Shown here one piece after another: positions 1 to 64,000 of a stretch of DNA of 64,000 bases. Below the pieces are notes generated by a model. That model saw only the letters and a list, made by a program, of their open reading frames with translations, was not told the DNA's origin and searched no databases. A program made the position numbers and the translations under genes. The first letter of the stretch is position 1. Each line of letters opens with the position of its first letter. This DNA is from an uncultured Dehalococcoidia bacterium. Its GTDB lineage: Bacteria; Chloroflexota; Dehalococcoidia; Lucifugimonadales; UBA3495. The stretch is taken from assembly GCA_951813535.1 (NCBI GenBank), contig OX638345.1:3588608-3652607 (forward strand), in the 5' to 3' direction.

Positions 1-860
1 TTGTGAGGGGTCGCCGACAGGAACAACCGGTGCTCGAAGCGAGGCGCTATGTCGCGGATGGCCCGGGTGATTTGCGAGTCAATGGCGTACCGGGCGCCGC
101 TCGATGGCGCCACGTGGTGTGCCTCGTCCAGGATGAGCAACGATTTTGGAGCGAATTCGCCTAGCCAATCACGCAGTCCGCCGGTGTAAGCCTCGTCGAT
201 GAGCAGACTGTGGGATATCAGGAAACGGGAATGGGTTTTCCACGGGTTCACGGAAAATCCGCGCTCCCGGCGTTTGGCCGCAACATAGTTGCGGTCCAGT
301 ATGGCGAACGTGAGGCCGAAACGTGCCTCCAACTCGTCTCGCCACTGCTCCAGCATTGACGGAGGGCAAGCAACCACTATGCGATCTATGCGTCGCCGCA
401 GCAAGAGTTCCCGGACAATCAATGCGGCTTCAATGGTCTTACCCAGGCCTACATCGTCAGCGATGAACAGATTGACCCTGGGCAATCGTAGGGCTTTGCG
501 CAGGGGTTCGAGTTGGTAAGCATCAAGGCGGATTCCGGCGCGGAAGGGCGACTGGAACAGGTCTGGATCCGTAGCCGTTACGCAGTTCCAGGACAGCGTG
601 CGAAGGTAGGCGGCGAACAAGGCCGGATCGTCGAATCCATCATCGGCCACCGCGGACCAACCTGCATCGGTCAGCATGCGTGCATCAAGCTCGTGCTCCC
701 ACAAAACCGTTAGCGGTTCCCCTTGGGCGTCATCGTCCAAGCAAGACAACGACACCATCGATGCATCGCTAGCCGACTTGGGCTCAACGACATCTTCGAC
801 CAGGTAACGTCGCTGGCGAACGAGAGCTAGTTGGCCTAGTTGGGGTGAAGTGCCAGGCAT
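1..860 (-). CDS. drmD: DISARM-type SNF2-family helicase DrmD, N-terminal part (runs off the left edge)
   Basis: Reading the minus strand from an ATG at 860 gives 286 residues before the window edge. Helicase motif I lies at about residues 134-142 (DDVGLGKTI), motif II at 245-248 (DEAH within LLILDEAHHVAP), and motif III at 282-284 (SAT in LFLSATPH). The order and spacing are those of an SNF2-like ATPase. The flanking wording, for example WNCVTATDPDLFQSPFRAGI near residue 91, matches my memory of DrmD, the translocase of class 1 DISARM anti-phage systems, where it is usually followed by a methyltransferase and drmA-drmB-drmC. Those partners would lie left of base 1, so the system is not shown to be complete. 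No strong ribosome binding site is visible, so the start is the first sensible ATG. An IS begins about 145 bases upstream. A generic RapA-like helicase is the alternative. Confidence 0.72.
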   Translation of the reverse strand, partial: MPGTSPQLGQLALVRQRRYLVEDVVEPKSASDASMVSLSCLDDDAQGEPLTVLWEHELDARMLTDAGWSAVADDGFDDPALFAAYLRTLSWNCVTATDPDLFQSPFRAGIRLDAYQLEPLRKALRLPRVNLFIADDVGLGKTIEAALIVRELLLRRRIDRIVVACPPSMLEQWRDELEARFGLTFAILDRNYVAAKRRERGFSVNPWKTHSRFLISHSLLIDEAYTGGLRDWLGEFAPKSLLILDEAHHVAPSSGARYAIDSQITRAIRDIAPRFEHRLFLSATPH

Positions 861-1005
861 TCGGTGGTAACGATATGTGCGTGCAAGGAGTTCAATAGGC
901 GCCCGGACCGAATATTTGATACGGCAGGGCAATCACCAGGGTGCGATGTTCTGTTGGCCGTAGTTTAACCTAAACTAAAGCCAAGGTGAAACCTACATGG
1001 GGATT

Positions 1006-2722
1006 AGCCCCAATCCACCGAAGAGATGAGTGTGGCGTCGTGGTGAAGGGATGAGAAAGTGCTCCCGCGCTTCGGGGATAATGGTTTCTGACACACGAAA
1101 CCAGCCCGAAACGAGGAGCACCCAACGGATGCTATCACGCAACGACCCCGACCGCATCAAAATCGCCTTCGATGACCACCGCTTGGTGGCCAATGCCGGA
1201 TTGTTGCTGCCGGTCACTCTGGCCCATCATCTGGGACTGGGCCAGCTGGTGGACCACCACGTCGACTTGGGAGACGCGCCGGGTCGGGCCAATGGGGGAG
1301 ACAAGCTGCTGACCCTGGTGGCGTCGGGCTGGCCGGAGGCGACTGCATCGACGATGCCGATGCGCTGCGCGCTGGGGGAACCGAGCAGGCGCTGGGCTGC
1401 GCGGTCAAGGCGCCATCCACGTTGGGGACCTTCCTGAGGAGTTTCCGGTGGGGCCACGTCCGGCAACTGGATCGGGTGAGCCGGGAGTTTCTGGCCCGAG
1501 CGTGGTCGGCTGGCGCCGGACCGGGCGATGATCCGTTGACCATCGACCTTGATTCCACCGTCTGCGAGACTTACGGTCTTGCCAAGGAAGGCGCACAGCG
1601 CCACAACTACGCCGGCCAGCGGGGCTATCACCCGCTGTTCGCCGTCGCTGCTGGAACCGGCGACATGCTGATGGCCCGCCTGCGCAAGGGACGGGCCAAC
1701 ACGGCCCGGGGCGCCGCTCACTTCCTGCGGGAGACGGTGAGCCGAGTGCGCTACGCCGGTGCCACCGGTCCACTCACCATGCGGGCCGACAGCGGCTTCT
1801 ACACCCACGACATCGTCGCCGTCTGCCGCAAGGCGAAGGTCCGCTTCTCCATCACCATCCGCCAGCACCAGAGCGTGCGCAACATCATCGAAGCCATACC
1901 CGAGGCGGAGTGGACGCCCATCCCGTACTGGATGGAGGGCGCTGCCGACGTGGCCGAGACAACCTGCGTTCCTTTCCAGCATGAGCCCGATGCCGTGGCG
2001 GTGCGTCTCATTGTACGAAGGGTGAAGCCCACGCCCGGTTCTCAACTGGCCCTGCTCACCAACTACAGCTATCACGCCTTCATCACCGACCGAGGGGGCG
2101 ACACCCTGGGCCTGGAGGCCGACCATCGCCGCCACGCCGAGATCGAGAACGCCATCCGCGACCTCAAGTACGGCGTGGGGCTCAACCACCTGCCATCAGG
2201 ACGCTTTCCCGCCAACGCCGCCTGGCTGGCCGTCCAAGTGCTGGCACACAATCTGGCTCGCTGGACCACGCGCATCGGCCTGGGCGAGCAACTGATGACC
2301 ACCAAGACCCTCCGGCGACGCTTCTTCTCCCTGGCCGGACGACTCACTCGCAAGGCCCGCCGCCTCACTTTGCATCTCCCCCAGGGCTGGCCCTGGCAAA
2401 ATCAGTTCAGCTTCGCCCTGGCCAGACTGCGCGCCCTGCCGCTCCCTTCCTGATCGCCGCCCTCGGCCTTTGACCTGTCCACCATGATGCCCAACGCCTG
2501 GCCGGTCAGCGTCCGGGCTGGACCCCTCAGGGTCGCCGCTGGCGGTCTGCGCTGAAAATCACCCCCAGCGCCGCTACCACGGGACTGCAACGTCCCCCCG
2601 CCGTGGCAGACACGCCCCGCATCATCTATTCCCACCGGCACCACAGCCTGGTAAGACTTTCCCCTGGCCCTACATCCCTCACCTGAACGGCAACACCACG
2701 TCGGATCGGTGGATTCGGGCTT
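1006..2722 (+). mobile_element. IS1380-family insertion sequence, copy 1 (degraded)
   Basis: The ends carry imperfect terminal inverted repeats: AGCCCCAATCCACCGA at 1006-1021, and its near complement TCGGTGGATTCGGGCT at about 2706-2721. A second copy with the same ends and layout lies at 51090-52803. Both have a leader of about 120 nt, a transposase, and about 250 nt of non-coding sequence before the right end. This copy sits inside another transposase gene, whose reading frame is cut exactly at the right end. The sequence left of the insertion does not continue that gene, so a deletion or rearrangement accompanied or followed insertion. I could not define a target-site duplication. Confidence 0.85.
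1129..2453 (+). pseudogene. IS1380-family transposase, frameshifted
   Basis: This is a DDE transposase of the IS1380 family. The start is the ATG at 1129, preceded by GAGGAG about 11 nt upstream, the same arrangement as in the intact copy at 51212. Frame 1 reads MLSRNDPDRIKIAFDDHRLV and continues to about 1326. There one base is missing relative to the intact copy, and the rest (LAGGDC... through DLDSTVCETYGL, MRADSGFY and RRHAEIENAIRDLKYG) is in another frame to the stop at 2453. The region is 1325 nt against 1326 nt in the intact copy, consistent with a single deletion. The DDE-like acidic residues in DLDSTV and MRADSGFY are preserved, so the lesion looks recent. It could only be mobilised in trans. 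Confidence 0.9.
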
Positions 2723-3698
2723 GGGGACAAATCAGGTGGTCGCCATGATGGACAAAGTCGCCACTGGACGCCATGCTGGTGTTCTGTCTGGGATGAATGG
2801 GGATGTACGCCGTGATGTCCTGTTCTTCCAAGAGTTCCCGCAGTTGGCCGACGCCGTAGCCGGTGTCCCCAGCCAGAGAGATTGCCGGCAAGGGCAGCCG
2901 CTCCAGCAGATCGGGAACTGCTTTCCACTCTCCCTCTGAGGCGTGAGTCACTCCTCTGGACACGATGAAACCGCCCAGGTCAACGATGACGTTCTCCTGG
3001 TAATGCAGGCCGGACGGTTTACCGGGCCGGGTGGTACGCCACCGGGCGTCGGTATACACTGGGCTCAACGGCAACCGGCCATCGGGCTTCTGGAAGTACC
3101 GTGCTTCTTCGCACTCAACTCCGTTGTCGTCAACCGTCGTCTCCGCAATCACGAACAGGCCATTGACCTGGACGGCCTGCTCCTTGAACTCTTCGACGCT
3201 CATCCCGCTGGGCGACAGGTCATGGCTGTTCACGTTGGCCTTGACCAGGCTGGAATCCACGTACATCTCCGGCGACAGCAACCCCATGCGCAGCAACTCG
3301 TCGTTCAGGCCGTCAAAGACTGCCCCGAAACCGTCGCGACCGATCCGGTCGATGAAGTGGCTGATGCTGGAATGGTCAAACACCGGGTCATCGATGGTCA
3401 GGAAACAGAACCATCTGTAGGCGATGTTTTCCGAGATGGCTGAGCAGAACCTCCGGAAGGACGCGATGTTGTAAAGGGAGCAGATCAGCAGCGCCCTGAC
3501 CATCACCTCAGGATGGATCGCCGGTCGGCCAAAATCCGGACAGTAATACTCTTCCAGGGGCGCCACCAGCTTGGCAAAGTCCAGCTGCTCGTCAATCCGG
3601 ATCAACAGGTGGTTGGGGTCAATGAAATCCCGCAGCTGTTTGCTGGTGAACTGGAACAGGGTGGAGTCCCTGCGGGACCGGTCCAGTGGTTCGATCAT
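2723..3698 (-). pseudogene. IS1182/IS5-like transposase, 3' part lost at the IS1380 junction
   Basis: From the ATG at 3698 the product begins MIEPLDRSRRDSTLFQFTSK. It contains the N-terminal DUF772-like helix region (HPEVMVRALLICSLYNIASF) and the first part of a DDE domain (MYVDSSLVKAN, GYSVGQ-like GDTGYGVGQL, AYIPIHPRQN). The family normally continues past LICP with a cysteine-rich segment and a final acidic residue. Here the frame enters the right end of the IS1380 element at 2722 and stops 15 codons later at 2679. About 325 residues remain. The missing 3' end is not found on the other side of the IS1380 copy. The element's own ends were not defined; the 3756-3861 stretch probably holds its 5' flank. 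Confidence 0.85.
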
Positions 3699-3861
3699 CG
3701 GCGCCCTCGGCAACAATGGACTGTCCCGGCATTGTAGCCCAACACCCAACTGCAATCGGCTTCAGCGCCGACTTTCTCAACACTCCCGGAAAACCGTACC
3801 ACTTGGGTGTCGAAGTCCAGGGAAAATGTCCGGTTAAGTGTTCAGCGTAAATATCACTCAG

Positions 3862-4363
3862 CTATGCCGCGATGGTATCAGATGCTGACGCCGTGGGAGC
3901 CGCCCTGGATTGTCGCGTTGGAGGACCCTCGGCATCCAGATATCTCCTGATGGTGCTCCTGTGGATTTTCAATTCCCGCTCGATTGTTCGAAGCGACATC
4001 CCCTTGCGCCGCGCTTTCTGAATCGCCTTCCATCTCTCCCGCTGGAGGAAGGTCGGCTTGCGCGCGGAGGTGGCTGCGGGCTTGTCGGCTCTGGCCACGC
4101 CGTCAGTGATCATACCGTGGCCGTTCTCGTCCGTTGCCCTTGAGTCCAGCGGTTCGAGAGTCGCTGTCCAGTTTGCCCCAGGCCGTTGGCGACGCATGGC
4201 AGGACAGGAGCAGTTGGGGAACGCCCGTGGCCGTTGCGGAGAAATACCAGACTGGGTGGCGCCTCCTGGGCAGCAACAATGTGCCCTCCTGCCGCACCGT
4301 GAGCCGGCCGTACAGTCCTTCCAGGACCTCTACCGCGTTGGTATAATTTTCGTGCGTCCTCAT
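3862..4363 (-). pseudogene. degenerate transposase C-terminal remnant with helix-turn-helix
   Basis: The minus strand encodes a stretch in two overlapping frames. One (start near 4363) contains AVEVLEGLYGRLTVRQEG. The second (3862-4197) contains ERWKAIQKARRKGMSLRTIE followed by KIHRSTIRRYLDAEGPP. The latter is a helix-turn-helix of the kind found in ISL3- or ISNCY-type transposases, and the former resembles the beta-rich C-terminal domain of ISNCY-type transposases. Frameshifts separate the pieces and the catalytic domain is absent. I treat the whole as a relic; the family name is tentative. An independent small helix-turn-helix gene at 3862-4197 is the alternative. Confidence 0.4.
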
Positions 4364-4399
4364 ATGGGCGACATTGTACGGAAGGGATATCCAATAATA

Positions 4400-5263
4400 A
4401 TGATGTTTTCATGCACCCCTGCAGACGGCTGCGAACGGCGCCACCTCAGCAGCTTAGTCGTTCGCCTCAACGGATTGTGGGGCAAATCCTACGAAGTCTC
4501 AGCGTGTCTTGACATGGACAGCAGGAACGAACCCGAGCCCGAGCTTTTGCTTGAAGCGCCCGCGGAGCCGCCGATCGTCATCGAGCGCAAGACAATCACG
4601 TGGCCCAAGGAATACCTTCGCGATCACAACAACGAACACGCCATCGCTAATGCCTTATTTGCGCGGCTCGACAACACTTATCAGGATGATTTTCACGTGC
4701 TGACGCTTTGGTCCGATAGCTTAGTCGGTCAGCGGGTGACCGACGTGAGGGACTGGGCCGAGCAGATCGCCAACGCGGTCTTACGGGACGAAGCGAATTC
4801 CCGAACCACACGAGGCATACACGGCCAAACCCCGATACCGTGGGGCTTCCGACGCGCCGATGAAATCGACCGCGACTACGACACCCCAGACACAGGGATT
4901 CAAATACGGACATTCCAAGATACTGGTCCGTCGTTTGTGGATCCGTCCGGATGGACCACAATGATGACCGAGGCCACACAAGGGTACAAGGCTGAGTTGG
5001 AACGTTTGGCCGCCAATTGCGAAGCTAAATTTGCCAAGTACGGAGACCACATCAGGTTGCTGGCAATTGAATTCCACGGCGACCTTTGGTCTTTGTCGGA
5101 GGACGCCATAATCGAGGTGGTCAATTCTGCGGAATTACCCAACTGTGTCGATCAAGTTTGGCTTGGCCAACAAGATTGGCTGGATGATTCCACGCACAGA
5201 GTATATTGGGATATGGTCCGGCCAATATCGACCATTGGGACGTGCGGAAACACGGACCGATAA
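4400..5263 (+). CDS. unknown protein with possible nuclease-like core
   Basis: The frame is open from 4058, but its first part overlaps the transposase relic on the other strand, so I place the start at the ATG pair 4400/4403 (about 287 residues); a later ATG at 4514 is also possible. The segment PEPELLLEAPAEPPIVIERK ends in an acidic-x-K pair on a predicted strand, which is how PD-(D/E)xK folds look, but I cannot place a full motif set. The C-terminal half has a helical stretch (TEATQGYKAELERLAANCEA) and ends near 5263. Codon use looks genuinely coding and runs through polar, non-repetitive sequence. No family recognised. It stands alone between IS relics in the island. Confidence 0.5.
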   Translation: MMFSCTPADGCERRHLSSLVVRLNGLWGKSYEVSACLDMDSRNEPEPELLLEAPAEPPIVIERKTITWPKEYLRDHNNEHAIANALFARLDNTYQDDFHVLTLWSDSLVGQRVTDVRDWAEQIANAVLRDEANSRTTRGIHGQTPIPWGFRRADEIDRDYDTPDTGIQIRTFQDTGPSFVDPSGWTTMMTEATQGYKAELERLAANCEAKFAKYGDHIRLLAIEFHGDLWSLSEDAIIEVVNSAELPNCVDQVWLGQQDWLDDSTHRVYWDMVRPISTIGTCGNTDR

Positions 5264-5380
5264 ACTGCTCAGTGGGGACCCATGTGAATCGCCGCGGACA
5301 TTGAGCCAGTGATCGCCAAGGACTATGTACCACCTTGGGCACGTGGCGATGCTGACTATAATCAGCTTACGGTTTGCCGG

Positions 5381-5838
5381 TCAATCACCTCCGTGGGCGC
5401 CCAGAAGGGCGCAGTGTGGTGAGAGACGCTCGCGATAGCTGGTGCCTTCGATGATGATCTGGTAGCTGGCGTTGGCCAGGCGGTCCAGGCGCTGTTGCCG
5501 AGGATGGGGTCGTCAAAAAGACTGAGCCATTCGTCGACGGCACGGTTGCTGGTGATTATGAAGCTGGAGGACCGGTGCCGGTTGAGGATGAGTTCATGCA
5601 GATCGGCCGACTGCTGAGCGGTGAGGCGGTGCAGCCCGAGGTTGTCCAGGATGAGCAGGTCGGGTGTGAGAAAAGACCGGCAGGTGCGGTCCACCTAGTT
5701 GTCCACACGGGCTTGAGCCATGGCTTTGAAGAAATCGTCGGCGTGGCTGAAGCGGACGGTGTGTCCGGCACGGACGGCGGAATAGCCGCGCATTGCCTCA
5801 ACAAAACCGTTACCCAAAGCAAGTGGATGCCTCAAATC
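5381..5838 (-). pseudogene. istB: IS21-type IstB ATPase relic (5' truncated, stop and frameshift)
   Basis: The minus strand encodes the C-terminal two thirds of an IstB-like helper ATPase: VRFSHADDFFKAMAQARVDN, an in-frame TAG, then SFLTPDLLILDNLGLHRL (Walker B region) and SFIITSNRAVDEWLSLFDD. After DDPILGNSA one base is missing, and the true continuation (LDRLANASYQIIIEGTSYRE) is in another frame to the stop at 5381. The N-terminal part with Walker A is absent beyond about 5838. This belongs to a different IstB subgroup from the intact istB at 15292, so it is not a relic of that element. No istA was found next to it. Confidence 0.85.
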
Positions 5839-6464
5839 AAATGTTACTGAACTTCGGTCGCACAAGGTATCCTGGCAGATCCGGCCACGAATTTAGAGGA
5901 TAGCTGGACACCGTTCTCGAAAAGACCCACTGCAACACATCACCTAACCCGATGTGGGCGTTCATCATCCGGCGTCTCAGCCTTATTGATACCCTGCGTG
6001 ATTCGCTCAATAGTCATTACGTAAATTACCCCGTGCGGAGATCTTGCCTGCCAGGCTCACAGCGGATTTCGTCGGCCAGTTTTGGATCCTCTCGATTGCG
6101 GAAATGCCACATCATCCGCTCTCTGGTCGGTGCCCCAACCATCCGCTCCGCGTCCGCACCTGTTTACAGTAGCGGGCTTAGTCGGCCGTGATCTTTCCGA
6201 TGGTGACCTCTGCCGCACTCCAATTGACCACGCAACCGTTCCTCCACCGCGTGGGCGTTCAACGTAACAGTCCCGCGTGCTCTGGGCACGCTCAGCCGAT
6301 CCAGCGTGGTGTCGGGTGCGCCAGGCATCCGGCGTAACGATGCGCCATCCTGTCGTCGGCGACCACCCGGCAGGCCAGCAGCGTCCACAGCCGACCATCA
6401 TCATCCGCGTGTTCCACAACCCATGCACAGCTGGCTCTCCCAAACGGCCAACGACGAGGATCCT
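5839..6464. other. non-coding or decayed stretch
   Basis: No frame on either strand gives a convincing protein. Open frames of 60-128 codons exist on both strands but interlock and look like composition effects. It may contain the decayed downstream neighbour of the gene at 6465-7016. Confidence 0.4.
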
Positions 6465-7016
6465 TCAAGGGCGTTCCTCGAAATCGGCCAGCTGGTCTGG
6501 AGTCCTCTCGCCAAACATCCAGGATGCCGCCACTGCGGCGAAGTCGGGATCAACGAAATATCTCTGCAGCGGGCTGTTGCCCACCACCGGCCGAGGCAGC
6601 GTCATTCCCGCTTCCCGCTGGAACCGCTGCGGCGCGTGCCCCACCCGCATCAGCAACGAGCGCAGCTCCGCCGGCGTCAACTCCGTACGCTGGCACAGGG
6701 CGCTTCGGTGGATGCCGCTTTCGCCAGCCCGCCAGACGTGGAGCATCATCCGCCTTGCCACTGGATCAAGACCCGCCATGAAGTCGCCAGACAACTCCTC
6801 CGTCCACCGAGCGGGCGTCAACTCTGCGCTCGTGGTCCCCGTCTCCCGCCCGGGAACGGTGGGGGGCTCGTCCGACTTTCGTTCCGCTCCGACGGTTTGC
6901 AGACCGGCAGGGCTCCGAGCGATGTCGGGCGCCACGCCGCTGACCCGGCGCAGCGCCCAAATCACGTCGGCGACCTCGCCGTCCAGTTCCAGTTGAACCC
7001 TTACCATGCTGCTCAC
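6465..7016 (-). CDS. conserved-looking hypothetical protein
   Basis: The frame starts with GTG at 7016 (or ATG at 7007) and gives 183 residues. The N-terminus (VRVQLELDGEVADVIWALRR) has a strand-helix pattern. A linker rich in P, T and E follows, then a helical C-terminal region with WTEELSGDFMAGLDPVARRM and a helix-turn-helix-like segment (ESGIHRSALCQRTELTPAEL). The latter could bind DNA or act in the sequence-sensing half of a mobile-element protein. I do not recognise a named family. It lies alone in the island, with a decayed stretch downstream. Confidence 0.55.
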   Translation of the reverse strand: MSSMVRVQLELDGEVADVIWALRRVSGVAPDIARSPAGLQTVGAERKSDEPPTVPGRETGTTSAELTPARWTEELSGDFMAGLDPVARRMMLHVWRAGESGIHRSALCQRTELTPAELRSLLMRVGHAPQRFQREAGMTLPRPVVGNSPLQRYFVDPDFAAVAASWMFGERTPDQLADFEERP

Positions 7017-7233
7017 TCAGCGGCGCTGACCCGACGGCGACGGATTAGCCACCGTCTACTTCGCGCCTTTGACTATAACCCACGCTGCACGTGTGCGGGT
7101 ATACGCGGGGATAGATCGTTTCGATTGTGTGTCCCGGGTGGCCCCGAACGCGCCATCGGCCCCCCGACCCCACCGCAGGGCAGTAACTTGAGTGGCGTAA
7201 TATCATGGCCCCGGTCTCACCCGGGAGACGAGC

Positions 7234-7911
7234 ATGAGCAAGTGTCGATATTGCGGCAGCAGCGCGGGTTGCTGTCGCCCCAGCCACCCTGGGTGCAGGG
7301 ACGCCCACCGAAGCGGCCTCGCCCGGATTGTTGACCTGGCGGCCCGGGGCCGCCGAACGTCCCGAGTTCACCCATCGGCGCATCATGTAAGTCCTGGCGA
7401 GGTTGGCGCGGGGAATCCTACGTGCCCGATGAGGACCTTCCCGCGGTGTTGGCGGCCGGAAGGCATCTATCCCATGAACCGCACGGTGGACCACGTCCCC
7501 ACCCGTGCTGAAACCGACCGGCTGCGGGCCCTTCGAGAAGACCAGCTCCCGACAGCCAACGCCCGGGCCCAGGAAGAACCGGTGTTGTCGATTGCGGTGG
7601 TGACGACGCCCAACCAGCCGCCGAGACCGGAGCGGGTATCGCGCCCGCTGCAGCGTTCCGGTATCACCGACGTTGCCGGCCACACGCTGCTGTTGAGAAC
7701 GTCGGATGTTGAACGGGTTCTGCTGCGCAGGCCACATGGGGCGGCGGTGATAGCGGCGATGGTCACGGCAACCCTCATGGCAATTCCCTGCAGCACATTC
7801 ATGGGCGTCTTCCGCATTTGCGCGGACCCCGCCGCGCAAACGGTGCGGATTGTCCCACGAGTTCCGTGGGCCGGCAACGATGTGAGGGTCGGTATCAGAA
7901 GTCGTCCGTAG
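7234..7911 (+). pseudogene. decayed zinc-ribbon protein gene
   Basis: The first 35 codons from the ATG at 7234 read MSKCRYCGSSAGCCRPSHPG and continue C-R-D-A-H, a CxxC plus downstream C/H pattern typical of small treble-clef or zinc-ribbon heads. The rest of the 225-codon frame does not hold together. Pieces that look like the helical body of the same protein (TDRLRALREDQLPTANARAQ; SGITDVAGHTLLLR; and, in another frame, VPDEDLPAVLAAG) appear in shifting frames, as if several indels had occurred. I therefore call a pseudogene; a short functional zinc-ribbon peptide remains possible. A ribosome binding site of the form GGGAGACGAGC precedes the ATG. Confidence 0.4.
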
Positions 7912-8551
7912 TTCCGCCGCTGGGCGGAGCCCCTTGGTCCACCCGTTCGGGACAGTCGGCGATTGTGATGTCGCAGAACCGGCATTCTGCGGCGCTGGGC
8001 AACGGTTGAGGTGGTTCCGGCGCGGCTACGCGGTGGATGAGTGTGATGAACCGGTGCATGAAGCCCTGGTCCAAGCCACCGCGGGGGACGCGCTGGATGC
8101 GGTTGGGATAGTGGATTTCTCCCGCGATGCGAGCACCCTTGTATTGGTCCAGAGCCCGCGGCAGGGCGTACATGTAGACCATTACCTGGGCGACGTGTGA
8201 AGCCCGTTCGGAGCCGGTCTTGACGTCGATGACGAGGGCGCTGTCGCTCTTGGACTCGATGATGAGGTCGGGCTGCCCGGCGAGGACGGCGGAGCGCCCG
8301 TGTAGACGGAACGAGTTCTGGCCCTCGACGTGGACGGTGTAACCGCTGCCCAGGAACTTGTGCCCGGTTTCGGCCAGCAGGGCAGTATGCTCAATCTGCC
8401 ACTGAGCAAGGTTCGAGTCGGATGGCTGCTTCTCGTAGCCCTGGTGGTGGGCCTTGAACCATGCGGCCCATTCGCAGGAGCTTTCGCCGGTGAGTAGCTT
8501 GGTTAGCCAGGTGGTCCAGATGTAGGGGAAAGCGCGCGGTGTAGCAGGCAA
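7895..8551 (-). CDS. stand-alone RecB/Cas4-type PD-(D/E)xK nuclease with putative Fe-S cluster
   Basis: The product (218 residues from a TTG at 8551) has a clear RecB-family nuclease core: D95 in GQPDLIIES, D109-V-K111 in LVIDVKTG, and the Q-x5-Y helix motif in HVAQVMVYMYAL at about 119-130. One N-terminal cysteine (C26) and three C-terminal ones (C190, C193, C200 in AECRFCDITIADCPE) match the cysteine layout of Cas4 and AddB, which bind a 4Fe-4S cluster. These are what I see; the nuclease activity is inferred from the family. No cas genes, helicase or AddA-like partner are adjacent. A decayed paralogue lies at about 18961-19330. The TTG start is weakly supported. Confidence 0.75.
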   Translation of the reverse strand: MPATPRAFPYIWTTWLTKLLTGESSCEWAAWFKAHHQGYEKQPSDSNLAQWQIEHTALLAETGHKFLGSGYTVHVEGQNSFRLHGRSAVLAGQPDLIIESKSDSALVIDVKTGSERASHVAQVMVYMYALPRALDQYKGARIAGEIHYPNRIQRVPRGGLDQGFMHRFITLIHRVAAPEPPQPLPSAAECRFCDITIADCPERVDQGAPPSGGTTDDF

Positions 8552-8802
8552 GGGAGAAACTCTCGGCGTCAGTCGTTGGGGATTGCCACGAGTCTATCGA
8601 TGCCGGAGATTTTGGCGCTACGGCCGGCTGTCAGCAAATGGTCGTTGGTGACAACGGCGGGTAATCACACGACGAATCTGCGGCGCAGGTTGGATGTGAA
8701 GCCCAGCTCGAACCCGTAATGGTTGCGTTGCGGCTGACGGTGTTGAACAGGAACTCGAGCCAGGTGTGCGCTCCGGCCGGTGCGGGGTGGCGCAGCAGTG
8801 AT
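8552..8802. other. short gap with a possible coding relic
   Basis: The minus strand contains a fragment reading GAHTWLEFLFNTVSRNATIT, which has a natural look but lies in an open frame of only 74 codons with no start context. I cannot assign it. Otherwise nothing is visible. Confidence 0.25.
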
Positions 8803-9327
8803 TCAGGGCCACGACTGGATAACGTTAGTTCCTCGGGCTGGGTGCTTGGGAGCACCGTCTGAGTTCTTGCCGAGGCAGTGCAGTGGCTTACCGGACGCTT
8901 TCAGCACTTGTTCCACTTCGGCAGCACGTTTGGCGAATGCGGGGTTGTTGGCGACCTTGCCCCAGGCGACGATGATTGTGTCGGCCCCTTGGATGGTTTC
9001 GACGATGGCGGCGTCGTTCTCCGGGCCGACCGGGTCGATGCGTTGTTCGCGGATTGTTCGGGTTAGGCTTTTTCTGTCAGGAGATCGGTAGGCGAACAGG
9101 TCCAGCTCGGTGAGGGTGTGGTAGCCGTGTCGCTGGGCCAGCCTGATGAGGTTGGCTCTGGTACCTTGGCGCTTGACGACAAGGTCTTGGTCCTTGTGGA
9201 TGGTGGCCGGGTTGAGCATGACCACGGCCAGGTGGCCAGCGTTGGGCTCCCGGCTTGGGTCGGAGATTTCTACCGTGAGCCGATAACGGTAGGGTCCAAA
9301 TCCCTCGGGGCACCGTGTGATGTTCAT
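8803..9327 (-). CDS. DUF1643 family protein
   Basis: From the ATG at 9327 the product is 174 residues and starts MNITRCPEGFGPYRYRLTVE. The sequence follows the DUF1643 pattern closely: LAVVMLNPATIHKDQDLVVK near the N-terminus, then LTELDLFAYRSPD, DPVGPENDAAIVE, and VAWGKVANNPAFAKRAAEVE. A fold with a conserved D-N-P and aspartate-rich positions is known for this family, but no biochemical role is established to my knowledge. The family often occurs on phages and islands, which fits here. A longer open frame to 9603 exists, but its extra N-terminus is arginine-rich composition noise. Confidence 0.8.
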   Translation of the reverse strand: MNITRCPEGFGPYRYRLTVEISDPSREPNAGHLAVVMLNPATIHKDQDLVVKRQGTRANLIRLAQRHGYHTLTELDLFAYRSPDRKSLTRTIREQRIDPVGPENDAAIVETIQGADTIIVAWGKVANNPAFAKRAAEVEQVLKASGKPLHCLGKNSDGAPKHPARGTNVIQSWP

Positions 9328-9592
9328 TGTGTGGCTCGAAGTTGGTGAGATTTTTGCGACACCAGCAGGCACTGTGCCGTGTGGCTTCGGAACCGGCAAT
9401 GCCGCGGAAGCGAGGTCGGGGGTGCGAGGCCGTAACGGTTGGGCGCACGTGACGAGTTGACGCGAAACCGGCCGCCCCGTTGGTCGGTGGCGGTCGGCCC
9501 GTCGTCGTTGGTCGGCGACAAATGCATTGTGCCAGCTGTGGGCTTGGTCTCGCCACCGGTCAATGTCACTCAGGTCATGATGTCGACTGAAA

Positions 9593-10492
9593 TCACGTTG
9601 CATTGAGGGCGAATTTGCGTAGGGCCGCGCGTAATTGACGCGATGGCCTGGCCGAGCTGTACCCGCCGTTCACGCGCCACGAGTCGGACTCCAACCAGGA
9701 GGTGTTGGTCTCCACCAGATGGATCAGTTCGTCATGCTCGATGAGGTACCAGATTCCGTCCTGGTCGGGAAACGCCACGTACAGGTTCATCCCGACGTGG
9801 TCTTTCTGGATTGACGGCCGCCCGGGGCAGCGTACGACGATGTTCGTAGCCGCGCCTCTCTGTCGTGCGGTGAGGTAGTTGCCCCGCCACTCGGCGGGCG
9901 GTGGTGAGCACGAGTAGCCAGCCCCGGTGAGCGCCCGCTGGGCTTCGGCCAGGTTGGGATGCCGCCAGAAGCCTGACTCAGCCGTACGTGGTTCTGGTCT
10001 TGTCCTGGTGGTGGTCCCGGTCGGCGCTAGTGGCACCGACGCTTTGCTAGGTCGCCTCGTTGGTTCGGGCGCGGGCTTCGGCTGTTCATCGATGGAGTAG
10101 GGTCGCAGCTGCTCCAGCAGCGCGGGAGCGGGGTTGGTGCTGGAGTATCCCCCGTGGTCCTGCCAGGACGACGTGTTCAGCCAGTTGGTGGTCTGTCCAA
10201 TCAGCTCAACGAGATGGTCGTGGGGGACCAAGTACCACGAACCGTTGCAGGGGAAGTTCATCCACAGGTCCTGCCCGGCGTACTTGCGGTCGATGGTAAG
10301 GCGGGCTTTCAGCTGCACCTTGAGGGTGGTGGCGCCGTCGAAGTGGTGCGCCAGGAAGTCGGCGCCCTGCCAGTCGTCGGTGAGCTTGATGCAGTTGAAC
10401 CCGTAGTCAGCCAGCAGGGCGGCGGACTTCTGGAAGTTGTAGATTTCCTTCTGCCTGCCGTTGAGCTGGTCAGGGTTGATGCGCTGGAACAT
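9593..10492 (-). CDS. two-domain island protein with PD-(D/E)xK-like N-terminal domain
   Basis: The product is 299 residues if it starts at the ATG 10492 (MFQRINPDQLNGRQKEIYNF). Domain A (about 1-140) contains DDWQGADFLAHHFDGATTLK followed by VQLKAR, an acidic-(x)n-QxK arrangement suggestive of a PD-(D/E)xK nuclease, and ends with LVPHDHLVEL and a GGYSS box. After a proline-rich linker, domain B repeats the same scheme (YLIEHDELIHLV, NGGYSS) but has lost the QLK lysine, so it is probably a non-catalytic copy. The function is inferred, not known. A large palindrome covers the bases just upstream of this start. Partial copies of its 5' end lie at 13078-13201 and 16765-16979. Confidence 0.7.
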   Translation of the reverse strand: MFQRINPDQLNGRQKEIYNFQKSAALLADYGFNCIKLTDDWQGADFLAHHFDGATTLKVQLKARLTIDRKYAGQDLWMNFPCNGSWYLVPHDHLVELIGQTTNWLNTSSWQDHGGYSSTNPAPALLEQLRPYSIDEQPKPAPEPTRRPSKASVPLAPTGTTTRTRPEPRTAESGFWRHPNLAEAQRALTGAGYSCSPPPAEWRGNYLTARQRGAATNIVVRCPGRPSIQKDHVGMNLYVAFPDQDGIWYLIEHDELIHLVETNTSWLESDSWRVNGGYSSARPSRQLRAALRKFALNAT

Positions 10493-10493
10493 G

Positions 10494-10541
10494 GCCGCCT
10501 CCCGGTGTAGGCGCATTATGGCCATCAACGCTGGAGGCGGC
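10494..10541 (-). promoter_or_regulatory. palindrome immediately upstream of the two-domain island gene
   Basis: The arms GCCGCCTCC (10494-10502) and GGAGGCGGC (10533-10541) are perfect complements around a core containing CATTATG. It ends one base before the ATG at 10492, so on the transcript it would place a stem at the ribosome binding region; as DNA it could be an operator. The same element, better paired, precedes the fragment at 16979. Confidence 0.6.
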
Positions 10542-10545
10542 AAAC

Positions 10546-10740
10546 TGCGTGGTGGAGAGCACTGGGCAATCCTATTTCTAATCTATCCGGGCGGCACTCC
10601 ACCTACTACCGGGAATGCGGTGGTCAAAAAGAGTCTCCATCCGCGACGAAACTGTTTAGTTCGAGCACCGGGTTCGCGCTTCCCCGGGATGCGTACAACT
10701 GACGACAGGGCTAAACCTGCCAAATGTAGTTGGCCCGGGA
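10546..10740. other. intergenic stretch without a supported gene
   Basis: About 195 bases between the methyltransferase end and the palindrome at 10494-10541. I see no coding signal; it may hold the promoter of the divergent-looking minus-strand gene at 10492. Confidence 0.4.
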
Positions 10741-10741
10741 C

Positions 10742-11414
10742 GTTAACGGGCTTGGTCGGCTGGCAACCTTGATGCAACGTCAACCACATCGCAGCCCAGG
10801 AAATTCCTGCCGGTTTTCTTCGCCGCGGCCAACAGGGAATAGCTACCGGCTGCTGGGTCGACGACCACGTCGCTCGGGTCTGTGACCGCCTCTATCAGCG
10901 CGGCCTGCAGACCTACGGGTTTGGGATGCACGGCTCCCAGTCTCACCGCTGATTCGGTCCATACGTCGGGGATGTCGTGGCGTCGCCAAACTCCCTTCGC
11001 TCGTTCGGGATACTTTTGCAATATCAGCGCGTACTCACCGCTTCGCCGTGTTCGGTATCTCATACCCATCCTTCGTTTGTCCCAGGTGATGACATCGAAG
11101 GTCTCCAACCTCAAACCTCGACACCGGGAGCCGATTCCGCCGCATAGGTGGAACTTGTCCACCCACAGAATCAGGTGACCAGACGGGATTAAAGCCGCCT
11201 CGAAGTTGGTGATGAATTTGCTAATAGTCTCGTCATCCATCTGGGGCAACTGCGTCCGGGCCCGTATACGATTGACTCCTGCCGTAGGTGGGGGGACCCA
11301 GGGCCGAAGCTTGTCTGGATGCTGGAGGTGGACAATGCCGCGGGTTCCGTGGTCGACATTGGCTAAAACCTCCAGGCGATATTCGTCACAAGGTTGACCG
11401 CTTTCAGCCCTCAT
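10742..11414 (-). CDS. DNA methyltransferase of the N4/N6 (MT-A70-independent, beta-like) type
   Basis: The product is 223 residues from the ATG at 11414 (coding end 10743). The C-terminal third carries the S-adenosylmethionine-binding face: HPKPVGLQAALIEAV (163-177), then SDVVVDPAAGSYSLL (181-195), the family form of FxGxG. The middle has PSGHLILWVDKFHLC and FDVITWDKRRMGMRYRTRRS, typical of N6_N4-type site-specific methyltransferases. The binding half lies after the target half, as in beta-class enzymes. A normal D/S/N-PP-Y/W catalytic motif is not visible; the only PP is in WVPPPTAG near residue 40. The enzyme may therefore be altered or the N-terminus incomplete. No restriction gene is adjacent. 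Confidence 0.65.
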
Positions 11415-11594
11415 TCAGCCGATTCCTGATTGTCGACAATTACTTCGATTACTACTGCCGGGCACCGTCAGTATGTTCGGAGGCAGTCTGGAACAATTTT
11501 GACGCTCGTCGATGAATGGGATGGCGGTTAATATGACCTGCAGTGGCATGCGGGTAAGAGCACTCACTCGGTTCGTAATCTGGCCTGAGATGGC

Positions 11595-11926
11595 ATGAAT
11601 CATCGGTACATCAATGCCGGGCGTGGTTGGGATGGCCAGTCCGCCGGGGACCACGTGTGCAAGCATGGCAAGACCACGAGGTGCGACTGTGGCGAGATTG
11701 AGACGAAGTACTATCAGTTGGCGCCGCACCGCAGGATCCGAAGGGTCCTGGTGCGTATGTTGATGGCGACAGTTCCGACTTGGTCGAGCCTGGGGATAGC
11801 GGGGTCTCGTTTTTTGACGGCAACGTTGGCGTCGGGATATTGACACCCAGCGTTGATACCACTCAAGCTATCTACATGGCGTTAGATTTCACCGAGGCCA
11901 AGGGTTTGACCTTGGACACCGACTAG
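11595..11926 (+). pseudogene. trypsin-like (S1) serine protease, C-terminal relic with frameshift
   Basis: One frame gives HVCKHGKTTRCDCGEIETKY near 11655-11715. After a shift near 11730, a second frame gives DPKGPGAYVDGDSSDLVEPG, followed by DSGVSFFDGNVGVGILTPSV and ends at the TAG 11924-11926. CKHGKTT...CG and VEPGDSGVSFF are the hallmarks of chymotrypsin-fold bacterial serine proteases around the disulfide loop and the catalytic serine (GDSG). The third position of the usual GDSGGP is V. The N-terminal half with His and Asp is not found. The reading frame closes one base before the lipoprotein gene begins, so the two were probably one operon. Confidence 0.6.
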
Positions 11927-11927
11927 C

Positions 11928-12914
11928 ATGGCTCCTCGCGACGGGTCGCCCTTCAATTTCGGGTCCCCTGCTTCACGGGGTTTTCGGGTGCTCGCCTGTC
12001 TATTGATGCTGACAGTCGTGATGTTCGTGGCTTCATGTGTGGGCGAGGTTGACGTTCCCGTCGCGGAAACGCCTACGCTCCAGGTTCCGGTTGATGCTCC
12101 TACGAGCATTCCTCGGGTGACTGAGGTCTCCTCTCCCGCGTCATTGGGCGAGGAGGCGTCGCAATCTGGGGTGGAAACTCTGGCGGTACCAGTTGGGTTA
12201 TCGTTCCCGCGTCATGGTGATGAGGTGCCGGTAAATCGAGGGGATTATTACGTTTACGGTGAGCTTTTGCATTCGGGGGATTGTCTGCGGGTCTCGTATG
12301 CAGACCAGGTGGACCCGGTGGCTACTCGTGATGGTCTGATGGTGGTCTGGCCGGATGGTTTTGATTTCGAGGATGACGGCGGCGTGTTCGAGGTGTTCGA
12401 CGCTGGAGGCAGGGCGGTTGCCAGGGTAGGCGACTCGCTCCGCATGTCCGGCAGGAAGGTTGCTGCAGAGGATGAGTGGGACTGGGTTGGACCTGCTGGT
12501 GGTTGCTCTGGTCCCTTCTGGTTGGTGGGCGACGAGGTATCGGTGGTGGCTGGTGGTGGTGTTTCGGTTGTTGAGTCGTATGATGGGGTGGTATTCGTGA
12601 CGTCGGGTGAGCAGCGTGGGCCGATAATATCGGCGACGGCGGCATGGGATGGTGAGCTTCGATTGGACGGAGATTGCTTGGTGGTGGTTGGGTTGGATCT
12701 GCCTGGTGAGAGCCTGGTGGTGTGGCCGCCTGGGTTTCGCTTGGAGGGTACCGGTGAGGACTTGTCGGTGGTGAACGGTGGTGGGAACGTTGTGGCCAGA
12801 TTGGGTGATGAGGTTATGCTGGGTGGCAGGGGTGTGGATGCTGGGGCTGCTTATTCCGGCGAGTGTGAGGGGGAGTACTTCAAGGCGAACAGTGTGGTGC
12901 GCTTGGAGCGGTGA
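11928..12914 (+). CDS. secreted lipoprotein with two repeated beta-type domains
   Basis: The 328-residue product has a lipoprotein signal: a positively charged start, hydrophobic LACLLMLTVVMFVAS and a lipobox VASC with C37 as the acylated residue. It then has a low-complexity P/V/T/E linker and two related domains of about 100 residues. Each contains (S)GDCLxV, LxVWPxGFxxE and a VARxGD box: SGDCLRVSYAD / VWPDGFDFED / AVARVGDSL in the first, and DGDCLVVVGLD / VWPPGFRLEG / VVARLGDEV in the second. The protein is expected on the outer face of the membrane. Its partner is unknown. It begins one base after the serine-protease relic, so it may have been that protease's companion. The domain has no name I can recall. 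Confidence 0.8.
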   Translation: MAPRDGSPFNFGSPASRGFRVLACLLMLTVVMFVASCVGEVDVPVAETPTLQVPVDAPTSIPRVTEVSSPASLGEEASQSGVETLAVPVGLSFPRHGDEVPVNRGDYYVYGELLHSGDCLRVSYADQVDPVATRDGLMVVWPDGFDFEDDGGVFEVFDAGGRAVARVGDSLRMSGRKVAAEDEWDWVGPAGGCSGPFWLVGDEVSVVAGGGVSVVESYDGVVFVTSGEQRGPIISATAAWDGELRLDGDCLVVVGLDLPGESLVVWPPGFRLEGTGEDLSVVNGGGNVVARLGDEVMLGGRGVDAGAAYSGECEGEYFKANSVVRLER

Positions 12915-13077
12915 GAGGCGGATTTTCGGGGCTTGCGGTTGTTTCCCGGAATCACCGTCAGTGCCGGTGGACCCGATGAGCGAACAACGTGGCAATGCAA
13001 GGCGTCAGCGTGGTGTCTTTTTGGCTCCGGTGCTGCAACCGGACTGGTCCGGTGTGCGTGGAGGGCCAGGACGTGGG

Positions 13078-13201
13078 CTCCTTGCCAATCGTCCGTGAGC
13101 TTGATGCAGTTGAATCCGTAGTCGGCCGGCAGGGCGGCGGACTTTTGGAAGTTGTAGATTTCTCTCTGCCTGCCGTTGAGGTCGTCCGGCATGTGGCTCA
13201 T
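13078..13201 (-). pseudogene. 5' fragment of the two-domain island gene family
   Basis: The minus strand from ATG 13201 reads MSHMPDDLNGRQREIYNFQK, then SAALPADYGFNCIKLTDDWQ and G-A, clearly homologous to residues 8-52 of the gene at 9593-10492. Homology stops at about 13078, just past DDWQGA, and the remaining open frame is unrelated. It lacks the QLK segment and so cannot be functional as a nuclease. Nucleotide identity over the matching stretch is high. The upstream bases differ from the other two copies. Confidence 0.8.
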
Positions 13202-13732
13202 ATTGGCACCACGCTGTGGTGGCGAGGCCACGGGCTAATGGGGACCCAAGGGCTCAACCTGATGAGTGATGCTGACCAGCATTGTTGTGTAGGAGCTCCG
13301 CGCGGATCTGCGGACCCCCGGTACTTCGTGCCAGCGTAAGCACGTTGAGCGGTCACATTTCAAGAATCACCCCGGCTACCCCGCCATCCAGGCGGACCGC
13401 CACCATCGACTTCAGGAGCCCCGTGCCGCCACCGTTGCTGCCCGGCACGGGGGTCCCGCGGCCACCTGCGCGGCGTCGCAGGAATCGTACTGGCCGTTCG
13501 GAGGGTCGTCGGGGTGAGTGGGAGTGGCGCGGGGTGCTGGCGCCGAACAACGGCACATTCGGCTTCTCCATGCTGAAGGCAATGTCAAGCTGACGGGGAA
13601 CGTCGCAGGTGGAGAGCATATCTTCCCGCGCCGCGAACTCCGCAGCGGTGGCCGTCAGGTCCCGGGTGTCCTACTTTCCGGCCTCTCGGTCATCAAATTC
13701 GGGTCTGATTAACGACAATAAGGAATGCCTCT
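13202..13732. other. stretch without a supported gene
   Basis: Open frames occur, for example 13353-13619 on the minus strand with a fragment DVPRQLDIAFSMEKPNVPLF, but none has a family match that I recognise or a start with ribosome binding site. It may contain a decayed small gene. Confidence 0.35.
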
Positions 13733-13759
13733 GACGTCGACTATTTTTGCCGGTCAGGA

Positions 13760-15295
13760 TTGGGTAAAACCATCCGGCACGGAGGTGCCGGATTGATCAA
13801 AGACCGACAAGTCGCATTGTTGAGGCAGAAACTTATGGAAGGAAAAACCCAGGAGACGGCGGCCGCGATGGCCGGGATGAGCGTGCGTTCAGCGCACAAG
13901 TGGCAGAGTGGCCCGTTGCCGTCGGAGAGCAAGCAGGAGCGCTGGTGGCGGACCAGGCCCGACCCCTTCGACGGGGTGTGGGAAGAGGAGATTGAGCCCC
14001 TGCTGAGGGGCGATCCGACCGGCAGGCTGAAAGGAACGACAATTATCGAGTGGTTGGAGGAGCAGCACCCCGGCCGGTTCAGCGCCTCGCAACTGCGTAC
14101 GCTGCAACGACGATTACAGGACTGGCGGGCGCTGAATGGTCCGGACCAGGAGGTGTACTTCCCCCAGGAGCATCCGCCGGGACGGGAAGCCCAGTTTGAT
14201 TTCACCCACGGCAGCGCCTTGGGGGTGACCGTCGCCGGACAGCCCTATCCCCACCTGCTGTTCCAGCTGATCCTCAGCCACTCGGGCTGGCGCTACGCCG
14301 AGGTCGCTGCCGGCGAGACCTTCCTGGCCCTCAAGCAGGGATTGCAGAATGCGCTGTGGACCCTGGGCGGCGTACCGGAGGTGGTGCGCTCCGACAATAC
14401 CTCCGCTGCCACCCATGAGATGAAACGCAGCCGCGGCCGGGCATTAAACGACAATTACGCTGCCCTCCTGGATCACTACGGCCTGCGCTCCACCCGCATC
14501 AATCGCGGCAAGAGCCACGAAAACGGCGTCGCCGAGCACGCCCACTACCGTTTGAAGGATGCCGTGGACCAGGCCCTCATCATGCGCGGAAGTCGTGATT
14601 TCCACACCGCCGACGATTACGCCAACTTCGTCCAGCAGATGGTTGAGAAACGCAATCGCCTGGTGAAGGGGAAGCTGGAGCAGGAAATGGCTTGCCTAGG
14701 GCCCCTACCGCCAGCTCCCATGCCGTAATACGCCAACTACCGGTCCAAGGTGCGCCGGTGGAGCACCATCCAGGTAGCGGGACGGAGCTACAGCGTGCCC
14801 TCTCGCCTCATCGACAAGGAGGTACAGATCCGCCTGTACGCCGACTGGGTGGAAGTCTACTACAAGGGCCACTTTGTGGAGCGCATGGAGAGAGTGCGCG
14901 GTGATGGGGAAGTAAACGTCAATTACCGTCACGTGATCAATTCCCTGGTGCGCAAGCCGGGAGCGTTCGCTCGGTACCGGTTCCGAGAGCAGCTGTTTCC
15001 GACCATTCAATTCCGCCTGGCCTACGACGCGCTCAAGGATTGGCGCGGGGATCGGGCCGACGTGGAATACGTGCGGATCCTGCACCTGGCGGCCACCACC
15101 ATGGAAGCCAACGTCGACAGCGCCTTGTCGCTGCTGCTGGAAGCGGGTCAGCCCTTCGACTACGGCGAGGTGCGGGAACTGGCCGAGCCCAAGGTGCCCG
15201 AGGCTCCGCTGCTCACCCTGTCCGGCCAGCCGGACCTGAAAATCTACGACGGCCTGCTCACGGGCAGCCTGGCCACGGCGGGGGTGTGCGGATGA
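13760..15295 (+). pseudogene. istA: IS21 transposase IstA interrupted by one in-frame TAA
   Basis: The 512-codon frame begins MGKTIRHGGAGLIKDRQVAL, with a helix-turn-helix (TQETAAAMAGMSVRSAHKWQ). The DDE integrase core follows, with AQFDFTHG, VVRSDNTSAA and GKSHENGVAEHAHYRLKDAV. At 14726-14728 the codon expected to be Glu (family wording PxPEYANYRSKVRRW) is TAA. The same frame then continues YANYRSKVRRWSTIQVAGRS to the TGA at 15295 with no other defect. A single G to T change explains it. The break lies after the catalytic core, so a 322-residue product with DDE residues but no C-terminal beta-rich domain could still be made. Confidence 0.9.
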
Positions 15296-16083
15296 TGGAT
15301 ACCGATACCAGCGTGATCCAGGACCGCATCGGCCTGCTGTGCCGCGAATTCAAGATGCCCACCCTGGGCGCCCAGTCGGTGGCCCGTTTCACCGAGGCTG
15401 GCCATGGCGACGCTCTGCCCACCTTCCTGGAGGTGCTGGAGCAGGAAGCCGAGGATCGCCGCCACCGGCGCATCAACCGGCTGCGTCAGGCATCCCGGCT
15501 CCCCTCGGGCAAGACTTGGGAAACCTTCGAGCACCACCGGATGCCCCTGGCTCTCAGGCAGCAGCTGGACCATCTGGCCCAGGGCAGCTTCGCGGAACAC
15601 GGCGTCAACGTGCTGGCCTTCGGGCTCCCCGGCACCGGCAAGACCCACGCGCTCTGCGCCCTGGGACACCGCTTGGTGGAAGCCGGCCACTCCGTCCTCT
15701 TCGCACCGGCCTACCGTCTGGTACAGGAACTCCTCGCCGCCAAGCGCGATCTGGACCTCCCCCGCCGGCTGCGCAAGCTGGACAACTTCGACTTCCTGCT
15801 CCTTGATGACCTGGGCTACCTGCCCCAGGGCAACGAGGAGTCCGAGGTCCTCTTCACCCTCATCGCCGAACGCTACGAGCGCCGGTCGCTGGGCATCACG
15901 TCCAACCTGGTCTTCTCCGAGTGGGAACGCATCTTCGCCAACCCCATGGCCACCGCCGCAGCCATCGACCGGGTCGTACACCACTCCGTCATCCTAGAGT
16001 TTGACGTCCCCAGCTACCGGACTGACGCAGCACAGCAGCGGGGCCAAGCCACTGCGGCCGAGGAGGTGAACCGGCAAAAGTAG
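15292..16083 (+). CDS. istB: IS21 helper ATPase IstB
   Basis: The ATG at 15292 overlaps the istA stop (ATGA), the usual translational coupling in IS21. The 263-residue AAA+ protein has Walker A GLPGTGKT at 111-118, Walker B FLLLDDLGYL near 170 and a sensor region with SNLVFSEWERIF. IstB forms filaments on DNA and directs IstA to its target. All motifs are intact. The N-terminal region (LLCREFKMPTLG, FLEVLEQEAEDR) is typical of the IstB arm that binds IstA. Confidence 0.93.
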   Translation: MMDTDTSVIQDRIGLLCREFKMPTLGAQSVARFTEAGHGDALPTFLEVLEQEAEDRRHRRINRLRQASRLPSGKTWETFEHHRMPLALRQQLDHLAQGSFAEHGVNVLAFGLPGTGKTHALCALGHRLVEAGHSVLFAPAYRLVQELLAAKRDLDLPRRLRKLDNFDFLLLDDLGYLPQGNEESEVLFTLIAERYERRSLGITSNLVFSEWERIFANPMATAAAIDRVVHHSVILEFDVPSYRTDAAQQRGQATAAEEVNRQK

Positions 16084-16148
16084 TGGACGCTTTTTCGGCA
16101 AGAATAGTTGACGCGGGACAGGGTCGGGCGTTTCGGCTGTTCTCTGCA

Positions 16149-16667
16149 TCAGGTTAGCGTTCCCGCTACTCCAAGAACGCTGGAGGTCGCGTGTTTCAGG
16201 TGTGTCGCCTGCATGACGTAAGTTGGAAAACTGTCTTTCTCAACGATGTATCTCCAATGTTCGAAAGCCCTATCACACTGATTGAATACGCTGTCGACGG
16301 ACTCCCACCCTTTGGGGGGTGCATCGGTTCGTCTCTGGTATTCCTCCCGTATGGCTTGCTGGCGTTGAGGAGACAACTCGACGAACCAACCGTGCAGGGA
16401 GTGCTTATTCGCCGCCGGCTTGCCGTTTTCCAGTTCCCACAGCCATTTGAGGGCCAGTTCTGCCGCGAGTGCTACTAGGACGACTCGACCTTGGTACATT
16501 CCGAACTCAACGATTCTTTCTGGGGGACAGCGCGCAATTTCGTTCTGTTTGGTCAGACTCTCGCGTGGGTGGAATTCTCCATCCTCCATTTCCCTAGAAA
16601 CCAGGTCTGCCGATTTGAGCAGTCCCCTTATGAAATCTGGCGTCTGCTTGATTTTCATTCTTGGCAT
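16149..16667 (-). CDS. hypothetical protein with HEPN-like helical pattern
   Basis: The 172-residue product starts MPRMKIKQTPDFIRGLLKSA with GGAG about 9 nt upstream. Its middle and end resemble HEPN-type helical bundles: VVLVALAAELALKWLWELEN, then KHSLHGWFVELSPQRQQAIR (the usual H-x-L helix pair) and FNQCDRAFEHWRYIVEKDSF (the F-x-x-WRY-x-x-E element). A catalytic R-x4-6-H is not obvious at the normal place, so it may be a binding rather than a nuclease member. The assignment is from pattern only. It sits right after the IS21 element. Confidence 0.55.
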   Translation of the reverse strand: MPRMKIKQTPDFIRGLLKSADLVSREMEDGEFHPRESLTKQNEIARCPPERIVEFGMYQGRVVLVALAAELALKWLWELENGKPAANKHSLHGWFVELSPQRQQAIREEYQRRTDAPPKGWESVDSVFNQCDRAFEHWRYIVEKDSFPTYVMQATHLKHATSSVLGVAGTLT

Positions 16668-16764
16668 GGCTTCGCTCCATAGGTAAGATGCTTCCCCGTG
16701 ACCCAGACCGCTTGGGCGTGGGCCGGCTTATAGGCTACGACTACACATCCAGCGAGTTCAGGCA

Positions 16765-16979
16765 GGTGTACTCGCGGTCGATGGTAAGGCGGGCTTTCAG
16801 CTGCACCTTGAGGGTGGTGGCGCCGTCGAAGTGGTGCGCTAGGAAGTAGGCGCCCTGCCAGTCGTCGGTAAGTTTGATGCAATTGAATCCATAGTCGGCC
16901 AGCACGGCGGCGGACTATGGAAGTTGTAGATTTCCTTCTGTCGGCCGTCGGGGTCGTCAGGGTTGATGCGCTGGAACAT
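16765..16979 (-). pseudogene. 5' fragment of the two-domain island gene family, frameshifted
   Basis: From ATG 16979 the sequence matches the gene at 10492 over about 215 nt at roughly 90% identity by eye: MFQRINPDDPDGRQKEIYNF, then one missing base near 16917, then ADYGFNCIKLTDDWQGAYFL and TLKVQLKARLTIDREY in the other frame. Homology stops at about 16765, at the codon after the KYAG position of the intact gene. The upstream palindrome is preserved. Confidence 0.85.
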
Positions 16980-16980
16980 G

Positions 16981-17028
16981 GTCGCCTCCCGATGGCGGCG
17001 CATTATGACCGCCACCGCGGGAGGCGGC
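16981..17028 (-). promoter_or_regulatory. nested palindrome upstream of the 16979 fragment
   Basis: The arms GCCTCCCG (16984-16991) and CGGGAGGC (17018-17025) enclose a second pair TGGCGG/CCGCCA around CATTATGA. It is the counterpart of the element at 10494-10541 and is more fully base-paired, although the gene behind it is dead. This pairing, retained despite sequence differences between copies, argues that the palindrome itself matters. Confidence 0.6.
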
Positions 17029-17250
17029 AAACCTCCCGCGTCGTCGGCAATCCGGGTTGAGGCTCGCGTCCAGAACTCTGCGGTAGTCGTTCGCGCTGGC
17101 TGCTGTTGTGCTCACACACGGTCCTGGCAGTCAGCCCGGCGGCGGTGTCGCAAAAGCGGCCGTCCTGGACGTTGGGCATGGAGTCGGGTGGTATAGCGAC
17201 CGCCAGTTGTCGTATTGCTGGTGCAGGAGTAATGGGCTTACGTTATCGGT

Positions 17251-18327
17251 TTATCGGCTCGCCAAAAAGTCTAGAATCTGGCCGAGATGCCCGACCTGCG
17301 CTTGTAGCTCACGGGCATTGTTGAGCAACTCCTGAATTCCATCTCCGGTCAGTTCTACGGTTTCGCCGTTGTGTTCGATTTGGAGACGCGAACCCCTGTC
17401 TTTGTCTCGGTCGGTGTTGTCGCCTCCGATTGTCACAGTACTCAAGCCCACCTGCACCAACTGGCCATGGGCGAGCGCGTTCCGTTGCGCGTGGACTTTG
17501 GCAAACGCATCGATGATGGCGTTGATGCACCTTTCCATCGCTCGCCCTCCATCGGCTGATTTTGCCGATGCTGACTCTACGATGTTCGCCTTGTATTTTT
17601 TCAGCCGCGTAATGTCATCTGAGAGGTGGCCGCGAGGGTTATGGCCTGGCACATTCACCATCATTGCTCGCAGGTTGTTTTCGGCCAGCGCGTAGCCCAT
17701 CACAATCTCGCCGGCGGCGTTGGCCACGCTGGGGCTGACAGCTGAAACGACATTTGGTGAACGGGTCAGGAACGCGTTTAGCTTGAATTCCATGTTCAAC
17801 GCTATCTGGCGAATACACGGACCAGTGATTCCCGTATCCACGCTGCAATTGGCACAGAGGAAGTGGCAATCCTCGCTGGGGTGGTCGGCGGGGACGGCGT
17901 TGCAATTGATGCGCTCTGTGTTCCACCCACATGATGGGCAAAAATCGGGACGGTCGGAACTCTCTAGAACTTCGACGCCGAACGTATGGAAACGATATTC
18001 CACGCGGTGAGCCATTCCGTCTTCATTTTGGTATACGTTCATGTGAACGTCCTGGCACAGCTCATCCGCGGCAAACACTTGCTCCAGTTTCGCCGCCAAA
18101 TCTTGGCCGTTCACCAAGTTCCCTTCCCCGTAGGCGGAGAACGCAACCCAGTTGTATCGGTCTCCTTCCGCCCCACGCTCCACGCTTTCGGCATTTGCGT
18201 AATTTCCAGGTGCCATGTACGTGTCCGGGGCGGGTGCATTTGGCCCGTAGGCTTGGGAATTGAGCCCGTTGGCGCCACCCAGCTTAGCGAGGATGGTTTT
18301 TTTGGTTTCGCGCATGGTCATCGTCAT
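17251..18327 (-). CDS. unknown protein: central zinc ribbon plus C-terminal HEPN-type RxxxxH motif
   Basis: The 358-residue product begins MTMTMRETKKTILAKLGGAN, downstream of a GAAGA-type ribosome binding site. A four-cysteine zinc ribbon is visible: C130-PS-C133 (FCPSCGWNTE) and C158-AN-C161. The C-terminal part is helical (RAMERCINAIIDAFAKVHAQ) and carries R282-N-A-L-A-H287, the R-x4-H signature of HEPN ribonucleases, followed by a variable tail ending in a coiled-coil-like stretch (LLNNARELQAQVGHLGQILD). What is seen is the motif; a ribonuclease or toxin role is inferred. I recall no named family with this layout. No antitoxin-like neighbour is evident. Confidence 0.65.
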   Translation of the reverse strand: MTMTMRETKKTILAKLGGANGLNSQAYGPNAPAPDTYMAPGNYANAESVERGAEGDRYNWVAFSAYGEGNLVNGQDLAAKLEQVFAADELCQDVHMNVYQNEDGMAHRVEYRFHTFGVEVLESSDRPDFCPSCGWNTERINCNAVPADHPSEDCHFLCANCSVDTGITGPCIRQIALNMEFKLNAFLTRSPNVVSAVSPSVANAAGEIVMGYALAENNLRAMMVNVPGHNPRGHLSDDITRLKKYKANIVESASAKSADGGRAMERCINAIIDAFAKVHAQRNALAHGQLVQVGLSTVTIGGDNTDRDKDRGSRLQIEHNGETVELTGDGIQELLNNARELQAQVGHLGQILDFLASR

Positions 18328-18960
18328 CTTTTCTTCCTCGAATCAGTATCGTCGTTTCAGTTTCTCATCGTCGGATTGCCAGCAGTTCGTCCGAGTATTG
18401 CGTGCGGGACCTGGATGCGGTCGGGATTGATGAACTGGCACGCTGCCGCGAAGCGTGGGGGTTGCCCCGGCACAACGCCCATTGGTGGAATTTCCGGGTG
18501 GCCGGCCATTGTCGCTCGACTATCCGTTCAGGCGTAACAGCTTCGACAGGTCGTGCCCCATCCGGAATCGTGACCACTCCCCGTTGTCATTTTCCGCACT
18601 TCGGAGTAAAAACCGCTGAAGCCCCCGGCCTCTTTGATTTGCCAGGCACCGGCTACAACGGCTCCAACCCGCGCGCTTCTTCCGACCACGCTGGGCTTGC
18701 AATTTGCGACTGGTCCCTGGGGGATAGCTTTTGGGGCGCGTCCTCTGGGCGCAGGAGGCGGCCGGTGGCCGTTGCCGGTCTTCTCCGGCGCGATGAACGG
18801 CTCAGTGCCCAAGTCTGCAAGCCAGCAAAGGTACGGGCCGCGGAATACCCTGCGTCGGTCCGGACCTCCCACGGCAAAGCGCCGGTGTTGGCGGTGGTCG
18901 GTACCACGGCGAAGGCAAGTCTTGCTCATCGACGGCTCCATCCATCCAAACTGTGCGACA
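18328..18960. other. stretch without a supported gene
   Basis: Several interlocking open frames on both strands, none with family resemblance or translation signals. It may contain the decayed 3' part of the nuclease paralogue at 18961-19330; a phrase RPVEAVTPERIVE on the minus strand near 18540 is a weak hint. Confidence 0.35.
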
Positions 18961-19330
18961 TCATACCCCGACCCATCGATGACCGAGTTTCTCGGGCAGG
19001 CCGCCGTGGGCACGAACGTAGATTATCCACTGGGCGGCGCCGGATGGCCGTTGGTTGCCAGTCTTGACGGTGATGACGAAGAGGTAGTCGCCGTTGGAGA
19101 CAATGGGGTCGGGTCGACCGCCCGGCACGTCATGGTGGCCGTTCCGGCGGGATGAGTTCTGGGCTTCAACAGAAGCCTCGAATCCGGAGCCCCGGAGCGT
19201 GAGACCGGTTTCAACCGGGGGCGCGGTATGGTCAAACTGCCGCTGGGTCTGGTCGAAGTCGGAGGGTTCTCGAGCTCAGCCTTGGCGGTGGGCTTTGAAC
19301 CAAACCGCTACTCGCAGCATTTCTCGCTAC
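18961..19330 (-). pseudogene. decayed paralogue of the RecB/Cas4-type nuclease
   Basis: The minus strand reads AVWFKAHRQG, an interruption, PSDFDQTQRQFDHTAPPVET, then FEASVEAQNSSRRNGHHDVP and DPIVSNGDYLFVITVKTGNQ. These align in order with AAWFKAHHQG, PSDSNLAQWQIEHTALLAET, VHVEGQNSFRLHGR and DLIIESKSDSALVIDVKTGS of the intact gene at 7895-8551. The catalytic Asp of DVKTG is Thr here, an in-frame stop follows QG, and the C-terminal cysteine segment is not found. It ends at a TGA at 18961. The similarity is distant, so this is an old duplication or an independently acquired copy. Confidence 0.6.
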
Positions 19331-19530
19331 GGACCAGACGAGGTATCCAGGCTGTCCTGACGAAGTGATGCTCCCGGGTGATCATGCGAAGATCCGAAGC
19401 GCGTGGGTTTCTACGTGTCTATCTCTGGTGGACTTGGATGGGCTACGGCCAGCTTTCAATAGTCCCCCGGAGGACGGTCAGTGTCGCGCCGAGCCGGTTG
19501 GTGGGCGCGCCGACGATTTTGCCCGGGAGT

Positions 19531-19785
19531 TCATGCCAATGGTGTGACCTCAATGCCAGACTCTTGGAGGAGGGCGAACATCTGCCGGTTCTCCTGGTCG
19601 GTCACGCCGGGGAGTTGTTGGTGTCTTACGCCATCGCTGACGTAGAGGAACTGGATGTATAGGGGATTGCCGTCGGTGTCCACGTCCACGAAGGTTCCGT
19701 CGTCCACCTCGTTGGTGCGGTGGAGTTTGCCATTACGGATGCGGATGTAAGCTGCGTCTGCGTCGGGGAACAGGGTATTTTCCAT
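19531..19785 (-). CDS. DUF2283 family small protein
   Basis: From the ATG at 19785 (MENTLFPDADAAYIRIRNGK) the product is 84 residues. The pattern D-x-DAAYIRIR-x-GK, EVDDGTFVDVDTDGNPLYIQ is the DUF2283 signature. These are small beta proteins common on islands and near toxin-antitoxin genes; their biochemical role is unknown. The usual GIEIL ending of the repeat is replaced by IQFLYVSDG, and a charged tail of 30 residues follows. The open frame upstream to 19887 lacks coding character. Confidence 0.75.
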   Translation of the reverse strand: MENTLFPDADAAYIRIRNGKLHRTNEVDDGTFVDVDTDGNPLYIQFLYVSDGVRHQQLPGVTDQENRQMFALLQESGIEVTPLA

Positions 19786-20102
19786 GGTCAACCTCGTCGG
19801 GTGGGTTGGTTCGTCGCGATGGTAATGCAGCCATTGGCGTGGCCATTGGGATGAGAAACCCTGTGGGGCAATTCCTGCAGGGTGCAACCAGGCTCGTTGC
19901 GAGTTGACGCCGGATTTGAGGGTGTTAGCCGTTAGGCTGCTCCGACCCTGGGGGTGGTTCGTTGAAGTGCAACCCTTGGTCCTCGGCTTCCTGCTTGCGC
20001 TGGAGCCAGGGTGCCGTGTGCTTGAGCGTGATGGCCCAATACCGCACGCCCAGACGGAATCTCACGCATTCAACCCGCACTGGCGCACGCCGGGGTTATC
20101 GA

Positions 20103-20891
20103 CTACGCGTCAGAGGGAGTCGGTCGTCTCACCCCAGACTCAATGAGTCGGTTGAGTGCGCCGATTCGGTGCGCGGCTACGGGCATTTCCAGGGCAAGAT
20201 TGTCCTGCGTTCTGGCGACGCTTCTGAGGTAACTGGATGCCGAGAAAATCCAGAGTTCCGGGAACCCCCGCTCGTGGCCTTCCCAGGAAGCCGGAGGAGA
20301 GAATCCGAAATTGCAAGTCGGGTCAGGAACGCTGAACAAGTGGCCGCCGTCGGATTCATACCCCAGTTTGAAGGACCCATTCGGAGCAATGGGTTCCCAG
20401 AAAATGAGCAGCGGCAATTGTTCCCGCGCCCCGAGGCCGGCAGGAGGTTTCATGCGGACCAGAACCTTGGCCGTGTACTCCCGCGACAGCGTGTGATTGG
20501 CGGCATCCCACCGGCCCTGCCAACGGTCGTTCTGGTGAGCCGTCAACTCTCGTCGCGAAGCATCGACCGCGAGTGTTTTGCCACCGATGGCATGAGCCGA
20601 GAAGTTCTTGATCTCGGTTTGAAACAGCACCTTCCGACCGTCGCTCAAATCGGCTTCAATCCAGCGGTCCAATCTCGGGCCACGTCGTTTGCCGGTGCCA
20701 ACCGTCTCGTTGCGGATTGCAACCATCGTGGCGTCGTTGGCTTCAAGGCAATGCTTCAAGGCGGCGGCGGCGAGGTCTTCGCCCAGAATCGCCACGACTC
20801 CCGTAGCGTGCCCGATGGACCAATCAGGTTTCTCATCGAAGAATCTGATTGTCTCGCTCAGGTTTATGCTCAAGATGGACCCGTCTATCAT
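20103..20891 (-). CDS. unknown protein with PD-(D/E)xK-like segment
   Basis: The product is 262 residues starting MIDGSILSINLSETIRFFDE. The stretch PRLDRWIEADLSDGRKVLFQ followed by TEIKNFSAHA has the D...(E)xK spacing of a restriction-endonuclease-type fold (acidic residue in a strand, then E-I-K). The C-terminal half has PLLIFWEPIAPNGSFKLGYE and SFPELWIFSASSYLRS-like strands. No family recognised; the nuclease idea rests on this one motif. It is an isolated gene in the island, with no methyltransferase next to it. Confidence 0.55.
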   Translation of the reverse strand: MIDGSILSINLSETIRFFDEKPDWSIGHATGVVAILGEDLAAAALKHCLEANDATMVAIRNETVGTGKRRGPRLDRWIEADLSDGRKVLFQTEIKNFSAHAIGGKTLAVDASRRELTAHQNDRWQGRWDAANHTLSREYTAKVLVRMKPPAGLGAREQLPLLIFWEPIAPNGSFKLGYESDGGHLFSVPDPTCNFGFSPPASWEGHERGFPELWIFSASSYLRSVARTQDNLALEMPVAAHRIGALNRLIESGVRRPTPSDA

Positions 20892-21385
20892 CGTCCCAGT
20901 TACCTCCAGATTTCTCCCGGCTCAGCCCGTTCCCGTCATACTGGTCACGTCAATCAGGGGGATTTCATTACGGGGTCAAAGCGGCGATAGCCTGCGCAGG
21001 GTATCCGTAGGATCGCCTCACAAAGTCGACCATGGTAGGCCATCACACACAAGTAAACGGAACCGGAGCCAGGAGTGCCAGAGCGCGTCGCGGCGTGCCT
21101 CGTGGCGCTCGATGACTGAGATGACGAACCTGGCGACGAGGGATTCATAAGTCACGATGGGACACCTTGCTCCTTGGACGAACTGTACTATCTGATGTCC
21201 GCCGTGTCGCATCTCCCGGTGCGCCGGTACGCCGCTGCACCAGGTAGCTCAACGCAAAGATGGCGGACCGTAACCGGGGCTCGGGTTGCATTCAATCTGG
21301 AGGGCACGCGCCATCCGGGGTAATGGGTTCTCTGTCGTGGTGGGCTCGGACGTTACTGCGTGGGCGGGTCCTGCGGTTGTCCCGG
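20892..21385. other. stretch without a supported gene
   Basis: A minus-strand fragment near 21030-21170 reads YESLVARFVISVIERHEARR and looks protein-like, but it is short (under 70 codons) and broken. Nothing else is visible. Confidence 0.3.
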
Positions 21386-21733
21386 TTAGACTCGCAGGAA
21401 GGTTTTGGGGATGAGACGTCGCCCACCGGTCCAGGGAAGAGCTGCCTCTTCGAGAGTAGCATTGCCGAGTGGGCTTGGCTCGTTTGGCTGGGCGAATACG
21501 GCCTGAGCTCGGAACTCCAAGGCCGTCAGATTGATGATGCCAATGTCCGCGGGCGTTATTCTGCCGTCGGCGGTCTCTGTCGAGAGGGTCCGTTGGACGG
21601 GGACTGCCAGGGGCACGAGCATGGCTCCGTGCAGCGCCGTATAAGGTTGAGCGGGTGCCGGCGATGACGTCGAGCCCTCGAACTGTAAGCCCTGTGAGCC
21701 TCCCACCCCTACAGCCACTGTCGCCGTTCCCAT
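21386..21733 (-). CDS. small hypothetical protein
   Basis: From the ATG at 21733, preceded by AAGGAAGGG at a good distance, the product is 115 residues: MGTATVAVGVGGSQGLQFEG through RRLIPKTFLRV. It is hydrophobic to mixed in character without a clear membrane segment or signal peptide. No family recognised. The strong ribosome binding site is the main support. The larger frame to 22048 includes arginine-rich noise. Confidence 0.5.
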   Translation of the reverse strand: MGTATVAVGVGGSQGLQFEGSTSSPAPAQPYTALHGAMLVPLAVPVQRTLSTETADGRITPADIGIINLTALEFRAQAVFAQPNEPSPLGNATLEEAALPWTGGRRLIPKTFLRV

Positions 21734-22059
21734 TCTGCCCTTCCTTGGGTTTTCTCGGCCGTAGATTAATGCCGAGGCGGGTCTCGTTGGGCGCCGAGGC
21801 GGGCAGGTTCGCAGGTCATGCCGGTCGTCGATGGTCATGCCCGTCCAGCGCTGGGATGGCAGGGCGCGTTCCGTTGCGGAGGTTGTTGTCGATGTCCGGG
21901 CACCCCCGAGCGATGAAGGTCGGGGACGGTATATCCTCCGTAGTTTTCGTTGTCTTGGCTCAGATGGTCGCCTCGCAGCATCCTTCACCGTATGGCCGCG
22001 GCACCGACTTGATACGCCATTGGACCCGGCTGGCCCTGGCGCCACCAAGCACCAAACGA

Positions 22060-22092
22060 ATAATCGCGCCCGGGAAACCCGGGCGCGATTAT
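22060..22092. terminator. perfect 15-bp palindrome, possible bidirectional terminator or island-end element
   Basis: ATAATCGCGCCCGGG (22060-22074) and its exact complement (22078-22092) are separated by AAA. The outer bases are A/T rich, so on either strand the stem is followed by a short ATTAT tail. It lies 146 bases from the tRNA-Phe 3' end. It could end transcription of the tRNA or mark the island end. Confidence 0.55.
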
Positions 22093-22237
22093 GCCTTCGA
22101 ATGCTGTGGATTGTGGCCTGCTAATGTAGGTTGCTGGGAATTTGTCCAGCATTTGTCCAGCAAAATGGGCCCAATCCTGCTGATACGCCTCTTATTGATA
22201 CGGTCTTCGAGTTTGCAATCTGCCCTTATTGAGATAA

Positions 22238-22314
22238 TGGTGCCGAGGGGCGGATTCGAACCACCGACACCGGCATTTTCAGTGCCGTGCTCTACCAGGC
22301 TGAGCTACCTCGGC
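22238..22314 (-). tRNA. tRNA-Phe (GAA)
   Basis: Reading the minus strand, the 77-nt cloverleaf has acceptor GCCGAGG paired with CCTCGGC, D arm GCTC...GAGC, anticodon stem CGGCA/TGCCG with loop CTGAAAA (anticodon GAA), T arm GGTGG-TTCGAAT-CCGCC, and an encoded ACCA end. All stems pair. Its 3' end faces the accessory region at 1-22.2 kb, so it is a plausible attachment site for the island. No integrase was found in the window. Confidence 0.97.
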
Positions 22315-22851
22315 TGACGGACTTTAATCATAGACTGAGGCACCAACCGTGTCAATTGAATGCGCTCGTTCAACGAATGCTGGACACGGCGACGAGTGTC
22401 GGCGGTTTTGGGCGTGTTGCCGAGCCGAGCAGCACGACGAATGGGCCGAAGGCCTTCGCCATCCCACCTTGGCCAACACCTCGACACCGAGAACTTACCG
22501 GCCAGCAACGTCCTGTAGGCCGCTGCCTGAACAATATCAATAGGGATGACGCTTACCACACCAGTTGACGGGACGTACCGGACTTGATCATTACAGTCTT
22601 TTCGGAACGGTGATTTTGGATTTCGCCATATGCTTTGCGTCAATGGTTTTGGCGGCTTTGCTCCTATGCGAGTGTCGGCAAAATTAGGCGCATCGCGCGC
22701 CTCGAAGCCTGCGGTTGCAATTTGCGTGCGGTATAAGTATTATTAGGCAGGCGAATTGTGGGGAAAGTGATCCAAGCGAGAACGAAGTACCTGCTCGACC
22801 TGTGCGGCCGCGCCAACCGGCCGTAAGCAAGAGTAAGGAGCAGCTTAACTG
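22315..22851. other. rpsA upstream region, no supported gene
   Basis: Over 530 bases between tRNA-Phe and rpsA. I see no convincing gene. The promoters of both should lie here; AT-rich sequence near 22730-22750 (GGTATAAGTATTATTA) is the best candidate for an rpsA promoter but has no clear -35 box. Confidence 0.4.
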
Positions 22852-23952
22852 ATGGTAGCCCAGGACCCGAACGTAGTCGAAGTCACCGACATGTCGCAAC
22901 TCCCGGAGTCGGCGTTTTCGCCGAGGGAGTACCGGAGAGGCGACCTGGTGACCGGCGAGATAGTGCGCATCGATGATGAGGGTATGGTCATCAGCGCCGG
23001 CCTCAAGACCGAGGGAATCGTCCCGCCACAGGAGATGCGGACGCTGACCGACGAAAAACGAGAGCAAATGCAGCCCGGTTCGAACGTGATTGTCATTCAC
23101 CTCAACAACCGGGGGCCGGGTGGCATGGCTGTATTCTCCTACGATCAAGCTCAGGAAAAGCAGGTCTGGGAAGAATTGATCGAGATGCATAAGGAGGACT
23201 CCGAGCTGGCGGCCAAGGTGGTCCAGCATAACAAGGGCGGTCTGGTGGTCGACTGGCAAGGAGTACGCGGCTTCGTTCCCTTTTCCCAGATGGCGCCCGT
23301 GCCGAAAGAAGGCCGCATCGAACACCTGGACGCCAGAATCGGCGAGGACGCCCGGTTCAACATCCTCGAACTGGACGCCCAACGTGAAAAATTGGTGCTG
23401 ACCGAACGTCGGATTTGGCGACAGTTGCGCAACGCAGCCAAGGAACGTTTGCTGGAAGAGCTGCAAGAAGGCCAGATCGTGCAGGGCACGGTTCGGTCGA
23501 TGCGCGGGTTCGGAGCATTTGTCGACCTGGGTGACGCGGAAGGGCTGGTGCCAATCTCGGAGTTGTCCTGGTCGATGATCAAGTCGCCGGAAGAAGTGGT
23601 CAGCGTGGGCGACAACCTGACCCTCAAGGTGCTGCGGGTGGACCGTGAGGCCAGCAAGATCTCGCTGAGCCTGAAGCGGACCCAGCCGGAACCCTGGGAC
23701 ACCGTGCCCGAGCGTTACCAGGTCGGCGACATCGTGGACGGTACGGTCACCCGCCTGATGGACTTCGGTGCCTTCGTGAAGCTGGAAGACTGGGTCGAAG
23801 GCTTGGTGCACATCTCCGAACTGTCGGCGCGCCGGATGGAGCACCCGCGGGAGATCGTTTACCAGGGTCAGCTGATCAAGGTACAGATCCTGAGCATCGA
23901 CACTGAACGCAAACGGATGAGCCTGAGCTATCGCAAGGTTTACGGTCTGTAA
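22852..23952 (+). CDS. rpsA: 30S ribosomal protein S1 (four S1 domains)
   Basis: The 366-residue product follows AAGGAG by 11 nt. It contains four S1 RNA-binding repeats at roughly 27-100, 118-185, 203-272 and 289-358. The last two are canonical (EGQIVQGTVRSMRGFGAFVD; VGDIVDGTVTRLMDFGAFVK), with GLVPISELS and GLVHISELS boxes. S1 binds mRNA and helps initiation on the 30S subunit. Four domains is shorter than the six of Escherichia coli but normal for Chloroflexota and many Gram-positives. A strong hairpin with T-run follows. It is monocistronic and marks the start of conserved chromosome. Confidence 0.92.
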   Translation: MVAQDPNVVEVTDMSQLPESAFSPREYRRGDLVTGEIVRIDDEGMVISAGLKTEGIVPPQEMRTLTDEKREQMQPGSNVIVIHLNNRGPGGMAVFSYDQAQEKQVWEELIEMHKEDSELAAKVVQHNKGGLVVDWQGVRGFVPFSQMAPVPKEGRIEHLDARIGEDARFNILELDAQREKLVLTERRIWRQLRNAAKERLLEELQEGQIVQGTVRSMRGFGAFVDLGDAEGLVPISELSWSMIKSPEEVVSVGDNLTLKVLRVDREASKISLSLKRTQPEPWDTVPERYQVGDIVDGTVTRLMDFGAFVKLEDWVEGLVHISELSARRMEHPREIVYQGQLIKVQILSIDTERKRMSLSYRKVYGL

Positions 23953-23983
23953 ACGCAGACTCCGCGCAGCGGCGAAACGATCC

Positions 23984-24012
23984 AGGGGCGACGGTTGTCG
24001 CCCCTATTTTGT
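23984..24012 (+). terminator. intrinsic terminator after rpsA
   Basis: The stem AGGGGCGAC / GTCGCCCCT with loop GGTT is followed by ATTTTGTT. It overlaps the stop of the convergent gene at 24004. It belongs to a group of related GGGGCG...CGCCCC hairpins in this window. Confidence 0.8.
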
Positions 24013-24795
24013 TGCTTGCAGCGCCAGCAGGTCGGCGTCGTTGATGATGAAGTGGCTCGGGTCGGCTGCGCTCTCATCGTCGCGCAACTCGCGGAGCCGT
24101 TCCAGGCCGCGTCGAGTGTCGCTGGCGACACGGGCCGGGTGCCACTTACGGATACGACGCTTGAACAGCCAGTAGGTGAATTCCTGCCAGGCGACCAGGG
24201 AAAGATCCTCGGGTTCGTAGCCCCAGGTCCCACCGGTATCGTCGAGGAATTGAGCAACGAGGTTGGTTCGGGTTTCGCCGTAGAGATGCCGGTAGGCTTC
24301 CTCCACCACATCGTCGCTGTCGCCGTAGCAGCGAGCCAGACGACTCTTGCGAATGGAGTCTTCCGTCACCAGTTGCAAAGCCTCTTCGACCACCAACCCG
24401 TACCAGAAGTTCAGGTGCGCAGTGTACCGGTAGGGCCCGATGAGTTGGCGGAACCGTTCGGGGCTGATGTCTTCGGGCAGGCGACCGTAGAACAGCAACG
24501 ACTCCAACTCGGCAGACGGCACGGCGTCGGGGATCGACAGGCAGAGGCGATGGGCCAGGGTAAGCCAGTCCAGCGCTTCGCCGCCGATGACATAGTGCCA
24601 GCGTCGACCCCAGAGGTCCTCGCAAGGGAGGCTCCAGCGACCAATGGCGTCCAGCAGCGCGATGTGCCACGGTTCGGTGCGGCCGGCGCGGGAACGCAAC
24701 CGCTCGACGACGTGCTCGTACGCCGGCAGGTTTCCGGCCTCGCCATCCACCAGCGAGATGACCGTGATCCCGGTGTTGTCCACCGCAAAAGTCAT
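24004..24795 (-). CDS. conserved-type hypothetical protein coupled to polX
   Basis: The 263-residue product starts at ATG 24795 (MTFAVDNTGITVISLVDGEA), which overlaps the polX stop by four bases (ATGA), so the pair is translationally coupled. The protein is rich in aromatic and charged residues (AHLNFWYGLVVEEALQLVTE, WQEFTYWLFKRRIRKWHPAR) and predicted mostly helical, with no signal peptide or membrane segment. No family recognised. Its linkage suggests a role near DNA repair, but that is only context. Confidence 0.7.
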   Translation of the reverse strand: MTFAVDNTGITVISLVDGEAGNLPAYEHVVERLRSRAGRTEPWHIALLDAIGRWSLPCEDLWGRRWHYVIGGEALDWLTLAHRLCLSIPDAVPSAELESLLFYGRLPEDISPERFRQLIGPYRYTAHLNFWYGLVVEEALQLVTEDSIRKSRLARCYGDSDDVVEEAYRHLYGETRTNLVAQFLDDTGGTWGYEPEDLSLVAWQEFTYWLFKRRIRKWHPARVASDTRRGLERLRELRDDESAADPSHFIINDADLLALQATK

Positions 24796-26591
24796 GGTCG
24801 GGATGCCGCAGCGCTTCGGGCACCTGCCATCATCGCAAAATGATCGGTTCGCTGCCCTTTGGGGGTGCGGAGCCACCCGGCAAACTCGTTCGCCGGATAG
24901 GTGTTCAGGACGTGCTCTGGGCCGCACCAGGCACGACGGGCCACGGCCACCCCGAAGGTGCGGTTCGTCAGTCCGTCGACGTGGTGAGAGTCAGTGTTGA
25001 TGACCAGCGGGACGCCCAACTCGCGGGCACGAGCCGCATGAGTGTCCTTGAGGTCCAAGCGCTCCGGAGCGGCGTTGATTTCCATGGCGGTGCCGGTGTC
25101 GCGGGCGGTTTGCAGCAGGGCCTCGATATCGAATTCGACCGGATCGCGACGGCCGAGCAGGCGCGTGGAGGCATGGCCGATCACGGTTACGTGGGGGTTC
25201 TCCATGGCACGGGAGATGCGCCGGGTCATGGTGTCCCGGTCCTGGCTCATGGCGTTGTGAACCGAGGCGATGACCCAGTCCAACATGCCCAGGACGTCGT
25301 CGGGGAAGTCCATGGCGCCGTCGGCGCGAATGTCCACCTCGGAGCCGCAGAGGATGGTCATGTCGTAGCGGGACTGCAGGCTCCTGAGGATTTCGATCTG
25401 GCGGGCGAGACGGTCGGGGGTCAGGCCATTGGCGACGCCGAGACCCTGGGAATGGTCGGTGAGGGCCATGTATTCGTAGCCCATGGCGGCGACGGCGGCA
25501 ACCATCTCTTCCAGGGGGAACTTCCCGTCGCTCCAGTCACTGTGCAGGTGAAGGTCGCCGCGAAGGTCGGTCTCGGTAATCAGGTTGGGAAGATCGCCTG
25601 CGCGGGCGGCGTCCAACTCGTCGGCGCCGCGGCGCAGTTCCGGCGGGATCCAGGGCAGATCAAGGCGGCCGTAGAAGGACTCCTCGTCCGGGAAATGCTC
25701 GGTTTCACCGCTTTCGACGACCGTGATGCCGTATTCGTTCAGGGACAAACCCCGGCGGTTGGCGTAATCGCGCAAGCGGATATTGTGCTGCTGGCTGCCG
25801 GTGAAGTACTGGAGCATCGCGCCCATGGCGTTGGGCTCACCGATGCGCAGGTCGATCTGGATGCCCGGGTCGACAACCACGGAGGTCTTGGATTCGCCCT
25901 GGACCAGGACCTCGCGGACGGAGGGCAAAGCGGCCAGGGCCGGACCGGTTTCGGACGGGTTCTCCGACACCGCGATGAGGTCCAGGTCGCCGATGGTTTC
26001 CTCCCAACGGCGCAGTGATCCGGCCGGGGTGATGCTCACCAGACCGGGGCAGGCGTCGAACAACTGGCCGGTTACGGCGGCGCAGGTCTCGGACGCGATG
26101 CCCAGGGGCGTGCGATCGGATCGCATCCGCTGGGCCTGGATGTGGCGCAGGATGTTTGCCACGGACCGCTTGCCCATGCGAGGCAGCTGCTCGAGCCGAC
26201 CGTCCACGGCGGCCTGCTCCAGTTCGGCGACGGACCCGATGCCGAGTTCGTCGACTGCCGCTTTCACGGTCTTGGGCCCCATGCCGGGGACTTCGAGCAG
26301 TTCCAGAACGTTGGCAGGCAGCTCCTCGGCGAGACGGTCGTAGGCGGCGACGTGGCCGGTCGCCACGTACTCCTGGACCTTGTCGCTGATGGCCTTGCCG
26401 ACACCGGGGATTTTCTTCAGGTCGTCGCCGGCGGCGGCCGCTGCGGCCAGCGACCAGCTGAGCTGTTCGATGGTGTTGGCGGCGCGCTGGTAGGCCCGAA
26501 TCTTGAAAACGGTGTCGCCCTTGATCTCCAACATGGCGGCCATGTTGTTGAACAGCTGGACGATGTCTTCGTTGCTGATTTGCGTGGTCAT
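24792..26591 (-). CDS. polX: DNA polymerase X family protein with PHP domain (PolX)
   Basis: The 599-residue product has the usual bacterial PolX order. Helix-hairpin-helix regions at about 50-150 (LKKIPGVGKAISDKVQEY; LLEVPGMGPKTVKAAVDELG) come first. The nucleotidyltransferase palm follows at about 185-260, with GSLRRWEETIGDLDLIAV, where the GDLDLI aspartates bind metal, and VDPGIQIDLRI as the third acidic position. A C-terminal PHP phosphoesterase with LRGDLHLHSDWSDGK (HxH-x-D) and ALTDHSQGLGV comes last. It fills short gaps in repair and the PHP domain gives 3'-5' exonuclease activity. It starts from ATG 26591 and overlaps the next gene by 4 nt. Confidence 0.95.
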   Translation of the reverse strand: MTTQISNEDIVQLFNNMAAMLEIKGDTVFKIRAYQRAANTIEQLSWSLAAAAAAGDDLKKIPGVGKAISDKVQEYVATGHVAAYDRLAEELPANVLELLEVPGMGPKTVKAAVDELGIGSVAELEQAAVDGRLEQLPRMGKRSVANILRHIQAQRMRSDRTPLGIASETCAAVTGQLFDACPGLVSITPAGSLRRWEETIGDLDLIAVSENPSETGPALAALPSVREVLVQGESKTSVVVDPGIQIDLRIGEPNAMGAMLQYFTGSQQHNIRLRDYANRRGLSLNEYGITVVESGETEHFPDEESFYGRLDLPWIPPELRRGADELDAARAGDLPNLITETDLRGDLHLHSDWSDGKFPLEEMVAAVAAMGYEYMALTDHSQGLGVANGLTPDRLARQIEILRSLQSRYDMTILCGSEVDIRADGAMDFPDDVLGMLDWVIASVHNAMSQDRDTMTRRISRAMENPHVTVIGHASTRLLGRRDPVEFDIEALLQTARDTGTAMEINAAPERLDLKDTHAARARELGVPLVINTDSHHVDGLTNRTFGVAVARRAWCGPEHVLNTYPANEFAGWLRTPKGQRTDHFAMMAGARSAAASRP

Positions 26592-26662
26592 GCAGATACC
26601 TTACCACCGGCCAACGAAGGCGGGCAAGCGAGGGATCCGGTGCGGCAGAGCCGTACAAACAC

Positions 26663-26690
26663 CGGGGCGCCCGCTACCGCAGACGCCCCG
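26663..26690 (-). terminator. hairpin between aconitase and polX
   Basis: CGGGGCG (26663-26669) and CGCCCCG (26684-26690) pair; on the minus strand a weak GTGTTTGT tail follows. It lies 24 bases past the aconitase stop and may attenuate read-through into polX. Confidence 0.5.
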
Positions 26691-26713
26691 AGTGGTTCAA
26701 GGTGCAGAGCCGG

Positions 26714-28996
26714 TCAGTTGCCGGGCTCCTCCAGGTTCTTCATGTGGTTCATGGCGCTGCCGGCCCGGAACCACGCGATCTGGGTGTCGTTCAAGGTGTG
26801 GCGCAGGTTCAGCGTTTCCTCACTCCCGTCGGCGTGCTTGAGGATCGCCTGCACGGGTCGGTCGGGGGCCAGGTCGCTGAGACCGACCAGGCTCATGCGG
26901 TCATCCTCCAGCACGCGATCCCAGTCCGCCGGGTCCTCGAAGGTGAGGGGCAGAAGCCCCTGCTTCTTGAGGTTCGACTCGTGGATGCGGGCGAAGCTGC
27001 GGGTGATGATGGCGGCAGCGCCCAGCATCCGGGGCGACAGTGCGGCGTGCTCGCGGCTGGAGCCCTCGCCGTAGTTCTCGTCGCCGATGGCGACCCAGCG
27101 GATGCCCTGCGCACTGTAGCCGCGGGCGATCTCCGGTATGGGCATGATCTCCTCACCGGAGAGCTGGTTCTTGCCGGTGCCGGTTTCGTCGGTATAGGCA
27201 TTGTTGGCGCCGAGGAACATATTGTCGCTGAGGTTGTTGAGGTGACCGCGGAAGCGCAGCCACGGCCCGGCCGGGGAGATGGAGTCGGTGGTCGTCTTGC
27301 CCTCGGTCTTCACCAGGACGGGCACGTCTTCGAAGTCATTGCCGTCCCACGGTTCCCACGGATCCAGGACCTGCAGGCGGTTGCTGTTGGGATCGACGCG
27401 GACATCAACGTCGCTGCCGTCTTCGGGCGGCTCGATGTACATGTCGGCGCCCGGGTCGAAACCGGTGGGCGGCACCTCGGGAGCCTCGGACGGCGGTTGG
27501 AGCATGAACTCGTTGCCGTTGGCGTCCACCAGCGGATCGGTTAGCGGATTGAACGACAGGCTTCCGCCCAGACCCATGGCCACCGCCAGCTCAGGGCTGG
27601 CAATGAAATTCATGGTGCCGGCGTTGCCGTCGTTGCGGCTGGGGAAGTTGCGGTTGTAGGAGGTAACAATGCTGTTGTCAGTGCCGCGAGCTTCCGGTCG
27701 GTTCCACTGGCCGATGCAGGGACCGCAGGCGTTGGCCAGCACGGTTGCGCCGATGGCTTCCAGCGCGGCCTGCTGACCGTCGCGCTCGATGGTGGCGCGG
27801 ACCTGCTCGGAACCGGGGGTCACCAGCAGGCCGGAAGCGGCGGAAACGCCCCGAGCAGCGGCCTGACGAGCCACGTCGGCGCAGCGTTCCATGTCCTCGT
27901 AGGAAGAGTTGGTGCAGCTGCCGACCAAGGCAACGGAGACGCGCTCCGGGAAACCCTCGCGCTGCGCTTCGGTGGCCAGCTCGGAGATGGGACGGGCGCG
28001 GTCGGGCGAGTGGGGGCCGGTGACGTGGGGTTCAAGCGTGGACAGGTCGATCTCGACGATCTGGTCGTAGAACTGCTCGGGTTGTTGCTCGACCTCGGGG
28101 TCGGACTGGAGCAGGTGGACGTACTCTTCGGCGATCGCGACGAGGTCGCCCCGGCCGGTGGCGCGCAGATAGGTGGCCATGCGTTCGTCGTAGGGGAACA
28201 CGTCGCCGGTTGCGCCCAGCTCGGCTCCCATGTTGCAGATGGTGCCCTTGCCGGTGGCGGAAATTGAGGCGGTGCCCGGCCCGAAGTACTCGATGATGGC
28301 GTTGGTGCCGCCGGACACGGTCAGCTCATAGGCCAGCTTGATGATGACGTCCTTGGGGGCGGTCCAGCCGTTCATGGAGCCGGTGAGTTTGACGCCGATG
28401 ATGCGAGGATAACGCACCTCCCAGGGAAGGCCGGCCATAACGTCGGCAGCGTCCGCGCCGCCCACGCCGATGGCCAGGGATCCCAGACCGCCACCGTTGA
28501 CGGTGTGGGAGTCGGTGCCGATGATCAGGCTGCCCGGGAAGGCGTACTTTTCCAGCACCACCTGGTGGACAATGCCGGAGCCGGGCTTCCAGAACCCCAT
28601 GCCGAAACGGCGGCTGGCGGATTCAAGGAACTGGTAGACCTCGTTGCTCTCGTTGAGAGCGTCCTGGAGGTCGGAGGAAGCGCCGACGCGAGCCTGGATC
28701 AGGTGGTCGCAGTGGACAGTGGTTGGGACAGCCACGCGGTCGCGACCGGACTGCATGAACTGCAGGATGGCCATCTGGCCGGTGACATCCTGGTGGGCCA
28801 CGCGGTCGGGGCGGAGGTTGATGTAGCTGTCGCCCGGGCGGAGATCGGCGTCGGCGACGTCGTCCAGGTGGGACAGCAGCACCTTCTCGGTCATGGTCAG
28901 GGGACGGTTGAGTCTGGCCCGCACCTGGGACAGCTTTTCATCCATCTTGCGGTAGGTTTCCCGCACGAATTCCGGAGTGGAATCGATATTGCTCAT
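26714..28996 (-). CDS. aconitate hydratase (mitochondrial-type)
   Basis: The product is 760 residues from ATG 28996, with GAGGAG upstream. Cluster ligands are seen as SCTNSSYED (first Cys) and NACGPCIGQW (CxxC). Substrate-binding signatures include GTDSHTVNGGGLGSLAIGVG and the C-terminal swivel segment NYGEGSSREHAA. It interconverts citrate and isocitrate in the cytoplasm with a 4Fe-4S cluster. The family form (MTEKVLLSHLDD; RPDRVAHQDVTGQMAILQFM) is that of the mitochondrial/AcnA-related group of about 750 residues, rather than the 890-residue AcnA. It follows two Fe-S protein genes on the same strand, separated by about 115 bases from the first. Confidence 0.95.
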   Translation of the reverse strand: MSNIDSTPEFVRETYRKMDEKLSQVRARLNRPLTMTEKVLLSHLDDVADADLRPGDSYINLRPDRVAHQDVTGQMAILQFMQSGRDRVAVPTTVHCDHLIQARVGASSDLQDALNESNEVYQFLESASRRFGMGFWKPGSGIVHQVVLEKYAFPGSLIIGTDSHTVNGGGLGSLAIGVGGADAADVMAGLPWEVRYPRIIGVKLTGSMNGWTAPKDVIIKLAYELTVSGGTNAIIEYFGPGTASISATGKGTICNMGAELGATGDVFPYDERMATYLRATGRGDLVAIAEEYVHLLQSDPEVEQQPEQFYDQIVEIDLSTLEPHVTGPHSPDRARPISELATEAQREGFPERVSVALVGSCTNSSYEDMERCADVARQAAARGVSAASGLLVTPGSEQVRATIERDGQQAALEAIGATVLANACGPCIGQWNRPEARGTDNSIVTSYNRNFPSRNDGNAGTMNFIASPELAVAMGLGGSLSFNPLTDPLVDANGNEFMLQPPSEAPEVPPTGFDPGADMYIEPPEDGSDVDVRVDPNSNRLQVLDPWEPWDGNDFEDVPVLVKTEGKTTTDSISPAGPWLRFRGHLNNLSDNMFLGANNAYTDETGTGKNQLSGEEIMPIPEIARGYSAQGIRWVAIGDENYGEGSSREHAALSPRMLGAAAIITRSFARIHESNLKKQGLLPLTFEDPADWDRVLEDDRMSLVGLSDLAPDRPVQAILKHADGSEETLNLRHTLNDTQIAWFRAGSAMNHMKNLEEPGN

Positions 28997-29112
28997 TGTG
29001 TTCGCTCCTCCTCGAGTTTTGCCCCGCTGGGTCGGCCCACCGGCGCATCGTGAATCACGTAGGTTACCCGTGTTGCAGAACGCCGCGGCGGGCGACCGGG
29101 ACCGGGCAAATG

Positions 29113-29940
29113 TTACAGGGTTACCTTTTCGCCATACTTTTCGATGAGATCCATGAAGAGGCGGTGACGCAGGGGGTTGTTGGCCGGGTTTTCCGAACGA
29201 CGCAGGTAGATGCGGTACACGGTAGCCAGATCGTCGTCCCGCAGCCAGATGGAGTAGCTTGGCATCCCATTGCGGAGTTGTCGGCACAGGAACTCGATCT
29301 GGCGAATGCGGCTGAGCTGCAGGGCCGCCTGCCCATCGCCGTCGGTGGCGAGCAGGGCGATGTCTCCCGCCGGGTCGGCGCTCCCGCTGCCGTCCACGAA
29401 TTGCAAGTTGGCGAGGGTGGCGGGAATGGACACTGTGGCGGCCGGGTTGTGCACCATGATCACGGCCTCGTCCAGCCCGACGGTCGCATCGCCCATTCCC
29501 TTGCTGCAATCAGACAGGATACGGCGCAGCAGGTCGATGTTGGCCGGAGGGTTGGGTCCGGCAAGACGGTCAATGGGAACCGCGGTTTCGGTCAGGTGAT
29601 CACACAGCACTTGTTCCAGGTCGTCTGGTATGGCAGCGAATTGGACCCGACCTCGCCGAGTGACGGTGGCTTCGCCCTGGATGGAGCCGTAGAGCGCTTT
29701 TTCGCCGGACCAACGACGGACGACGTCGAAGCGCGGTCCGTAGGTGCAGCCCAGGATGCATCCGGCCGTGGTGACCTGCACGCGTTCGCCGCCCAGCCGC
29801 TTTGCGGCGGCCTGCATATCGCCGAGCACGGCCTCGGCGTTACGGCCGCGATGATACCAGCGACCGCACCCGTACTCGTCGGTGCAGACGACAACGTTGA
29901 CTTCAGGGCGAGCGGACCGCTGCGGGTCGGATGCGGACAT
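29113..29940 (-). CDS. thioredoxin-like [2Fe-2S] ferredoxin-domain protein
   Basis: The 275-residue product has an N-terminal domain of the thioredoxin-like 2Fe-2S ferredoxin type: VVVCTDEYGCGRWYHRG gives the first two cysteines, and TTAGCILGCTYGPRFDVV gives the second pair with the C-x3-C spacing of that family. The remaining 170 residues are unknown and hydrophilic, ending near LFMDLIEKYGEKVTL. The domain fusion suggests electron delivery to something carried by the C-terminal part, or Fe-S carrier function for aconitase downstream; this is inference. Start at ATG 29940. A GCCGGGCG hairpin lies upstream at 29970-29993. Confidence 0.75.
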   Translation of the reverse strand: MSASDPQRSARPEVNVVVCTDEYGCGRWYHRGRNAEAVLGDMQAAAKRLGGERVQVTTAGCILGCTYGPRFDVVRRWSGEKALYGSIQGEATVTRRGRVQFAAIPDDLEQVLCDHLTETAVPIDRLAGPNPPANIDLLRRILSDCSKGMGDATVGLDEAVIMVHNPAATVSIPATLANLQFVDGSGSADPAGDIALLATDGDGQAALQLSRIRQIEFLCRQLRNGMPSYSIWLRDDDLATVYRIYLRRSENPANNPLRHRLFMDLIEKYGEKVTL

Positions 29941-29969
29941 CAGAGATAGTATGTACCGTTAAACGTACG

Positions 29970-29993
29970 CCCGGCAGCAAAGCGCCGGGCGCA
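29970..29993 (-). terminator. hairpin between ferredoxin and 2Fe-2S protein genes
   Basis: CGCCCGGC and GCCGGGCG pair across an 8-nt loop. There is no T-run on either side, so it is a weak terminator or an mRNA processing or stability element. Confidence 0.4.
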
Positions 29994-30027
29994 CGACGGG
30001 GTCGGTGTACGCCGGGCGGCGCGACGA

Positions 30028-30270
30028 CTACTTGCTGAAATAGTCGTAATTTATCTTGATGTAGTCCTCGTACATGCCCGGTACGGCTTCCTCAGCGAAT
30101 ATGGCCGTAACGGGGCACACCGGTTCGCAGGCGGCGCAATCGATGCACTCATCCGGGCTGATGAAGTACATGTCATCGTCGTCGGTGGTGTAGATGCAAT
30201 CCACCGGGCAAACGTCGACACACGCGGCATCTTTGACGCCCACGCATGGCTCAGTAATGATGTAGGTCAT
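30028..30270 (-). CDS. 7Fe ferredoxin ([3Fe-4S][4Fe-4S])
   Basis: The 80-residue product from ATG 30270 (MTYIITEPCVGVKDAACVDV) has C9, then C17-VDV-CPVDC, and the second set CIDCAACEPVCPV. The spacing C-x7-C-x3-CP in the first motif, lacking the usual second cysteine, indicates a 3Fe-4S cluster; the second set is a normal 4Fe-4S site with one more ligand from the first. The acidic C-terminal tail (MYEDYIKINYDYFSK) is typical of actinobacterial and Chloroflexota FdxA-type ferredoxins. It is a small soluble electron carrier. Separate transcription is likely, with 155 bases to the Lrp gene upstream. Confidence 0.93.
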   Translation of the reverse strand: MTYIITEPCVGVKDAACVDVCPVDCIYTTDDDDMYFISPDECIDCAACEPVCPVTAIFAEEAVPGMYEDYIKINYDYFSK

Positions 30271-30425
30271 AGCGGCATTCCCTCGGGTGATGTGGTGTGG
30301 GTCGACAGTGGCAGACCGAACTTCGGGCCACAACTCACGGGTGCGAAAATTATAGCACGGCGTATAGGCAATGCAAACGCGACTGGCAACCCGGACCGGC
30401 GGACCGGACGCTCGGGGGCGGGGTT

Positions 30426-30860
30426 TTACACCCGGGTGAAACGCTTCTTCGTGGACAGGGTGACGAACGTCTGGGTCTTCTGCACTCCGTCGATCACGCC
30501 GATGCGGGTGCGCAGGAAATCACCCAGGCTTTCGGCGGATTCCAGGGCAGTCCAGACGAAGACGTCGTAGGGTCCGGTGGCAACGACGACATAGTGCGCT
30601 TCGTCGAGATTGGCGATGCATTCCGCAACGGCATCGGATTTGCCCGGGCCGGTCTCCAGGCCGATCAGGGCGGTGGTGCCGTAGCCCATTTTTTCGAGGT
30701 TGGGGACTGCCACCACGTGGACGATGTCTTCTTTGATGAGACGACGCAACCGGCGTCTCACGGTGCCTTCGCTGACACCCACAGCGCGTGCAATCTTGGC
30801 GTTGGACGCACGCCCGTCCGATTGCAGGATACCGATGATCTTCAGGTCAAGCTCGTCCAT
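30426..30860 (-). CDS. Lrp/AsnC-family transcriptional regulator
   Basis: The 144-residue product has an N-terminal winged helix-turn-helix (MDELDLKIIGILQSDGRASN; AKIARAVGVSEGTVRRRLRR) and a C-terminal RAM ligand-binding domain (YDVFVWTALESAESLGDFLR). These regulators bind amino acids and control metabolic genes as octamers. Its position near the nitrogen and TCA genes is suggestive, but no target is shown. The AT-rich region 30870-30990 upstream probably contains its promoter and operator. Confidence 0.93.
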   Translation of the reverse strand: MDELDLKIIGILQSDGRASNAKIARAVGVSEGTVRRRLRRLIKEDIVHVVAVPNLEKMGYGTTALIGLETGPGKSDAVAECIANLDEAHYVVVATGPYDVFVWTALESAESLGDFLRTRIGVIDGVQKTQTFVTLSTKKRFTRV

Positions 30861-31083
30861 TGGTTGGCAGGCTCCGTGCTAAGTATGCAGTCATATTTCT
30901 ACGCTCAATGGCGCAGATATTTGTCCTACGATATTATTCGTTCCTGCTGCGGTTGTCAACCATCAATAAGACGATGATAAACATTATCGATTTATTCGCG
31001 ACGGATTCGCTGCTTTGACGCCGCTTTTTGCGCATCATAAACGTAATGGCGGAACGGATCGCCGAGAGTTCCCGTTTTGGCAA

Positions 31084-32040
31084 TCAGCCCACGCTGAGTG
31101 TGCTCACACCGCCTACTATCATAACTATGGACGCGGCCTTTACTGATAGAACACGTGGATTAAGCGACTCGTCCAGGAACTGCCAACGCATTCGGGAAAG
31201 AACGGTGGAGGCGATGAACACGAACAGCGGTCGGGTCGCCAGAACCGCAGCCACCAGGGAAGCGGGTCCCAGGCTGTAGGCGTAGACCCCCAGGAGGATC
31301 GAGACCGCCGGCATCAGCGATTCGCCGAACAGGAGCATCGCCAGAACGCCGGGTTCCTTCACCGCCCTCCACAGGCGGGGCCCGCCGGTCAGCCCCACGC
31401 AACAGAACACCGCGCCCACGGTGGCCTGTTGAATCCCGAACACGGTGAGCACGGGAAGTTCGGCGTTCAGGGCAGCTTTGGCGACCACAAAACTGGAGGC
31501 GGCGCAGAGCGCGCTGACGACCAGCAGGGCCGGACCGTAGATGGCGCTGCGGTCGCGCAGGTCAAAAACGGCGGTGCTCGGAACCGCCACGCCCGCGCCG
31601 ATGCGCCCGAACGGCCGCTCCTGAAACAGGCGCACGGAGATGAGCGCGGCGCCGGCCACCACCAGGGCGATGCCGAGCCATTGGGCGGGCGATATGTGCT
31701 CATCCAGAAACAGCAGGGCCAGGATGGCGACGAAAATCGGATTCGTCTGGGAAATAGCAACGGCGCGCGAAGCCTCCATGAGGCGCAGGCCGCGAAACAG
31801 CAGCACGACGGAACATCCCATGAACAGGCCGGCGGCAACGGGAGTGACCGCCACCTGCCACGTGGTGCCCTCCGGCACTCCAACGATCGCCGTAACGATG
31901 GTGCCATAGATGAGCCCGGTGGCGCCGCACCACAGGCACAGGGGCGGCACGCCGTTCAGGTGGAATGACAGCAGGCGCTTGTCGCAGACGCTGACGAAGC
32001 AAAAGGCCAGCGCGGAGCCCAACGCGAATAGGGGCCACAT
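31084..32040 (-). CDS. EamA/DMT-superfamily permease
   Basis: The 318-residue product is almost entirely membrane segments, about ten, arranged as two EamA repeats (first about 1-140, second about 165-310). The repeat-end signature FLDEHISPAQWLGIALVVAG marks the first half. The protein would be an inner-membrane drug/metabolite-type transporter; its substrate cannot be told. A polar linker (FQERPFGRIGAGVAVPST) joins the halves. Start ATG 32040. It is followed by nothing co-directional within 220 bases. Confidence 0.9.
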   Translation of the reverse strand: MWPLFALGSALAFCFVSVCDKRLLSFHLNGVPPLCLWCGATGLIYGTIVTAIVGVPEGTTWQVAVTPVAAGLFMGCSVVLLFRGLRLMEASRAVAISQTNPIFVAILALLFLDEHISPAQWLGIALVVAGAALISVRLFQERPFGRIGAGVAVPSTAVFDLRDRSAIYGPALLVVSALCAASSFVVAKAALNAELPVLTVFGIQQATVGAVFCCVGLTGGPRLWRAVKEPGVLAMLLFGESLMPAVSILLGVYAYSLGPASLVAAVLATRPLFVFIASTVLSRMRWQFLDESLNPRVLSVKAASIVMIVGGVSTLSVG

Positions 32041-32061
32041 AAGCAGTATACCACCGCCCCG

Positions 32062-32826
32062 CTAGCGGTCGCCGGACTGATGAAAGAAATGAAACCCGTG
32101 CCGCACTCCGTACTGACTGCTGTCGAAGTCTCGAGTGCTGTGCAATACCGACGGATACCAACGCCGAAGCGCAGAAAGCCAGTAATAATCTCGATGTTCA
32201 GAGCTGGGAAGCCCATCATTAAGGCGGTTCTCGTGATATTCGCGTATCACGTAACCGCACATATCGGTGATCTGGATTCCAATACTGTTCGCTGAATCCA
32301 CAAAGAACGGAGTATCTGCAATACGTTCCATAGCCCTGCCCCGTTGCGAACGGTACAGAAAACGCGTGAATTGATCGCTCAACCCTCTGAAACTGCCGTG
32401 ATCACCATCGAAAACCACAGTTGCCATAGTATCCTGTTCCAAGGCAAGCAGGTTGATCCGTTCCAGCAGAAACTGAAATCTGCGTTCCAAAAAAGAACCT
32501 CTATCCTGACCTGAACCAAATGGTCCTCTCATAACCACAGAAAAGATTGTAACCGGCATCGTGCAGACGGCGCCGAAAAACTCGGCAGCGAACGTTCGGT
32601 ATTCATGCTTATTCCTGTATGTACCTCTGTCCAAGAAACGGCTGCCCTTCAGCTCTCTGCCTTCCCGCCCCAATATGTCGCGTTTCAAGGCGTGGAGACG
32701 ACTGCTAATGCCCCGCGCGTCTCGCTCGTCAAAACAAGTCGCCACGACAACCGGCCTGGCGGTAGGGGTGGTTTGTGGCCTGTCACCAGCTATGGGGATG
32801 CCACTTTCATCGATGAATGCTAACAT
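32062..32826 (-). CDS. DUF3800 protein
   Basis: From ATG 32826 (MLAFIDESGIPIAGDRPQTT) the product is 254 residues. The FIDESG strand at the N-terminus, VVFDGDHGSFRG in the middle and DSANSIGIQITDMCGYVIRE near the end form the DUF3800 acidic set, predicted to adopt an RNase H-like fold with D/E metal ligands. The family is frequent on phages and in defence islands, and its substrate is unknown. Here it sits alone between an EamA permease and a candidate small RNA. A start eight codons earlier is possible. Confidence 0.82.
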   Translation of the reverse strand: MLAFIDESGIPIAGDRPQTTPTARPVVVATCFDERDARGISSRLHALKRDILGREGRELKGSRFLDRGTYRNKHEYRTFAAEFFGAVCTMPVTIFSVVMRGPFGSGQDRGSFLERRFQFLLERINLLALEQDTMATVVFDGDHGSFRGLSDQFTRFLYRSQRGRAMERIADTPFFVDSANSIGIQITDMCGYVIREYHENRLNDGLPSSEHRDYYWLSALRRWYPSVLHSTRDFDSSQYGVRHGFHFFHQSGDR

Positions 32827-32879
32827 GACCCGGCCATCCTGAAACCGCACACAGCCGCTTGACGGTTAAATCCAAGAGC

Positions 32880-32986
32880 AATACCATGTAATCAGCGCTG
32901 GGGGGAGCGTTCTGGTAACGCCACATCTGGCGCTCTGGAACCGGGACGGTTGCAGTGTCCACACTGAACGCGTCCCGGTCTTTTTT
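32880..32986 (+). ncRNA. candidate structured small RNA with intrinsic terminator
   Basis: In the gap between two minus-strand genes, the plus strand shows successive hairpins: GCGTT-CTGGT-AACGC and GCCA-CATC-TGGC. The terminal stem is ACCGGGACG...CGTCCCGGT (32940-32948 with 32971-32979), which contains an inner AGTG-TCC-CACT-type pairing and is followed directly by CTTTTTT. The T-run exists only on the plus strand, and no plus-strand gene lies upstream, so the terminator has no obvious protein gene to serve. I infer a short transcript; no known RNA family was recognised (it lacks the SRP RNA consensus). Confidence 0.35.
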
Positions 32987-33009
32987 GTGCCCGAGCCCTG
33001 AGCCGGAGC

Positions 33010-33387
33010 TCAGACGCGGCAATGACCGTCGCACCGGCCCAGCCAGTTGCTGATACGCATCCGATTGCGGGCGAAACCACGGTAGAAGAGATCAAAAGCG
33101 GGGCGAGCCGGCCACCATTGGGTCCAGCCGAGCACCCAGCCCAAACCGGCCAGGCGGTAACCCTCGCGCAGACTGTCCATTCCCACCGTGATGGTGCCGT
33201 CCGGCTTGATGCCGTACATGGCGGACTGGACCTGATCGGCATCCAACCCCCATGTTACGGCGTCGAAATCCTCGGCGGAGATGTCCACGGGCTCGATGGC
33301 CTCCGGCCGCCGGCGATAGAGATTGAGCACTTCCCGGCTGCACATGGGACACGACCCGTCGTATAGCATGCGGAAACGGTCACTCAT
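33010..33387 (-). CDS. DCC-family thiol-disulfide oxidoreductase-like protein (DUF393)
   Basis: From ATG 33387, with AGGAGG upstream, the product is 125 residues. It begins MSDRFRMLYDGSCPMCSREV: the YDGxCPxCxxE motif defines the DCC/DUF393 family with a CxxC pair in a thioredoxin-like setting. WARP-like WWPARPAFDLFYRGFARNR is the C-terminal family signature. It is probably a redox protein of unknown substrate. The longer open frame upstream runs into the neighbouring gene and is arginine-rich noise. It lies 38 bases downstream of the isocitrate-lyase-type gene and is likely cotranscribed. Confidence 0.85.
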   Translation of the reverse strand: MSDRFRMLYDGSCPMCSREVLNLYRRRPEAIEPVDISAEDFDAVTWGLDADQVQSAMYGIKPDGTITVGMDSLREGYRLAGLGWVLGWTQWWPARPAFDLFYRGFARNRMRISNWLGRCDGHCRV

Positions 33388-33425
33388 CGCCGGCCTCCTG
33401 GGTGAGGCGTTAGTCACCGGACGGA

Positions 33426-34352
33426 TCAGTCGTCCGCCGGGGTGAGCACGGCCGCGTCGGCGGCCATCTGCGCGGCCTGGGCGGCGGCGAGGCCGGCCAC
33501 GTCGGTGCCCACGTCCTGTACGCCGTACTTCTTTTCCAGCTCGTAGATGGCGTCCAGGCCAAGCACGGAGGCAACGTCCCAACGGGTGCCGTAGCGGTCG
33601 GGATTCACCATGCCGTCTGCCATCAGCTCTTCGTAGGCGGCGCGCACCTGCTTGTAGATGAGCCAGATGGTGCTGCCGCAGATCATGATCTTGTAGCCCA
33701 ACTCGTCCATGGTCTGCGTGGTTGCCAGGTCGCCGTTGTACATGCGAGGCACGTCGGCCAGGTCGGCGGCGTAGCGCTGGATGTCGTCCTGGGACTTGAT
33801 GCCGTCGACGAACACCAGGTCGGCGCCGGCCTCGACATAGGCCCGACAGCGTCGGACGGTGTCCTCCCAGCCGGTGACGGCGTAGGCGTCGCAGCGGGCG
33901 ATGATGACGAAATCGGGGTCGGTGCGGGCATCCAGGGCAGCACGGATCTTCTGGACGTGTTCCTCAGCAGGGACCACCTGCTTGCCCGCGAAGAACCCGC
34001 ACTTCTTGGGGAAAACCTGGTCCTCCAGGTGGATGGCGGCCACGCCGGCGGACTCGTACTCGCGAACGGTGCGGTGCACGTTGAGGGGGTTGCCGTAGCC
34101 GGTGTCGGCGTCGCAGATCACCGGTATGTTGACGGCGTCAGCGATGTACTTGGCGTTGGAGACCATCTCGGTCATGGTGAGCAGGCCGACGTCGGGGAAG
34201 CCGCGTTCGGCGGCGGTTCCGGCTCCAGTCATGTAAACGGCCTGATGTCCAACATCCTCGGCGATTCGGGCGTGCAGAGCGTTGAGGACAAAGGGGGCGA
34301 CGACCAACCGGTCGGAGGCGAGCATCTGGCGCAGCTTGGCAGTGGCTTTCAT
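33426..34352 (-). CDS. isocitrate lyase/PEP mutase superfamily protein
   Basis: From ATG 34352 with GGAGGT upstream, the product is 308 residues. It has the superfamily landmarks: MTGAGTAAERGFPDVGLLTM, NIPVICDADTGYGNPLNVHR (Mg-binding DADTGYG), AGVAAIHLEDQVFPKKCGFF (with the KKCG loop Cys) and ARCDAYAVTG. The His after KKCG of true isocitrate lyase is Phe here, which points to the methylisocitrate-lyase/carboxyphosphonoenolpyruvate-mutase/oxaloacetate-hydrolase side of the family. A C-C lyase on a small 2-hydroxy acid is most likely; the substrate is open. One inverted repeat of the GxxExxY cassette lies 27 bases upstream of the start. Confidence 0.9.
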   Translation of the reverse strand: MKATAKLRQMLASDRLVVAPFVLNALHARIAEDVGHQAVYMTGAGTAAERGFPDVGLLTMTEMVSNAKYIADAVNIPVICDADTGYGNPLNVHRTVREYESAGVAAIHLEDQVFPKKCGFFAGKQVVPAEEHVQKIRAALDARTDPDFVIIARCDAYAVTGWEDTVRRCRAYVEAGADLVFVDGIKSQDDIQRYAADLADVPRMYNGDLATTQTMDELGYKIMICGSTIWLIYKQVRAAYEELMADGMVNPDRYGTRWDVASVLGLDAIYELEKKYGVQDVGTDVAGLAAAQAAQMAADAAVLTPADD

Positions 34353-34378
34353 AGTTGTAATACCTCCACAAATGAACT

Positions 34379-34835
34379 TACATCGATGCACAGGATGAAC
34401 AGGATAATGTGGCATCCGTCAGAGTTCAGATCAACTGGTGGACCGGGTGAATCGTTGGAACTCGACCTTGGGGCTGCCGAAATTGATAAGCAGTCCCACC
34501 GGGATACCGGTAGCGTTCAGGTAGTTGATCACCTGCGCTTTGTGCTGCGGGGTGAGCCGCTCTACGGCTTTTAGTTCGATGATCACTTTGCCCGGCACCA
34601 ATAAATCGGCATAAAAATCACCTACAGGCGTTTTGCGAAACGTTACTTTGATTGGAGCCTGGACCTCCACCGGGATGCCAGCATCCCCGAGTGCAACCAC
34701 CATAGCGTTTTCGTACACCGATTCCAGGAAGCCTGCTCCCAGTTCGTTCTGTACTTCGAAAGCACAACCTATGATCACCCTGGTCAAATCCGAATACAGC
34801 AATCCTCGATCCTGTCCATCCTGTCTATCGATGTA
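34379..34835. repeat. 27-nt inverted repeats bounding the GxxExxY gene
   Basis: The left repeat (34379-34405) reads TACATCGAT-GC-ACAGGATG-A-ACAGGAT. The right one (34809-34835), on the other strand, reads TACATCGAT-AG-ACAGGATG-G-ACAGGAT, giving 24 of 27 identical. Each contains a tandem ACAGGATx unit. Together they delimit a 457-nt segment holding one small gene. The arrangement looks like a minimal mobile cassette, but no transposase is present and flanking duplications were not recognised. Confidence 0.75.
34431..34802 (-). CDS. GxxExxY family protein (PDDEXK-3)
   Basis: Read from a TTG at 34802 (LLYSDLTRVIIGCAFEVQNE), the product is 123 residues. It contains the family name motif G-x-x-E-x-x-Y in GAGFLESVYENAM, then PVGDFYADLLVPGKVIIELK, which supplies the D and E-x-K residues of a PD-(D/E)xK nuclease-like fold, and the HKAQVINYLNATGIPVGLLI ending. 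No ATG exists in frame, so the start codon is uncertain. The family is very common in metagenomic Chloroflexota and Bacteroidota, and its function is unknown. It lies inside the inverted-repeat pair. Confidence 0.85.
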   Translation of the reverse strand: MLYSDLTRVIIGCAFEVQNELGAGFLESVYENAMVVALGDAGIPVEVQAPIKVTFRKTPVGDFYADLLVPGKVIIELKAVERLTPQHKAQVINYLNATGIPVGLLINFGSPKVEFQRFTRSTS

Positions 34836-34851
34836 GAAATTCCATTCGTGG

Positions 34852-35559
34852 TCAGAAGATGCGGTCTGTTTCGGGGACCAGCGGGGGCAGGAGGGCCTCC
34901 ATCCAGGGGACCATATCGCGCAACACCTCCACGGGTATTTCGTGACCCATGTTGTACTCGTTATAGGACAGGTTGTAGTTCTCCGCATCCAGGAACTCGT
35001 GGGTACGGCGGGCGCTGTCCATGGAGACCATCTGGTCGTGGAGGCCGTGGGCGACGAATACCGGTTGCTTCCGGTGGTCGGGCAGCCGCGGTCGCAGGAT
35101 TTCGGGGTCGGGCAGGGACGCGCTGAGAGCGATCAACGCAACGAACTCGTCCGGCCGCTGCAGTCCCATGCGATAGGTCATGCCTCCACCCTGGGAGAAG
35201 CCAAGAAGGACGGCACGGTTTTCCCGGGCCCGAAACTCGTTCAGTACCTCGGCAAAGAAGGCGTCCAGCAGCGACTCTGCCTGGTCGAAATGTTCCTCGG
35301 TCGCCTGGCCGCGCGGCGGATGCCAGCCGTATCCGATCATGCCGGGGGCCAGTTCGAAGGGTATGGGCGCGTTGGGGCACACGTACACGTAGCCCTTGCG
35401 GTTGATGGACGGGGCGAGGCCGGCGAGGTCCTGCATGTTGGCGCCAAAACCGTGCAGCATGACGACCAGCGGGTAGTCGGCGTCGGCGTCGTAATCGTCA
35501 GGGAATATGACGAGATAGTGGAGTCCGTCCTCGGTTACCCTGCGCTGTTCGGCGTGCAT
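34852..35559 (-). CDS. alpha/beta hydrolase, phospholipase/carboxylesterase family
   Basis: The 235-residue product has PLVVMLHGFGANMQDLAGLA (oxyanion-hole HGF), the nucleophile elbow VLLGFSQGGGMTYRMGL (Ser in GFSQGG), an Asp region in VFVAHGLHDQMVSMDSAR (the D of HDQ) and the catalytic His in EYNMGHEIPVEVL. These are the features of the small carboxylesterase/phospholipase group (YpfH, EstB). It would hydrolyse short acyl esters in the cytoplasm; no signal peptide. Start ATG 35559. The GxxExxY cassette begins right behind its stop. Confidence 0.9.
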   Translation of the reverse strand: MHAEQRRVTEDGLHYLVIFPDDYDADADYPLVVMLHGFGANMQDLAGLAPSINRKGYVYVCPNAPIPFELAPGMIGYGWHPPRGQATEEHFDQAESLLDAFFAEVLNEFRARENRAVLLGFSQGGGMTYRMGLQRPDEFVALIALSASLPDPEILRPRLPDHRKQPVFVAHGLHDQMVSMDSARRTHEFLDAENYNLSYNEYNMGHEIPVEVLRDMVPWMEALLPPLVPETDRIF

Positions 35560-35685
35560 CAGTCAGGCTCCTGTCCGTCGACATACGATTGAGACCATCC
35601 CAATCGTAACATATCGAAACCCGGGGCCTTTTTGAAGCGGCGGCCTGGCGCGGGCGCCGGGCACGCCGGCGCTGGGTCAGCGGCG

Positions 35686-35886
35686 TCAACAGCCGGGCTG
35701 GCCGTAGTTGCCGCAGCAGCCGCGTCGTGAGGCCACCTTCAGCCACGTGTTTGAGACCACCAACGACAGTACCTTGCGCCACGGCAGTCCGGTGCCTCGC
35801 AGGTTCGCGAACGCGGAGTCCCAGTGGTCGGGACCACCGTGTTGGTGCCCGTGGGGATGATCGTGTTCAGGCTCCTGGTCTGCCAT
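35686..35886 (-). CDS. small His-rich, Cys-ended protein
   Basis: The 66-residue product opens MADQEPEHDHPHGHQHGGPD, a cluster of six histidines, and ends RRGCCGNYGQPGC. I recall the ending RRxCCGNxGxPGC as a conserved tail of short proteins in Chloroflexota and Actinobacteria, so I take the gene as real despite its size. The His and Cys clusters suggest metal binding, but no function is known. It starts 22 bases after the stop of the VUT-family transporter gene and is likely its operon partner. Confidence 0.65.
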   Translation of the reverse strand: MADQEPEHDHPHGHQHGGPDHWDSAFANLRGTGLPWRKVLSLVVSNTWLKVASRRGCCGNYGQPGC

Positions 35887-35907
35887 TGGGGCAGCTCGGC
35901 GGCGGGT

Positions 35908-36663
35908 TCAGGCCCGGGAAGCGGCGGCGTTGGTGTCGCCGCTGCCGAACACGCCGAAGGGGTTCAGCGAGCGCGGCGCGTCATAAACGTCCATTCGCTC
36001 GGTACGCTTCAGCCAGCCAACCACGACGTAGGTGAGCGGCGTGGCGACGATCTCGTACACCGATTTGGCGATCCAAGCGCAGATGGCGGCGTTGAACACC
36101 GGCAGCCACGAGCCGTCGGGTCCGACCCACAGGCCGGAGACGCCGAAGGCGATGGTGAAGAACAGGATGGAGTCGATGCCCTGACCGACCACCGTGGAGG
36201 ATATGGTTCGCAGCCACAGGAACCGTCCCTGCGTGCGGTTTTTGAGCAGGACCATGATGACGGCGTTGGAAAACTCGCCGACGATGTAGGCGACGAAGGA
36301 ACCGAGCATAATCCAGCCAGTTGCCCCCAGGATGGTCTCATATTCCCCCTGGTTTTCCCAGAAGACCGCGCCCGGAATCATGCTTCCGACCCAGAAGAGA
36401 ACCACCATCAGCAGGTTGCACACGAACCCCAGCCAGATGACGCCGCGGGCCACGCGGAACCCGTACACCTCAGTCAGGATGTCGCTGATGATGTAGCCGA
36501 CGGGAAAACAGACGATGGCCGCCGACACCACGAACAGGTCACTGCCGATGAAGTTGAACGGCAAGGTGAACAGCGTAACCGGCTTGATGGCAATGATGTT
36601 GCTGACCAGCAATACTGTCACCGCCAGCGCGGCGATGATGACCAGTTTCCCGGAGAATTGCAT
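35908..36663 (-). CDS. VUT-family (YhhQ-type) queuosine precursor transporter
   Basis: From ATG 36663 (MQFSGKLVIIAALAVTVLLV) the product is 251 residues with about six membrane segments. Typical features are FPVGYIISDILTEVYGFRVA near residue 55 (the conserved DxxTExYG) and FVAYIVGEFSNAVIMVLLKN in the middle, then TISSTVVGQGIDSILFFTIA. The family imports queuine precursors such as preQ0 or preQ1. Cytoplasmic membrane. It is followed by the small His-rich gene and preceded by glnA at a 29-base gap, so read-through from glnA is possible. Confidence 0.9.
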   Translation of the reverse strand: MQFSGKLVIIAALAVTVLLVSNIIAIKPVTLFTLPFNFIGSDLFVVSAAIVCFPVGYIISDILTEVYGFRVARGVIWLGFVCNLLMVVLFWVGSMIPGAVFWENQGEYETILGATGWIMLGSFVAYIVGEFSNAVIMVLLKNRTQGRFLWLRTISSTVVGQGIDSILFFTIAFGVSGLWVGPDGSWLPVFNAAICAWIAKSVYEIVATPLTYVVVGWLKRTERMDVYDAPRSLNPFGVFGSGDTNAAASRA

Positions 36664-36692
36664 GGACGCTCTCTCTGGCAGGGGCGCCGGGG

Positions 36693-38033
36693 CTACAGCA
36701 GCGGCAGGTAGCGCGAAATCTCGTAGTCGGTGACCGTGGAGCGGTATTGTTCCCACTCCTGTTTTTTGTTGCGGATCAGGGTTTCGTAGACGAAATCGCC
36801 GAGGGTTTTGCGCAGGAGTTCGCTGTTTTCCGCCAGTGCGATGGCCTCGCCCATGCTGGTGGGCAGGCGACCGATGCCCCGGGCAGTGCGCTCCTCGGCG
36901 GACATCGACATCACGTCACCGGTGATGGGCGATGGCACCGGGTATTCGTCCTCGATACCCTTGAGGCCGGCGGCCAGCAGGGCGCTGAACGCGAGGTAAG
37001 GGTTGCAGGCCGGATCGGGTGCGCGGTACTCGACGCGCAACGAGGTTTCATAGCCGGCCTTGTACGAGGGAACCCGTATCAGATCCAGGCGGCTGGACAT
37101 GGTCCAGGACACGTGCACCGGGGCTTCGTAGCCGGGCACCAGGCGCTTGTAGGAGTTCACCCACTGGTTGGTCACCAGGGTGATCTCCGGCGCGTGGCGC
37201 AGCAGGCCGGCGATGAACCGTTTGCCGATCACCGACAGGTGCAGGTCGTCATCCGGGTCGTAGAATGCGTTGCTGTTGCCACGAAACAGCGACTGGTGGG
37301 TATGCATGCCGCTGCCGTTGGAGGTGGAGAACGGCTTGGGCATGAAGGACGCATACACGCCCTGCTGCTGGGCCAGTTCCTTGATTACCATGCGGGCGGT
37401 CATGACGTTGTCGGCCATGGTCAGGGCGTCGGTGTACTGGAGATCGATCTCGTGCTGGCTGGGCGCGCCCTCGTGGTGCGAATATTTGACCGGGATTCCC
37501 ATTTCAGCGAGGTTGAGCACGGTGTCGCGTCGGAGGTCGGAGGCGGGGTTGCTGGAGAGTTGGTCGTAATATCCGTAGGTGTCCAGCGGCTCCGGAGTTT
37601 CGGCGTCCCGCAGGTAGAAGTATTCGAGCTCCGGGCCGACGTAGTAGATGTACCCCAGGCTGGCGAGACGCTCCAAATTACGCTTCAAAACGTGGCGCGG
37701 ATCTCCGATGAACGGCTCACCCCTCGGAGTGCGGACGTCGCAGAAGATGCGGGCCACGGCGTTGCGCCGGGGGCGCCAGGGCAGGAGGGTGAAGGTGGTC
37801 GGGTCCGGAAAGGCCCGCATGTCGCTTTCGGTGTCGGTGCTGTAACCCTCTATGGCCGCCCCGTCGAATCCGACGCCCAACTCCAGGGCGTCCTCGAGGT
37901 CGTCCACGGTAATGGCGAAACCCTTGAGGTTGCCGAGGATATCGGTGAACCAGAGGCGAATGAATTTGACGTCGAAGTCTCGAGCGCTGCGGAGCACGTA
38001 TTCGCGCTCGGCGGCGTGGTGGTCAGTCAGCAC
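36693..38033 (-). CDS. glnA: type I glutamine synthetase, alpha-like
   Basis: The GTG at 38033 follows AGGAG by 9 nt and gives 446 residues, starting VLTDHHAAEREYVLRSARDF. Signatures include the GFDGAAIEGYSTDTESDMRA loop, YYVGPELEYFYLRDAETPEP, HHEGAPSQHEIDLQYTDALT (metal and glutamate site), FMPKPFSTSNGSGMHTHQSL, and RVEYRAPDPACNPYLAFSAL. The length and lack of the beta-subgroup insertion with NLY adenylylation motif place it in the GSI-alpha group. It is the third gene of an amt-glnA-glnA array and may be feedback-inhibited rather than adenylylated. A gamma-glutamyl-polyamine ligase cannot be excluded. Confidence 0.93.
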   Translation of the reverse strand: MLTDHHAAEREYVLRSARDFDVKFIRLWFTDILGNLKGFAITVDDLEDALELGVGFDGAAIEGYSTDTESDMRAFPDPTTFTLLPWRPRRNAVARIFCDVRTPRGEPFIGDPRHVLKRNLERLASLGYIYYVGPELEYFYLRDAETPEPLDTYGYYDQLSSNPASDLRRDTVLNLAEMGIPVKYSHHEGAPSQHEIDLQYTDALTMADNVMTARMVIKELAQQQGVYASFMPKPFSTSNGSGMHTHQSLFRGNSNAFYDPDDDLHLSVIGKRFIAGLLRHAPEITLVTNQWVNSYKRLVPGYEAPVHVSWTMSSRLDLIRVPSYKAGYETSLRVEYRAPDPACNPYLAFSALLAAGLKGIEDEYPVPSPITGDVMSMSAEERTARGIGRLPTSMGEAIALAENSELLRKTLGDFVYETLIRNKKQEWEQYRSTVTDYEISRYLPLL

Positions 38034-38097
38034 GAATGGTCTCCTGAAAGGTGGTTGTCCCGACGCACCGGATATTCTCCGGGGCATTGTACCAGTA

Positions 38098-38119
38098 GGG
38101 GCGGGTTGTCACCCGCCCC
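38098..38119. terminator. GGGGCGGGT hairpin between the two glnA genes
   Basis: GGGGCGGGT / ACCCGCCCC, loop TGTC, perfect 9-bp stem. It lies 32 bases beyond the upstream glnA stop, without a T-run, so it may attenuate or protect mRNA rather than terminate fully. Confidence 0.55.
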
Positions 38120-38151
38120 CACACGGTTCGCCGTCGTCGACAGCGTCGCGA

Positions 38152-39576
38152 CTAGGCGTCGAAGTACTTGAAGAATTCGATGGGATGGGGGCGCAGGCGC
38201 AGGTCGTCCACGTCGTTCTTTTTGTAGTCCAGCCAGGTCTCGATGAGGTCGTCGGTGAAGACGCCGCCGCGCATCAGGAACTCGTTGTCGCGCTCGAGCG
38301 CGGCCAGGGCCTCGTCCAGGGAGCCGGGAACCTGGCGGATCATGGCCAGGTCGGCGGCGGACATTTCGTAGAGGTTCTGGTCCACCGGGTCCGGCGGCTC
38401 GATCTCGTTGATGACGCCGTCAATGCCGGCCATGAGCATGGCCGCGAAAGCGATGTAGGGGTTGCAGGCCGGGTCGGGAGCGCGGAACTCCAGACGGCGG
38501 GCCGATGGGCTGTTGGAATAGGTCGGGATGCGGATGCAAGCCGAGCGGTTGCGTACCGAGTAGACCAGGTTCACCGGAGCCTCGAAGCCGGGCACCAGGC
38601 GCTTGTAGCTGTTGGTGGTGGGAGCGGCGAAGGCCAGCAGGGCCGGCGCGTGCAGCAGCAGACCGCCGATGTAATGGCGGCAGGTGGCAGACAGCATGGC
38701 GTATCCGTCGGCGTCATAGAACAGGTTGGATCCGTCCTTCCACAGGCTCTGGTGGGTGTGCATGCCGGTGCCGTTGTCGCCGAAGAGCGGCTTGGGCATG
38801 AAGGTGGCCACCTTGCCGTGGTTCTTGGCCACGTTCTTCACCACGTACTTCAGGATGGTCACGGTGTCGGCCATGGTGGTCAGGGTGTCGTAACGGACGT
38901 CGATCTCGGCCTGACCGGCGGTGGCAACCTCGTGGTGGTGCTTTTCGACGATGATGCCGAAGTGCTCGATCTTCTGGACCATCTCGGAGCGGATGTCCTG
39001 GAAGGTGTCGAAGGGAGGCGCCGGGAAGTAGCCTTCCTTGTTGCGCGGCCGGTAGGCCAGGTTGTTGCTCCCGTGGATGGGCTGCTGCACGCCGGTGTTC
39101 CAGAACCCCTCATCGGAGTCGATGAAGTAGTAGCCGGAGTTGATGTTCTGGTCGAAGCGGGCCGAGTCGAAGATGAAGAACTCGGGCTCCGGGCCCCAGA
39201 AACTGGTGTCGGCAATGCCGGTGGTCCTGAGGTAGGCCTCGGCCTTTTGGGCGACGTGGCGCGGGTCGCGGCTGTAGGACTCGCGCGTTACCGGGTCCAG
39301 GATGTCGCAGATCATGTGGAGGGTCGGGATTTCGAAGAACGGGTCGACGGTGGCGGTGCTGGCATCGGGGATCAACAGCATGTCGCTTTCGTCGATGGAC
39401 TTGAAACCGCGGATGCTGGAGCCGTCGAAGCCATAGCCCTCGGCCATGTTGTCCTCGGTGAGCTCGCTCAGCGGGATGGAGAGGTGCTGAAACGTGCCCG
39501 GCAGGTCGGTGAACCGCAGGTCGATGATGCCGATGCTGTTGGACTTGCAAAACTCGATGACCTCTCTGGGGGTCAT
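38152..39576 (-). CDS. glnA: type I glutamine synthetase, beta-type
   Basis: From ATG 39576 (MTPREVIEFCKSNSIGIIDL) the product is 474 residues, the usual GSI-beta length. It has GYGFDGSSIRGFKSIDESDM, WGPEPEFFIFDSARFDQNIN, HHHEVATAGQAEIDVRYDTL, FMPKPLFGDNGTGMHTHQSL and LEFRAPDPACNPYIAFAAML. The segment DPVDQNLYEMSAADLAMIRQ contains the Tyr that is adenylylated in beta-type enzymes, so activity is probably controlled by adenylylation, although no adenylyltransferase is in the window. It follows amt by 79 bases and is likely cotranscribed with it under nitrogen control. Confidence 0.95.
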   Translation of the reverse strand: MTPREVIEFCKSNSIGIIDLRFTDLPGTFQHLSIPLSELTEDNMAEGYGFDGSSIRGFKSIDESDMLLIPDASTATVDPFFEIPTLHMICDILDPVTRESYSRDPRHVAQKAEAYLRTTGIADTSFWGPEPEFFIFDSARFDQNINSGYYFIDSDEGFWNTGVQQPIHGSNNLAYRPRNKEGYFPAPPFDTFQDIRSEMVQKIEHFGIIVEKHHHEVATAGQAEIDVRYDTLTTMADTVTILKYVVKNVAKNHGKVATFMPKPLFGDNGTGMHTHQSLWKDGSNLFYDADGYAMLSATCRHYIGGLLLHAPALLAFAAPTTNSYKRLVPGFEAPVNLVYSVRNRSACIRIPTYSNSPSARRLEFRAPDPACNPYIAFAAMLMAGIDGVINEIEPPDPVDQNLYEMSAADLAMIRQVPGSLDEALAALERDNEFLMRGGVFTDDLIETWLDYKKNDVDDLRLRPHPIEFFKYFDA

Positions 39577-39655
39577 GCCGGGTTCCTCCTTTGAGACCGG
39601 TTGTCGTGCGGGTGGGGTGCGTCGGTCAGGCACTGCTGACCGGGGGTTCAGGCGA

Positions 39656-40873
<1,218 letters not shown>

Positions 40874-41306
40874 TTCTCTATCTCCCCACTAATCACCGCC
40901 GGCAGATGCCTTTTAACCGGGTCACCGCTGCGGCCCGCCCGAAGGCGGATGGCCGTACCGTCAACGGTAATGTTGATGTGCATTTGTCGACGCGAAAATT
41001 TACGGCAACAGTGTAGATTTCCAGTGTTACGGACTAATGACGGAAATGTTACAAAGTTGTTACGCGCAACCGGGATAGCTCACCGGCACAGGGAAAAGTT
41101 CGGCGGATCGACGGGCCGCAGTCAGCTTCAGCGTGTCTCCGCCGGATAAGGCCGCAGGTGGACCGCCACCCGCGGCGGCTTGATTCGAGAGTGCTGTTTG
41201 TGCCGAGTTTACGAAAATCGGCGGCGCCGATATTGTTTGCCGCCCGATTGCCCCGCCGGCGTATCGGGGAGCGCCGTCCGGCCGATAACGATTGCAAAAG
41301 ATCAAT

Positions 41307-41807
41307 ATGGTCTCAAGACCCGGAATATTCCACAGGTGGTATATCGTCGCCTGCGGGTTCCTGAGCCAGGGAATGCGCGTGGGCCTGGGAGCCCAGACGT
41401 TCGGCTTCTTCTTCAAGCCGATGATCGAGGAACTGGGATGGAACCGCACCGTGATGACCGGGGCGCTCCTGGCACGAGACCTGGTCCGGGCGGGCGCATC
41501 ACCTGTCTTCGGATACGCCGTGGATCGCTTCGGCCCTCGCTTCCTGATGGCGGGCAGCGCGGTCGTGTTGGGCGTGTCGATGATGCTGTTGTCCCAGACC
41601 CGGGGGCTCTGGAATTTTGTCCTGTTTTACGGCGTCATCGGAACCTGGGTCGGCTACGGCTTCGTCAGTCCGACCATTGCCAAGTGGTTCGTTCGTCATC
41701 GGGGCCGGGCCACCGACATCGCGACGGCCGGGCTCAATGTCGGCGCGGTTGCCCTTGTTTTTGGAGTAGGCTCGGAGCCTATCCCACGACCGCCCAAATC
41801 AACGTGA
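41307..41807 (+). pseudogene. MFS transporter, 3' part missing
   Basis: The frame from ATG 41307 (MVSRPGIFHRWYIVACGFLS) encodes the first four to five membrane segments of an oxalate/formate-antiporter-like major facilitator: GFFFKPMIEELGWNRTVMTG, the DRFGPR loop between segments 2 and 3 (YAVDRFGPRFLMAGSAVVLG), and WFVRHRGRATDIATAGLNVG. It breaks off at about 41765. The last residues (SEPIPRPPKST) are unrelated and overlap the end of the convergent gene at 41779. Only about 155 of an expected 400 residues remain, so a deletion fused it to the next gene's 3' side. Confidence 0.8.
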
Positions 41808-42495
41808 TTGCGCCCGCCGCCACCAGCGATCCCGCCCACAGCAGGTCGAGGTTGATCCAGCCGCGTCGCAGAAACGCCAGGCCGACCCGGTAGTAGACGA
41901 CCACCGCCGCCGCCAGCATCGCCGCCAGCATGACGACGGTGTGCATCAGAAGCCCGGCGAGCCACCATACGGGGGCGTCGGTCAGGGACAGAAAGCCGCC
42001 GTGCTCACCCAGGTCGCCGACAATGCCCGACGCGGCGTCCGGGCGGGTCAGGGAGAGTACCACCGGAGCCAGCATCAACCCCGCGCCGTGGGCCGACGCC
42101 ATCAGAAATGACCAGGCGATCAGGTCGCGTCCGCCCACGTTCATCCCCACCCACCGGGGGTGTCGGTAGTATCGGACCAGCCGGTAGATGCCGAAGCCCA
42201 GCAGGATCGCGCCCGCGGCGATGCGCACCCATTTCAGGGGCAGGAACGCGCCGGCCAGGACCAGCGCGGCCATGATGATCGCCACCGACGCCAGGTGGCC
42301 GATGGCGATGTATCCCGTGGCAGTGTACAGCTGGACCGGCCGCTGCCGCTGCAACGCCAGCGCCACGGCGAACAGCCACCCCATCGCCGGGTTCAGCCCG
42401 TGGAATACCCCCAGCGCGGCCAGACCCAGCCACGGGCCCAGCGATGCCAGGGCCGCCGGATCGGGAATGAGGGCGTGCAGCAACACTGCCGACAC
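41779..42495 (-). CDS. polytopic membrane protein, NicO-like
   Basis: The 238-residue product has six to seven membrane segments. Two histidine-glycine motifs within helices, LAALGVFHGLNPAMGWLFAV at about residue 25-44 and LMASAHGAGLMLAPVV at about 130, resemble the HGxxxxH-type metal sites in NicO/UreH-like transporters, although the second His of the first motif is absent. I therefore call it NicO-like with caution. It lies 55 bases downstream of the SBP56 gene on the same strand and may be cotranscribed with it. The metal idea fits, since SBP56-type methanethiol oxidases bind copper. Confidence 0.65.
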   Translation of the reverse strand: MSAVLLHALIPDPAALASLGPWLGLAALGVFHGLNPAMGWLFAVALALQRQRPVQLYTATGYIAIGHLASVAIIMAALVLAGAFLPLKWVRIAAGAILLGFGIYRLVRYYRHPRWVGMNVGGRDLIAWSFLMASAHGAGLMLAPVVLSLTRPDAASGIVGDLGEHGGFLSLTDAPVWWLAGLLMHTVVMLAAMLAAAVVVYYRVGLAFLRRGWINLDLLWAGSLVAAGAITLIWAVVG

Positions 42496-42550
42496 TGCCG
42501 GTCCGGCGGCCCTGGAGCCGTTTGTTACGTTTTGTGAACGGTAGTGCGCG

Positions 42551-43933
42551 CTACGGGAAGCAGTAAGTATCGGACGAGGCGTCGCCGCCCTGCAGCCGCA
42601 CCTGGTGGGTGCGCGTCTTCCCGTAATCGACGAAGAAGTCCTCGTTCACCGACATTCCGCCCTCGGGATTGACATCGATGCGGCTGAGCCAGCCGTTCAG
42701 CCCGTCGGGATAGAACTGGTCGTCCCACGAGGAATAGAGCGAGTTGGTCAGGTACACCCGCCGGCCGTCCCGACTGATCTCCACCATCTGCGGACCGCCC
42801 GTGAGGGTCGCGCCGGTGGGATGCGCCGCCTTGCGCACCACGCCGCCCATCTCCAGCTCGCCGGTCTGCACCGGGTTGAACGGGTCGGACACGTCGTACT
42901 GCAGCAGCTTGCCGGTTCCCCAGCAGGACACGTAGAGGAACCGGTCGTCCAGGGAGAGGTCGATGTCGGTGATCAGCGGCGGCACCGCGCCCAGGGGCTG
43001 CAGGGCCGGCGGCAGATCCGCGGCTTCCGCCGGTTCGGCGGGCACGGATATGACCTTGCGGGCGGCCCATTCGTCGCCGTCCCGGTACCAGACGAATATG
43101 GAGCCGGAAAGATCCTCGGTGCTCACCACCACGCCGCAGAATCCGTAGTGCCGCGTCGGGTTGTGCGCCGGACGCAGCTCCAGGGCCATCTGATGCTGTG
43201 CCCCCAGATCAACGGCCTGCCGGTGAGTCCGGCGGCGCATATCCCAGAAGTGCAGCATGTGGCCGTAATTCTGTCCCACCACGTCCTCCAGCCGTGCACC
43301 GGTTTCGAACATCTCGGGAGTGCCCCACTCGCTGGTCATCATGGTGTCGATGCCGATGTGCCACCAGAAATCGTAGGCCAGTTCCTGCGGCCCGCGGTCC
43401 AGCTCCCACGGCCCGATGGGCTCGAAGGTATAGTGGTCCAGCATCATGATTCCGCCGGGCCGGTCGCCGTCGGCGGAGCCCAGGGCGCTGACGTAGATCG
43501 CGTCCGGCCCGCAGTGAACGGTGTGGGGACGGCTGTAGCCCGCCCTTCGCACCTGCTCGGCCTCGATGGTCTTGACGATCCGCGGGCGCTGCGGGTCGGG
43601 TTGGGTGTCGATGATGTAGATCCGGCTGTTGGCCAGGCTCGGGACCACCAGGTAGCGGCGCTCCAGGTGGGGATGCGCCGACGACGGGCAGAGGGCCGCG
43701 CTGCAGGCGTTCCAGTTGAAGTGGTGCAGCTCGTCGCCCACGTGGGGCATTTCCAGCGAGTGGACCACCTGCGAATACGACGCCGAGTTGGGGTCGCAGT
43801 CCACCACGGTCATCGCGTCCGGCTCGCCGGTGCCGGGATTGAGCACGGCGACATAGGCCAGGCGCTCCTGCGGAGCTTCCATAGCCAGGCGCGCCGAGGG
43901 GTAAAAGGTCGGGTCGGGTCTCCAAAGGGCCAT
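42551..43933 (-). CDS. SBP56-family methanethiol oxidase (selenium-binding protein)
   Basis: The 460-residue product follows the SBP56 pattern: WRPDPTFYPSARLAMEAPQE at the N-terminus, VGDELHHFNWNACSAALCPS (the HHxxWNACS box), YSRPHTVHCGPDAIYVSALG and TDIDLSLDDRFLYVSCWGTG, with an ending EDFFVDYGKTRTHQVRLQGG. The enzymes oxidise methanethiol to formaldehyde, hydrogen sulfide and hydrogen peroxide and use copper bound by histidines. No signal peptide is visible, so it would be cytoplasmic or exported by another route. It may process sulfur compounds from dimethylsulfoniopropionate or methionine degradation. Start ATG 43933. Confidence 0.93.
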   Translation of the reverse strand: MALWRPDPTFYPSARLAMEAPQERLAYVAVLNPGTGEPDAMTVVDCDPNSASYSQVVHSLEMPHVGDELHHFNWNACSAALCPSSAHPHLERRYLVVPSLANSRIYIIDTQPDPQRPRIVKTIEAEQVRRAGYSRPHTVHCGPDAIYVSALGSADGDRPGGIMMLDHYTFEPIGPWELDRGPQELAYDFWWHIGIDTMMTSEWGTPEMFETGARLEDVVGQNYGHMLHFWDMRRRTHRQAVDLGAQHQMALELRPAHNPTRHYGFCGVVVSTEDLSGSIFVWYRDGDEWAARKVISVPAEPAEAADLPPALQPLGAVPPLITDIDLSLDDRFLYVSCWGTGKLLQYDVSDPFNPVQTGELEMGGVVRKAAHPTGATLTGGPQMVEISRDGRRVYLTNSLYSSWDDQFYPDGLNGWLSRIDVNPEGGMSVNEDFFVDYGKTRTHQVRLQGGDASSDTYCFP

Positions 43934-44596
43934 CTTTCCGCTCTCCTTCGTCTGTCTCTCTCACACGGCGCGTCTTCCGCACATTGCGCTACGGGCGGCC
44001 GTATCTTAACTCCGCTCGGTTGGCAGGGCGGCATGTCAAACGCACTCCACCGGGTCAGTATCATATCCGGTTCGAATGCCACTGGATACCCAACCAAGGG
44101 ATCAACTGGGTCTTGACCTTCCCATCCGCCGCAGTCCTATGGATTGTCGATCGCCCCGATCTGCAATCCGCCGCAAGACGGTTGGCCGAGCCGGCGTGTC
44201 GATGGCGCGAGCGAAGGAAAATGTTGGCACGTGTGATCGAGGTACGGAACTTCGCGCTCTTCCGTACACCTTGGTAGACTATGGGAGGTGCAATGCGTCC
44301 AGCGTGGCACGCACTGAGGACGAGGTCCACGCGTTGACCACCACCATCGACAAACTTGAGGCAATAGAGGCCGTGTCACGAAGGTGGTGGCGAATTTCTG
44401 AGCGATCTTATATACCAGAAAGAGGGCGGCGCATTAACTGCACCGCTACCTCAGGTCAGGATGGCAGCGAATCTGTGGGTGAGGATCCATCACAAAACAT
44501 ATCTGAGAGTGCTCAAAGCAGCCGAGCGACATTCGCCGTCGGCGCATGGGTCGTGACCGATTGACAGTCGCCGATGCCAAAGTCTAACCAATCGAT
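43934..44596. other. stretch without a supported gene
   Basis: Open frames exist, the longest 44076-44564 on the plus strand, but its sequence (rich in R, S, T) has no family resemblance and no ribosome binding site. A shorter alternative frame near 44400-44560 is no better. It probably contains the promoter of the SBP56 gene and decayed DNA upstream of the protease. Confidence 0.4.
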
Positions 44597-44608
44597 GTGG
44601 AGACAACA

Positions 44609-45433
44609 ATGGCACTGATTCCTTCATTTTACTTGGATGCGGTCGTTGCCTTAGGAGACATCTCTCCCGACGGCACCACCCGGTACCACTCGACGGGCTT
44701 CTTGTACGGTTGGCCAGCTGGAGAAAACGAACATGGCCAAAAAGTGCACCGGACTTTTCTTTTGACCAATAAACACGTTCTAGAGGGAGCCCTCACGCGC
44801 GACTGCGCGCTCCAAGCGAGATTCAACACACAGGATGAGACCGGAGCAAACACTTACGAGATAGACCCTACAGGTGAACACTGGACCGTCAACCTGGATT
44901 ACGATGTTGCCGTTCTGTCGGTGAACACCATGAGGCTAGACGCTGACGGCATCAAATTTAGCGTCTTCCACGCCGAGCAACACACTTTCACGCTTGAACA
45001 GGCTCGCTCTGCCGAGATCGCTGAGGGAGACGGCATTTTTGTTTTGGGGTTTCCATTGGGGCTAGCCGGTGACGAGCGCAATTACGTCATTGCCAGGCAA
45101 GGTGTAATAGCGCGTGCACAAGATTGGCTTAAAGAAAAGAGCCGCGATATTCTGATCGACGCATCAATTTTCCCCGGTAACAGCGGAGGGCCAGTCGTTC
45201 TGAAACCTGAAGTCGCTGCGATCTCGGGCACGAAAGCTAACGACCGTTGCGTGCTGATTGGTATGGTGTCTAGTTACGTCCCGTACCGGGAAGTTGCCGT
45301 GAGTCAGCAAACTGGTAGACCAAGGATGGTGTTTGAGGAAAATTCTGGTCTAGGCAAGGTGGTCCCGAACGACGTGATCCAAGACACCATCCGGTCTGCC
45401 GTCCAGAAACTACCGTCGAGCACTCGGTGCTAG
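44609..45433 (+). CDS. trypsin-like serine peptidase
   Basis: Starting at ATG 44609 (an in-frame ATG at 44597 is the alternative) gives 274 residues. The catalytic triad is visible as TNKHVL (His about 56), NLDYDVAVLSV (Asp about 97-99) and PGNSGGPVVL (Ser about 192). The fold is that of the trypsin-2/HtrA-like peptidase domain without a PDZ domain. No signal peptide is seen, so it would act in the cytoplasm. Stand-alone proteases of this type are known partners in some anti-phage and regulated-cleavage systems, but no effector gene is adjacent here. The stop overlaps the convergent gene by 4 bases. Confidence 0.85.
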   Translation: MALIPSFYLDAVVALGDISPDGTTRYHSTGFLYGWPAGENEHGQKVHRTFLLTNKHVLEGALTRDCALQARFNTQDETGANTYEIDPTGEHWTVNLDYDVAVLSVNTMRLDADGIKFSVFHAEQHTFTLEQARSAEIAEGDGIFVLGFPLGLAGDERNYVIARQGVIARAQDWLKEKSRDILIDASIFPGNSGGPVVLKPEVAAISGTKANDRCVLIGMVSSYVPYREVAVSQQTGRPRMVFEENSGLGKVVPNDVIQDTIRSAVQKLPSSTRC

Positions 45434-46545
45434 TAAGCTCGGTCAACTCGTGCCCCGTGTGTCCTAGCGCACGTGAAAATGATCGTCACCGCCTCCCATT
45501 CCCCCGGCGCATCTTCCGCCTTCGTTACGTCCCGGTCGAAAACGCGGGCTGGCGTATTTCCCGCCACGTCCTCCAGCCGCGGTTCGACGACCAGTTGGTA
45601 GTCACCAGTTTTCCAAGGAACATCCGGCGCAAAGCTCCAACTGTGCTCACGTTTCCCGATCTCGCCCATGCCATCCAGCGTCACATCCCCGGAATCCCTC
45701 ACCGACAGGCAGTGCTGTAGCAGCCCGTGGTCCAGCGGCCGGTCGAATTCAACCTGCAGCGGGTCTCGCGAGCCGGCGGCGGGGGTGGTCACTTGCCAGG
45801 CGGCCGGGTCAAGGCGTGAGCGCAGAGGCGGCCCAACGTCATAGCTCCGTGCCATCCCCGCCCGGAGCGGCTGACCCGTTGCGTCGCGGAAGGCCGGGTC
45901 GATGGTGATGCGGACCGTCGTGCCCTCGACCAGCGGGTAGCCGAACTCCAGGTTGGGCACGAGGCCGCGCTTGATGCGGCCCGGGTCCAGCAGCATGGTC
46001 AGGCGTTTGCGCTGGGCGTCCCACAGCTCCGGCTCGGGCGGCAGGAAGACGTCGTCCAGGGTTTCGCCGGTGTCAGCGCGGGTGACGGTTATCGCGCGCG
46101 CCGCCCAGCCCTCGCTCATCGGCGCGGAGAAGTGCACGTATACCCGCAGCAGGTTGACCGGAAGCTCGGCGGCGGTGGGGTAGATCTCCAGCGCCTCCGT
46201 GGTGGTTGACCCTTTAGAGGATGCCCGCCGGATGTCCCAGACCTCCGCGCCGCAGACAGACCCAACCAGCAGGGAGTAGCTCACCCCGTCGACAAAGGGG
46301 AAGCGGGGCACGAACCAGGCCGCTTCGCCTTCGATGAGGAAACTACCAGCCACCGGTGGAACAACCGGCCAGCCCCCGCCGTGAGGCACGGCCTCGCTGG
46401 GATACAGGGCGAGACGCCGGGACAATGCCCCGGCGTCCAGACCGTTTAACTCGCCAAGTTCGGCCTCAGTCCAGCCGCCGATTTTCAGGCAGTCGCGTCC
46501 CTCGTGCTGCGCCCACTCCAGTTGCAGTCGGCGGCGCTGGGTCAC
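45430..46545 (-). CDS. SbsA-like Ig-domain protein of unknown function
   Basis: The 371-residue product starts with GTG 46545, which overlaps the TGA of the gene before it (GTGA), so the two are coupled. It contains LLRVYVHFSAPMSEGWAARA, the typical strand of SbsA/Ig-like domains (a bacterial Ig-like module), followed by FLPPEPELWDAQRKRLTMLL and LDPGRIKRGLVPNLEFGYPL, then a second similar module (LQVEFDRPLDHGLLQHCLSV). I recall this layout from conserved proteins of unknown function in soil and marine bacteria. No signal peptide is visible although such domains are often external. Confidence 0.75.
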   Translation of the reverse strand: MTQRRRLQLEWAQHEGRDCLKIGGWTEAELGELNGLDAGALSRRLALYPSEAVPHGGGWPVVPPVAGSFLIEGEAAWFVPRFPFVDGVSYSLLVGSVCGAEVWDIRRASSKGSTTTEALEIYPTAAELPVNLLRVYVHFSAPMSEGWAARAITVTRADTGETLDDVFLPPEPELWDAQRKRLTMLLDPGRIKRGLVPNLEFGYPLVEGTTVRITIDPAFRDATGQPLRAGMARSYDVGPPLRSRLDPAAWQVTTPAAGSRDPLQVEFDRPLDHGLLQHCLSVRDSGDVTLDGMGEIGKREHSWSFAPDVPWKTGDYQLVVEPRLEDVAGNTPARVFDRDVTKAEDAPGEWEAVTIIFTCARTHGARVDRAY

Positions 46546-47633
46546 AGCGTCGCGGTGGCGTAGGTGCGGAGATGCGAGCGCCCTTCCTCGTCCTGCTGGA
46601 GCATCAGCACGCCGTTGCCGTTGAGGTTGGCCATGCGCTTGACGCCGGGATGGGGCAGCAGTTCCCGCGGCACGCCCACGCCCGGCGTCACCGGGTCGGC
46701 CGGCGAGGCGTCCATCGAATCATCGGGCTCGGTCAGCGGACCCTGCACATCAATGTCCTTGCAGGCGACCTTGAACAGCGGATGCCGGTCGTTGCACACC
46801 AGCAGGTACTCGCCGCCGTCGTGCTCGTACGAAATCAGGTCAATCGGATGATTGTGCGAGCCCAGTTCGGCCACGGTCTTGCCCATGACGTGCTTTTCGG
46901 TGTCGAAATCGGCCAGGGTGAACTGCACCACCGGCGTGCACGTGTAGCTGGCCAGGATGCTGGTGTTGTCCTGGTAGGGCACGAAGGCACGGATGGGCGC
47001 GGCCGTCTCGTACACGCCGTGGGAGACGTGGAAGATCTCCAGGGAGTTGGATTTGGCCTCGCCGTTGAAGGGGAAGGGAATCCGCCGCAGGGTGGAGGTG
47101 AACTCCTCGTTGGAGGTACCCGCCACCAACAGCAGCCCGTCGACGTAGGACATGTCCGTCACGGTGACGGTGCGAAGCTGCATGCGGGTCACCAGACGCG
47201 GGTCGTCTGCGTCGGCGGCGTCGGTGATGTCGTACCGGGAGAAGGCCACGTCATCCAGCGGCACGTCCCCGATGGAACCGTCGCCGGACACCCTGATGAT
47301 CACCGGCGTCGCCGCGTCGCCGCTTCCGCGCATCACGGAGCAGTACACGTTGCCCGACCTTGGGTGCGCCACGATGTCCCGGATGGTCACATCCTCGCGG
47401 GAACAGCCCAGGTAGGACGCCAGGGACGCGTCGAAGTTCTCGAGGTTCACGTCCTGCGGCTCGCCGTCGCCGGCGTCTCCGACGTCGATGGCGAAGATGG
47501 ACGCGCCCACGTTGTCGGCGGCGAACAGCACGCCCCCGGGTCCGAAGGCCAGCGGACCAACCGATTTGATCGCCGGCGTACCAACGGCCAGGCCGAGATT
47601 TGCCAGACTTGTCGCAGTTCCGAGGTCAACCAT
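46542..47633 (-). CDS. beta-propeller-like protein of unknown function
   Basis: The 363-residue product from ATG 47633 begins MVDLGTATSLANLGLAVGTP. Repeated strands such as GPLAFGPGGVLFAADNVGAS, DIVAHPRSGNVYCSVMR and VTVTDMSYVDGLLLVAGTSN suggest a seven-bladed propeller resembling NHL/YVTN-type sensors. Two C-terminal histidine motifs (SHNHPIDLI; NDRHPLFKVACKDI) may bind metal. No signal peptide. Coupled to the SbsA-like gene by a 4-base overlap; both probably work on the same unknown process. Confidence 0.75.
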   Translation of the reverse strand: MVDLGTATSLANLGLAVGTPAIKSVGPLAFGPGGVLFAADNVGASIFAIDVGDAGDGEPQDVNLENFDASLASYLGCSREDVTIRDIVAHPRSGNVYCSVMRGSGDAATPVIIRVSGDGSIGDVPLDDVAFSRYDITDAADADDPRLVTRMQLRTVTVTDMSYVDGLLLVAGTSNEEFTSTLRRIPFPFNGEAKSNSLEIFHVSHGVYETAAPIRAFVPYQDNTSILASYTCTPVVQFTLADFDTEKHVMGKTVAELGSHNHPIDLISYEHDGGEYLLVCNDRHPLFKVACKDIDVQGPLTEPDDSMDASPADPVTPGVGVPRELLPHPGVKRMANLNGNGVLMLQQDEEGRSHLRTYATATL

Positions 47634-47797
47634 GACTACCTCCTACGCTTTTCGTATCGAGATTTTCGCCAGTGTAGCATCGTGGCGACTGCCGGGCTAC
47701 CGCCGGGCCAAAACCGACGCAGTTTTGCTATACTCCGGCCGGTAAACACCACCGATAAACATGAAAGGAATTTGACGACCGCCGCGAGGAGATCGCC

Positions 47798-48166
47798 ATG
47801 ACTACCGAACGTCGCCGAGGAACCGTTACCCTCCGCCAGGTGAGCGGATCCGCCCGATCAAAGAAGGTCAGGGTCGAGTTGGGAGAAGAGTCCGCCTTCA
47901 CCGACCTCCCCGCGCCCGTGAAGGTGGGCGACGCCCGGTACTTCCTGGTGCGCGGGCGCGACGGGTACAAGCTGCTGTCCACCATCTGCCCCCACCAGGG
48001 CGGCGAGATCGAGGATGAGGGCGACGAGGTGTTCGTCTGCGACGGCCACGGCTGGCAGTACGAGAAGGGCGAGGGCACCTGCGTCAACCAACCCGACTTC
48101 CGCATGAAGGCGTTCCTGGTCACCCAGCAGGAGGGCCGGCTGGTGGCGCTGGTCCCAGACGAATAG
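47798..48166 (+). CDS. Rieske [2Fe-2S] ferredoxin-like protein
   Basis: The ATG at 47798 follows GAGGAGATCGCC. The 122-residue product contains the two Rieske boxes: CPHQGGE (Cys-x-His) and CDGHGWQYEKGEG (Cys-x2-His), with 16 residues between them. It would be a small soluble electron carrier of the type feeding Rieske non-heme oxygenases or acting alone in redox. A CTATACT -10-like box lies at about 47728-47734. No oxygenase is adjacent. The first 30 residues are basic and not part of the domain. Confidence 0.9.
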   Translation: MTTERRRGTVTLRQVSGSARSKKVRVELGEESAFTDLPAPVKVGDARYFLVRGRDGYKLLSTICPHQGGEIEDEGDEVFVCDGHGWQYEKGEGTCVNQPDFRMKAFLVTQQEGRLVALVPDE

Positions 48167-48196
48167 GCCACTCCGCCCAACCGTCGAAATGAGTTC

Positions 48197-48223
48197 GGCC
48201 CCGGGGCGAAACGCTCCGGGGCC
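48197..48223. terminator. bidirectional hairpin between convergent genes
   Basis: GGCCCCGGGGCG / CGCTCCGGGGCC with loop AAA gives a 12-bp stem containing one G-U pair. It lies between the Rieske gene and the convergent deacylase gene and serves either strand. No long T-run. Confidence 0.65.
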
Positions 48224-48254
48224 GTTCGCATGGCCGTCAGCGACCGGATCGGGA

Positions 48255-49931
48255 TCAGCCGACCATGTCGTAGCTGCGCAGGAGCTTGCCCGGCAACTCG
48301 CCGGTGCACTCATTTTCAACGAATGTGACGGTGCCGTTGACCAGGATGTAGCGGATGCCCGTGGGCTTCTGCACCAGCCGCTTCTCGCCGCCGGGGAAGT
48401 CGGTCTCGAACCGGGGCTTGTCGTACAGCAGCCCCAACTCGTCCATGTTGTAGATCATGACATCGGCATAGTCGCCGACGCGCAGGGTGCCACGACCCTT
48501 CATGTCCGAGAACGCCGCCGGCAGCGCGCTCATCTTCTGGTGCGCCTGCTCCAGGGTCATCAGCTCGTTGTCGCGGATCCAGTGGCCCAGGAAGTACACC
48601 GGCCACACGCTGTTGACCAGGAACCGGGTGTGGGCGCCGCCGTCCGACACCGAGATGTGGACGAAGGGATTGACCAGCCGCTCGGCCCGCGCGTCGTCGC
48701 CCTGCCCGCCGGCCGGATGGGCGAACTCCGTCTCGAGGTCCTCGTCCAGCGCGATGTCCAGGAACGCGTCCAGCGGATGCTTGCCCTCGGCCTCGGCGAT
48801 GTCGGCGATGGACAGGCCCTCGTACTTGAGGTTCCGTTCCAGCGCCACCTCGACCACCTGCACTTGCGTCCAGTCGGTGCGCGCGTGGGGCCGCTCGATG
48901 ACGTCGCGCTTCATGCCCGAGCGAATGCCGTCCTCGGACAGCTTGGCGATGCGCTCCTCCTTGCTGCCCACCAGCGGCTGCACCCAGTTGGGCATGTAGT
49001 CGAACAGGTTGTACTCGGAGAGCTTGAACTCGGCGATGGTCGGCACCGAACCCTGCTGCGCCAGTACGGGCAGTCCCTCCTGCCGGACCTCCTCCAGCCA
49101 GTCGTAGCCTTCCTCATCGCCCAACGCGACGTGCAGCGGGCGGCCGCTCATGCGCACCATCTCCGCCAGCATCTCCCGCTGGCCGGGCCGGTCATCCGAG
49201 ATACCGATGGTCCAGCCCAGGTGGCCCACGCCGAACTGGCTCAGCACCTGCGACAGGGCGTAGAACTCCTCGGGCGACGCCACGTGGCTGGGCAGCCAGC
49301 TGCCGTCCTCGGGCCGGTCCTCCAGGTTCTTGTCGGCGGACAGCCCGAACGCCCCCGCCTTCATGGAGTCGTGCAGGATCTGCTTCATCTGGTTCAGCTC
49401 GGCGTCGGTCACGGAGGTCCGCTCCCGCGCCGGAATCATGCCCAGCACGTAGCCCCGCAGCGGCGAGAAGGGCACCAGCGCGCCGACGTTCACCCCCAGG
49501 CCCTGCCGGTCCAGGCTGTCCATGTATTCGGGGAAGGTCTCCCAGTCCCAGCGCATCCCCAGCCGCATCGACTCCAGCGGGATCGCCTCGATGCGGTTCA
49601 TCATGCGCATGTTCAGGTCCCGGTCCTCCGCCCGGGTCGGCGCGAACCCGAAGCCGCACTGTCCCACGGTCAGGGAGGTTACGCCGAACCATCCCGACAG
49701 CGACGCATAGGGGTCCCAGTTCAGTTGCGCGTCGTAGTGCGTGTGCAAGTCCACGGCGCCCGGGGCCACGATGCACCCGCTGGCGTCCAGTTCCCTGGCG
49801 CCGCCAGAGCTGATGCGGCCGCTGATCATGGCCACCCGCCCGTCCTTGATGCCCACATCGGCGCGGACGCGGGGCAGGCCGGTGCCGTCGATTACGGTTC
49901 CACCGCGAATTACCAAATCAAATTCCGGCAT
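48255..49931 (-). CDS. N-acyl-D-amino-acid deacylase family amidohydrolase
   Basis: From ATG 49931 with GGGAGG upstream, the product is 558 residues. It shows the amidohydrolase start MPEFDLVIRGGTVIDGTGLP, then IVAPGAVDLHTHYDAQLNWD (the HxH metal site), GVTSLTVGQCGFGFAPTR (the conserved Cys ligand of D-aminoacylases) and the C-terminal HISVSDGGAHTRFLVNSVWP (catalytic Asp). The family removes acyl groups from D-amino acids or hydrolyses related amides. A cytoplasmic enzyme. It might alternatively be a dihydroorotase-type or N-acyl-D-glutamate deacylase. Confidence 0.9.
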   Translation of the reverse strand: MPEFDLVIRGGTVIDGTGLPRVRADVGIKDGRVAMISGRISSGGARELDASGCIVAPGAVDLHTHYDAQLNWDPYASLSGWFGVTSLTVGQCGFGFAPTRAEDRDLNMRMMNRIEAIPLESMRLGMRWDWETFPEYMDSLDRQGLGVNVGALVPFSPLRGYVLGMIPARERTSVTDAELNQMKQILHDSMKAGAFGLSADKNLEDRPEDGSWLPSHVASPEEFYALSQVLSQFGVGHLGWTIGISDDRPGQREMLAEMVRMSGRPLHVALGDEEGYDWLEEVRQEGLPVLAQQGSVPTIAEFKLSEYNLFDYMPNWVQPLVGSKEERIAKLSEDGIRSGMKRDVIERPHARTDWTQVQVVEVALERNLKYEGLSIADIAEAEGKHPLDAFLDIALDEDLETEFAHPAGGQGDDARAERLVNPFVHISVSDGGAHTRFLVNSVWPVYFLGHWIRDNELMTLEQAHQKMSALPAAFSDMKGRGTLRVGDYADVMIYNMDELGLLYDKPRFETDFPGGEKRLVQKPTGIRYILVNGTVTFVENECTGELPGKLLRSYDMVG

Positions 49932-50176
49932 ACAGTTACCTCCCAACGGCAATGTGCTGCAGTTTCGTCGCGATCTGCCCGACGATATGAGCAAATCATG
50001 GTGGCGGCAGTGTAAGTGCGCTGTAAATGGCTGTCAATTTTGTGACGGATATCGCAATCGTTATGCAAAGCAGCGCAGTTTTCCTTCCAGGCTAGCGCCC
50101 GGACGTCGTCGGTTCACTCGGCCACCGTGGACGCCTGATACCATGACTGTCACCAGATAATAAGGAGCCACCCGCC

Positions 50177-51061
50177 ATGGCAGACCAGCAAATCTCCGCC
50201 GCCGATCCTCACCCCAGACGCCGGGTCCAGGCGCTCGACGTGGAACTCGCCACCGTCGATACCGGACAGGGCGACCCGGTCGTGTTCCTGCACGGGAACC
50301 CCACCTCGTCCTACCTGTGGCGCAACGTCATCCCCCACGTGGCCGAGAACGCCCGCTGCCTGGCCCCCGACCTGCTGGGCATGGGCGAGTCGGACCGCGC
50401 CCCCGACGGGTCCTACCGCTTGGTCGACCACGCCCGGTACCTGGACGCCTGGTTCGATGCCCTGGGGCTGACCGAGAACGTCACGCTGGTCGCCCACGAC
50501 TGGGGCTCGGCGCTGGCCTTCCACTGGGCCCATCGACACCAGGACCGGGTCAAGGGGATCGCCTATATGGAGGCCATCGTCCGGCCTTTGGCGTGGGACG
50601 AGTGGCCCGAGCGTTCCCGGGGACTGTTCCAGTCCATGCGCTCAGCGGACGGCGAGCAGATCATCCTGGAGCGGAACGTGTTCGTCGAGCGCATCCTGCC
50701 GGCCAGCGTGATGCGCGGACTGACCGAACCGGAGATGGAGGTCTACCGCCGGCCCTACCTGGAACCCGGCGAGTCCCGCCGGCCGACCCTGACCTGGCCC
50801 CGCCAGATCCCCCTGGACGGCGAGCCGGCCGACGTGGTGGAGATCGTCGATGCCTACTCCCGATGGCTGTCGTCCAGCAACGTCCCCAAGCTGTTCATCA
50901 ACGCCGACCCGGGCACCATCCTGACCGGCGCCCAACGCGAGTTCTGCCGCTCCTGGCCCAACCAGCGCGAGGTGACGGTCCCCGGCTACCACTTCATCCA
51001 GGAAGACGCGCCGGCTGAGATTGGGCGGGCCGTTGCGGAGTGGCTGGACTCGCTGGCGTAG
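50177..51061 (+). CDS. haloalkane dehalogenase (subfamily II type)
   Basis: The 294-residue product has an alpha/beta hydrolase fold with FLHGNPTSSYLWRN (halide-binding Asn41), the nucleophile in LVAHDWGSALAFHW (D108 followed by W109), the acid E132 in YMEAI and the base H272 in PGYHFIQEDAP. The Asp-Glu-His triad with the Asn-Trp halide pair is that of HLD-II enzymes such as DhaA and LinB. They hydrolyse haloalkanes to alcohol plus halide. AAGGAG precedes ATG by about 10 nt. It lies alone, and the IS1380 copy begins 29 bases beyond its stop. Confidence 0.92.
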   Translation: MADQQISAADPHPRRRVQALDVELATVDTGQGDPVVFLHGNPTSSYLWRNVIPHVAENARCLAPDLLGMGESDRAPDGSYRLVDHARYLDAWFDALGLTENVTLVAHDWGSALAFHWAHRHQDRVKGIAYMEAIVRPLAWDEWPERSRGLFQSMRSADGEQIILERNVFVERILPASVMRGLTEPEMEVYRRPYLEPGESRRPTLTWPRQIPLDGEPADVVEIVDAYSRWLSSSNVPKLFINADPGTILTGAQREFCRSWPNQREVTVPGYHFIQEDAPAEIGRAVAEWLDSLA

Positions 51062-51089
51062 TATTCCAGAGAGGAGCCCATCTTGGCTA

Positions 51090-52803
51090 AGCCCCAATCC
51101 ACCGAAAGGATGGGTGTGGCGGCATGGTGATGGGATAAGAAAGTGCTCCCGGCTTCGGGGATAATGGTTTTTGACAACGAAAACCAATCCCTCACAAGGA
51201 GCACCCAACGGATGCTACCACCTGAGCGTCCTGACCGCATCCATGTCGCCTTCGACGATCACCGCTTGGTGGCCAACGCCGGGCTGCTTTTGCCGGTTAC
51301 CCTGGCCCATCATCTGGGGCTGGGCGAGTTGGTTGACCGCCACGTTGACTTGGGAGATGCGCCGGGACGGGCCAACGCTGGCGACAAGATACTGACGTTG
51401 GTGGCATCGGCATTGGCCGGTGGCGACTGCATTGATGATGCCGACGCGCTACGCGCTGGGGGGACCGAGCACGTGCTGGGCTGCGCAGTCAAGGCGCCTT
51501 CCACGCTGGGGACCTTCCTGCGGAGTTTCCGATGGGGCCACGTGCGGCAGCTGGACCGGGTGAGCCGAGAGGCGCTGGCGAGGGCCTGGGCGGCTGGTGC
51601 CGGACCCGGCGATGAGCCGCTGACCATTGATCTTGATTCCACTGTCTGCGAGACCTTTGGGTTGGATAAGGAAGGCGCGCAGCGCCACAACTACGCGGGA
51701 CAGCGGGGCTATCACCCGCTCCTCGCCGTTGCCGCCGGAACCGGCGACGTGCTGATGGCACGGCTGCGCCAGGGCCGGGCCAACACCGCTCGAGGGGCCG
51801 CCCACTTCCTGCGTGAGACCATCAGCCGAGTGCGCTACGCGGGGGCCACCGGGCCACTGACCATGCGGGCCGACAGTGGCTTCTACAACCACGACATCGT
51901 CGCCGTCTGCCGGAAGACCAAGGTCCGCTTCTCCATCACCGTACGCCAGTACCAAAGCGTGCGCAATCTCATCGAGGCCATACCCGAAGCAGAGTGGACG
52001 CCCATCCCTTACTGGATGGAGGGAGCCGCCGACGTGGCGGAGACCACCTACACTCCGTTTCAGCATGAGCCCGACGCCGTATCGGTCCGACTCATCGTCC
52101 GCAGAGTGAAACCCACGCCCGGCTCCCAACTCGCGCTGCTTGCCACCCACAGCTATCACGCTTTCATCACCGATAGAGACGGCGACACCCTGGAACTGGA
52201 GGCCAACCATCGCCGCCACGCCGAGATCGAGAACGCCATCCGCGATCTCAAGTACGGCGTGGGGCTCAATCACCTGCCCTCGGGGCGCTTCCCCGCCAAC
52301 GCCGCCTGGCTGGCAGTACAGGTGATGGCGCATAACCTCGCCCGCTGGACCGCCCGCATCGGCATGGGAGAGCAACTGATCACCACCAAGACCCTCCGAC
52401 GACGCTTCTTCTCCCTCCCCGGACGCATCACCCGCAAGGCACGCCGTCTCACTTTGCATCTTCCCCGGGGCTGGCCCTGGCAGAACCAGTTCGCTGGTGC
52501 CCTGGCGAGACTGCGCGCCCTGCCACTGCCTTCCTGACGCCGCCCTCCGCCTTTGACCTATACACAATAACGCCCCACGCCTGGACGATCAGCGCCTCAG
52601 GCTGGGCCCCTCACGGTCTCCGCCGGCGGTCTGCGCTGAAAATCGCTCCCAACGCCGCTACCACGGGCCGCAAACATCCCCTGGCGTAGCAGCCACACTA
52701 CCCATCGTCCATTTCACCGGCATCCGGTCCTCGCCAACCCATGCCCTGACCCCGCATCCCTCGTCTGATCGCCGCCGCGGTATCCCCTCGGTGGATTCGG
52801 GCT
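51090..52803 (+). mobile_element. IS1380-family insertion sequence, copy 2 (intact)
   Basis: The left end AGCCCCAATCCACCGA (about 51090-51105) and the right end TCGGTGGATTCGGGCT (52788-52803) are imperfect inverted repeats. The layout is the same as copy 1 at 1006-2722, with an uninterrupted transposase. The two copies differ at many third positions, so they are related but not from a very recent single burst. The insertion point is immediately behind the haloalkane dehalogenase gene. No target duplication could be assigned. Confidence 0.88.
51212..52537 (+). CDS. IS1380-family transposase (intact)
   Basis: The 441-residue product starts at ATG 51212 (MLPPERPDRIHVAFDDHRLV), behind AAGGAGCACCCAACGG; an in-frame start at 51143 would include the IS leader and is unlikely. 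The DDE domain (IS4-like group, Transposase DDE group 1) shows LTIDLDSTVCETFGLDKEGA and LTMRADSGFYNHDIV as its first two acidic strands, and RRHAEIENAIRDLKYGVGLN contains the C-terminal Glu. It cuts and pastes the element and may also act on the defective copy at 1 kb. Confidence 0.93.
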   Translation: MLPPERPDRIHVAFDDHRLVANAGLLLPVTLAHHLGLGELVDRHVDLGDAPGRANAGDKILTLVASALAGGDCIDDADALRAGGTEHVLGCAVKAPSTLGTFLRSFRWGHVRQLDRVSREALARAWAAGAGPGDEPLTIDLDSTVCETFGLDKEGAQRHNYAGQRGYHPLLAVAAGTGDVLMARLRQGRANTARGAAHFLRETISRVRYAGATGPLTMRADSGFYNHDIVAVCRKTKVRFSITVRQYQSVRNLIEAIPEAEWTPIPYWMEGAADVAETTYTPFQHEPDAVSVRLIVRRVKPTPGSQLALLATHSYHAFITDRDGDTLELEANHRRHAEIENAIRDLKYGVGLNHLPSGRFPANAAWLAVQVMAHNLARWTARIGMGEQLITTKTLRRRFFSLPGRITRKARRLTLHLPRGWPWQNQFAGALARLRALPLPS

Positions 52804-52855
52804 AAGGCTGCCCGTCATCCTTGTGACCTGCACAATGCAGCGAATTTTCAACCGC

Positions 52856-53320
52856 CTATCCCGATTCGAGAGCAGATCTCACGGCCTCAACCGCGTCGTC
52901 AATTTTGTCATGCTCCCAAACTCTCACTACCTTCCAACCGTCTCGCTGTAGGGCATGGGAGTCGGCCAAATCTTTAGCTTTGTTGCCGTTTAATTTGGCC
53001 TCCCAATAAGTCACGTTGGTTTTGGGCGTCCGTCCATGTTCAGGGCAGGAATGCCAAAAGCACCCGTCAATGAAAACCGCTACCCGACGTTTGAAGAAAA
53101 CTATGTCGGGACGCACTCTACGCTCTGATGCATCAACAGGGGCATCTACGCGATATCGCCAACCTTGGCGATGCAAAGCAGAGCGCAAAAGCAGTTCGGG
53201 CTTCGTATCCCGTCGTCGATTGGCCCGCATGGTTGCGGTGGCGGCAGAGCTCGAAGCAACAGGCGGTGTCAAGGAAGATAGGGCGTATTCAGCTGCCAAG
53301 CCGACCACCCGATCATGCAT
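52856..53320 (-). CDS. vsr: very short patch repair endonuclease
   Basis: From ATG 53320 the product is 154 residues; an ATG at 53368 is the alternative. The core MRANRRRDTKPELLLRSALH, GWRYRVDAPVDASERRVRPD, VAVFIDGCFWHSCPEHGRTP and VVRVWEHD is the Vsr signature: the catalytic Asp in RRVRPDIVF, the FxDGCFWHxC zinc and metal region, and the intercalating aromatic segment. Vsr nicks at T:G mismatches produced by deamination of 5-methylcytosine, so it goes with the C5 methyltransferase upstream (41-89 bases away). Confidence 0.92.
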   Translation of the reverse strand: MHDRVVGLAAEYALSSLTPPVASSSAATATMRANRRRDTKPELLLRSALHRQGWRYRVDAPVDASERRVRPDIVFFKRRVAVFIDGCFWHSCPEHGRTPKTNVTYWEAKLNGNKAKDLADSHALQRDGWKVVRVWEHDKIDDAVEAVRSALESG

Positions 53321-53408
53321 AGTTTTCACGTGAGCCACAACCAGCAACTGGAAGCGCCGCATTCCCAATCGATGCCGTACAGTCTTCGAGCGCGCCCACC
53401 TTCATCAA

Positions 53409-55511
53409 CTAATGAGGGCCTAGAAACTGCTCACCGTCAAAATGAATCATATGATCTGGTTCATCCACTATCCAGACCTCCGTCTCCCAACTGATGGACT
53501 TTGAGAATCTTCCGAACGTGGACGTACTCATGAACGCGCTGACGAACACGCACCCTACCGTTGCGTTTTTAGTGAGGCGTCGCAGGGCCAAGTGCCTAAT
53601 CCGGTCAATCGGGTTTGATGAATGAACTGCTTCGATGACAAACAACCATTCTTGCTCCTCGTCGTAGGCAAGCACGTCGGGCAACATCGTGTCTCTAGAT
53701 GGTTCTGCTATGCCCAGCGAGCGCAGTTTCTCCGCGTCGATGTGGAGCACTTTTCTTGACGTATCCCCCAAGTACAGCACCTCGGCTCCTTTTGAGAAGC
53801 GCGGCAGGAACTCCTCAATGATGGCCTTCTGAATTTGGTTGTGCGGGCCCGGCGATAGGTTGTAGGTCTCCCCACTTGGAAGTTTGACCGGAACCATCCT
53901 GAACTCACGCGCCTTGCTAAGTCTGTCCGCAAGTACTCCATTGTTCTGGCGGAACAGCCGGAGTTGTTCTTCCCAACTCTCATTGCCGTAACTGCGAATC
54001 AAGCTTAGTGATTCTTCCGGAATAGCATAACCTCTTGTTCCGTCATTGGTGTCCGCCGCAGGGTTTGCCGCGCTTCGCATGACCAAATTTGCTTCTTCAA
54101 GGATTATTAAATCCTTGCGTCGAACATCATCGTATGAGGAATCCGCGAGTTTCTCGCCGTAGTGCGTGTTCCAGAATCGTATGATTTCCCGCGTGGTAAC
54201 AGGATTGGGGCCTCCGTCAAAAAAGCTCTGAGCTTCCGTCCACGGCATATGCGGTTGCAGGTGTCCAACTGCCAGTAACGCCTTTGCAACTCGTTCCTGC
54301 CGACGTTTGGTGTAGTCTCTTAGTGGTACTCCAATGCTTCGCAATATGTTAAGAGACTGTTCAATTTTTACTGACGCTGGATCGCTGGTGAGGACGTCCA
54401 TTGCTACGATGCGCCTCCTGCAAGTCCCTTCTTTCGCACTTCGAAATTCCATCGCCAATGCAGATCTGACGCTTTGCGCAAGGGCGAGTCCCAGCAACGG
54501 CGCAACAGCGTTCCCTATCTGCTCGTATTGTTCATATTCATTGCCAGCGAACTCGAACCAGTCAGGGAATCCCTGCAAACGTGCGCCTTCGCGAACGGTG
54601 AGTCTACGCCGCTTACCATTCGGCATACGCAACCTTAACATATCCGACGTGGCTGCGCCGAGGTTTCTGCACGTTACGGTTCTCGACGGCCTATCCAAGT
54701 GGAGGTCGCGGGGGGTTACACAATGACTCCGGCGTTCGTACTCTGCAATGTATTTGTCCATACTTGGTGTGAGGTAATGACTGGCAGGACCTTCTTCGAA
54801 CGCCATATCGCCTAACGCAGTTCCAGCAGTTATCGGCGCTGTCACCAAAGGCTCAGGCCAACGCCAGCCGACAGTGGAGGCTACAATCACCACCCTTTCA
54901 CGCTTCTGAGGCACTCCGTAGTGCACGGAATTCAATATCTTGGTCTCAACTGTGTATCCGAACCGCTCCAGTTCGTGCACTACAGAACGCAGGTAGTCCT
55001 TGTTACGGTAGAGTGCTCCGCGAACGTTCTCAATGAGGGCAATCTTAGGTCGGATACGGTCAACTGCATCAAGGAATACGGGAAACCCATTTCGCCGATC
55101 GCGCTTACCACGCTGGTATCCAAATTGACTGAATGGTTGGCATGGGGGGCCGCCTATGATGACTTCAGCTGCATCGTCAGGCGCTCCAATTTCCAGGAAC
55201 ACCTGATGGCAGTCGCCGCTCAGATTCGCGGAGTACGTATCCGCCGCTGCCTTCTTCATTTCGTACCCTACCGAGCGAAATCCCTTCACCTCGAATCCAA
55301 GCGTGAGTCCGCCACAGCCTGCAAACAGATCAAGCACTACTGGGGCATTGGATGGCACATTTGACTTGGGGAGCGCTTCATGAAGCCAAGAATGCCAGGC
55401 ACTCTCCCCCATCCGGAAAAGACCCATTTGGAGTTCTTTTTCCATTTGATCAACCTTACCAAACAGTGGCTCTTGTGCAGTCTGCTGACATCGAGCATTG
55501 TATCCCAGCAA
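53409..55511 (-). CDS. fused cytosine-5 DNA methyltransferase and BsuBI/PstI-type restriction endonuclease
   Basis: The single 700-residue frame joins two enzymes. Residues about 55-350 are a C5 methyltransferase: motif I LDLFAGCGGLTLGF, motif IV GGPPCQPFSQFG with catalytic C124, motif VI ENVRG, motif VIII QKRERVVIV, TVREGARLQGFP, and motif X QIGNAVAP. Residues about 380-700 match the BsuBI/PstI restriction family: a helical part (IEQSLNILRSIGVPLRDYTK) and a nuclease part with LYLGDTSRKVLHIDAE, MLPDVLAYDEEQEWLFVIEA (D612, E627) and SWETEVWIVDEPDHMIHFDG. BsuBI and PstI work with adenine methyltransferases on separate genes, so this pairing in one chain is unusual. It should modify and cut the same site. 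Vsr follows. The exact start (MLG or the later MEKELQMGL) is open. Confidence 0.9.
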   Translation of the reverse strand: MLGYNARCQQTAQEPLFGKVDQMEKELQMGLFRMGESAWHSWLHEALPKSNVPSNAPVVLDLFAGCGGLTLGFEVKGFRSVGYEMKKAAADTYSANLSGDCHQVFLEIGAPDDAAEVIIGGPPCQPFSQFGYQRGKRDRRNGFPVFLDAVDRIRPKIALIENVRGALYRNKDYLRSVVHELERFGYTVETKILNSVHYGVPQKRERVVIVASTVGWRWPEPLVTAPITAGTALGDMAFEEGPASHYLTPSMDKYIAEYERRSHCVTPRDLHLDRPSRTVTCRNLGAATSDMLRLRMPNGKRRRLTVREGARLQGFPDWFEFAGNEYEQYEQIGNAVAPLLGLALAQSVRSALAMEFRSAKEGTCRRRIVAMDVLTSDPASVKIEQSLNILRSIGVPLRDYTKRRQERVAKALLAVGHLQPHMPWTEAQSFFDGGPNPVTTREIIRFWNTHYGEKLADSSYDDVRRKDLIILEEANLVMRSAANPAADTNDGTRGYAIPEESLSLIRSYGNESWEEQLRLFRQNNGVLADRLSKAREFRMVPVKLPSGETYNLSPGPHNQIQKAIIEEFLPRFSKGAEVLYLGDTSRKVLHIDAEKLRSLGIAEPSRDTMLPDVLAYDEEQEWLFVIEAVHSSNPIDRIRHLALRRLTKNATVGCVFVSAFMSTSTFGRFSKSISWETEVWIVDEPDHMIHFDGEQFLGPH

Positions 55512-55639
55512 CCATCGTTTGGGCAGGCCGATGTGTCATTATCGGTTGCAAGCTGTTCTCTGCTCCAACCGTTGACTCCGTCCTGCCATTTCTCCGCTCG
55601 ACAAATTCCCGCTCCATCGCTGGGTTGACAGGTCGGCAC

Positions 55640-55729
55640 CGCAAAATACGAGAGCCGAGGGTGGCCACAACCCCCGGCCCTCGCAATGAGGAGAGGAAAA
55701 ATGTCGTTGGTTGGCGCGGGCGTTGGGCG
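55640..55729 (-). terminator. hairpin downstream of the second amt
   Basis: On the plus strand at about 55657-55686, CGAGGG and CCCTCG pair across a GC-rich loop. It sits between the convergent-looking DNA behind amt and the methyltransferase start region, and has no clear T-run, so it is a weak call. Confidence 0.35.
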
Positions 55730-57130
55730 CTAGCTGGTGGCCGCCGACTCGGGGTAGGTCTGGATGCCGTGCTCGGAAATGTCCAGCCCCTGCCTCTCTT
55801 CCTCCTCGCTGACCCGCACGCCCATGCTGAACTTCAGCAGGTAGAACAGCGCGAAACCGGTGACCAGCGACCACACCACCACCGCCACGATGCTGACGAT
55901 CTGCGGGACGAAAAGCGTCGCGCTACCGCCCACCAGGCCGCCGTCCTTGGCGAAAATCGCAATGGCCAGCAGTCCCCACAGACCGGTCACGCCGTGCACG
56001 CTGATCGCGCCCACTGGGTCGTCGATCTTGAAGACCCGCTCCATCAGCATCACCGAGCCGTACATGACGGGCGCGGCGATGGCGCCGATGACCACGGCGG
56101 CCCACGGGTCCACGAAGTTCACCGGCGCCGTGATGCCGACCAGGCCGGCCAGCGCGCCGTTGCAGGCCATCAGGATGTCGGCCTTGCCCTTTACGATAAG
56201 CGTAATGTACATCGCGACCACCGCGCCGGTCGCGCCGGAAAGCAGCGTGTTCACCGCGTTCAGCCCGATGTCGTCGCCCCAGCCGATGTTGAAGCCGAAC
56301 CAGCCGAAGAACAGGATGAACGTGCCCGCCACCACGAAGGGCGTGCTGTGCGCCGGCAACTCCTGGGCAACGCCGTTGACGAACTTGCCCATGCGGGGAC
56401 CGACCACAACCGCGCCGGTCAGCGCGACGAATCCGCCCACCGCGTGCACCACGCCGGAACCGGCATAGTCCAGCGCACCCAAGTTGATGTTCAGGAATCC
56501 GTCGCCCCAGACCCAGTGTCCGTAGACGGGGTAGATCAGCGCGGAGACAATGAAGCTGTAGGCCAGGTAGGTCTGCAGCTTGGTCCGCTCGGCCATTGCG
56601 CCCGCGACGATTGTCGCCGCAGTGGCGGCAAACACCATCTGGAAGATCCAGTCTACGTGGTTCCCTTCGGTCAGGAAGAAGTTGCTCGCGCCAATGAATC
56701 CGCCCGAGATGGCGTTCCCATCGGCGTCGTAAGTGGCTCCAACCGACGTCCCCAGCATGAACGCAAAGCCGAAGGCCCAGAAGCCCAGCGACGCGATGGC
56801 AAAGTCCATGAAGGATTTCGTAAGGTAGTTGGTCGTGTTCTTGGACCGGATCAGACCGGCGCCCAGGAAGGCGAAACCGGCCTGCATGAAGAACACCAGC
56901 GCCGCTGCGACCACCGTGACGATGTTGTCGGAGTAGCCGTTCAGCCACTCGGTGGTGGGCCCGTCGTCCTGCGCGAACACGGCGTTGTACGACGCCAGCA
57001 GTCCCACTGCCAGCAAACCGACCGCCAGCGCAAGCAGCGTCCGCCGCAATGAAAATGGGTACTCCCTCACCGCGGCGACGCCGTGACTGAGTACCCCGTT
57101 GCCCAAAAGTGATTTCGTGGCCGCAAACAT
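55730..57130 (-). CDS. amt: ammonium transporter with N-terminal signal peptide
   Basis: From ATG 57130 (MFAATKSLLGNGVLSHGVAA) the product is 466 residues. A hydrophobic leader (TLLALAVGLLAVGLLASYNA) with a cleavage site near VFAQDD precedes eleven membrane segments. Amt features are FMQAGFAFLGAGLIRSKNTT, YAGSGVVHAVGGFVALTGAV (first pore His), GWFGFNIGWG and ISVHGVTGLWGLLAIAIFAK (second pore His). It differs clearly from the amt at 39656, so it is a paralogue of separate origin. The cytoplasmic tail (RQGLDISEHGIQTYPESA) resembles the PII-contact tail. GGAGG precedes the start. Confidence 0.94.
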   Translation of the reverse strand: MFAATKSLLGNGVLSHGVAAVREYPFSLRRTLLALAVGLLAVGLLASYNAVFAQDDGPTTEWLNGYSDNIVTVVAAALVFFMQAGFAFLGAGLIRSKNTTNYLTKSFMDFAIASLGFWAFGFAFMLGTSVGATYDADGNAISGGFIGASNFFLTEGNHVDWIFQMVFAATAATIVAGAMAERTKLQTYLAYSFIVSALIYPVYGHWVWGDGFLNINLGALDYAGSGVVHAVGGFVALTGAVVVGPRMGKFVNGVAQELPAHSTPFVVAGTFILFFGWFGFNIGWGDDIGLNAVNTLLSGATGAVVAMYITLIVKGKADILMACNGALAGLVGITAPVNFVDPWAAVVIGAIAAPVMYGSVMLMERVFKIDDPVGAISVHGVTGLWGLLAIAIFAKDGGLVGGSATLFVPQIVSIVAVVVWSLVTGFALFYLLKFSMGVRVSEEEERQGLDISEHGIQTYPESAATS

Positions 57131-57388
57131 GTGTGCCTCCTTGCGGATTTGAGGCGTCGTCCGCAACGTGTGACCTGAACGCTGTGGACCGGCGTCCCAT
57201 GCGAATGTGACAACCCGTAGGCTAGGCACCGGGTGTTAACCGTCCGTTGCACACTGATTAACAAACTATTTCGGCTGAGTTACTTTTCTGTTTCGCGGCC
57301 CTTCGCAACGTCGCCTCGCGCTCGTTGCAGGCCTGCCCGAGTCTCACTCACCTGAACCGCTCGAATTTGCCTGTGCTACCCTTGACAT

Positions 57389-57802
57389 ATGACCTCCGAC
57401 GTTGACTTACAAACTTTTCGGGACGCCCTCTGCCGCTTGGAAGAAGCCCTGCGAGATCGCGCCGCCGAGCCCGGGAATACGTACCTGCGGGACGCGGTGA
57501 TCTTGAGGTTTACCCTTACCTTTGAGGCCGCCGCGTCGGTGCTGGGACGCTACCTGCAATTTGTGGCCGCCGTCCGGGACCCAAATCGTATGTCTCCCCG
57601 ACGTCGTTTACGGGAAGCATCCGACCTGGGGCTGATCGCGGAGTGCGCCGATTGGCTGCGGCACGCGGAAAACCGCAACCGTGTCGTACATGCTTACAGC
57701 GAACCAATGGCCGACGCCATAGCAGCGAATGCACCCGCCTTCGCCGCTGATGCTCGGGCGTTACTTGCCGCCATGGAGCGGGGCATAGCTGATGGCGGCT
57801 GA
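57389..57802 (+). CDS. HEPN protein (HI0074-type nucleotidyltransferase partner)
   Basis: The 137-residue product starts directly at ATG 57389. It has the helical HI0074/HEPN layout (FRDALCRLEEALRDRAAEPG; ILRFTLTFEAAASVLGRYLQ), and R96-N-R-V-V-H101 (ENRNRVVHAYSE) is the R-x4-H ribonuclease motif. In HEPN/MNT systems this protein is the toxin that cleaves RNA, and its partner MNT modifies it. The next gene overlaps by 11 bases and encodes that partner. Seen: motif and pairing. Toxicity is from family knowledge. Confidence 0.88.
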   Translation: MTSDVDLQTFRDALCRLEEALRDRAAEPGNTYLRDAVILRFTLTFEAAASVLGRYLQFVAAVRDPNRMSPRRRLREASDLGLIAECADWLRHAENRNRVVHAYSEPMADAIAANAPAFAADARALLAAMERGIADGG

Positions 57803-58109
57803 GGCGGAACGCGCCATCGACCTGCCGGAGGCGCACCAAAAGCAGGTGCTGGAGATCATCCGCCGGCGCTTGCCGGACGCCAGGGTTTGGGTGTACGGGT
57901 CTCGCGCCAAGGGCCGCGCCCGCCGTTATTCCGATCTGGATCTCATGCTTGACGACTGGGGGCGAGAGATACCCTGGTCCGTGATGGGAAACCTCGATGA
58001 GGACTTCGACGAATCCGACCTGCCCATCATTGTGGAATTGCACGATTTGGCGGAAACCGACGCGAAGTTCCTGGAGCGAGTGCGGAAGGATTTCCTGTTG
58101 TTGGCCTGA
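57792..58109 (+). CDS. MNT-family minimal nucleotidyltransferase (antitoxin)
   Basis: The 105-residue product contains WVYGSRAKGRARRYSDLDLM, the GSRAxG...SDLDL signature of minimal polymerase-beta-type nucleotidyltransferases. The third metal-binding acidic residue is at IIVELHDL. In described HEPN/MNT pairs this enzyme adds AMP units to the HEPN toxin and silences it. It overlaps the HEPN gene by 11 bases. The third acidic residue (E instead of D) is a common variant. Confidence 0.9.
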   Translation: MAAEAERAIDLPEAHQKQVLEIIRRRLPDARVWVYGSRAKGRARRYSDLDLMLDDWGREIPWSVMGNLDEDFDESDLPIIVELHDLAETDAKFLERVRKDFLLLA

Positions 58110-58140
58110 ACCCATTCCCGGGGACACGCGACCCGCTGTG

Positions 58141-58146
58141 TATAAT
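58141..58146 (+). promoter_or_regulatory. -10 box of the sulfurtransferase gene
   Basis: A perfect TATAAT, 81 bases upstream of the start at 58227. The -35 region is poor (CGGGGA at about 58119-58124). A stem CCGGCC/GGCCGG follows within the leader. Confidence 0.5.
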
Positions 58147-58226
58147 GGGCTCGCCGGCCGCGAAGGCCGGAGATGAGAAAACAAAACACCGTCCCAACCG
58201 TTATCCCCATAAGGAGAGGTGTAACC

Positions 58227-59075
58227 ATGGCTGAATACGCGCATCCCGAATCGTTGGTCACCACAGATTGGGTGGCCGAGCACGGCGGCGACGCCAACGT
58301 GCGTCTGGTGGAAGTCGACGTCGACACGTCCGCCTACGAACAGGGCCACATCGCCGGCGCGGTCACCTGGAACTGGCAGAGCCAGCTACAGCAGAACGTG
58401 GCGCGGGACATCGTCTCCCGCCAGGAGATGGAAGGACTGCTTGGCGGCAGCGGCATAGGGCCCGATACCACCATCATCCTGTACGGCGACAACAACAACT
58501 GGTTCGCGGCCTGGGCCTTCTGGCAGTTGCGCTACTACGGCCACCAGGACGTTCGGCTGATGAACGGAGGGCGCGCCCTGTGGCTGGCCGAGAACCGGCC
58601 CACGACCACCGACGTGCCGTCCTACGCCGCCACCAGCTACAGCATCAGCACGGAGAACACGGACCTGCGCGCCCTGCGCGATTACGTGCTGCAGGCCGTC
58701 AACAGCGGCAGCCACGCGCTGGTTGACGTGCGCTCCCCCGACGAGTTCTCCGGCGCGCTGAACGCCCCGCCCAACCTGCCGCAGGAAGGTTCCCAGCGCA
58801 ACGGGCACATCCCCGGCGCGGCCAACGTCCCGTGGGGCCAGGCGGTCAACGAGGACGGCACCTTCAAGTCGGCCGACGAGTTGAGCGCGCTCTACGGCGG
58901 CAGGGGCGTGGACGGCAATCGCGAGACCATCGCCTACTGCCGGATCGGCGAGCGCTCGTCGCACACCTGGTTCGTGCTGAGCCAGCTGCTGGGCTACGAC
59001 AACGTGCGCAACTACGACGGCTCGTGGACCGAGTGGGGCAGCATCGTCGGCGCGCCCATCGAGCGGGACGTGTAA
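58227..59075 (+). CDS. rhodanese-type thiosulfate sulfurtransferase
   Basis: From ATG 58227 (MAEYAHPESLVTTDWVAEHG), with AAGGAGAGG upstream, the product is 282 residues with two rhodanese domains. The first (about 1-130: LVEVDVDTSAYEQGHIAGAV) is inactive, and the second carries CRIGERSSHTWF, with the active Cys in the CRxGxR loop. It moves sulfur from thiosulfate or a similar donor. TATAAT at 58141-58146 is a likely -10 box. A CCGGCC...GGCCGG hairpin lies between it and the MNT gene. Confidence 0.92.
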   Translation: MAEYAHPESLVTTDWVAEHGGDANVRLVEVDVDTSAYEQGHIAGAVTWNWQSQLQQNVARDIVSRQEMEGLLGGSGIGPDTTIILYGDNNNWFAAWAFWQLRYYGHQDVRLMNGGRALWLAENRPTTTDVPSYAATSYSISTENTDLRALRDYVLQAVNSGSHALVDVRSPDEFSGALNAPPNLPQEGSQRNGHIPGAANVPWGQAVNEDGTFKSADELSALYGGRGVDGNRETIAYCRIGERSSHTWFVLSQLLGYDNVRNYDGSWTEWGSIVGAPIERDV

Positions 59076-59122
59076 AGTGGGCGGCTCCCGGGCGGGAGCG
59101 GTCGGTCAACTGGACAAACATC

Positions 59123-59145
59123 GGGGCGGATGATGTATCCGCCCC
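59123..59145. terminator. GGGGCGGAT hairpin after the sulfurtransferase gene
   Basis: GGGGCGGAT / ATCCGCCCC, five-base loop GATGT or similar, perfect 9-bp stem. It lies 48 bases after the sulfurtransferase stop and touches the stop of the convergent DUF5615 gene. It is of the same type as the hairpins at 23984 and 38098. Confidence 0.6.
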
Positions 59146-59486
59146 TAATCGCTGTGCCTGATCTGGATGGTCCACAGGCCGGGTGGCCAATTTTCGAGGA
59201 TGTTTACGCTGTTGACTATGAATTGGACCTCGGCTTCTGGGAGTATATCGTCATGGATGCGAAAAAGGACTACGCCGAAAGGAGCAACGGCTCCAAACTG
59301 GTGTACCAAGGCGCCGTAATCCTGGTCATACGTTATCAGGAGCCGCTCGTCATCGGTGGCGATATTTAATAGGTTGGTGTCGGGCGTCCCGCGGTAAGTC
59401 TCGTACGCCCAATCGACATCGTGACCTTCGTCCCGCAACCCGGCAATCGTTTCCGGCATCATATTTTCGTCCGCCAGAATCCTCAC
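59145..59486 (-). CDS. DUF5615 (PIN-like) toxin-type protein
   Basis: The 113-residue product begins MRILADENMMPETIAGLRDE, the DUF5615 start with the first acidic pair (ADEN). DERLLITYDQDYGALVH, with two further aspartates, is the PIN-like active-site strand. The family lies in toxin-antitoxin-like pairs with DUF433 proteins; the PIN-like fold suggests RNase activity. Its start overlaps the DUF433 gene stop by 4 bases, so the two are coupled and the antitoxin-type gene comes first. Confidence 0.88.
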   Translation of the reverse strand: MRILADENMMPETIAGLRDEGHDVDWAYETYRGTPDTNLLNIATDDERLLITYDQDYGALVHQFGAVAPFGVVLFRIHDDILPEAEVQFIVNSVNILENWPPGLWTIQIRHSD

Positions 59487-60010
59487 GGCTTTGTCTTCGG
59501 CCGGTAAGCACCGTCCATAATCGCGTCAATGTCGGCCCAGGAGACGTTGGACAATTTCGCCCCGGTCGCTTTGTACTTCACGCAGGCGTCAACGTCTTCG
59601 GCCCTGATGTGGGGATAACTGTCAAGAACGTCAGCTACTGTCCATCCTCCCGCCAGCCGGTCCGTCACCAGTTCAACTGAGATTCTGGTGCCCTTGATCG
59701 TTGGTTTGCCGACCAATATAGCCGGGTCACACACAATTCGATCTTCCCAGTTAGCTGTTTTCTCCGGCGTCCGCTTCGGGATTTTCCTGACCAGCTCCGC
59801 GTGTTCGCGCTCCCGCTGCTCTTCCCCATACCGCCGGCAAGCTTCAACGTCCTCAGCAGTGATGTCCAGGAGGTTGCTGACGATGGCTTCGGCCGTGTAG
59901 CCCCGGGTCAGCAACCGGTCAACCAGCGCCGCCGCGATGGGCGTGCCTTTGATCACCGGCTTGCCTTCCAACACGCCGGGAACGCTCTCGATCCGGTCGC
60001 GCCAGTCCAT
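59483..60010 (-). CDS. tandem DUF433 protein (antitoxin-type)
   Basis: Starting at ATG 60010 (MDWRDRIESVPGVLEGKPVI, behind GGGCAGG) gives 175 residues; ATGs at 60037 and 60052 are alternatives. Two complete DUF433 modules follow one another: VLEGKPVIKGTPIAAALVDR with EAIVSNLLDITAEDVEACRR, and ILVGKPTIKGTRISVELVTD with DVLDSYPHIRAEDVDACVKY. DUF433 units are short helix-turn-helix-like antitoxin domains that normally occur singly at 70-80 residues. The duplication in one chain is unusual. It pairs with the DUF5615 gene. Confidence 0.85.
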   Translation of the reverse strand: MDWRDRIESVPGVLEGKPVIKGTPIAAALVDRLLTRGYTAEAIVSNLLDITAEDVEACRRYGEEQREREHAELVRKIPKRTPEKTANWEDRIVCDPAILVGKPTIKGTRISVELVTDRLAGGWTVADVLDSYPHIRAEDVDACVKYKATGAKLSNVSWADIDAIMDGAYRPKTKP

Positions 60011-60161
60011 GTTGTCCTGCCCTTTCGGCGCCGTCATGGGGTTGTGCTCCATCGTAGAGTGAGGTCTGATCTCATTGTATAGCATGGTGCGCAATAGACA
60101 TCCCGGACGGGCCGGGCTAGACTGCAAAGCGACGCAGGACACTTCAAACTGAGGAGCCAAA

Positions 60162-61238
60162 ATGGCCGAATACAACCTGGCCGTCATCGCCGGCGACGGC
60201 ATCGGGCCGGAGGTTATAGCCGAAGGACGCAAGGTGCTGGACGCAGTGGCCGCCCAGACCGACGGCCTGTCGTTCCAAGCCGTCGAGTATCCCTGGGGCA
60301 GCGACTACTATCGGGAGACCGGCCGGATGATGCCCGAGGACGGGCTGGAGCAGATTTCCACCAGCGACGCGGTGCTTTTCGGCGCGGTTGGAGATCCCAA
60401 CATTCCCGACCACGTGACGCTGCAGGGTCTTCTACTGCCCATGCGCCGGGCCTTCGACCAGGCCATCTGCGTGCGGCCGGCGGTACTGTTCCCTGGCGTA
60501 GAGTCCCCCATCGCCGGCAAAGCCGCCGGCGACGTTGACATGGTCATCTTCCGCGAGAACACCGAGGGCGAGTACGCTCCCGTGGGCGGCCGGCTGTACG
60601 CGGGCACGGCCCACGAGACGGTCATCCAGAGCGGGGTGTTCACCAGGCGGGGCACCGAGCGGATCATCCGCGCCGCCTTTGAGCACAGCGTCCGGCGTGG
60701 CGGCAAGAACAAGGTGACCTCGGTGACCAAGTCCAACGCCCAGGCGTTCAGCATGGTGTTCTGGGACGAGGTGTTCGAGGACGTCGCCGCTGAGTATCCC
60801 CAGGTGCAGACCGAATCGTTACTCGTGGACCGGGCGGCCATGGACCTGGTGCGGTGGCCGGAGGATTTCGACGTGATCGTCGCGTCGAACCTGTTCGCGG
60901 ACATCCTGTCCGACATCGCCGCGGTGGTCACGGGAAGCATGGGGCTGGCGCCCAGCGCGAACATCAACCCGGAGGGAATATTCCCATCGATGTTCGAATC
61001 GGTGCACGGGGCCGCCTTTGACATCGCCGGCAAGAACCTGGCCAATCCACTGGCGACGATCTTCGCGGTGGCCATGATGCTGGACCACCTGGGCGAAACG
61101 GATGCGGCGGATCGGGTGAACGCGGCGGTCCTGCAGACGCTGAACGAACGCAAGGTCGTCACGGGCGATCTGGGCGGCAGCGCCAGCACGCAACAGGTGG
61201 GCGATGAGGTGGTGCGGATTCTACAGAGTTCCGGTTAG
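60162..61238 (+). CDS. isocitrate/isopropylmalate dehydrogenase family: tartrate/D-malate-type dehydrogenase
   Basis: The 358-residue product starts at ATG 60162, preceded by GAGGAG. It has IAGDGIGPEVIAEGRKVLDA, YYRETGRMMPEDGLEQI, RENTEGEYAPVGGRLYAGTA, DVIVASNLFADILSDIAAVV (Mg-binding Asp residues) and FESVHGAAFDIAGKNLANPL. The WGSDYYRETGRMMPEDGLEQ and DHVTLQGLLLPMRRAFDQ segments resemble tartrate dehydrogenase/DmlA rather than LeuB. It would oxidise and decarboxylate D-malate, tartrate or a related acid with NAD. LeuB activity cannot be excluded; no leu genes are near. Confidence 0.9.
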   Translation: MAEYNLAVIAGDGIGPEVIAEGRKVLDAVAAQTDGLSFQAVEYPWGSDYYRETGRMMPEDGLEQISTSDAVLFGAVGDPNIPDHVTLQGLLLPMRRAFDQAICVRPAVLFPGVESPIAGKAAGDVDMVIFRENTEGEYAPVGGRLYAGTAHETVIQSGVFTRRGTERIIRAAFEHSVRRGGKNKVTSVTKSNAQAFSMVFWDEVFEDVAAEYPQVQTESLLVDRAAMDLVRWPEDFDVIVASNLFADILSDIAAVVTGSMGLAPSANINPEGIFPSMFESVHGAAFDIAGKNLANPLATIFAVAMMLDHLGETDAADRVNAAVLQTLNERKVVTGDLGGSASTQQVGDEVVRILQSSG

Positions 61239-61272
61239 TCGGGCCGCATTGTCAACGGCGAGGTGAGCGGAA

Positions 61273-61890
61273 ATGGGCATGAGATGGGAACGGCAGGAGT
61301 TCAACCTGCCCGAGGACCACGGGTGGACGGCGAAACCGGGCAACCGGGTCTTTGTCGGGAACCAGGGAGCGGTGCGGTTTGAGGTTCCGAATACCTGGAT
61401 CCTGGATATGCCCAAGGGTTCACGGTCATTCGTGTTTTTGGACAGGAAACCGGAGGCGGACGCCGACATCCGGCTGGATGTGCGCGTGATGCCGCTGGCG
61501 GCCGCCCGGCCCGACGTGGAATGGTCGCAGCTGCAGCCGTGGGATGAGCCGCCCATCGCCGACTGGCTGAAGAAGAACCTCGACACCGACGAGCGCGTTC
61601 CCACCCGGGTCGGCAATCCCCTCACCCTGAGACTGGACGGCACCACCATCGTCTGGGCGGAGATGGATTTTATCGACCCGGTGGAGAAACGGCCGGCCCA
61701 CACCCGGCTGTGCTACGCGATGAAGACCCAGGCGGCGCTGCTGGCGATGATCGCCATGGACTACTGGGATGATCACGCGGACCGGGCCAAGGCGGCCTGG
61801 AACGACATCCTTGGCACCCTGAAGGTGGGCGAGTTCATCGAAAGCCCCTTCCGCGGGCCGGATCGCCGGTCTCGACGGAAACAGCGATAG
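61273..61890 (+). CDS. hypothetical protein
   Basis: The 205-residue product begins MGMRWERQEFNLPEDHGWTA. It is hydrophilic, with mixed alpha/beta character and strongly coding composition. WAEMDFIDPVEKRPAHTRLC and AAWNDILGTLKVGEFIESPF are distinctive, and the C-terminus is arginine-rich. No membrane segment or signal. I do not recognise the family. It follows the dehydrogenase by 34 bases on the same strand and precedes the hydrolase by 54, so the three are likely one transcript. Confidence 0.75.
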   Translation: MGMRWERQEFNLPEDHGWTAKPGNRVFVGNQGAVRFEVPNTWILDMPKGSRSFVFLDRKPEADADIRLDVRVMPLAAARPDVEWSQLQPWDEPPIADWLKKNLDTDERVPTRVGNPLTLRLDGTTIVWAEMDFIDPVEKRPAHTRLCYAMKTQAALLAMIAMDYWDDHADRAKAAWNDILGTLKVGEFIESPFRGPDRRSRRKQR

Positions 61891-61944
61891 CGACGTCAGC
61901 GATCACTGACGCCTGACAACGACAACTGGACAACGGCAGGTAAC

Positions 61945-63195
61945 ATGACAGCTACACCCGCATCGGCCGCCATCAACTCCGCCCGCCTCGATGACCATCT
62001 GAACGCCCTGGGACAGATCGGCCGTGACGAATTCGGGATGCAGCGGGTGGCGTTCTCCCGTCAGGACGTGGCCGGCCGCGACTACGTCAGCACCCTGATG
62101 CGCGGCGCCGGCATGTCCGTGCGCATCGACCCGGCCGGCAACATCATCGGCCGTGTGGAAGGAACCGACCCGGGCGTGCCCGCCATCGTGCTCGGATCCC
62201 ACACCGATACGGTGCCCAGCGGAGGCGCGTATGACGGCGCGCTGGGCGTCATCGCGGCCATCGAGGTGGTGGAAGCACTGCGGGACGCCGGACACACGCC
62301 GCGGCATCCCATCGAGGTGATGGTGTTCACCAACGAGGAGGGCACCAGCTTCCACCGCTGGCTCCTGGGCAGCCGCGCCGTGGCGGGTCTGTGGGAGCCG
62401 GAGGACTTCGCTGCCCTGGACGATGATGGAGTGACCCTGACCGATACCCTGCCCAACATCGGCGGCAACATGTCCCGAGTCGAGGCGGCGCGCCGCCGGC
62501 CCGAGGAGTTCGCCTGCTACTTTGAACTGCACATCGAGCAGGGTCCGACCCTGCACCGGGGCGGCTTTCCCATCGGAGTGGTAACCGGGATCACCGGGCG
62601 CTCGGTGTACCACGTGGACATCGTGGGCGAGGCCAACCATGCCGGCACCACGCCCATGGCGCTGCGACGGGACGCCATGTCGGCGGCGGCGCAGATCGCC
62701 CTGGCCGTGCGGCGCATCGCGGGCGAGATGGAGGTGTGCCGGGTTGGTACGGTGGGGTCGATGGACGTGCATCCCAACGCGGGCAACGTGATCCCGGGCC
62801 GGGTGCAGATGGGTGTGGAGTTTCGGGATGAGCGGATGGAATCGCTGGCCGCCGCCGAGGTGGAATTGCGCCGGACTGCTGAGGAAGTGGGCCACGCCGA
62901 GCAGGTGGCAATCGCCGTGACGGCCCAGCGCAACACGCCGTCGGTGCCCATTTCGGGGAACATGCAGCAGCTGGTCGCGGACGCATCGGAGATGGCGGGC
63001 CTCGAGCACGTCAGCCTGCCCAGCGGAGCCGGCCATGACGCCCAGGCGATTGCGGCGATAACGCCGGCGGCCATGGTGTTCGTGCCCAGCGTGGGCGGCA
63101 TCAGCCACGCGCCGGCAGAATTCAGCACGCCCGAAGACTGCGCCAACGGAGCCCAGGTACTGCTGAACGCGGTGCTGCTGGCTGACGAACGATAG
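61945..63195 (+). CDS. M20-family Zn amidohydrolase (N-carbamoyl-L-amino-acid hydrolase/allantoate amidohydrolase type)
   Basis: The 416-residue product has the metal site set of the hydantoinase/carbamoylase group: VLGSHTDTVPSGGAYDGALG (His and bridging Asp), VMVFTNEEGTSFH (the EE pair), FELHIEQGPTLHRGGFPIGV (His) and the C-terminal SGAGHDAQAIA. The lid dimer segment RSVYHVDIVGEANHAGTTPM is present. It removes a carbamoyl group from N-carbamoyl amino acids or opens allantoate. No hydantoinase gene is near, so the exact substrate is open. Start ATG 61945. Confidence 0.92.
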   Translation: MTATPASAAINSARLDDHLNALGQIGRDEFGMQRVAFSRQDVAGRDYVSTLMRGAGMSVRIDPAGNIIGRVEGTDPGVPAIVLGSHTDTVPSGGAYDGALGVIAAIEVVEALRDAGHTPRHPIEVMVFTNEEGTSFHRWLLGSRAVAGLWEPEDFAALDDDGVTLTDTLPNIGGNMSRVEAARRRPEEFACYFELHIEQGPTLHRGGFPIGVVTGITGRSVYHVDIVGEANHAGTTPMALRRDAMSAAAQIALAVRRIAGEMEVCRVGTVGSMDVHPNAGNVIPGRVQMGVEFRDERMESLAAAEVELRRTAEEVGHAEQVAIAVTAQRNTPSVPISGNMQQLVADASEMAGLEHVSLPSGAGHDAQAIAAITPAAMVFVPSVGGISHAPAEFSTPEDCANGAQVLLNAVLLADER

Positions 63196-63276
63196 ACCTC
63201 TGCCCAGGGATGTCCGGCGAGGTCAGCAAAGTGGAGGACGGCAGCATTCGCCCTATGACCAACGGCGAGGGGATAT

Positions 63277-63960
63277 ATGGGGCCTTCGGGAATTGACGCG
63301 TTGTTCCCCGGCGGGTTGAGCGTGGACGAGGCGTTGCGGGTTTTGGGACCCGTGGCCGTGTACGCGCTGGGCATGGCGATTTATGCCGTGTTTATTTTCA
63401 GGTTTTACCGGTTCATCGCCGCGCGGGACATGTTCAACCTGGACTTTTCGAAGCACGACAACTCGAGCATTCCCGTGCTGCGGGACCTGCTGCACCTCAT
63501 CGGGTATGTCGCCAAGTATGTCATCCTGTTTCCGGCCTTCGCGTTTTTCTGGTTTGCGGTGCTGACCCTCATGCTGTCTTTCCTGTCGGAAGGGCGGGGC
63601 ATGTCGAACATACTCCTGATTGCGCTGGCCACCGTCAGCACCATTCGCGCGTGCGCGTACTACGACGAGGACCTGTCCCGCGACCTGGCGAAGATCCTGC
63701 CCTTTGCGGTGCTGGCGATCTTCCTTATCGACACATCGTTCTTCGACGTGGCAGCGTCACTGGAGGTTTTGAGGCAGGCACGCGGTCTCTCGGAGACAAT
63801 CTTCTACTACCTGTTGTTCCTGGTGGTCCTGGAGTTCGGGCTGCGCTTCGTCTACGGAATGTTCCGGGCGGTGTTCCCGGCCAGGAAAGAGGAGACCCGA
63901 GGTCGTCCGGAAGACGGCGCTCGTGACCCAGCGGAAGCGCCGGCTGCGACGGACAACTGA
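63277..63960 (+). CDS. polytopic membrane protein of unknown function
   Basis: The 227-residue product has about four to five membrane segments (ALGMAIYAVFIFRFYRFIAA; YVILFPAFAFFWFAVLTLML; ILLIALATVSTIRACAYYDE; FYYLLFLVVLEFGLRFVYGM) and a polar, proline-rich C-terminal tail. AYYDEDLSRDLAKILPFAVL between segments is a distinctive acidic loop. The start at ATG 63277 is preceded by GAGGGGATAT. No family recognised. It follows the amidohydrolase by 81 bases and may be separate. Confidence 0.75.
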   Translation: MGPSGIDALFPGGLSVDEALRVLGPVAVYALGMAIYAVFIFRFYRFIAARDMFNLDFSKHDNSSIPVLRDLLHLIGYVAKYVILFPAFAFFWFAVLTLMLSFLSEGRGMSNILLIALATVSTIRACAYYDEDLSRDLAKILPFAVLAIFLIDTSFFDVAASLEVLRQARGLSETIFYYLLFLVVLEFGLRFVYGMFRAVFPARKEETRGRPEDGARDPAEAPAATDN

Positions 63961-64000
63961 CCCTACCCGTTTGTCGGGCAATGCTGGTCAGTGTGAAGAT

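Follow-up and report, generated by a model that had tools for sequence, protein, structure and literature searches.

In its classical form, a restriction-modification (R-M) system of the BsuBI/PstI type recognizes CTGCAG, protects it by m6A and is encoded by two genes, the methylase being an adenine (NPPY) enzyme. Methylase and nuclease also occur in one chain, methylase first: the PADLOC methylase model PDLC03359 (MTase_II), 840 residues long, ends in a BsuBI/PstI nuclease, and frames of 848-950 aa in Chloroflexota have the same layout. Type IIC enzymes likewise hold restriction and modification in one polypeptide, and their characterised members mostly carry adenine-type methylases. Pairing of a BsuBI/PstI nuclease with a C5-cytosine methylase is known as well, usually in the form of two neighbouring genes (in Bacteroidota, Cyanobacteriota, Verrucomicrobiota, Chloroflexota and others). 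For the individual domains, SdaI (PDB 2IXS; PF06616/PF17728) combines a winged-helix N-domain with a PD-(D/E)XK-type C-domain and the terminal signature WETExW...DHxIHxxGxxFLGP, and M.HaeIII and M.HhaI (PF00145) present the conserved C5 motifs in order on a common fold.

The locus described here lies in a 64,000-nt stretch of contig OX638345.1 from an uncultured Dehalococcoidia bacterium (the window). A C5-cytosine methyltransferase and a BsuBI/PstI (SdaI-like) endonuclease, both complete and both sharing the features just listed, are joined in frame at 53409-55511 on the minus strand. Unlike SdaI, the nuclease makes up the C-terminal part of a longer chain and its partner is a C5 methylase, not an adenine one, which also sets the gene apart from the classical BsuBI/PstI systems and from the NPPY-type fusions. 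M.HaeIII and M.HhaI differ from the methylase half, which has a small target recognition region (TRD), is fused to an endonuclease and carries a clamp-motif-like peptide at its N-terminus. The split C5 pairs have the same domains in the same order (identity to the window's proteins ~49-60% for C5 and ~34-49% for the nuclease), but are two overlapping genes or share a frame with one or two stops, and their clamp-like motif lies at the methylase C-terminus. Like Type IIC enzymes, the window's frame, which is known from sequence and kept in two species, unites both enzyme parts in one polypeptide, and we consider it likely that it encodes a working Type IIC-like enzyme with two recognition modules and Vsr as a partner.

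Anatomy and chromosomal setting of the fused gene

The first-pass annotation had described a single 700-residue frame holding all C5 motifs and a BsuBI/PstI-type region, a description that was borne out. The frame at 53409-55511 is open for 700 codons from a TTG, and residue numbers below refer to it unless stated otherwise. Codons 1-22, counted from TTG 55511, are unrelated between the window and G304, a different species of the same genus, and codons 23-56, from ATG 55445, have a dN/dS of 0.14. This pattern points to ATG 55445 as the most likely start; translation probably begins there and yields a product of 678 residues (probable CDS 53409-55445, minus strand).

The C5 DNA methyltransferase domain (54471-55337, minus strand; residues 59-347) matches DNA_methylase (PF00145) with an E-value of 7e-57 and 193.8 bits, against a cut-off of 22, and motifs I, IV (PCQ, containing the catalytic C124), VI (ENV), VIII, IX and X are all present in the translation. 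This half matches M.HaeIII and M.HhaI by sequence, and its AlphaFold model superposes on M.HaeIII (1dct) with Z 31.2 and on M.HhaI with Z 30.0. A linker (54369-54455, minus strand; residues 353-381), modelled in part with low confidence, leads to the nuclease half, which consists of the BsuBI_PstI_RE_N winged-helix domain (53928-54368, minus strand; residues 382-528, E 9e-28) and the BsuBI_PstI_RE catalytic domain of the PD-(D/E)XK type (53430-53894, minus strand; residues 540-694, E 6e-56). Both were recovered in the Pfam check of the C-terminal region that had been suggested earlier; the two models (PF06616 and PF17728) are covered almost entirely and score 188.5 and 97.3 bits, against a cut-off of 27. 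The catalytic-core residues D583, P611, D612, E627 and A628 are kept, as are nearly all residues that are at least 90% conserved in both nuclease classes. The matches listed by the structural search are methylases, and the identity of the nuclease rests on its homology to SdaI, which extends over the full length (E 1.5e-47). The complete domains and motifs support the earlier proposal of C5 chemistry and two putative enzymes in one chain. Both halves are well folded in the AlphaFold model of the fusion (mean pLDDT 87.7), in contrast to the linker and the first 11 residues, which are disordered; at a pTM of 0.57, the mutual placement of the two halves is undefined.

Comparison with genus members places the system in a variable segment (41067-55639). 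Given that this segment is absent in seven genus members, in which the flanks lie ~6 to 300 bp apart, and that G301, G304, G312 and G313 hold other or partly shared material between the same flanks, the system sits in a variable hotspot. Its GC content is 53%, compared to 64-66% in the flanks, and a conserved gene that resembles an ammonium transporter by the look of its translation lies beside the hotspot. In G304, ~8 kb of the right flank are syntenic with the window. An IS-type transposase (51143-52537; PF13701) lies in the hotspot too, adjoining vsr.

Fused and split relatives and their recognition modules

The first-pass annotation had considered both the fusion and the pairing of C5 chemistry with a BsuBI/PstI nuclease to be unusual, and neither view held up. 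A BsuBI/PstI domain is present in 28 of 301 genomes of the phylum; the loci opened there mostly contain an NPPY (adenine-type) methylase, adjacent or fused, with at least nine fusions of this kind in the sample. For the C5 form, 84,980 species genomes were scanned and the best 80 loci analysed, which were ranked by similarity to the fused query and do not provide population frequencies: 59 have separate C5 and BsuBI/PstI genes, 10 have them in one frame, and 11 have a C5 methylase with no nuclease found. Both partners are present in 69 of these best 80 loci, and the order of C5 followed by nuclease is common to split and fused forms. Among the ten one-frame loci, one is partly frameshift-broken (L086) and one cut by a contig end (L098). 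No fusions were found in plasmids, phages or viral contigs. In about 15 loci, one or two stop codons are all that separates C5 methylase and nuclease within a shared frame; L079, L081, L084, L087, L089, L091, L092, L094-L097, L099, L100, L102 and L109 are one step from fusion.

The C5 tree groups the proteins of the window and G304 with two Acidobacteriota sequences and one from Rhodopila in a single fused clade (SH-aLRT 99), and places the remaining fused proteins (mainly from Verrucomicrobiota, Lentisphaerota and Desulfocapsa) elsewhere. Well-supported branches require the fused state to have changed twice or more, and the best tree contains four such changes. Among the Cyanobacteriota, C5 methylases with no nuclease found alongside occur at L101, L106, L121, L123, L135, L139 and L153 (some on short contigs), and several of these proteins end in QLSL-type peptides. 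In two other loci (L070:4311-5333 and L074:4618-7146), BsuBI/PstI genes adjoin or are fused to adenine methylases interrupted by an in-frame stop, which suggests recent decay.

We read both halves of the fused protein as retaining their own reading heads, a short TRD in the methylase and a winged helix in the nuclease, and these two modules support the earlier suggestion of two recognition modes that must agree. The TRD (54693-54872, minus strand; approximately residues 214-273, the interval between C5 motifs VIII and IX, delimited by alignment and consensus) is short and conserved with the split homologues, which suggests a common target. In the nuclease, a putative DNA-recognition helix (54093-54143, minus strand; residues 457-473, or 435-451 of the 678-residue model) starts with S-Y-D-D in 95% of the C5-partnered enzymes, whereas the positions of Y460-D461 are occupied by R-E in 20/20 aligned adenine-partnered relatives; the helix reads SYDDVRRK in the window and SREDFRKK in SdaI. 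Since this helix differs consistently from that of the adenine-partnered relatives, CTGCAG should not be assumed to be the target.

Genomic site avoidance, for which spaced genome stretches were taken as the sample, identified no target in the host or the genus. CTGCAG, at an observed/expected ratio of 0.79, is not clearly avoided in the host, and its counts show no consistent relation to the presence of the system across the genus. CGATCG has a ratio of 0.52 (second lowest of 64 palindromes) and the most negative z, but the same holds in relatives without the system. The flanking genes scanned around C5 homologues that have no BsuBI gene did not point to any restriction enzyme whose specificity is known. 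Within the same genus, CTGCAG is nearly absent from G303 (24 sites in 3.3 Mb, compared to 1182 for the reversed control hexamer), despite no BsuBI/PstI gene being found in this genome, and it is also depleted in G306 (172 vs 893).

Proposed mode of action and competing explanations

In the mechanism that we propose, the N-terminal C5 methyltransferase would read the target through its short TRD and methylate one cytosine per strand, probably as a monomer, and the SdaI-like C-terminal part would read the target through its winged helix and cut sites that lack methylation, for which two fusion chains presumably form a dimer. For Type IIC enzymes, it has been argued that the monomer methylates and the dimer cuts (PMC12707154), so that methylation leads at low concentration. 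Low early concentrations of the fused protein would likewise favour monomeric methylation over dimeric cutting and allow the host to avoid suicide. The neighbouring Vsr would repair T:G mismatches that arise from deamination of 5-methylcytosine and, as a further step, an internal start might also make some free nuclease. We infer both activities, their identical target, the monomer/dimer timing and the partnership of Vsr with the fused enzyme from the anatomy of the locus.

The vsr gene (52856-53368, minus strand; T:G mismatch endonuclease, TIGR00632, 130.9 bits against a cut-off of 97.85) lies directly downstream of the fused gene and is syntenic in G304, where it also follows the fused gene. 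The nearest other C5 methylases, those of G301, G309 and G355, are each joined directly to a Vsr with 53-64% identity to that of the window. Given this synteny and the C5-Vsr fusions in the genus and order, the earlier suggestion that vsr is linked to the cytosine chemistry is plausible. Among the best 80 C5 loci from the scan of 84,980 species genomes, vsr lies nearby in about three; it is an occasional companion of C5 and BsuBI/PstI loci. Single C5-methyltransferase-Vsr chains of 487-528 aa were observed in the window's genus and order (L046:1964-3424(-), L047:4126-5709 and L048:4994-6556), and G301 carries a C5-Vsr gene at the same chromosomal hotspot, beside the transporter-like gene.

Many homologues of the fused gene are two genes, overlapping or one stop apart, which might suggest that the single frame is an artefact of sequencing or assembly, or else a fossil with a frameshift. 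We consider this scarcely conceivable, given that the independent G304 genome carries a syntenic, unbroken fused frame of 92% identity without an internal stop, and that a fused sister clade is present in Acidobacteriota and Rhodopila. The G304 copy rules out a frameshift artefact; a frameshift between the domains, the observation that the first-pass annotation had named as damaging to its claim, was not seen. Between the window and G304, dN/dS is 0.09 overall and low in both halves (0.07 for the methylase, 0.07 for the winged helix and 0.11 for the catalytic domain). Together with the syntenic copy, this purifying selection on both halves leads us to regard the fused gene as real and selected, and as neither artefact nor fossil. 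The same values (0.07-0.11 in the nuclease half) and the intact catalytic residues also argue against a protein that acts as an orphan m5C methylase, with the nuclease half serving as a DNA-binding or structural module only. Methylase-only use exists in the family, as seen from the 11 C5 loci with no nuclease found among the best 80 (several on short contigs), but for the window protein we judge it quite improbable.

A working Type IIC-like enzyme could be accompanied by a second product. An AGGAGG sequence formed by tandem Arg codons (54414-54419, minus strand) lies 12 nt upstream of an in-frame ATG (54401-54399) at the start of the nuclease; both are conserved at the nucleotide level in G304, and in both genomes this ATG sits exactly where separate nucleases begin. 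At ~330 aa, the predicted free nuclease would match the separate enzymes in size. Across 12 fused genes, a five-base Shine-Dalgarno sequence precedes 5/23 in-frame ATG or GTG codons in linkers and 3/260 in gene bodies (Fisher p 1e-4). The conservation and enrichment of this arrangement suggest that the one-chain gene may also yield free nuclease; however, the spacing of 12 nt is longer than ideal, and 3 of the 12 fused genes have no such start. Expression of both the full fusion and a nuclease initiated at ATG 54401, which would make nuclease modules outnumber those of the methylase and let the cell operate much as with an ordinary two-protein Type II system, is a possibility to which we give well under an even chance.

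A candidate clamp-binding peptide and its implications

The least expected and most interesting feature of the fused enzyme may be a short peptide close to its N-terminus, which we present as a candidate lead. QMGLF (55416-55430, minus strand; residues 6-10 of the 678-aa protein; candidate peptide MEKELQMGLFRMG) lies in a region that is disordered in the model and resembles peptides binding the beta sliding clamp. The published consensus is Q-phi-x-[LM]-[FL] or Q-phi-x-[LM]-x-[FL], with L, I, V or A at position 2 (PMC13254535), and the M of QMGLF falls outside this position-2 set. The peptide is identical in the window and G304, with one synonymous change.

Related peptides are found in the split systems. 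The tails of the split C5 methylases are highly variable, and many end in LTLF, QMSLF, QLSLPF or similar. Within the last 25 residues, the strict consensus occurs in 18/70 C5 tails (1.5 in shuffled tails) and, after removing relatives at 70% identity, in 7/27 (0.8 shuffled). A broader pattern, which was picked after the motif had been seen, matches 42/69 C5 tails compared to 7.9 in shuffled tails (maximum 19 in 2000 shuffles) and 17/489 tails of unrelated ORFs; after the same removal of relatives, it matches 17/27 compared to 3.2 (maximum 10). Neither the adenine methylase tails (0/16) nor the nuclease tails (0/57) contain the clamp-like motif. In 7/7 fused proteins of the non-window lineages (internal-linker type), Q[LMFT]xL followed by F, xL or xF lies within the linker (for example NQLSLDF, KQMELF and DQFALPL), while the window's clade is without a linker motif and has QMGLF, KTDLF, KPDLF or QPDLL near the N-terminus.

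The enrichment in C5 tails, the linker motif of the internal-linker fusions and the absence from adenine methylase and nuclease tails favour a model in which the methylases are anchored to the replication clamp and hemimethylated new sites would thereby be re-methylated ahead of the nuclease, the window protein using its N-terminal QMGLF. Set against this are the shortness of the motif, the post hoc choice of the broader pattern, the M at consensus position 2 and the closest split sister (L104), which has no clear terminal motif, and we put this model just short of an even chance. For the family at large, we tentatively propose, though we would not bet on it, that the C5 methylases of this widespread R-M family bind the beta clamp by a terminal peptide and act at the replication fork, and that on fusion this peptide was kept in the linker in some lineages and is N-terminal in the window's. 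The proposed tether would be comparable to the link of DNMT1 to PCNA. Neither the reviews of bacterial hemimethylation nor those of restriction-modification bring up the clamp, and the searchable open literature yielded no clamp-binding motif reported for a bacterial R-M methylase.

In the BsuBI/PstI family, adenine methylases and C5 methylases alike have become fused to the nuclease, the C5 methylases more than once. The loci with two genes, with genes one stop apart and with a fused gene constitute a natural series for asking how an R-M system spares its host at a fixed 1:1 ratio of activities. Should the clamp peptide prove functional, it would hint at how restriction hosts restore methylation at hemimethylated sites behind each fork, and would constitute a bacterial counterpart of the DNMT1-PCNA link.
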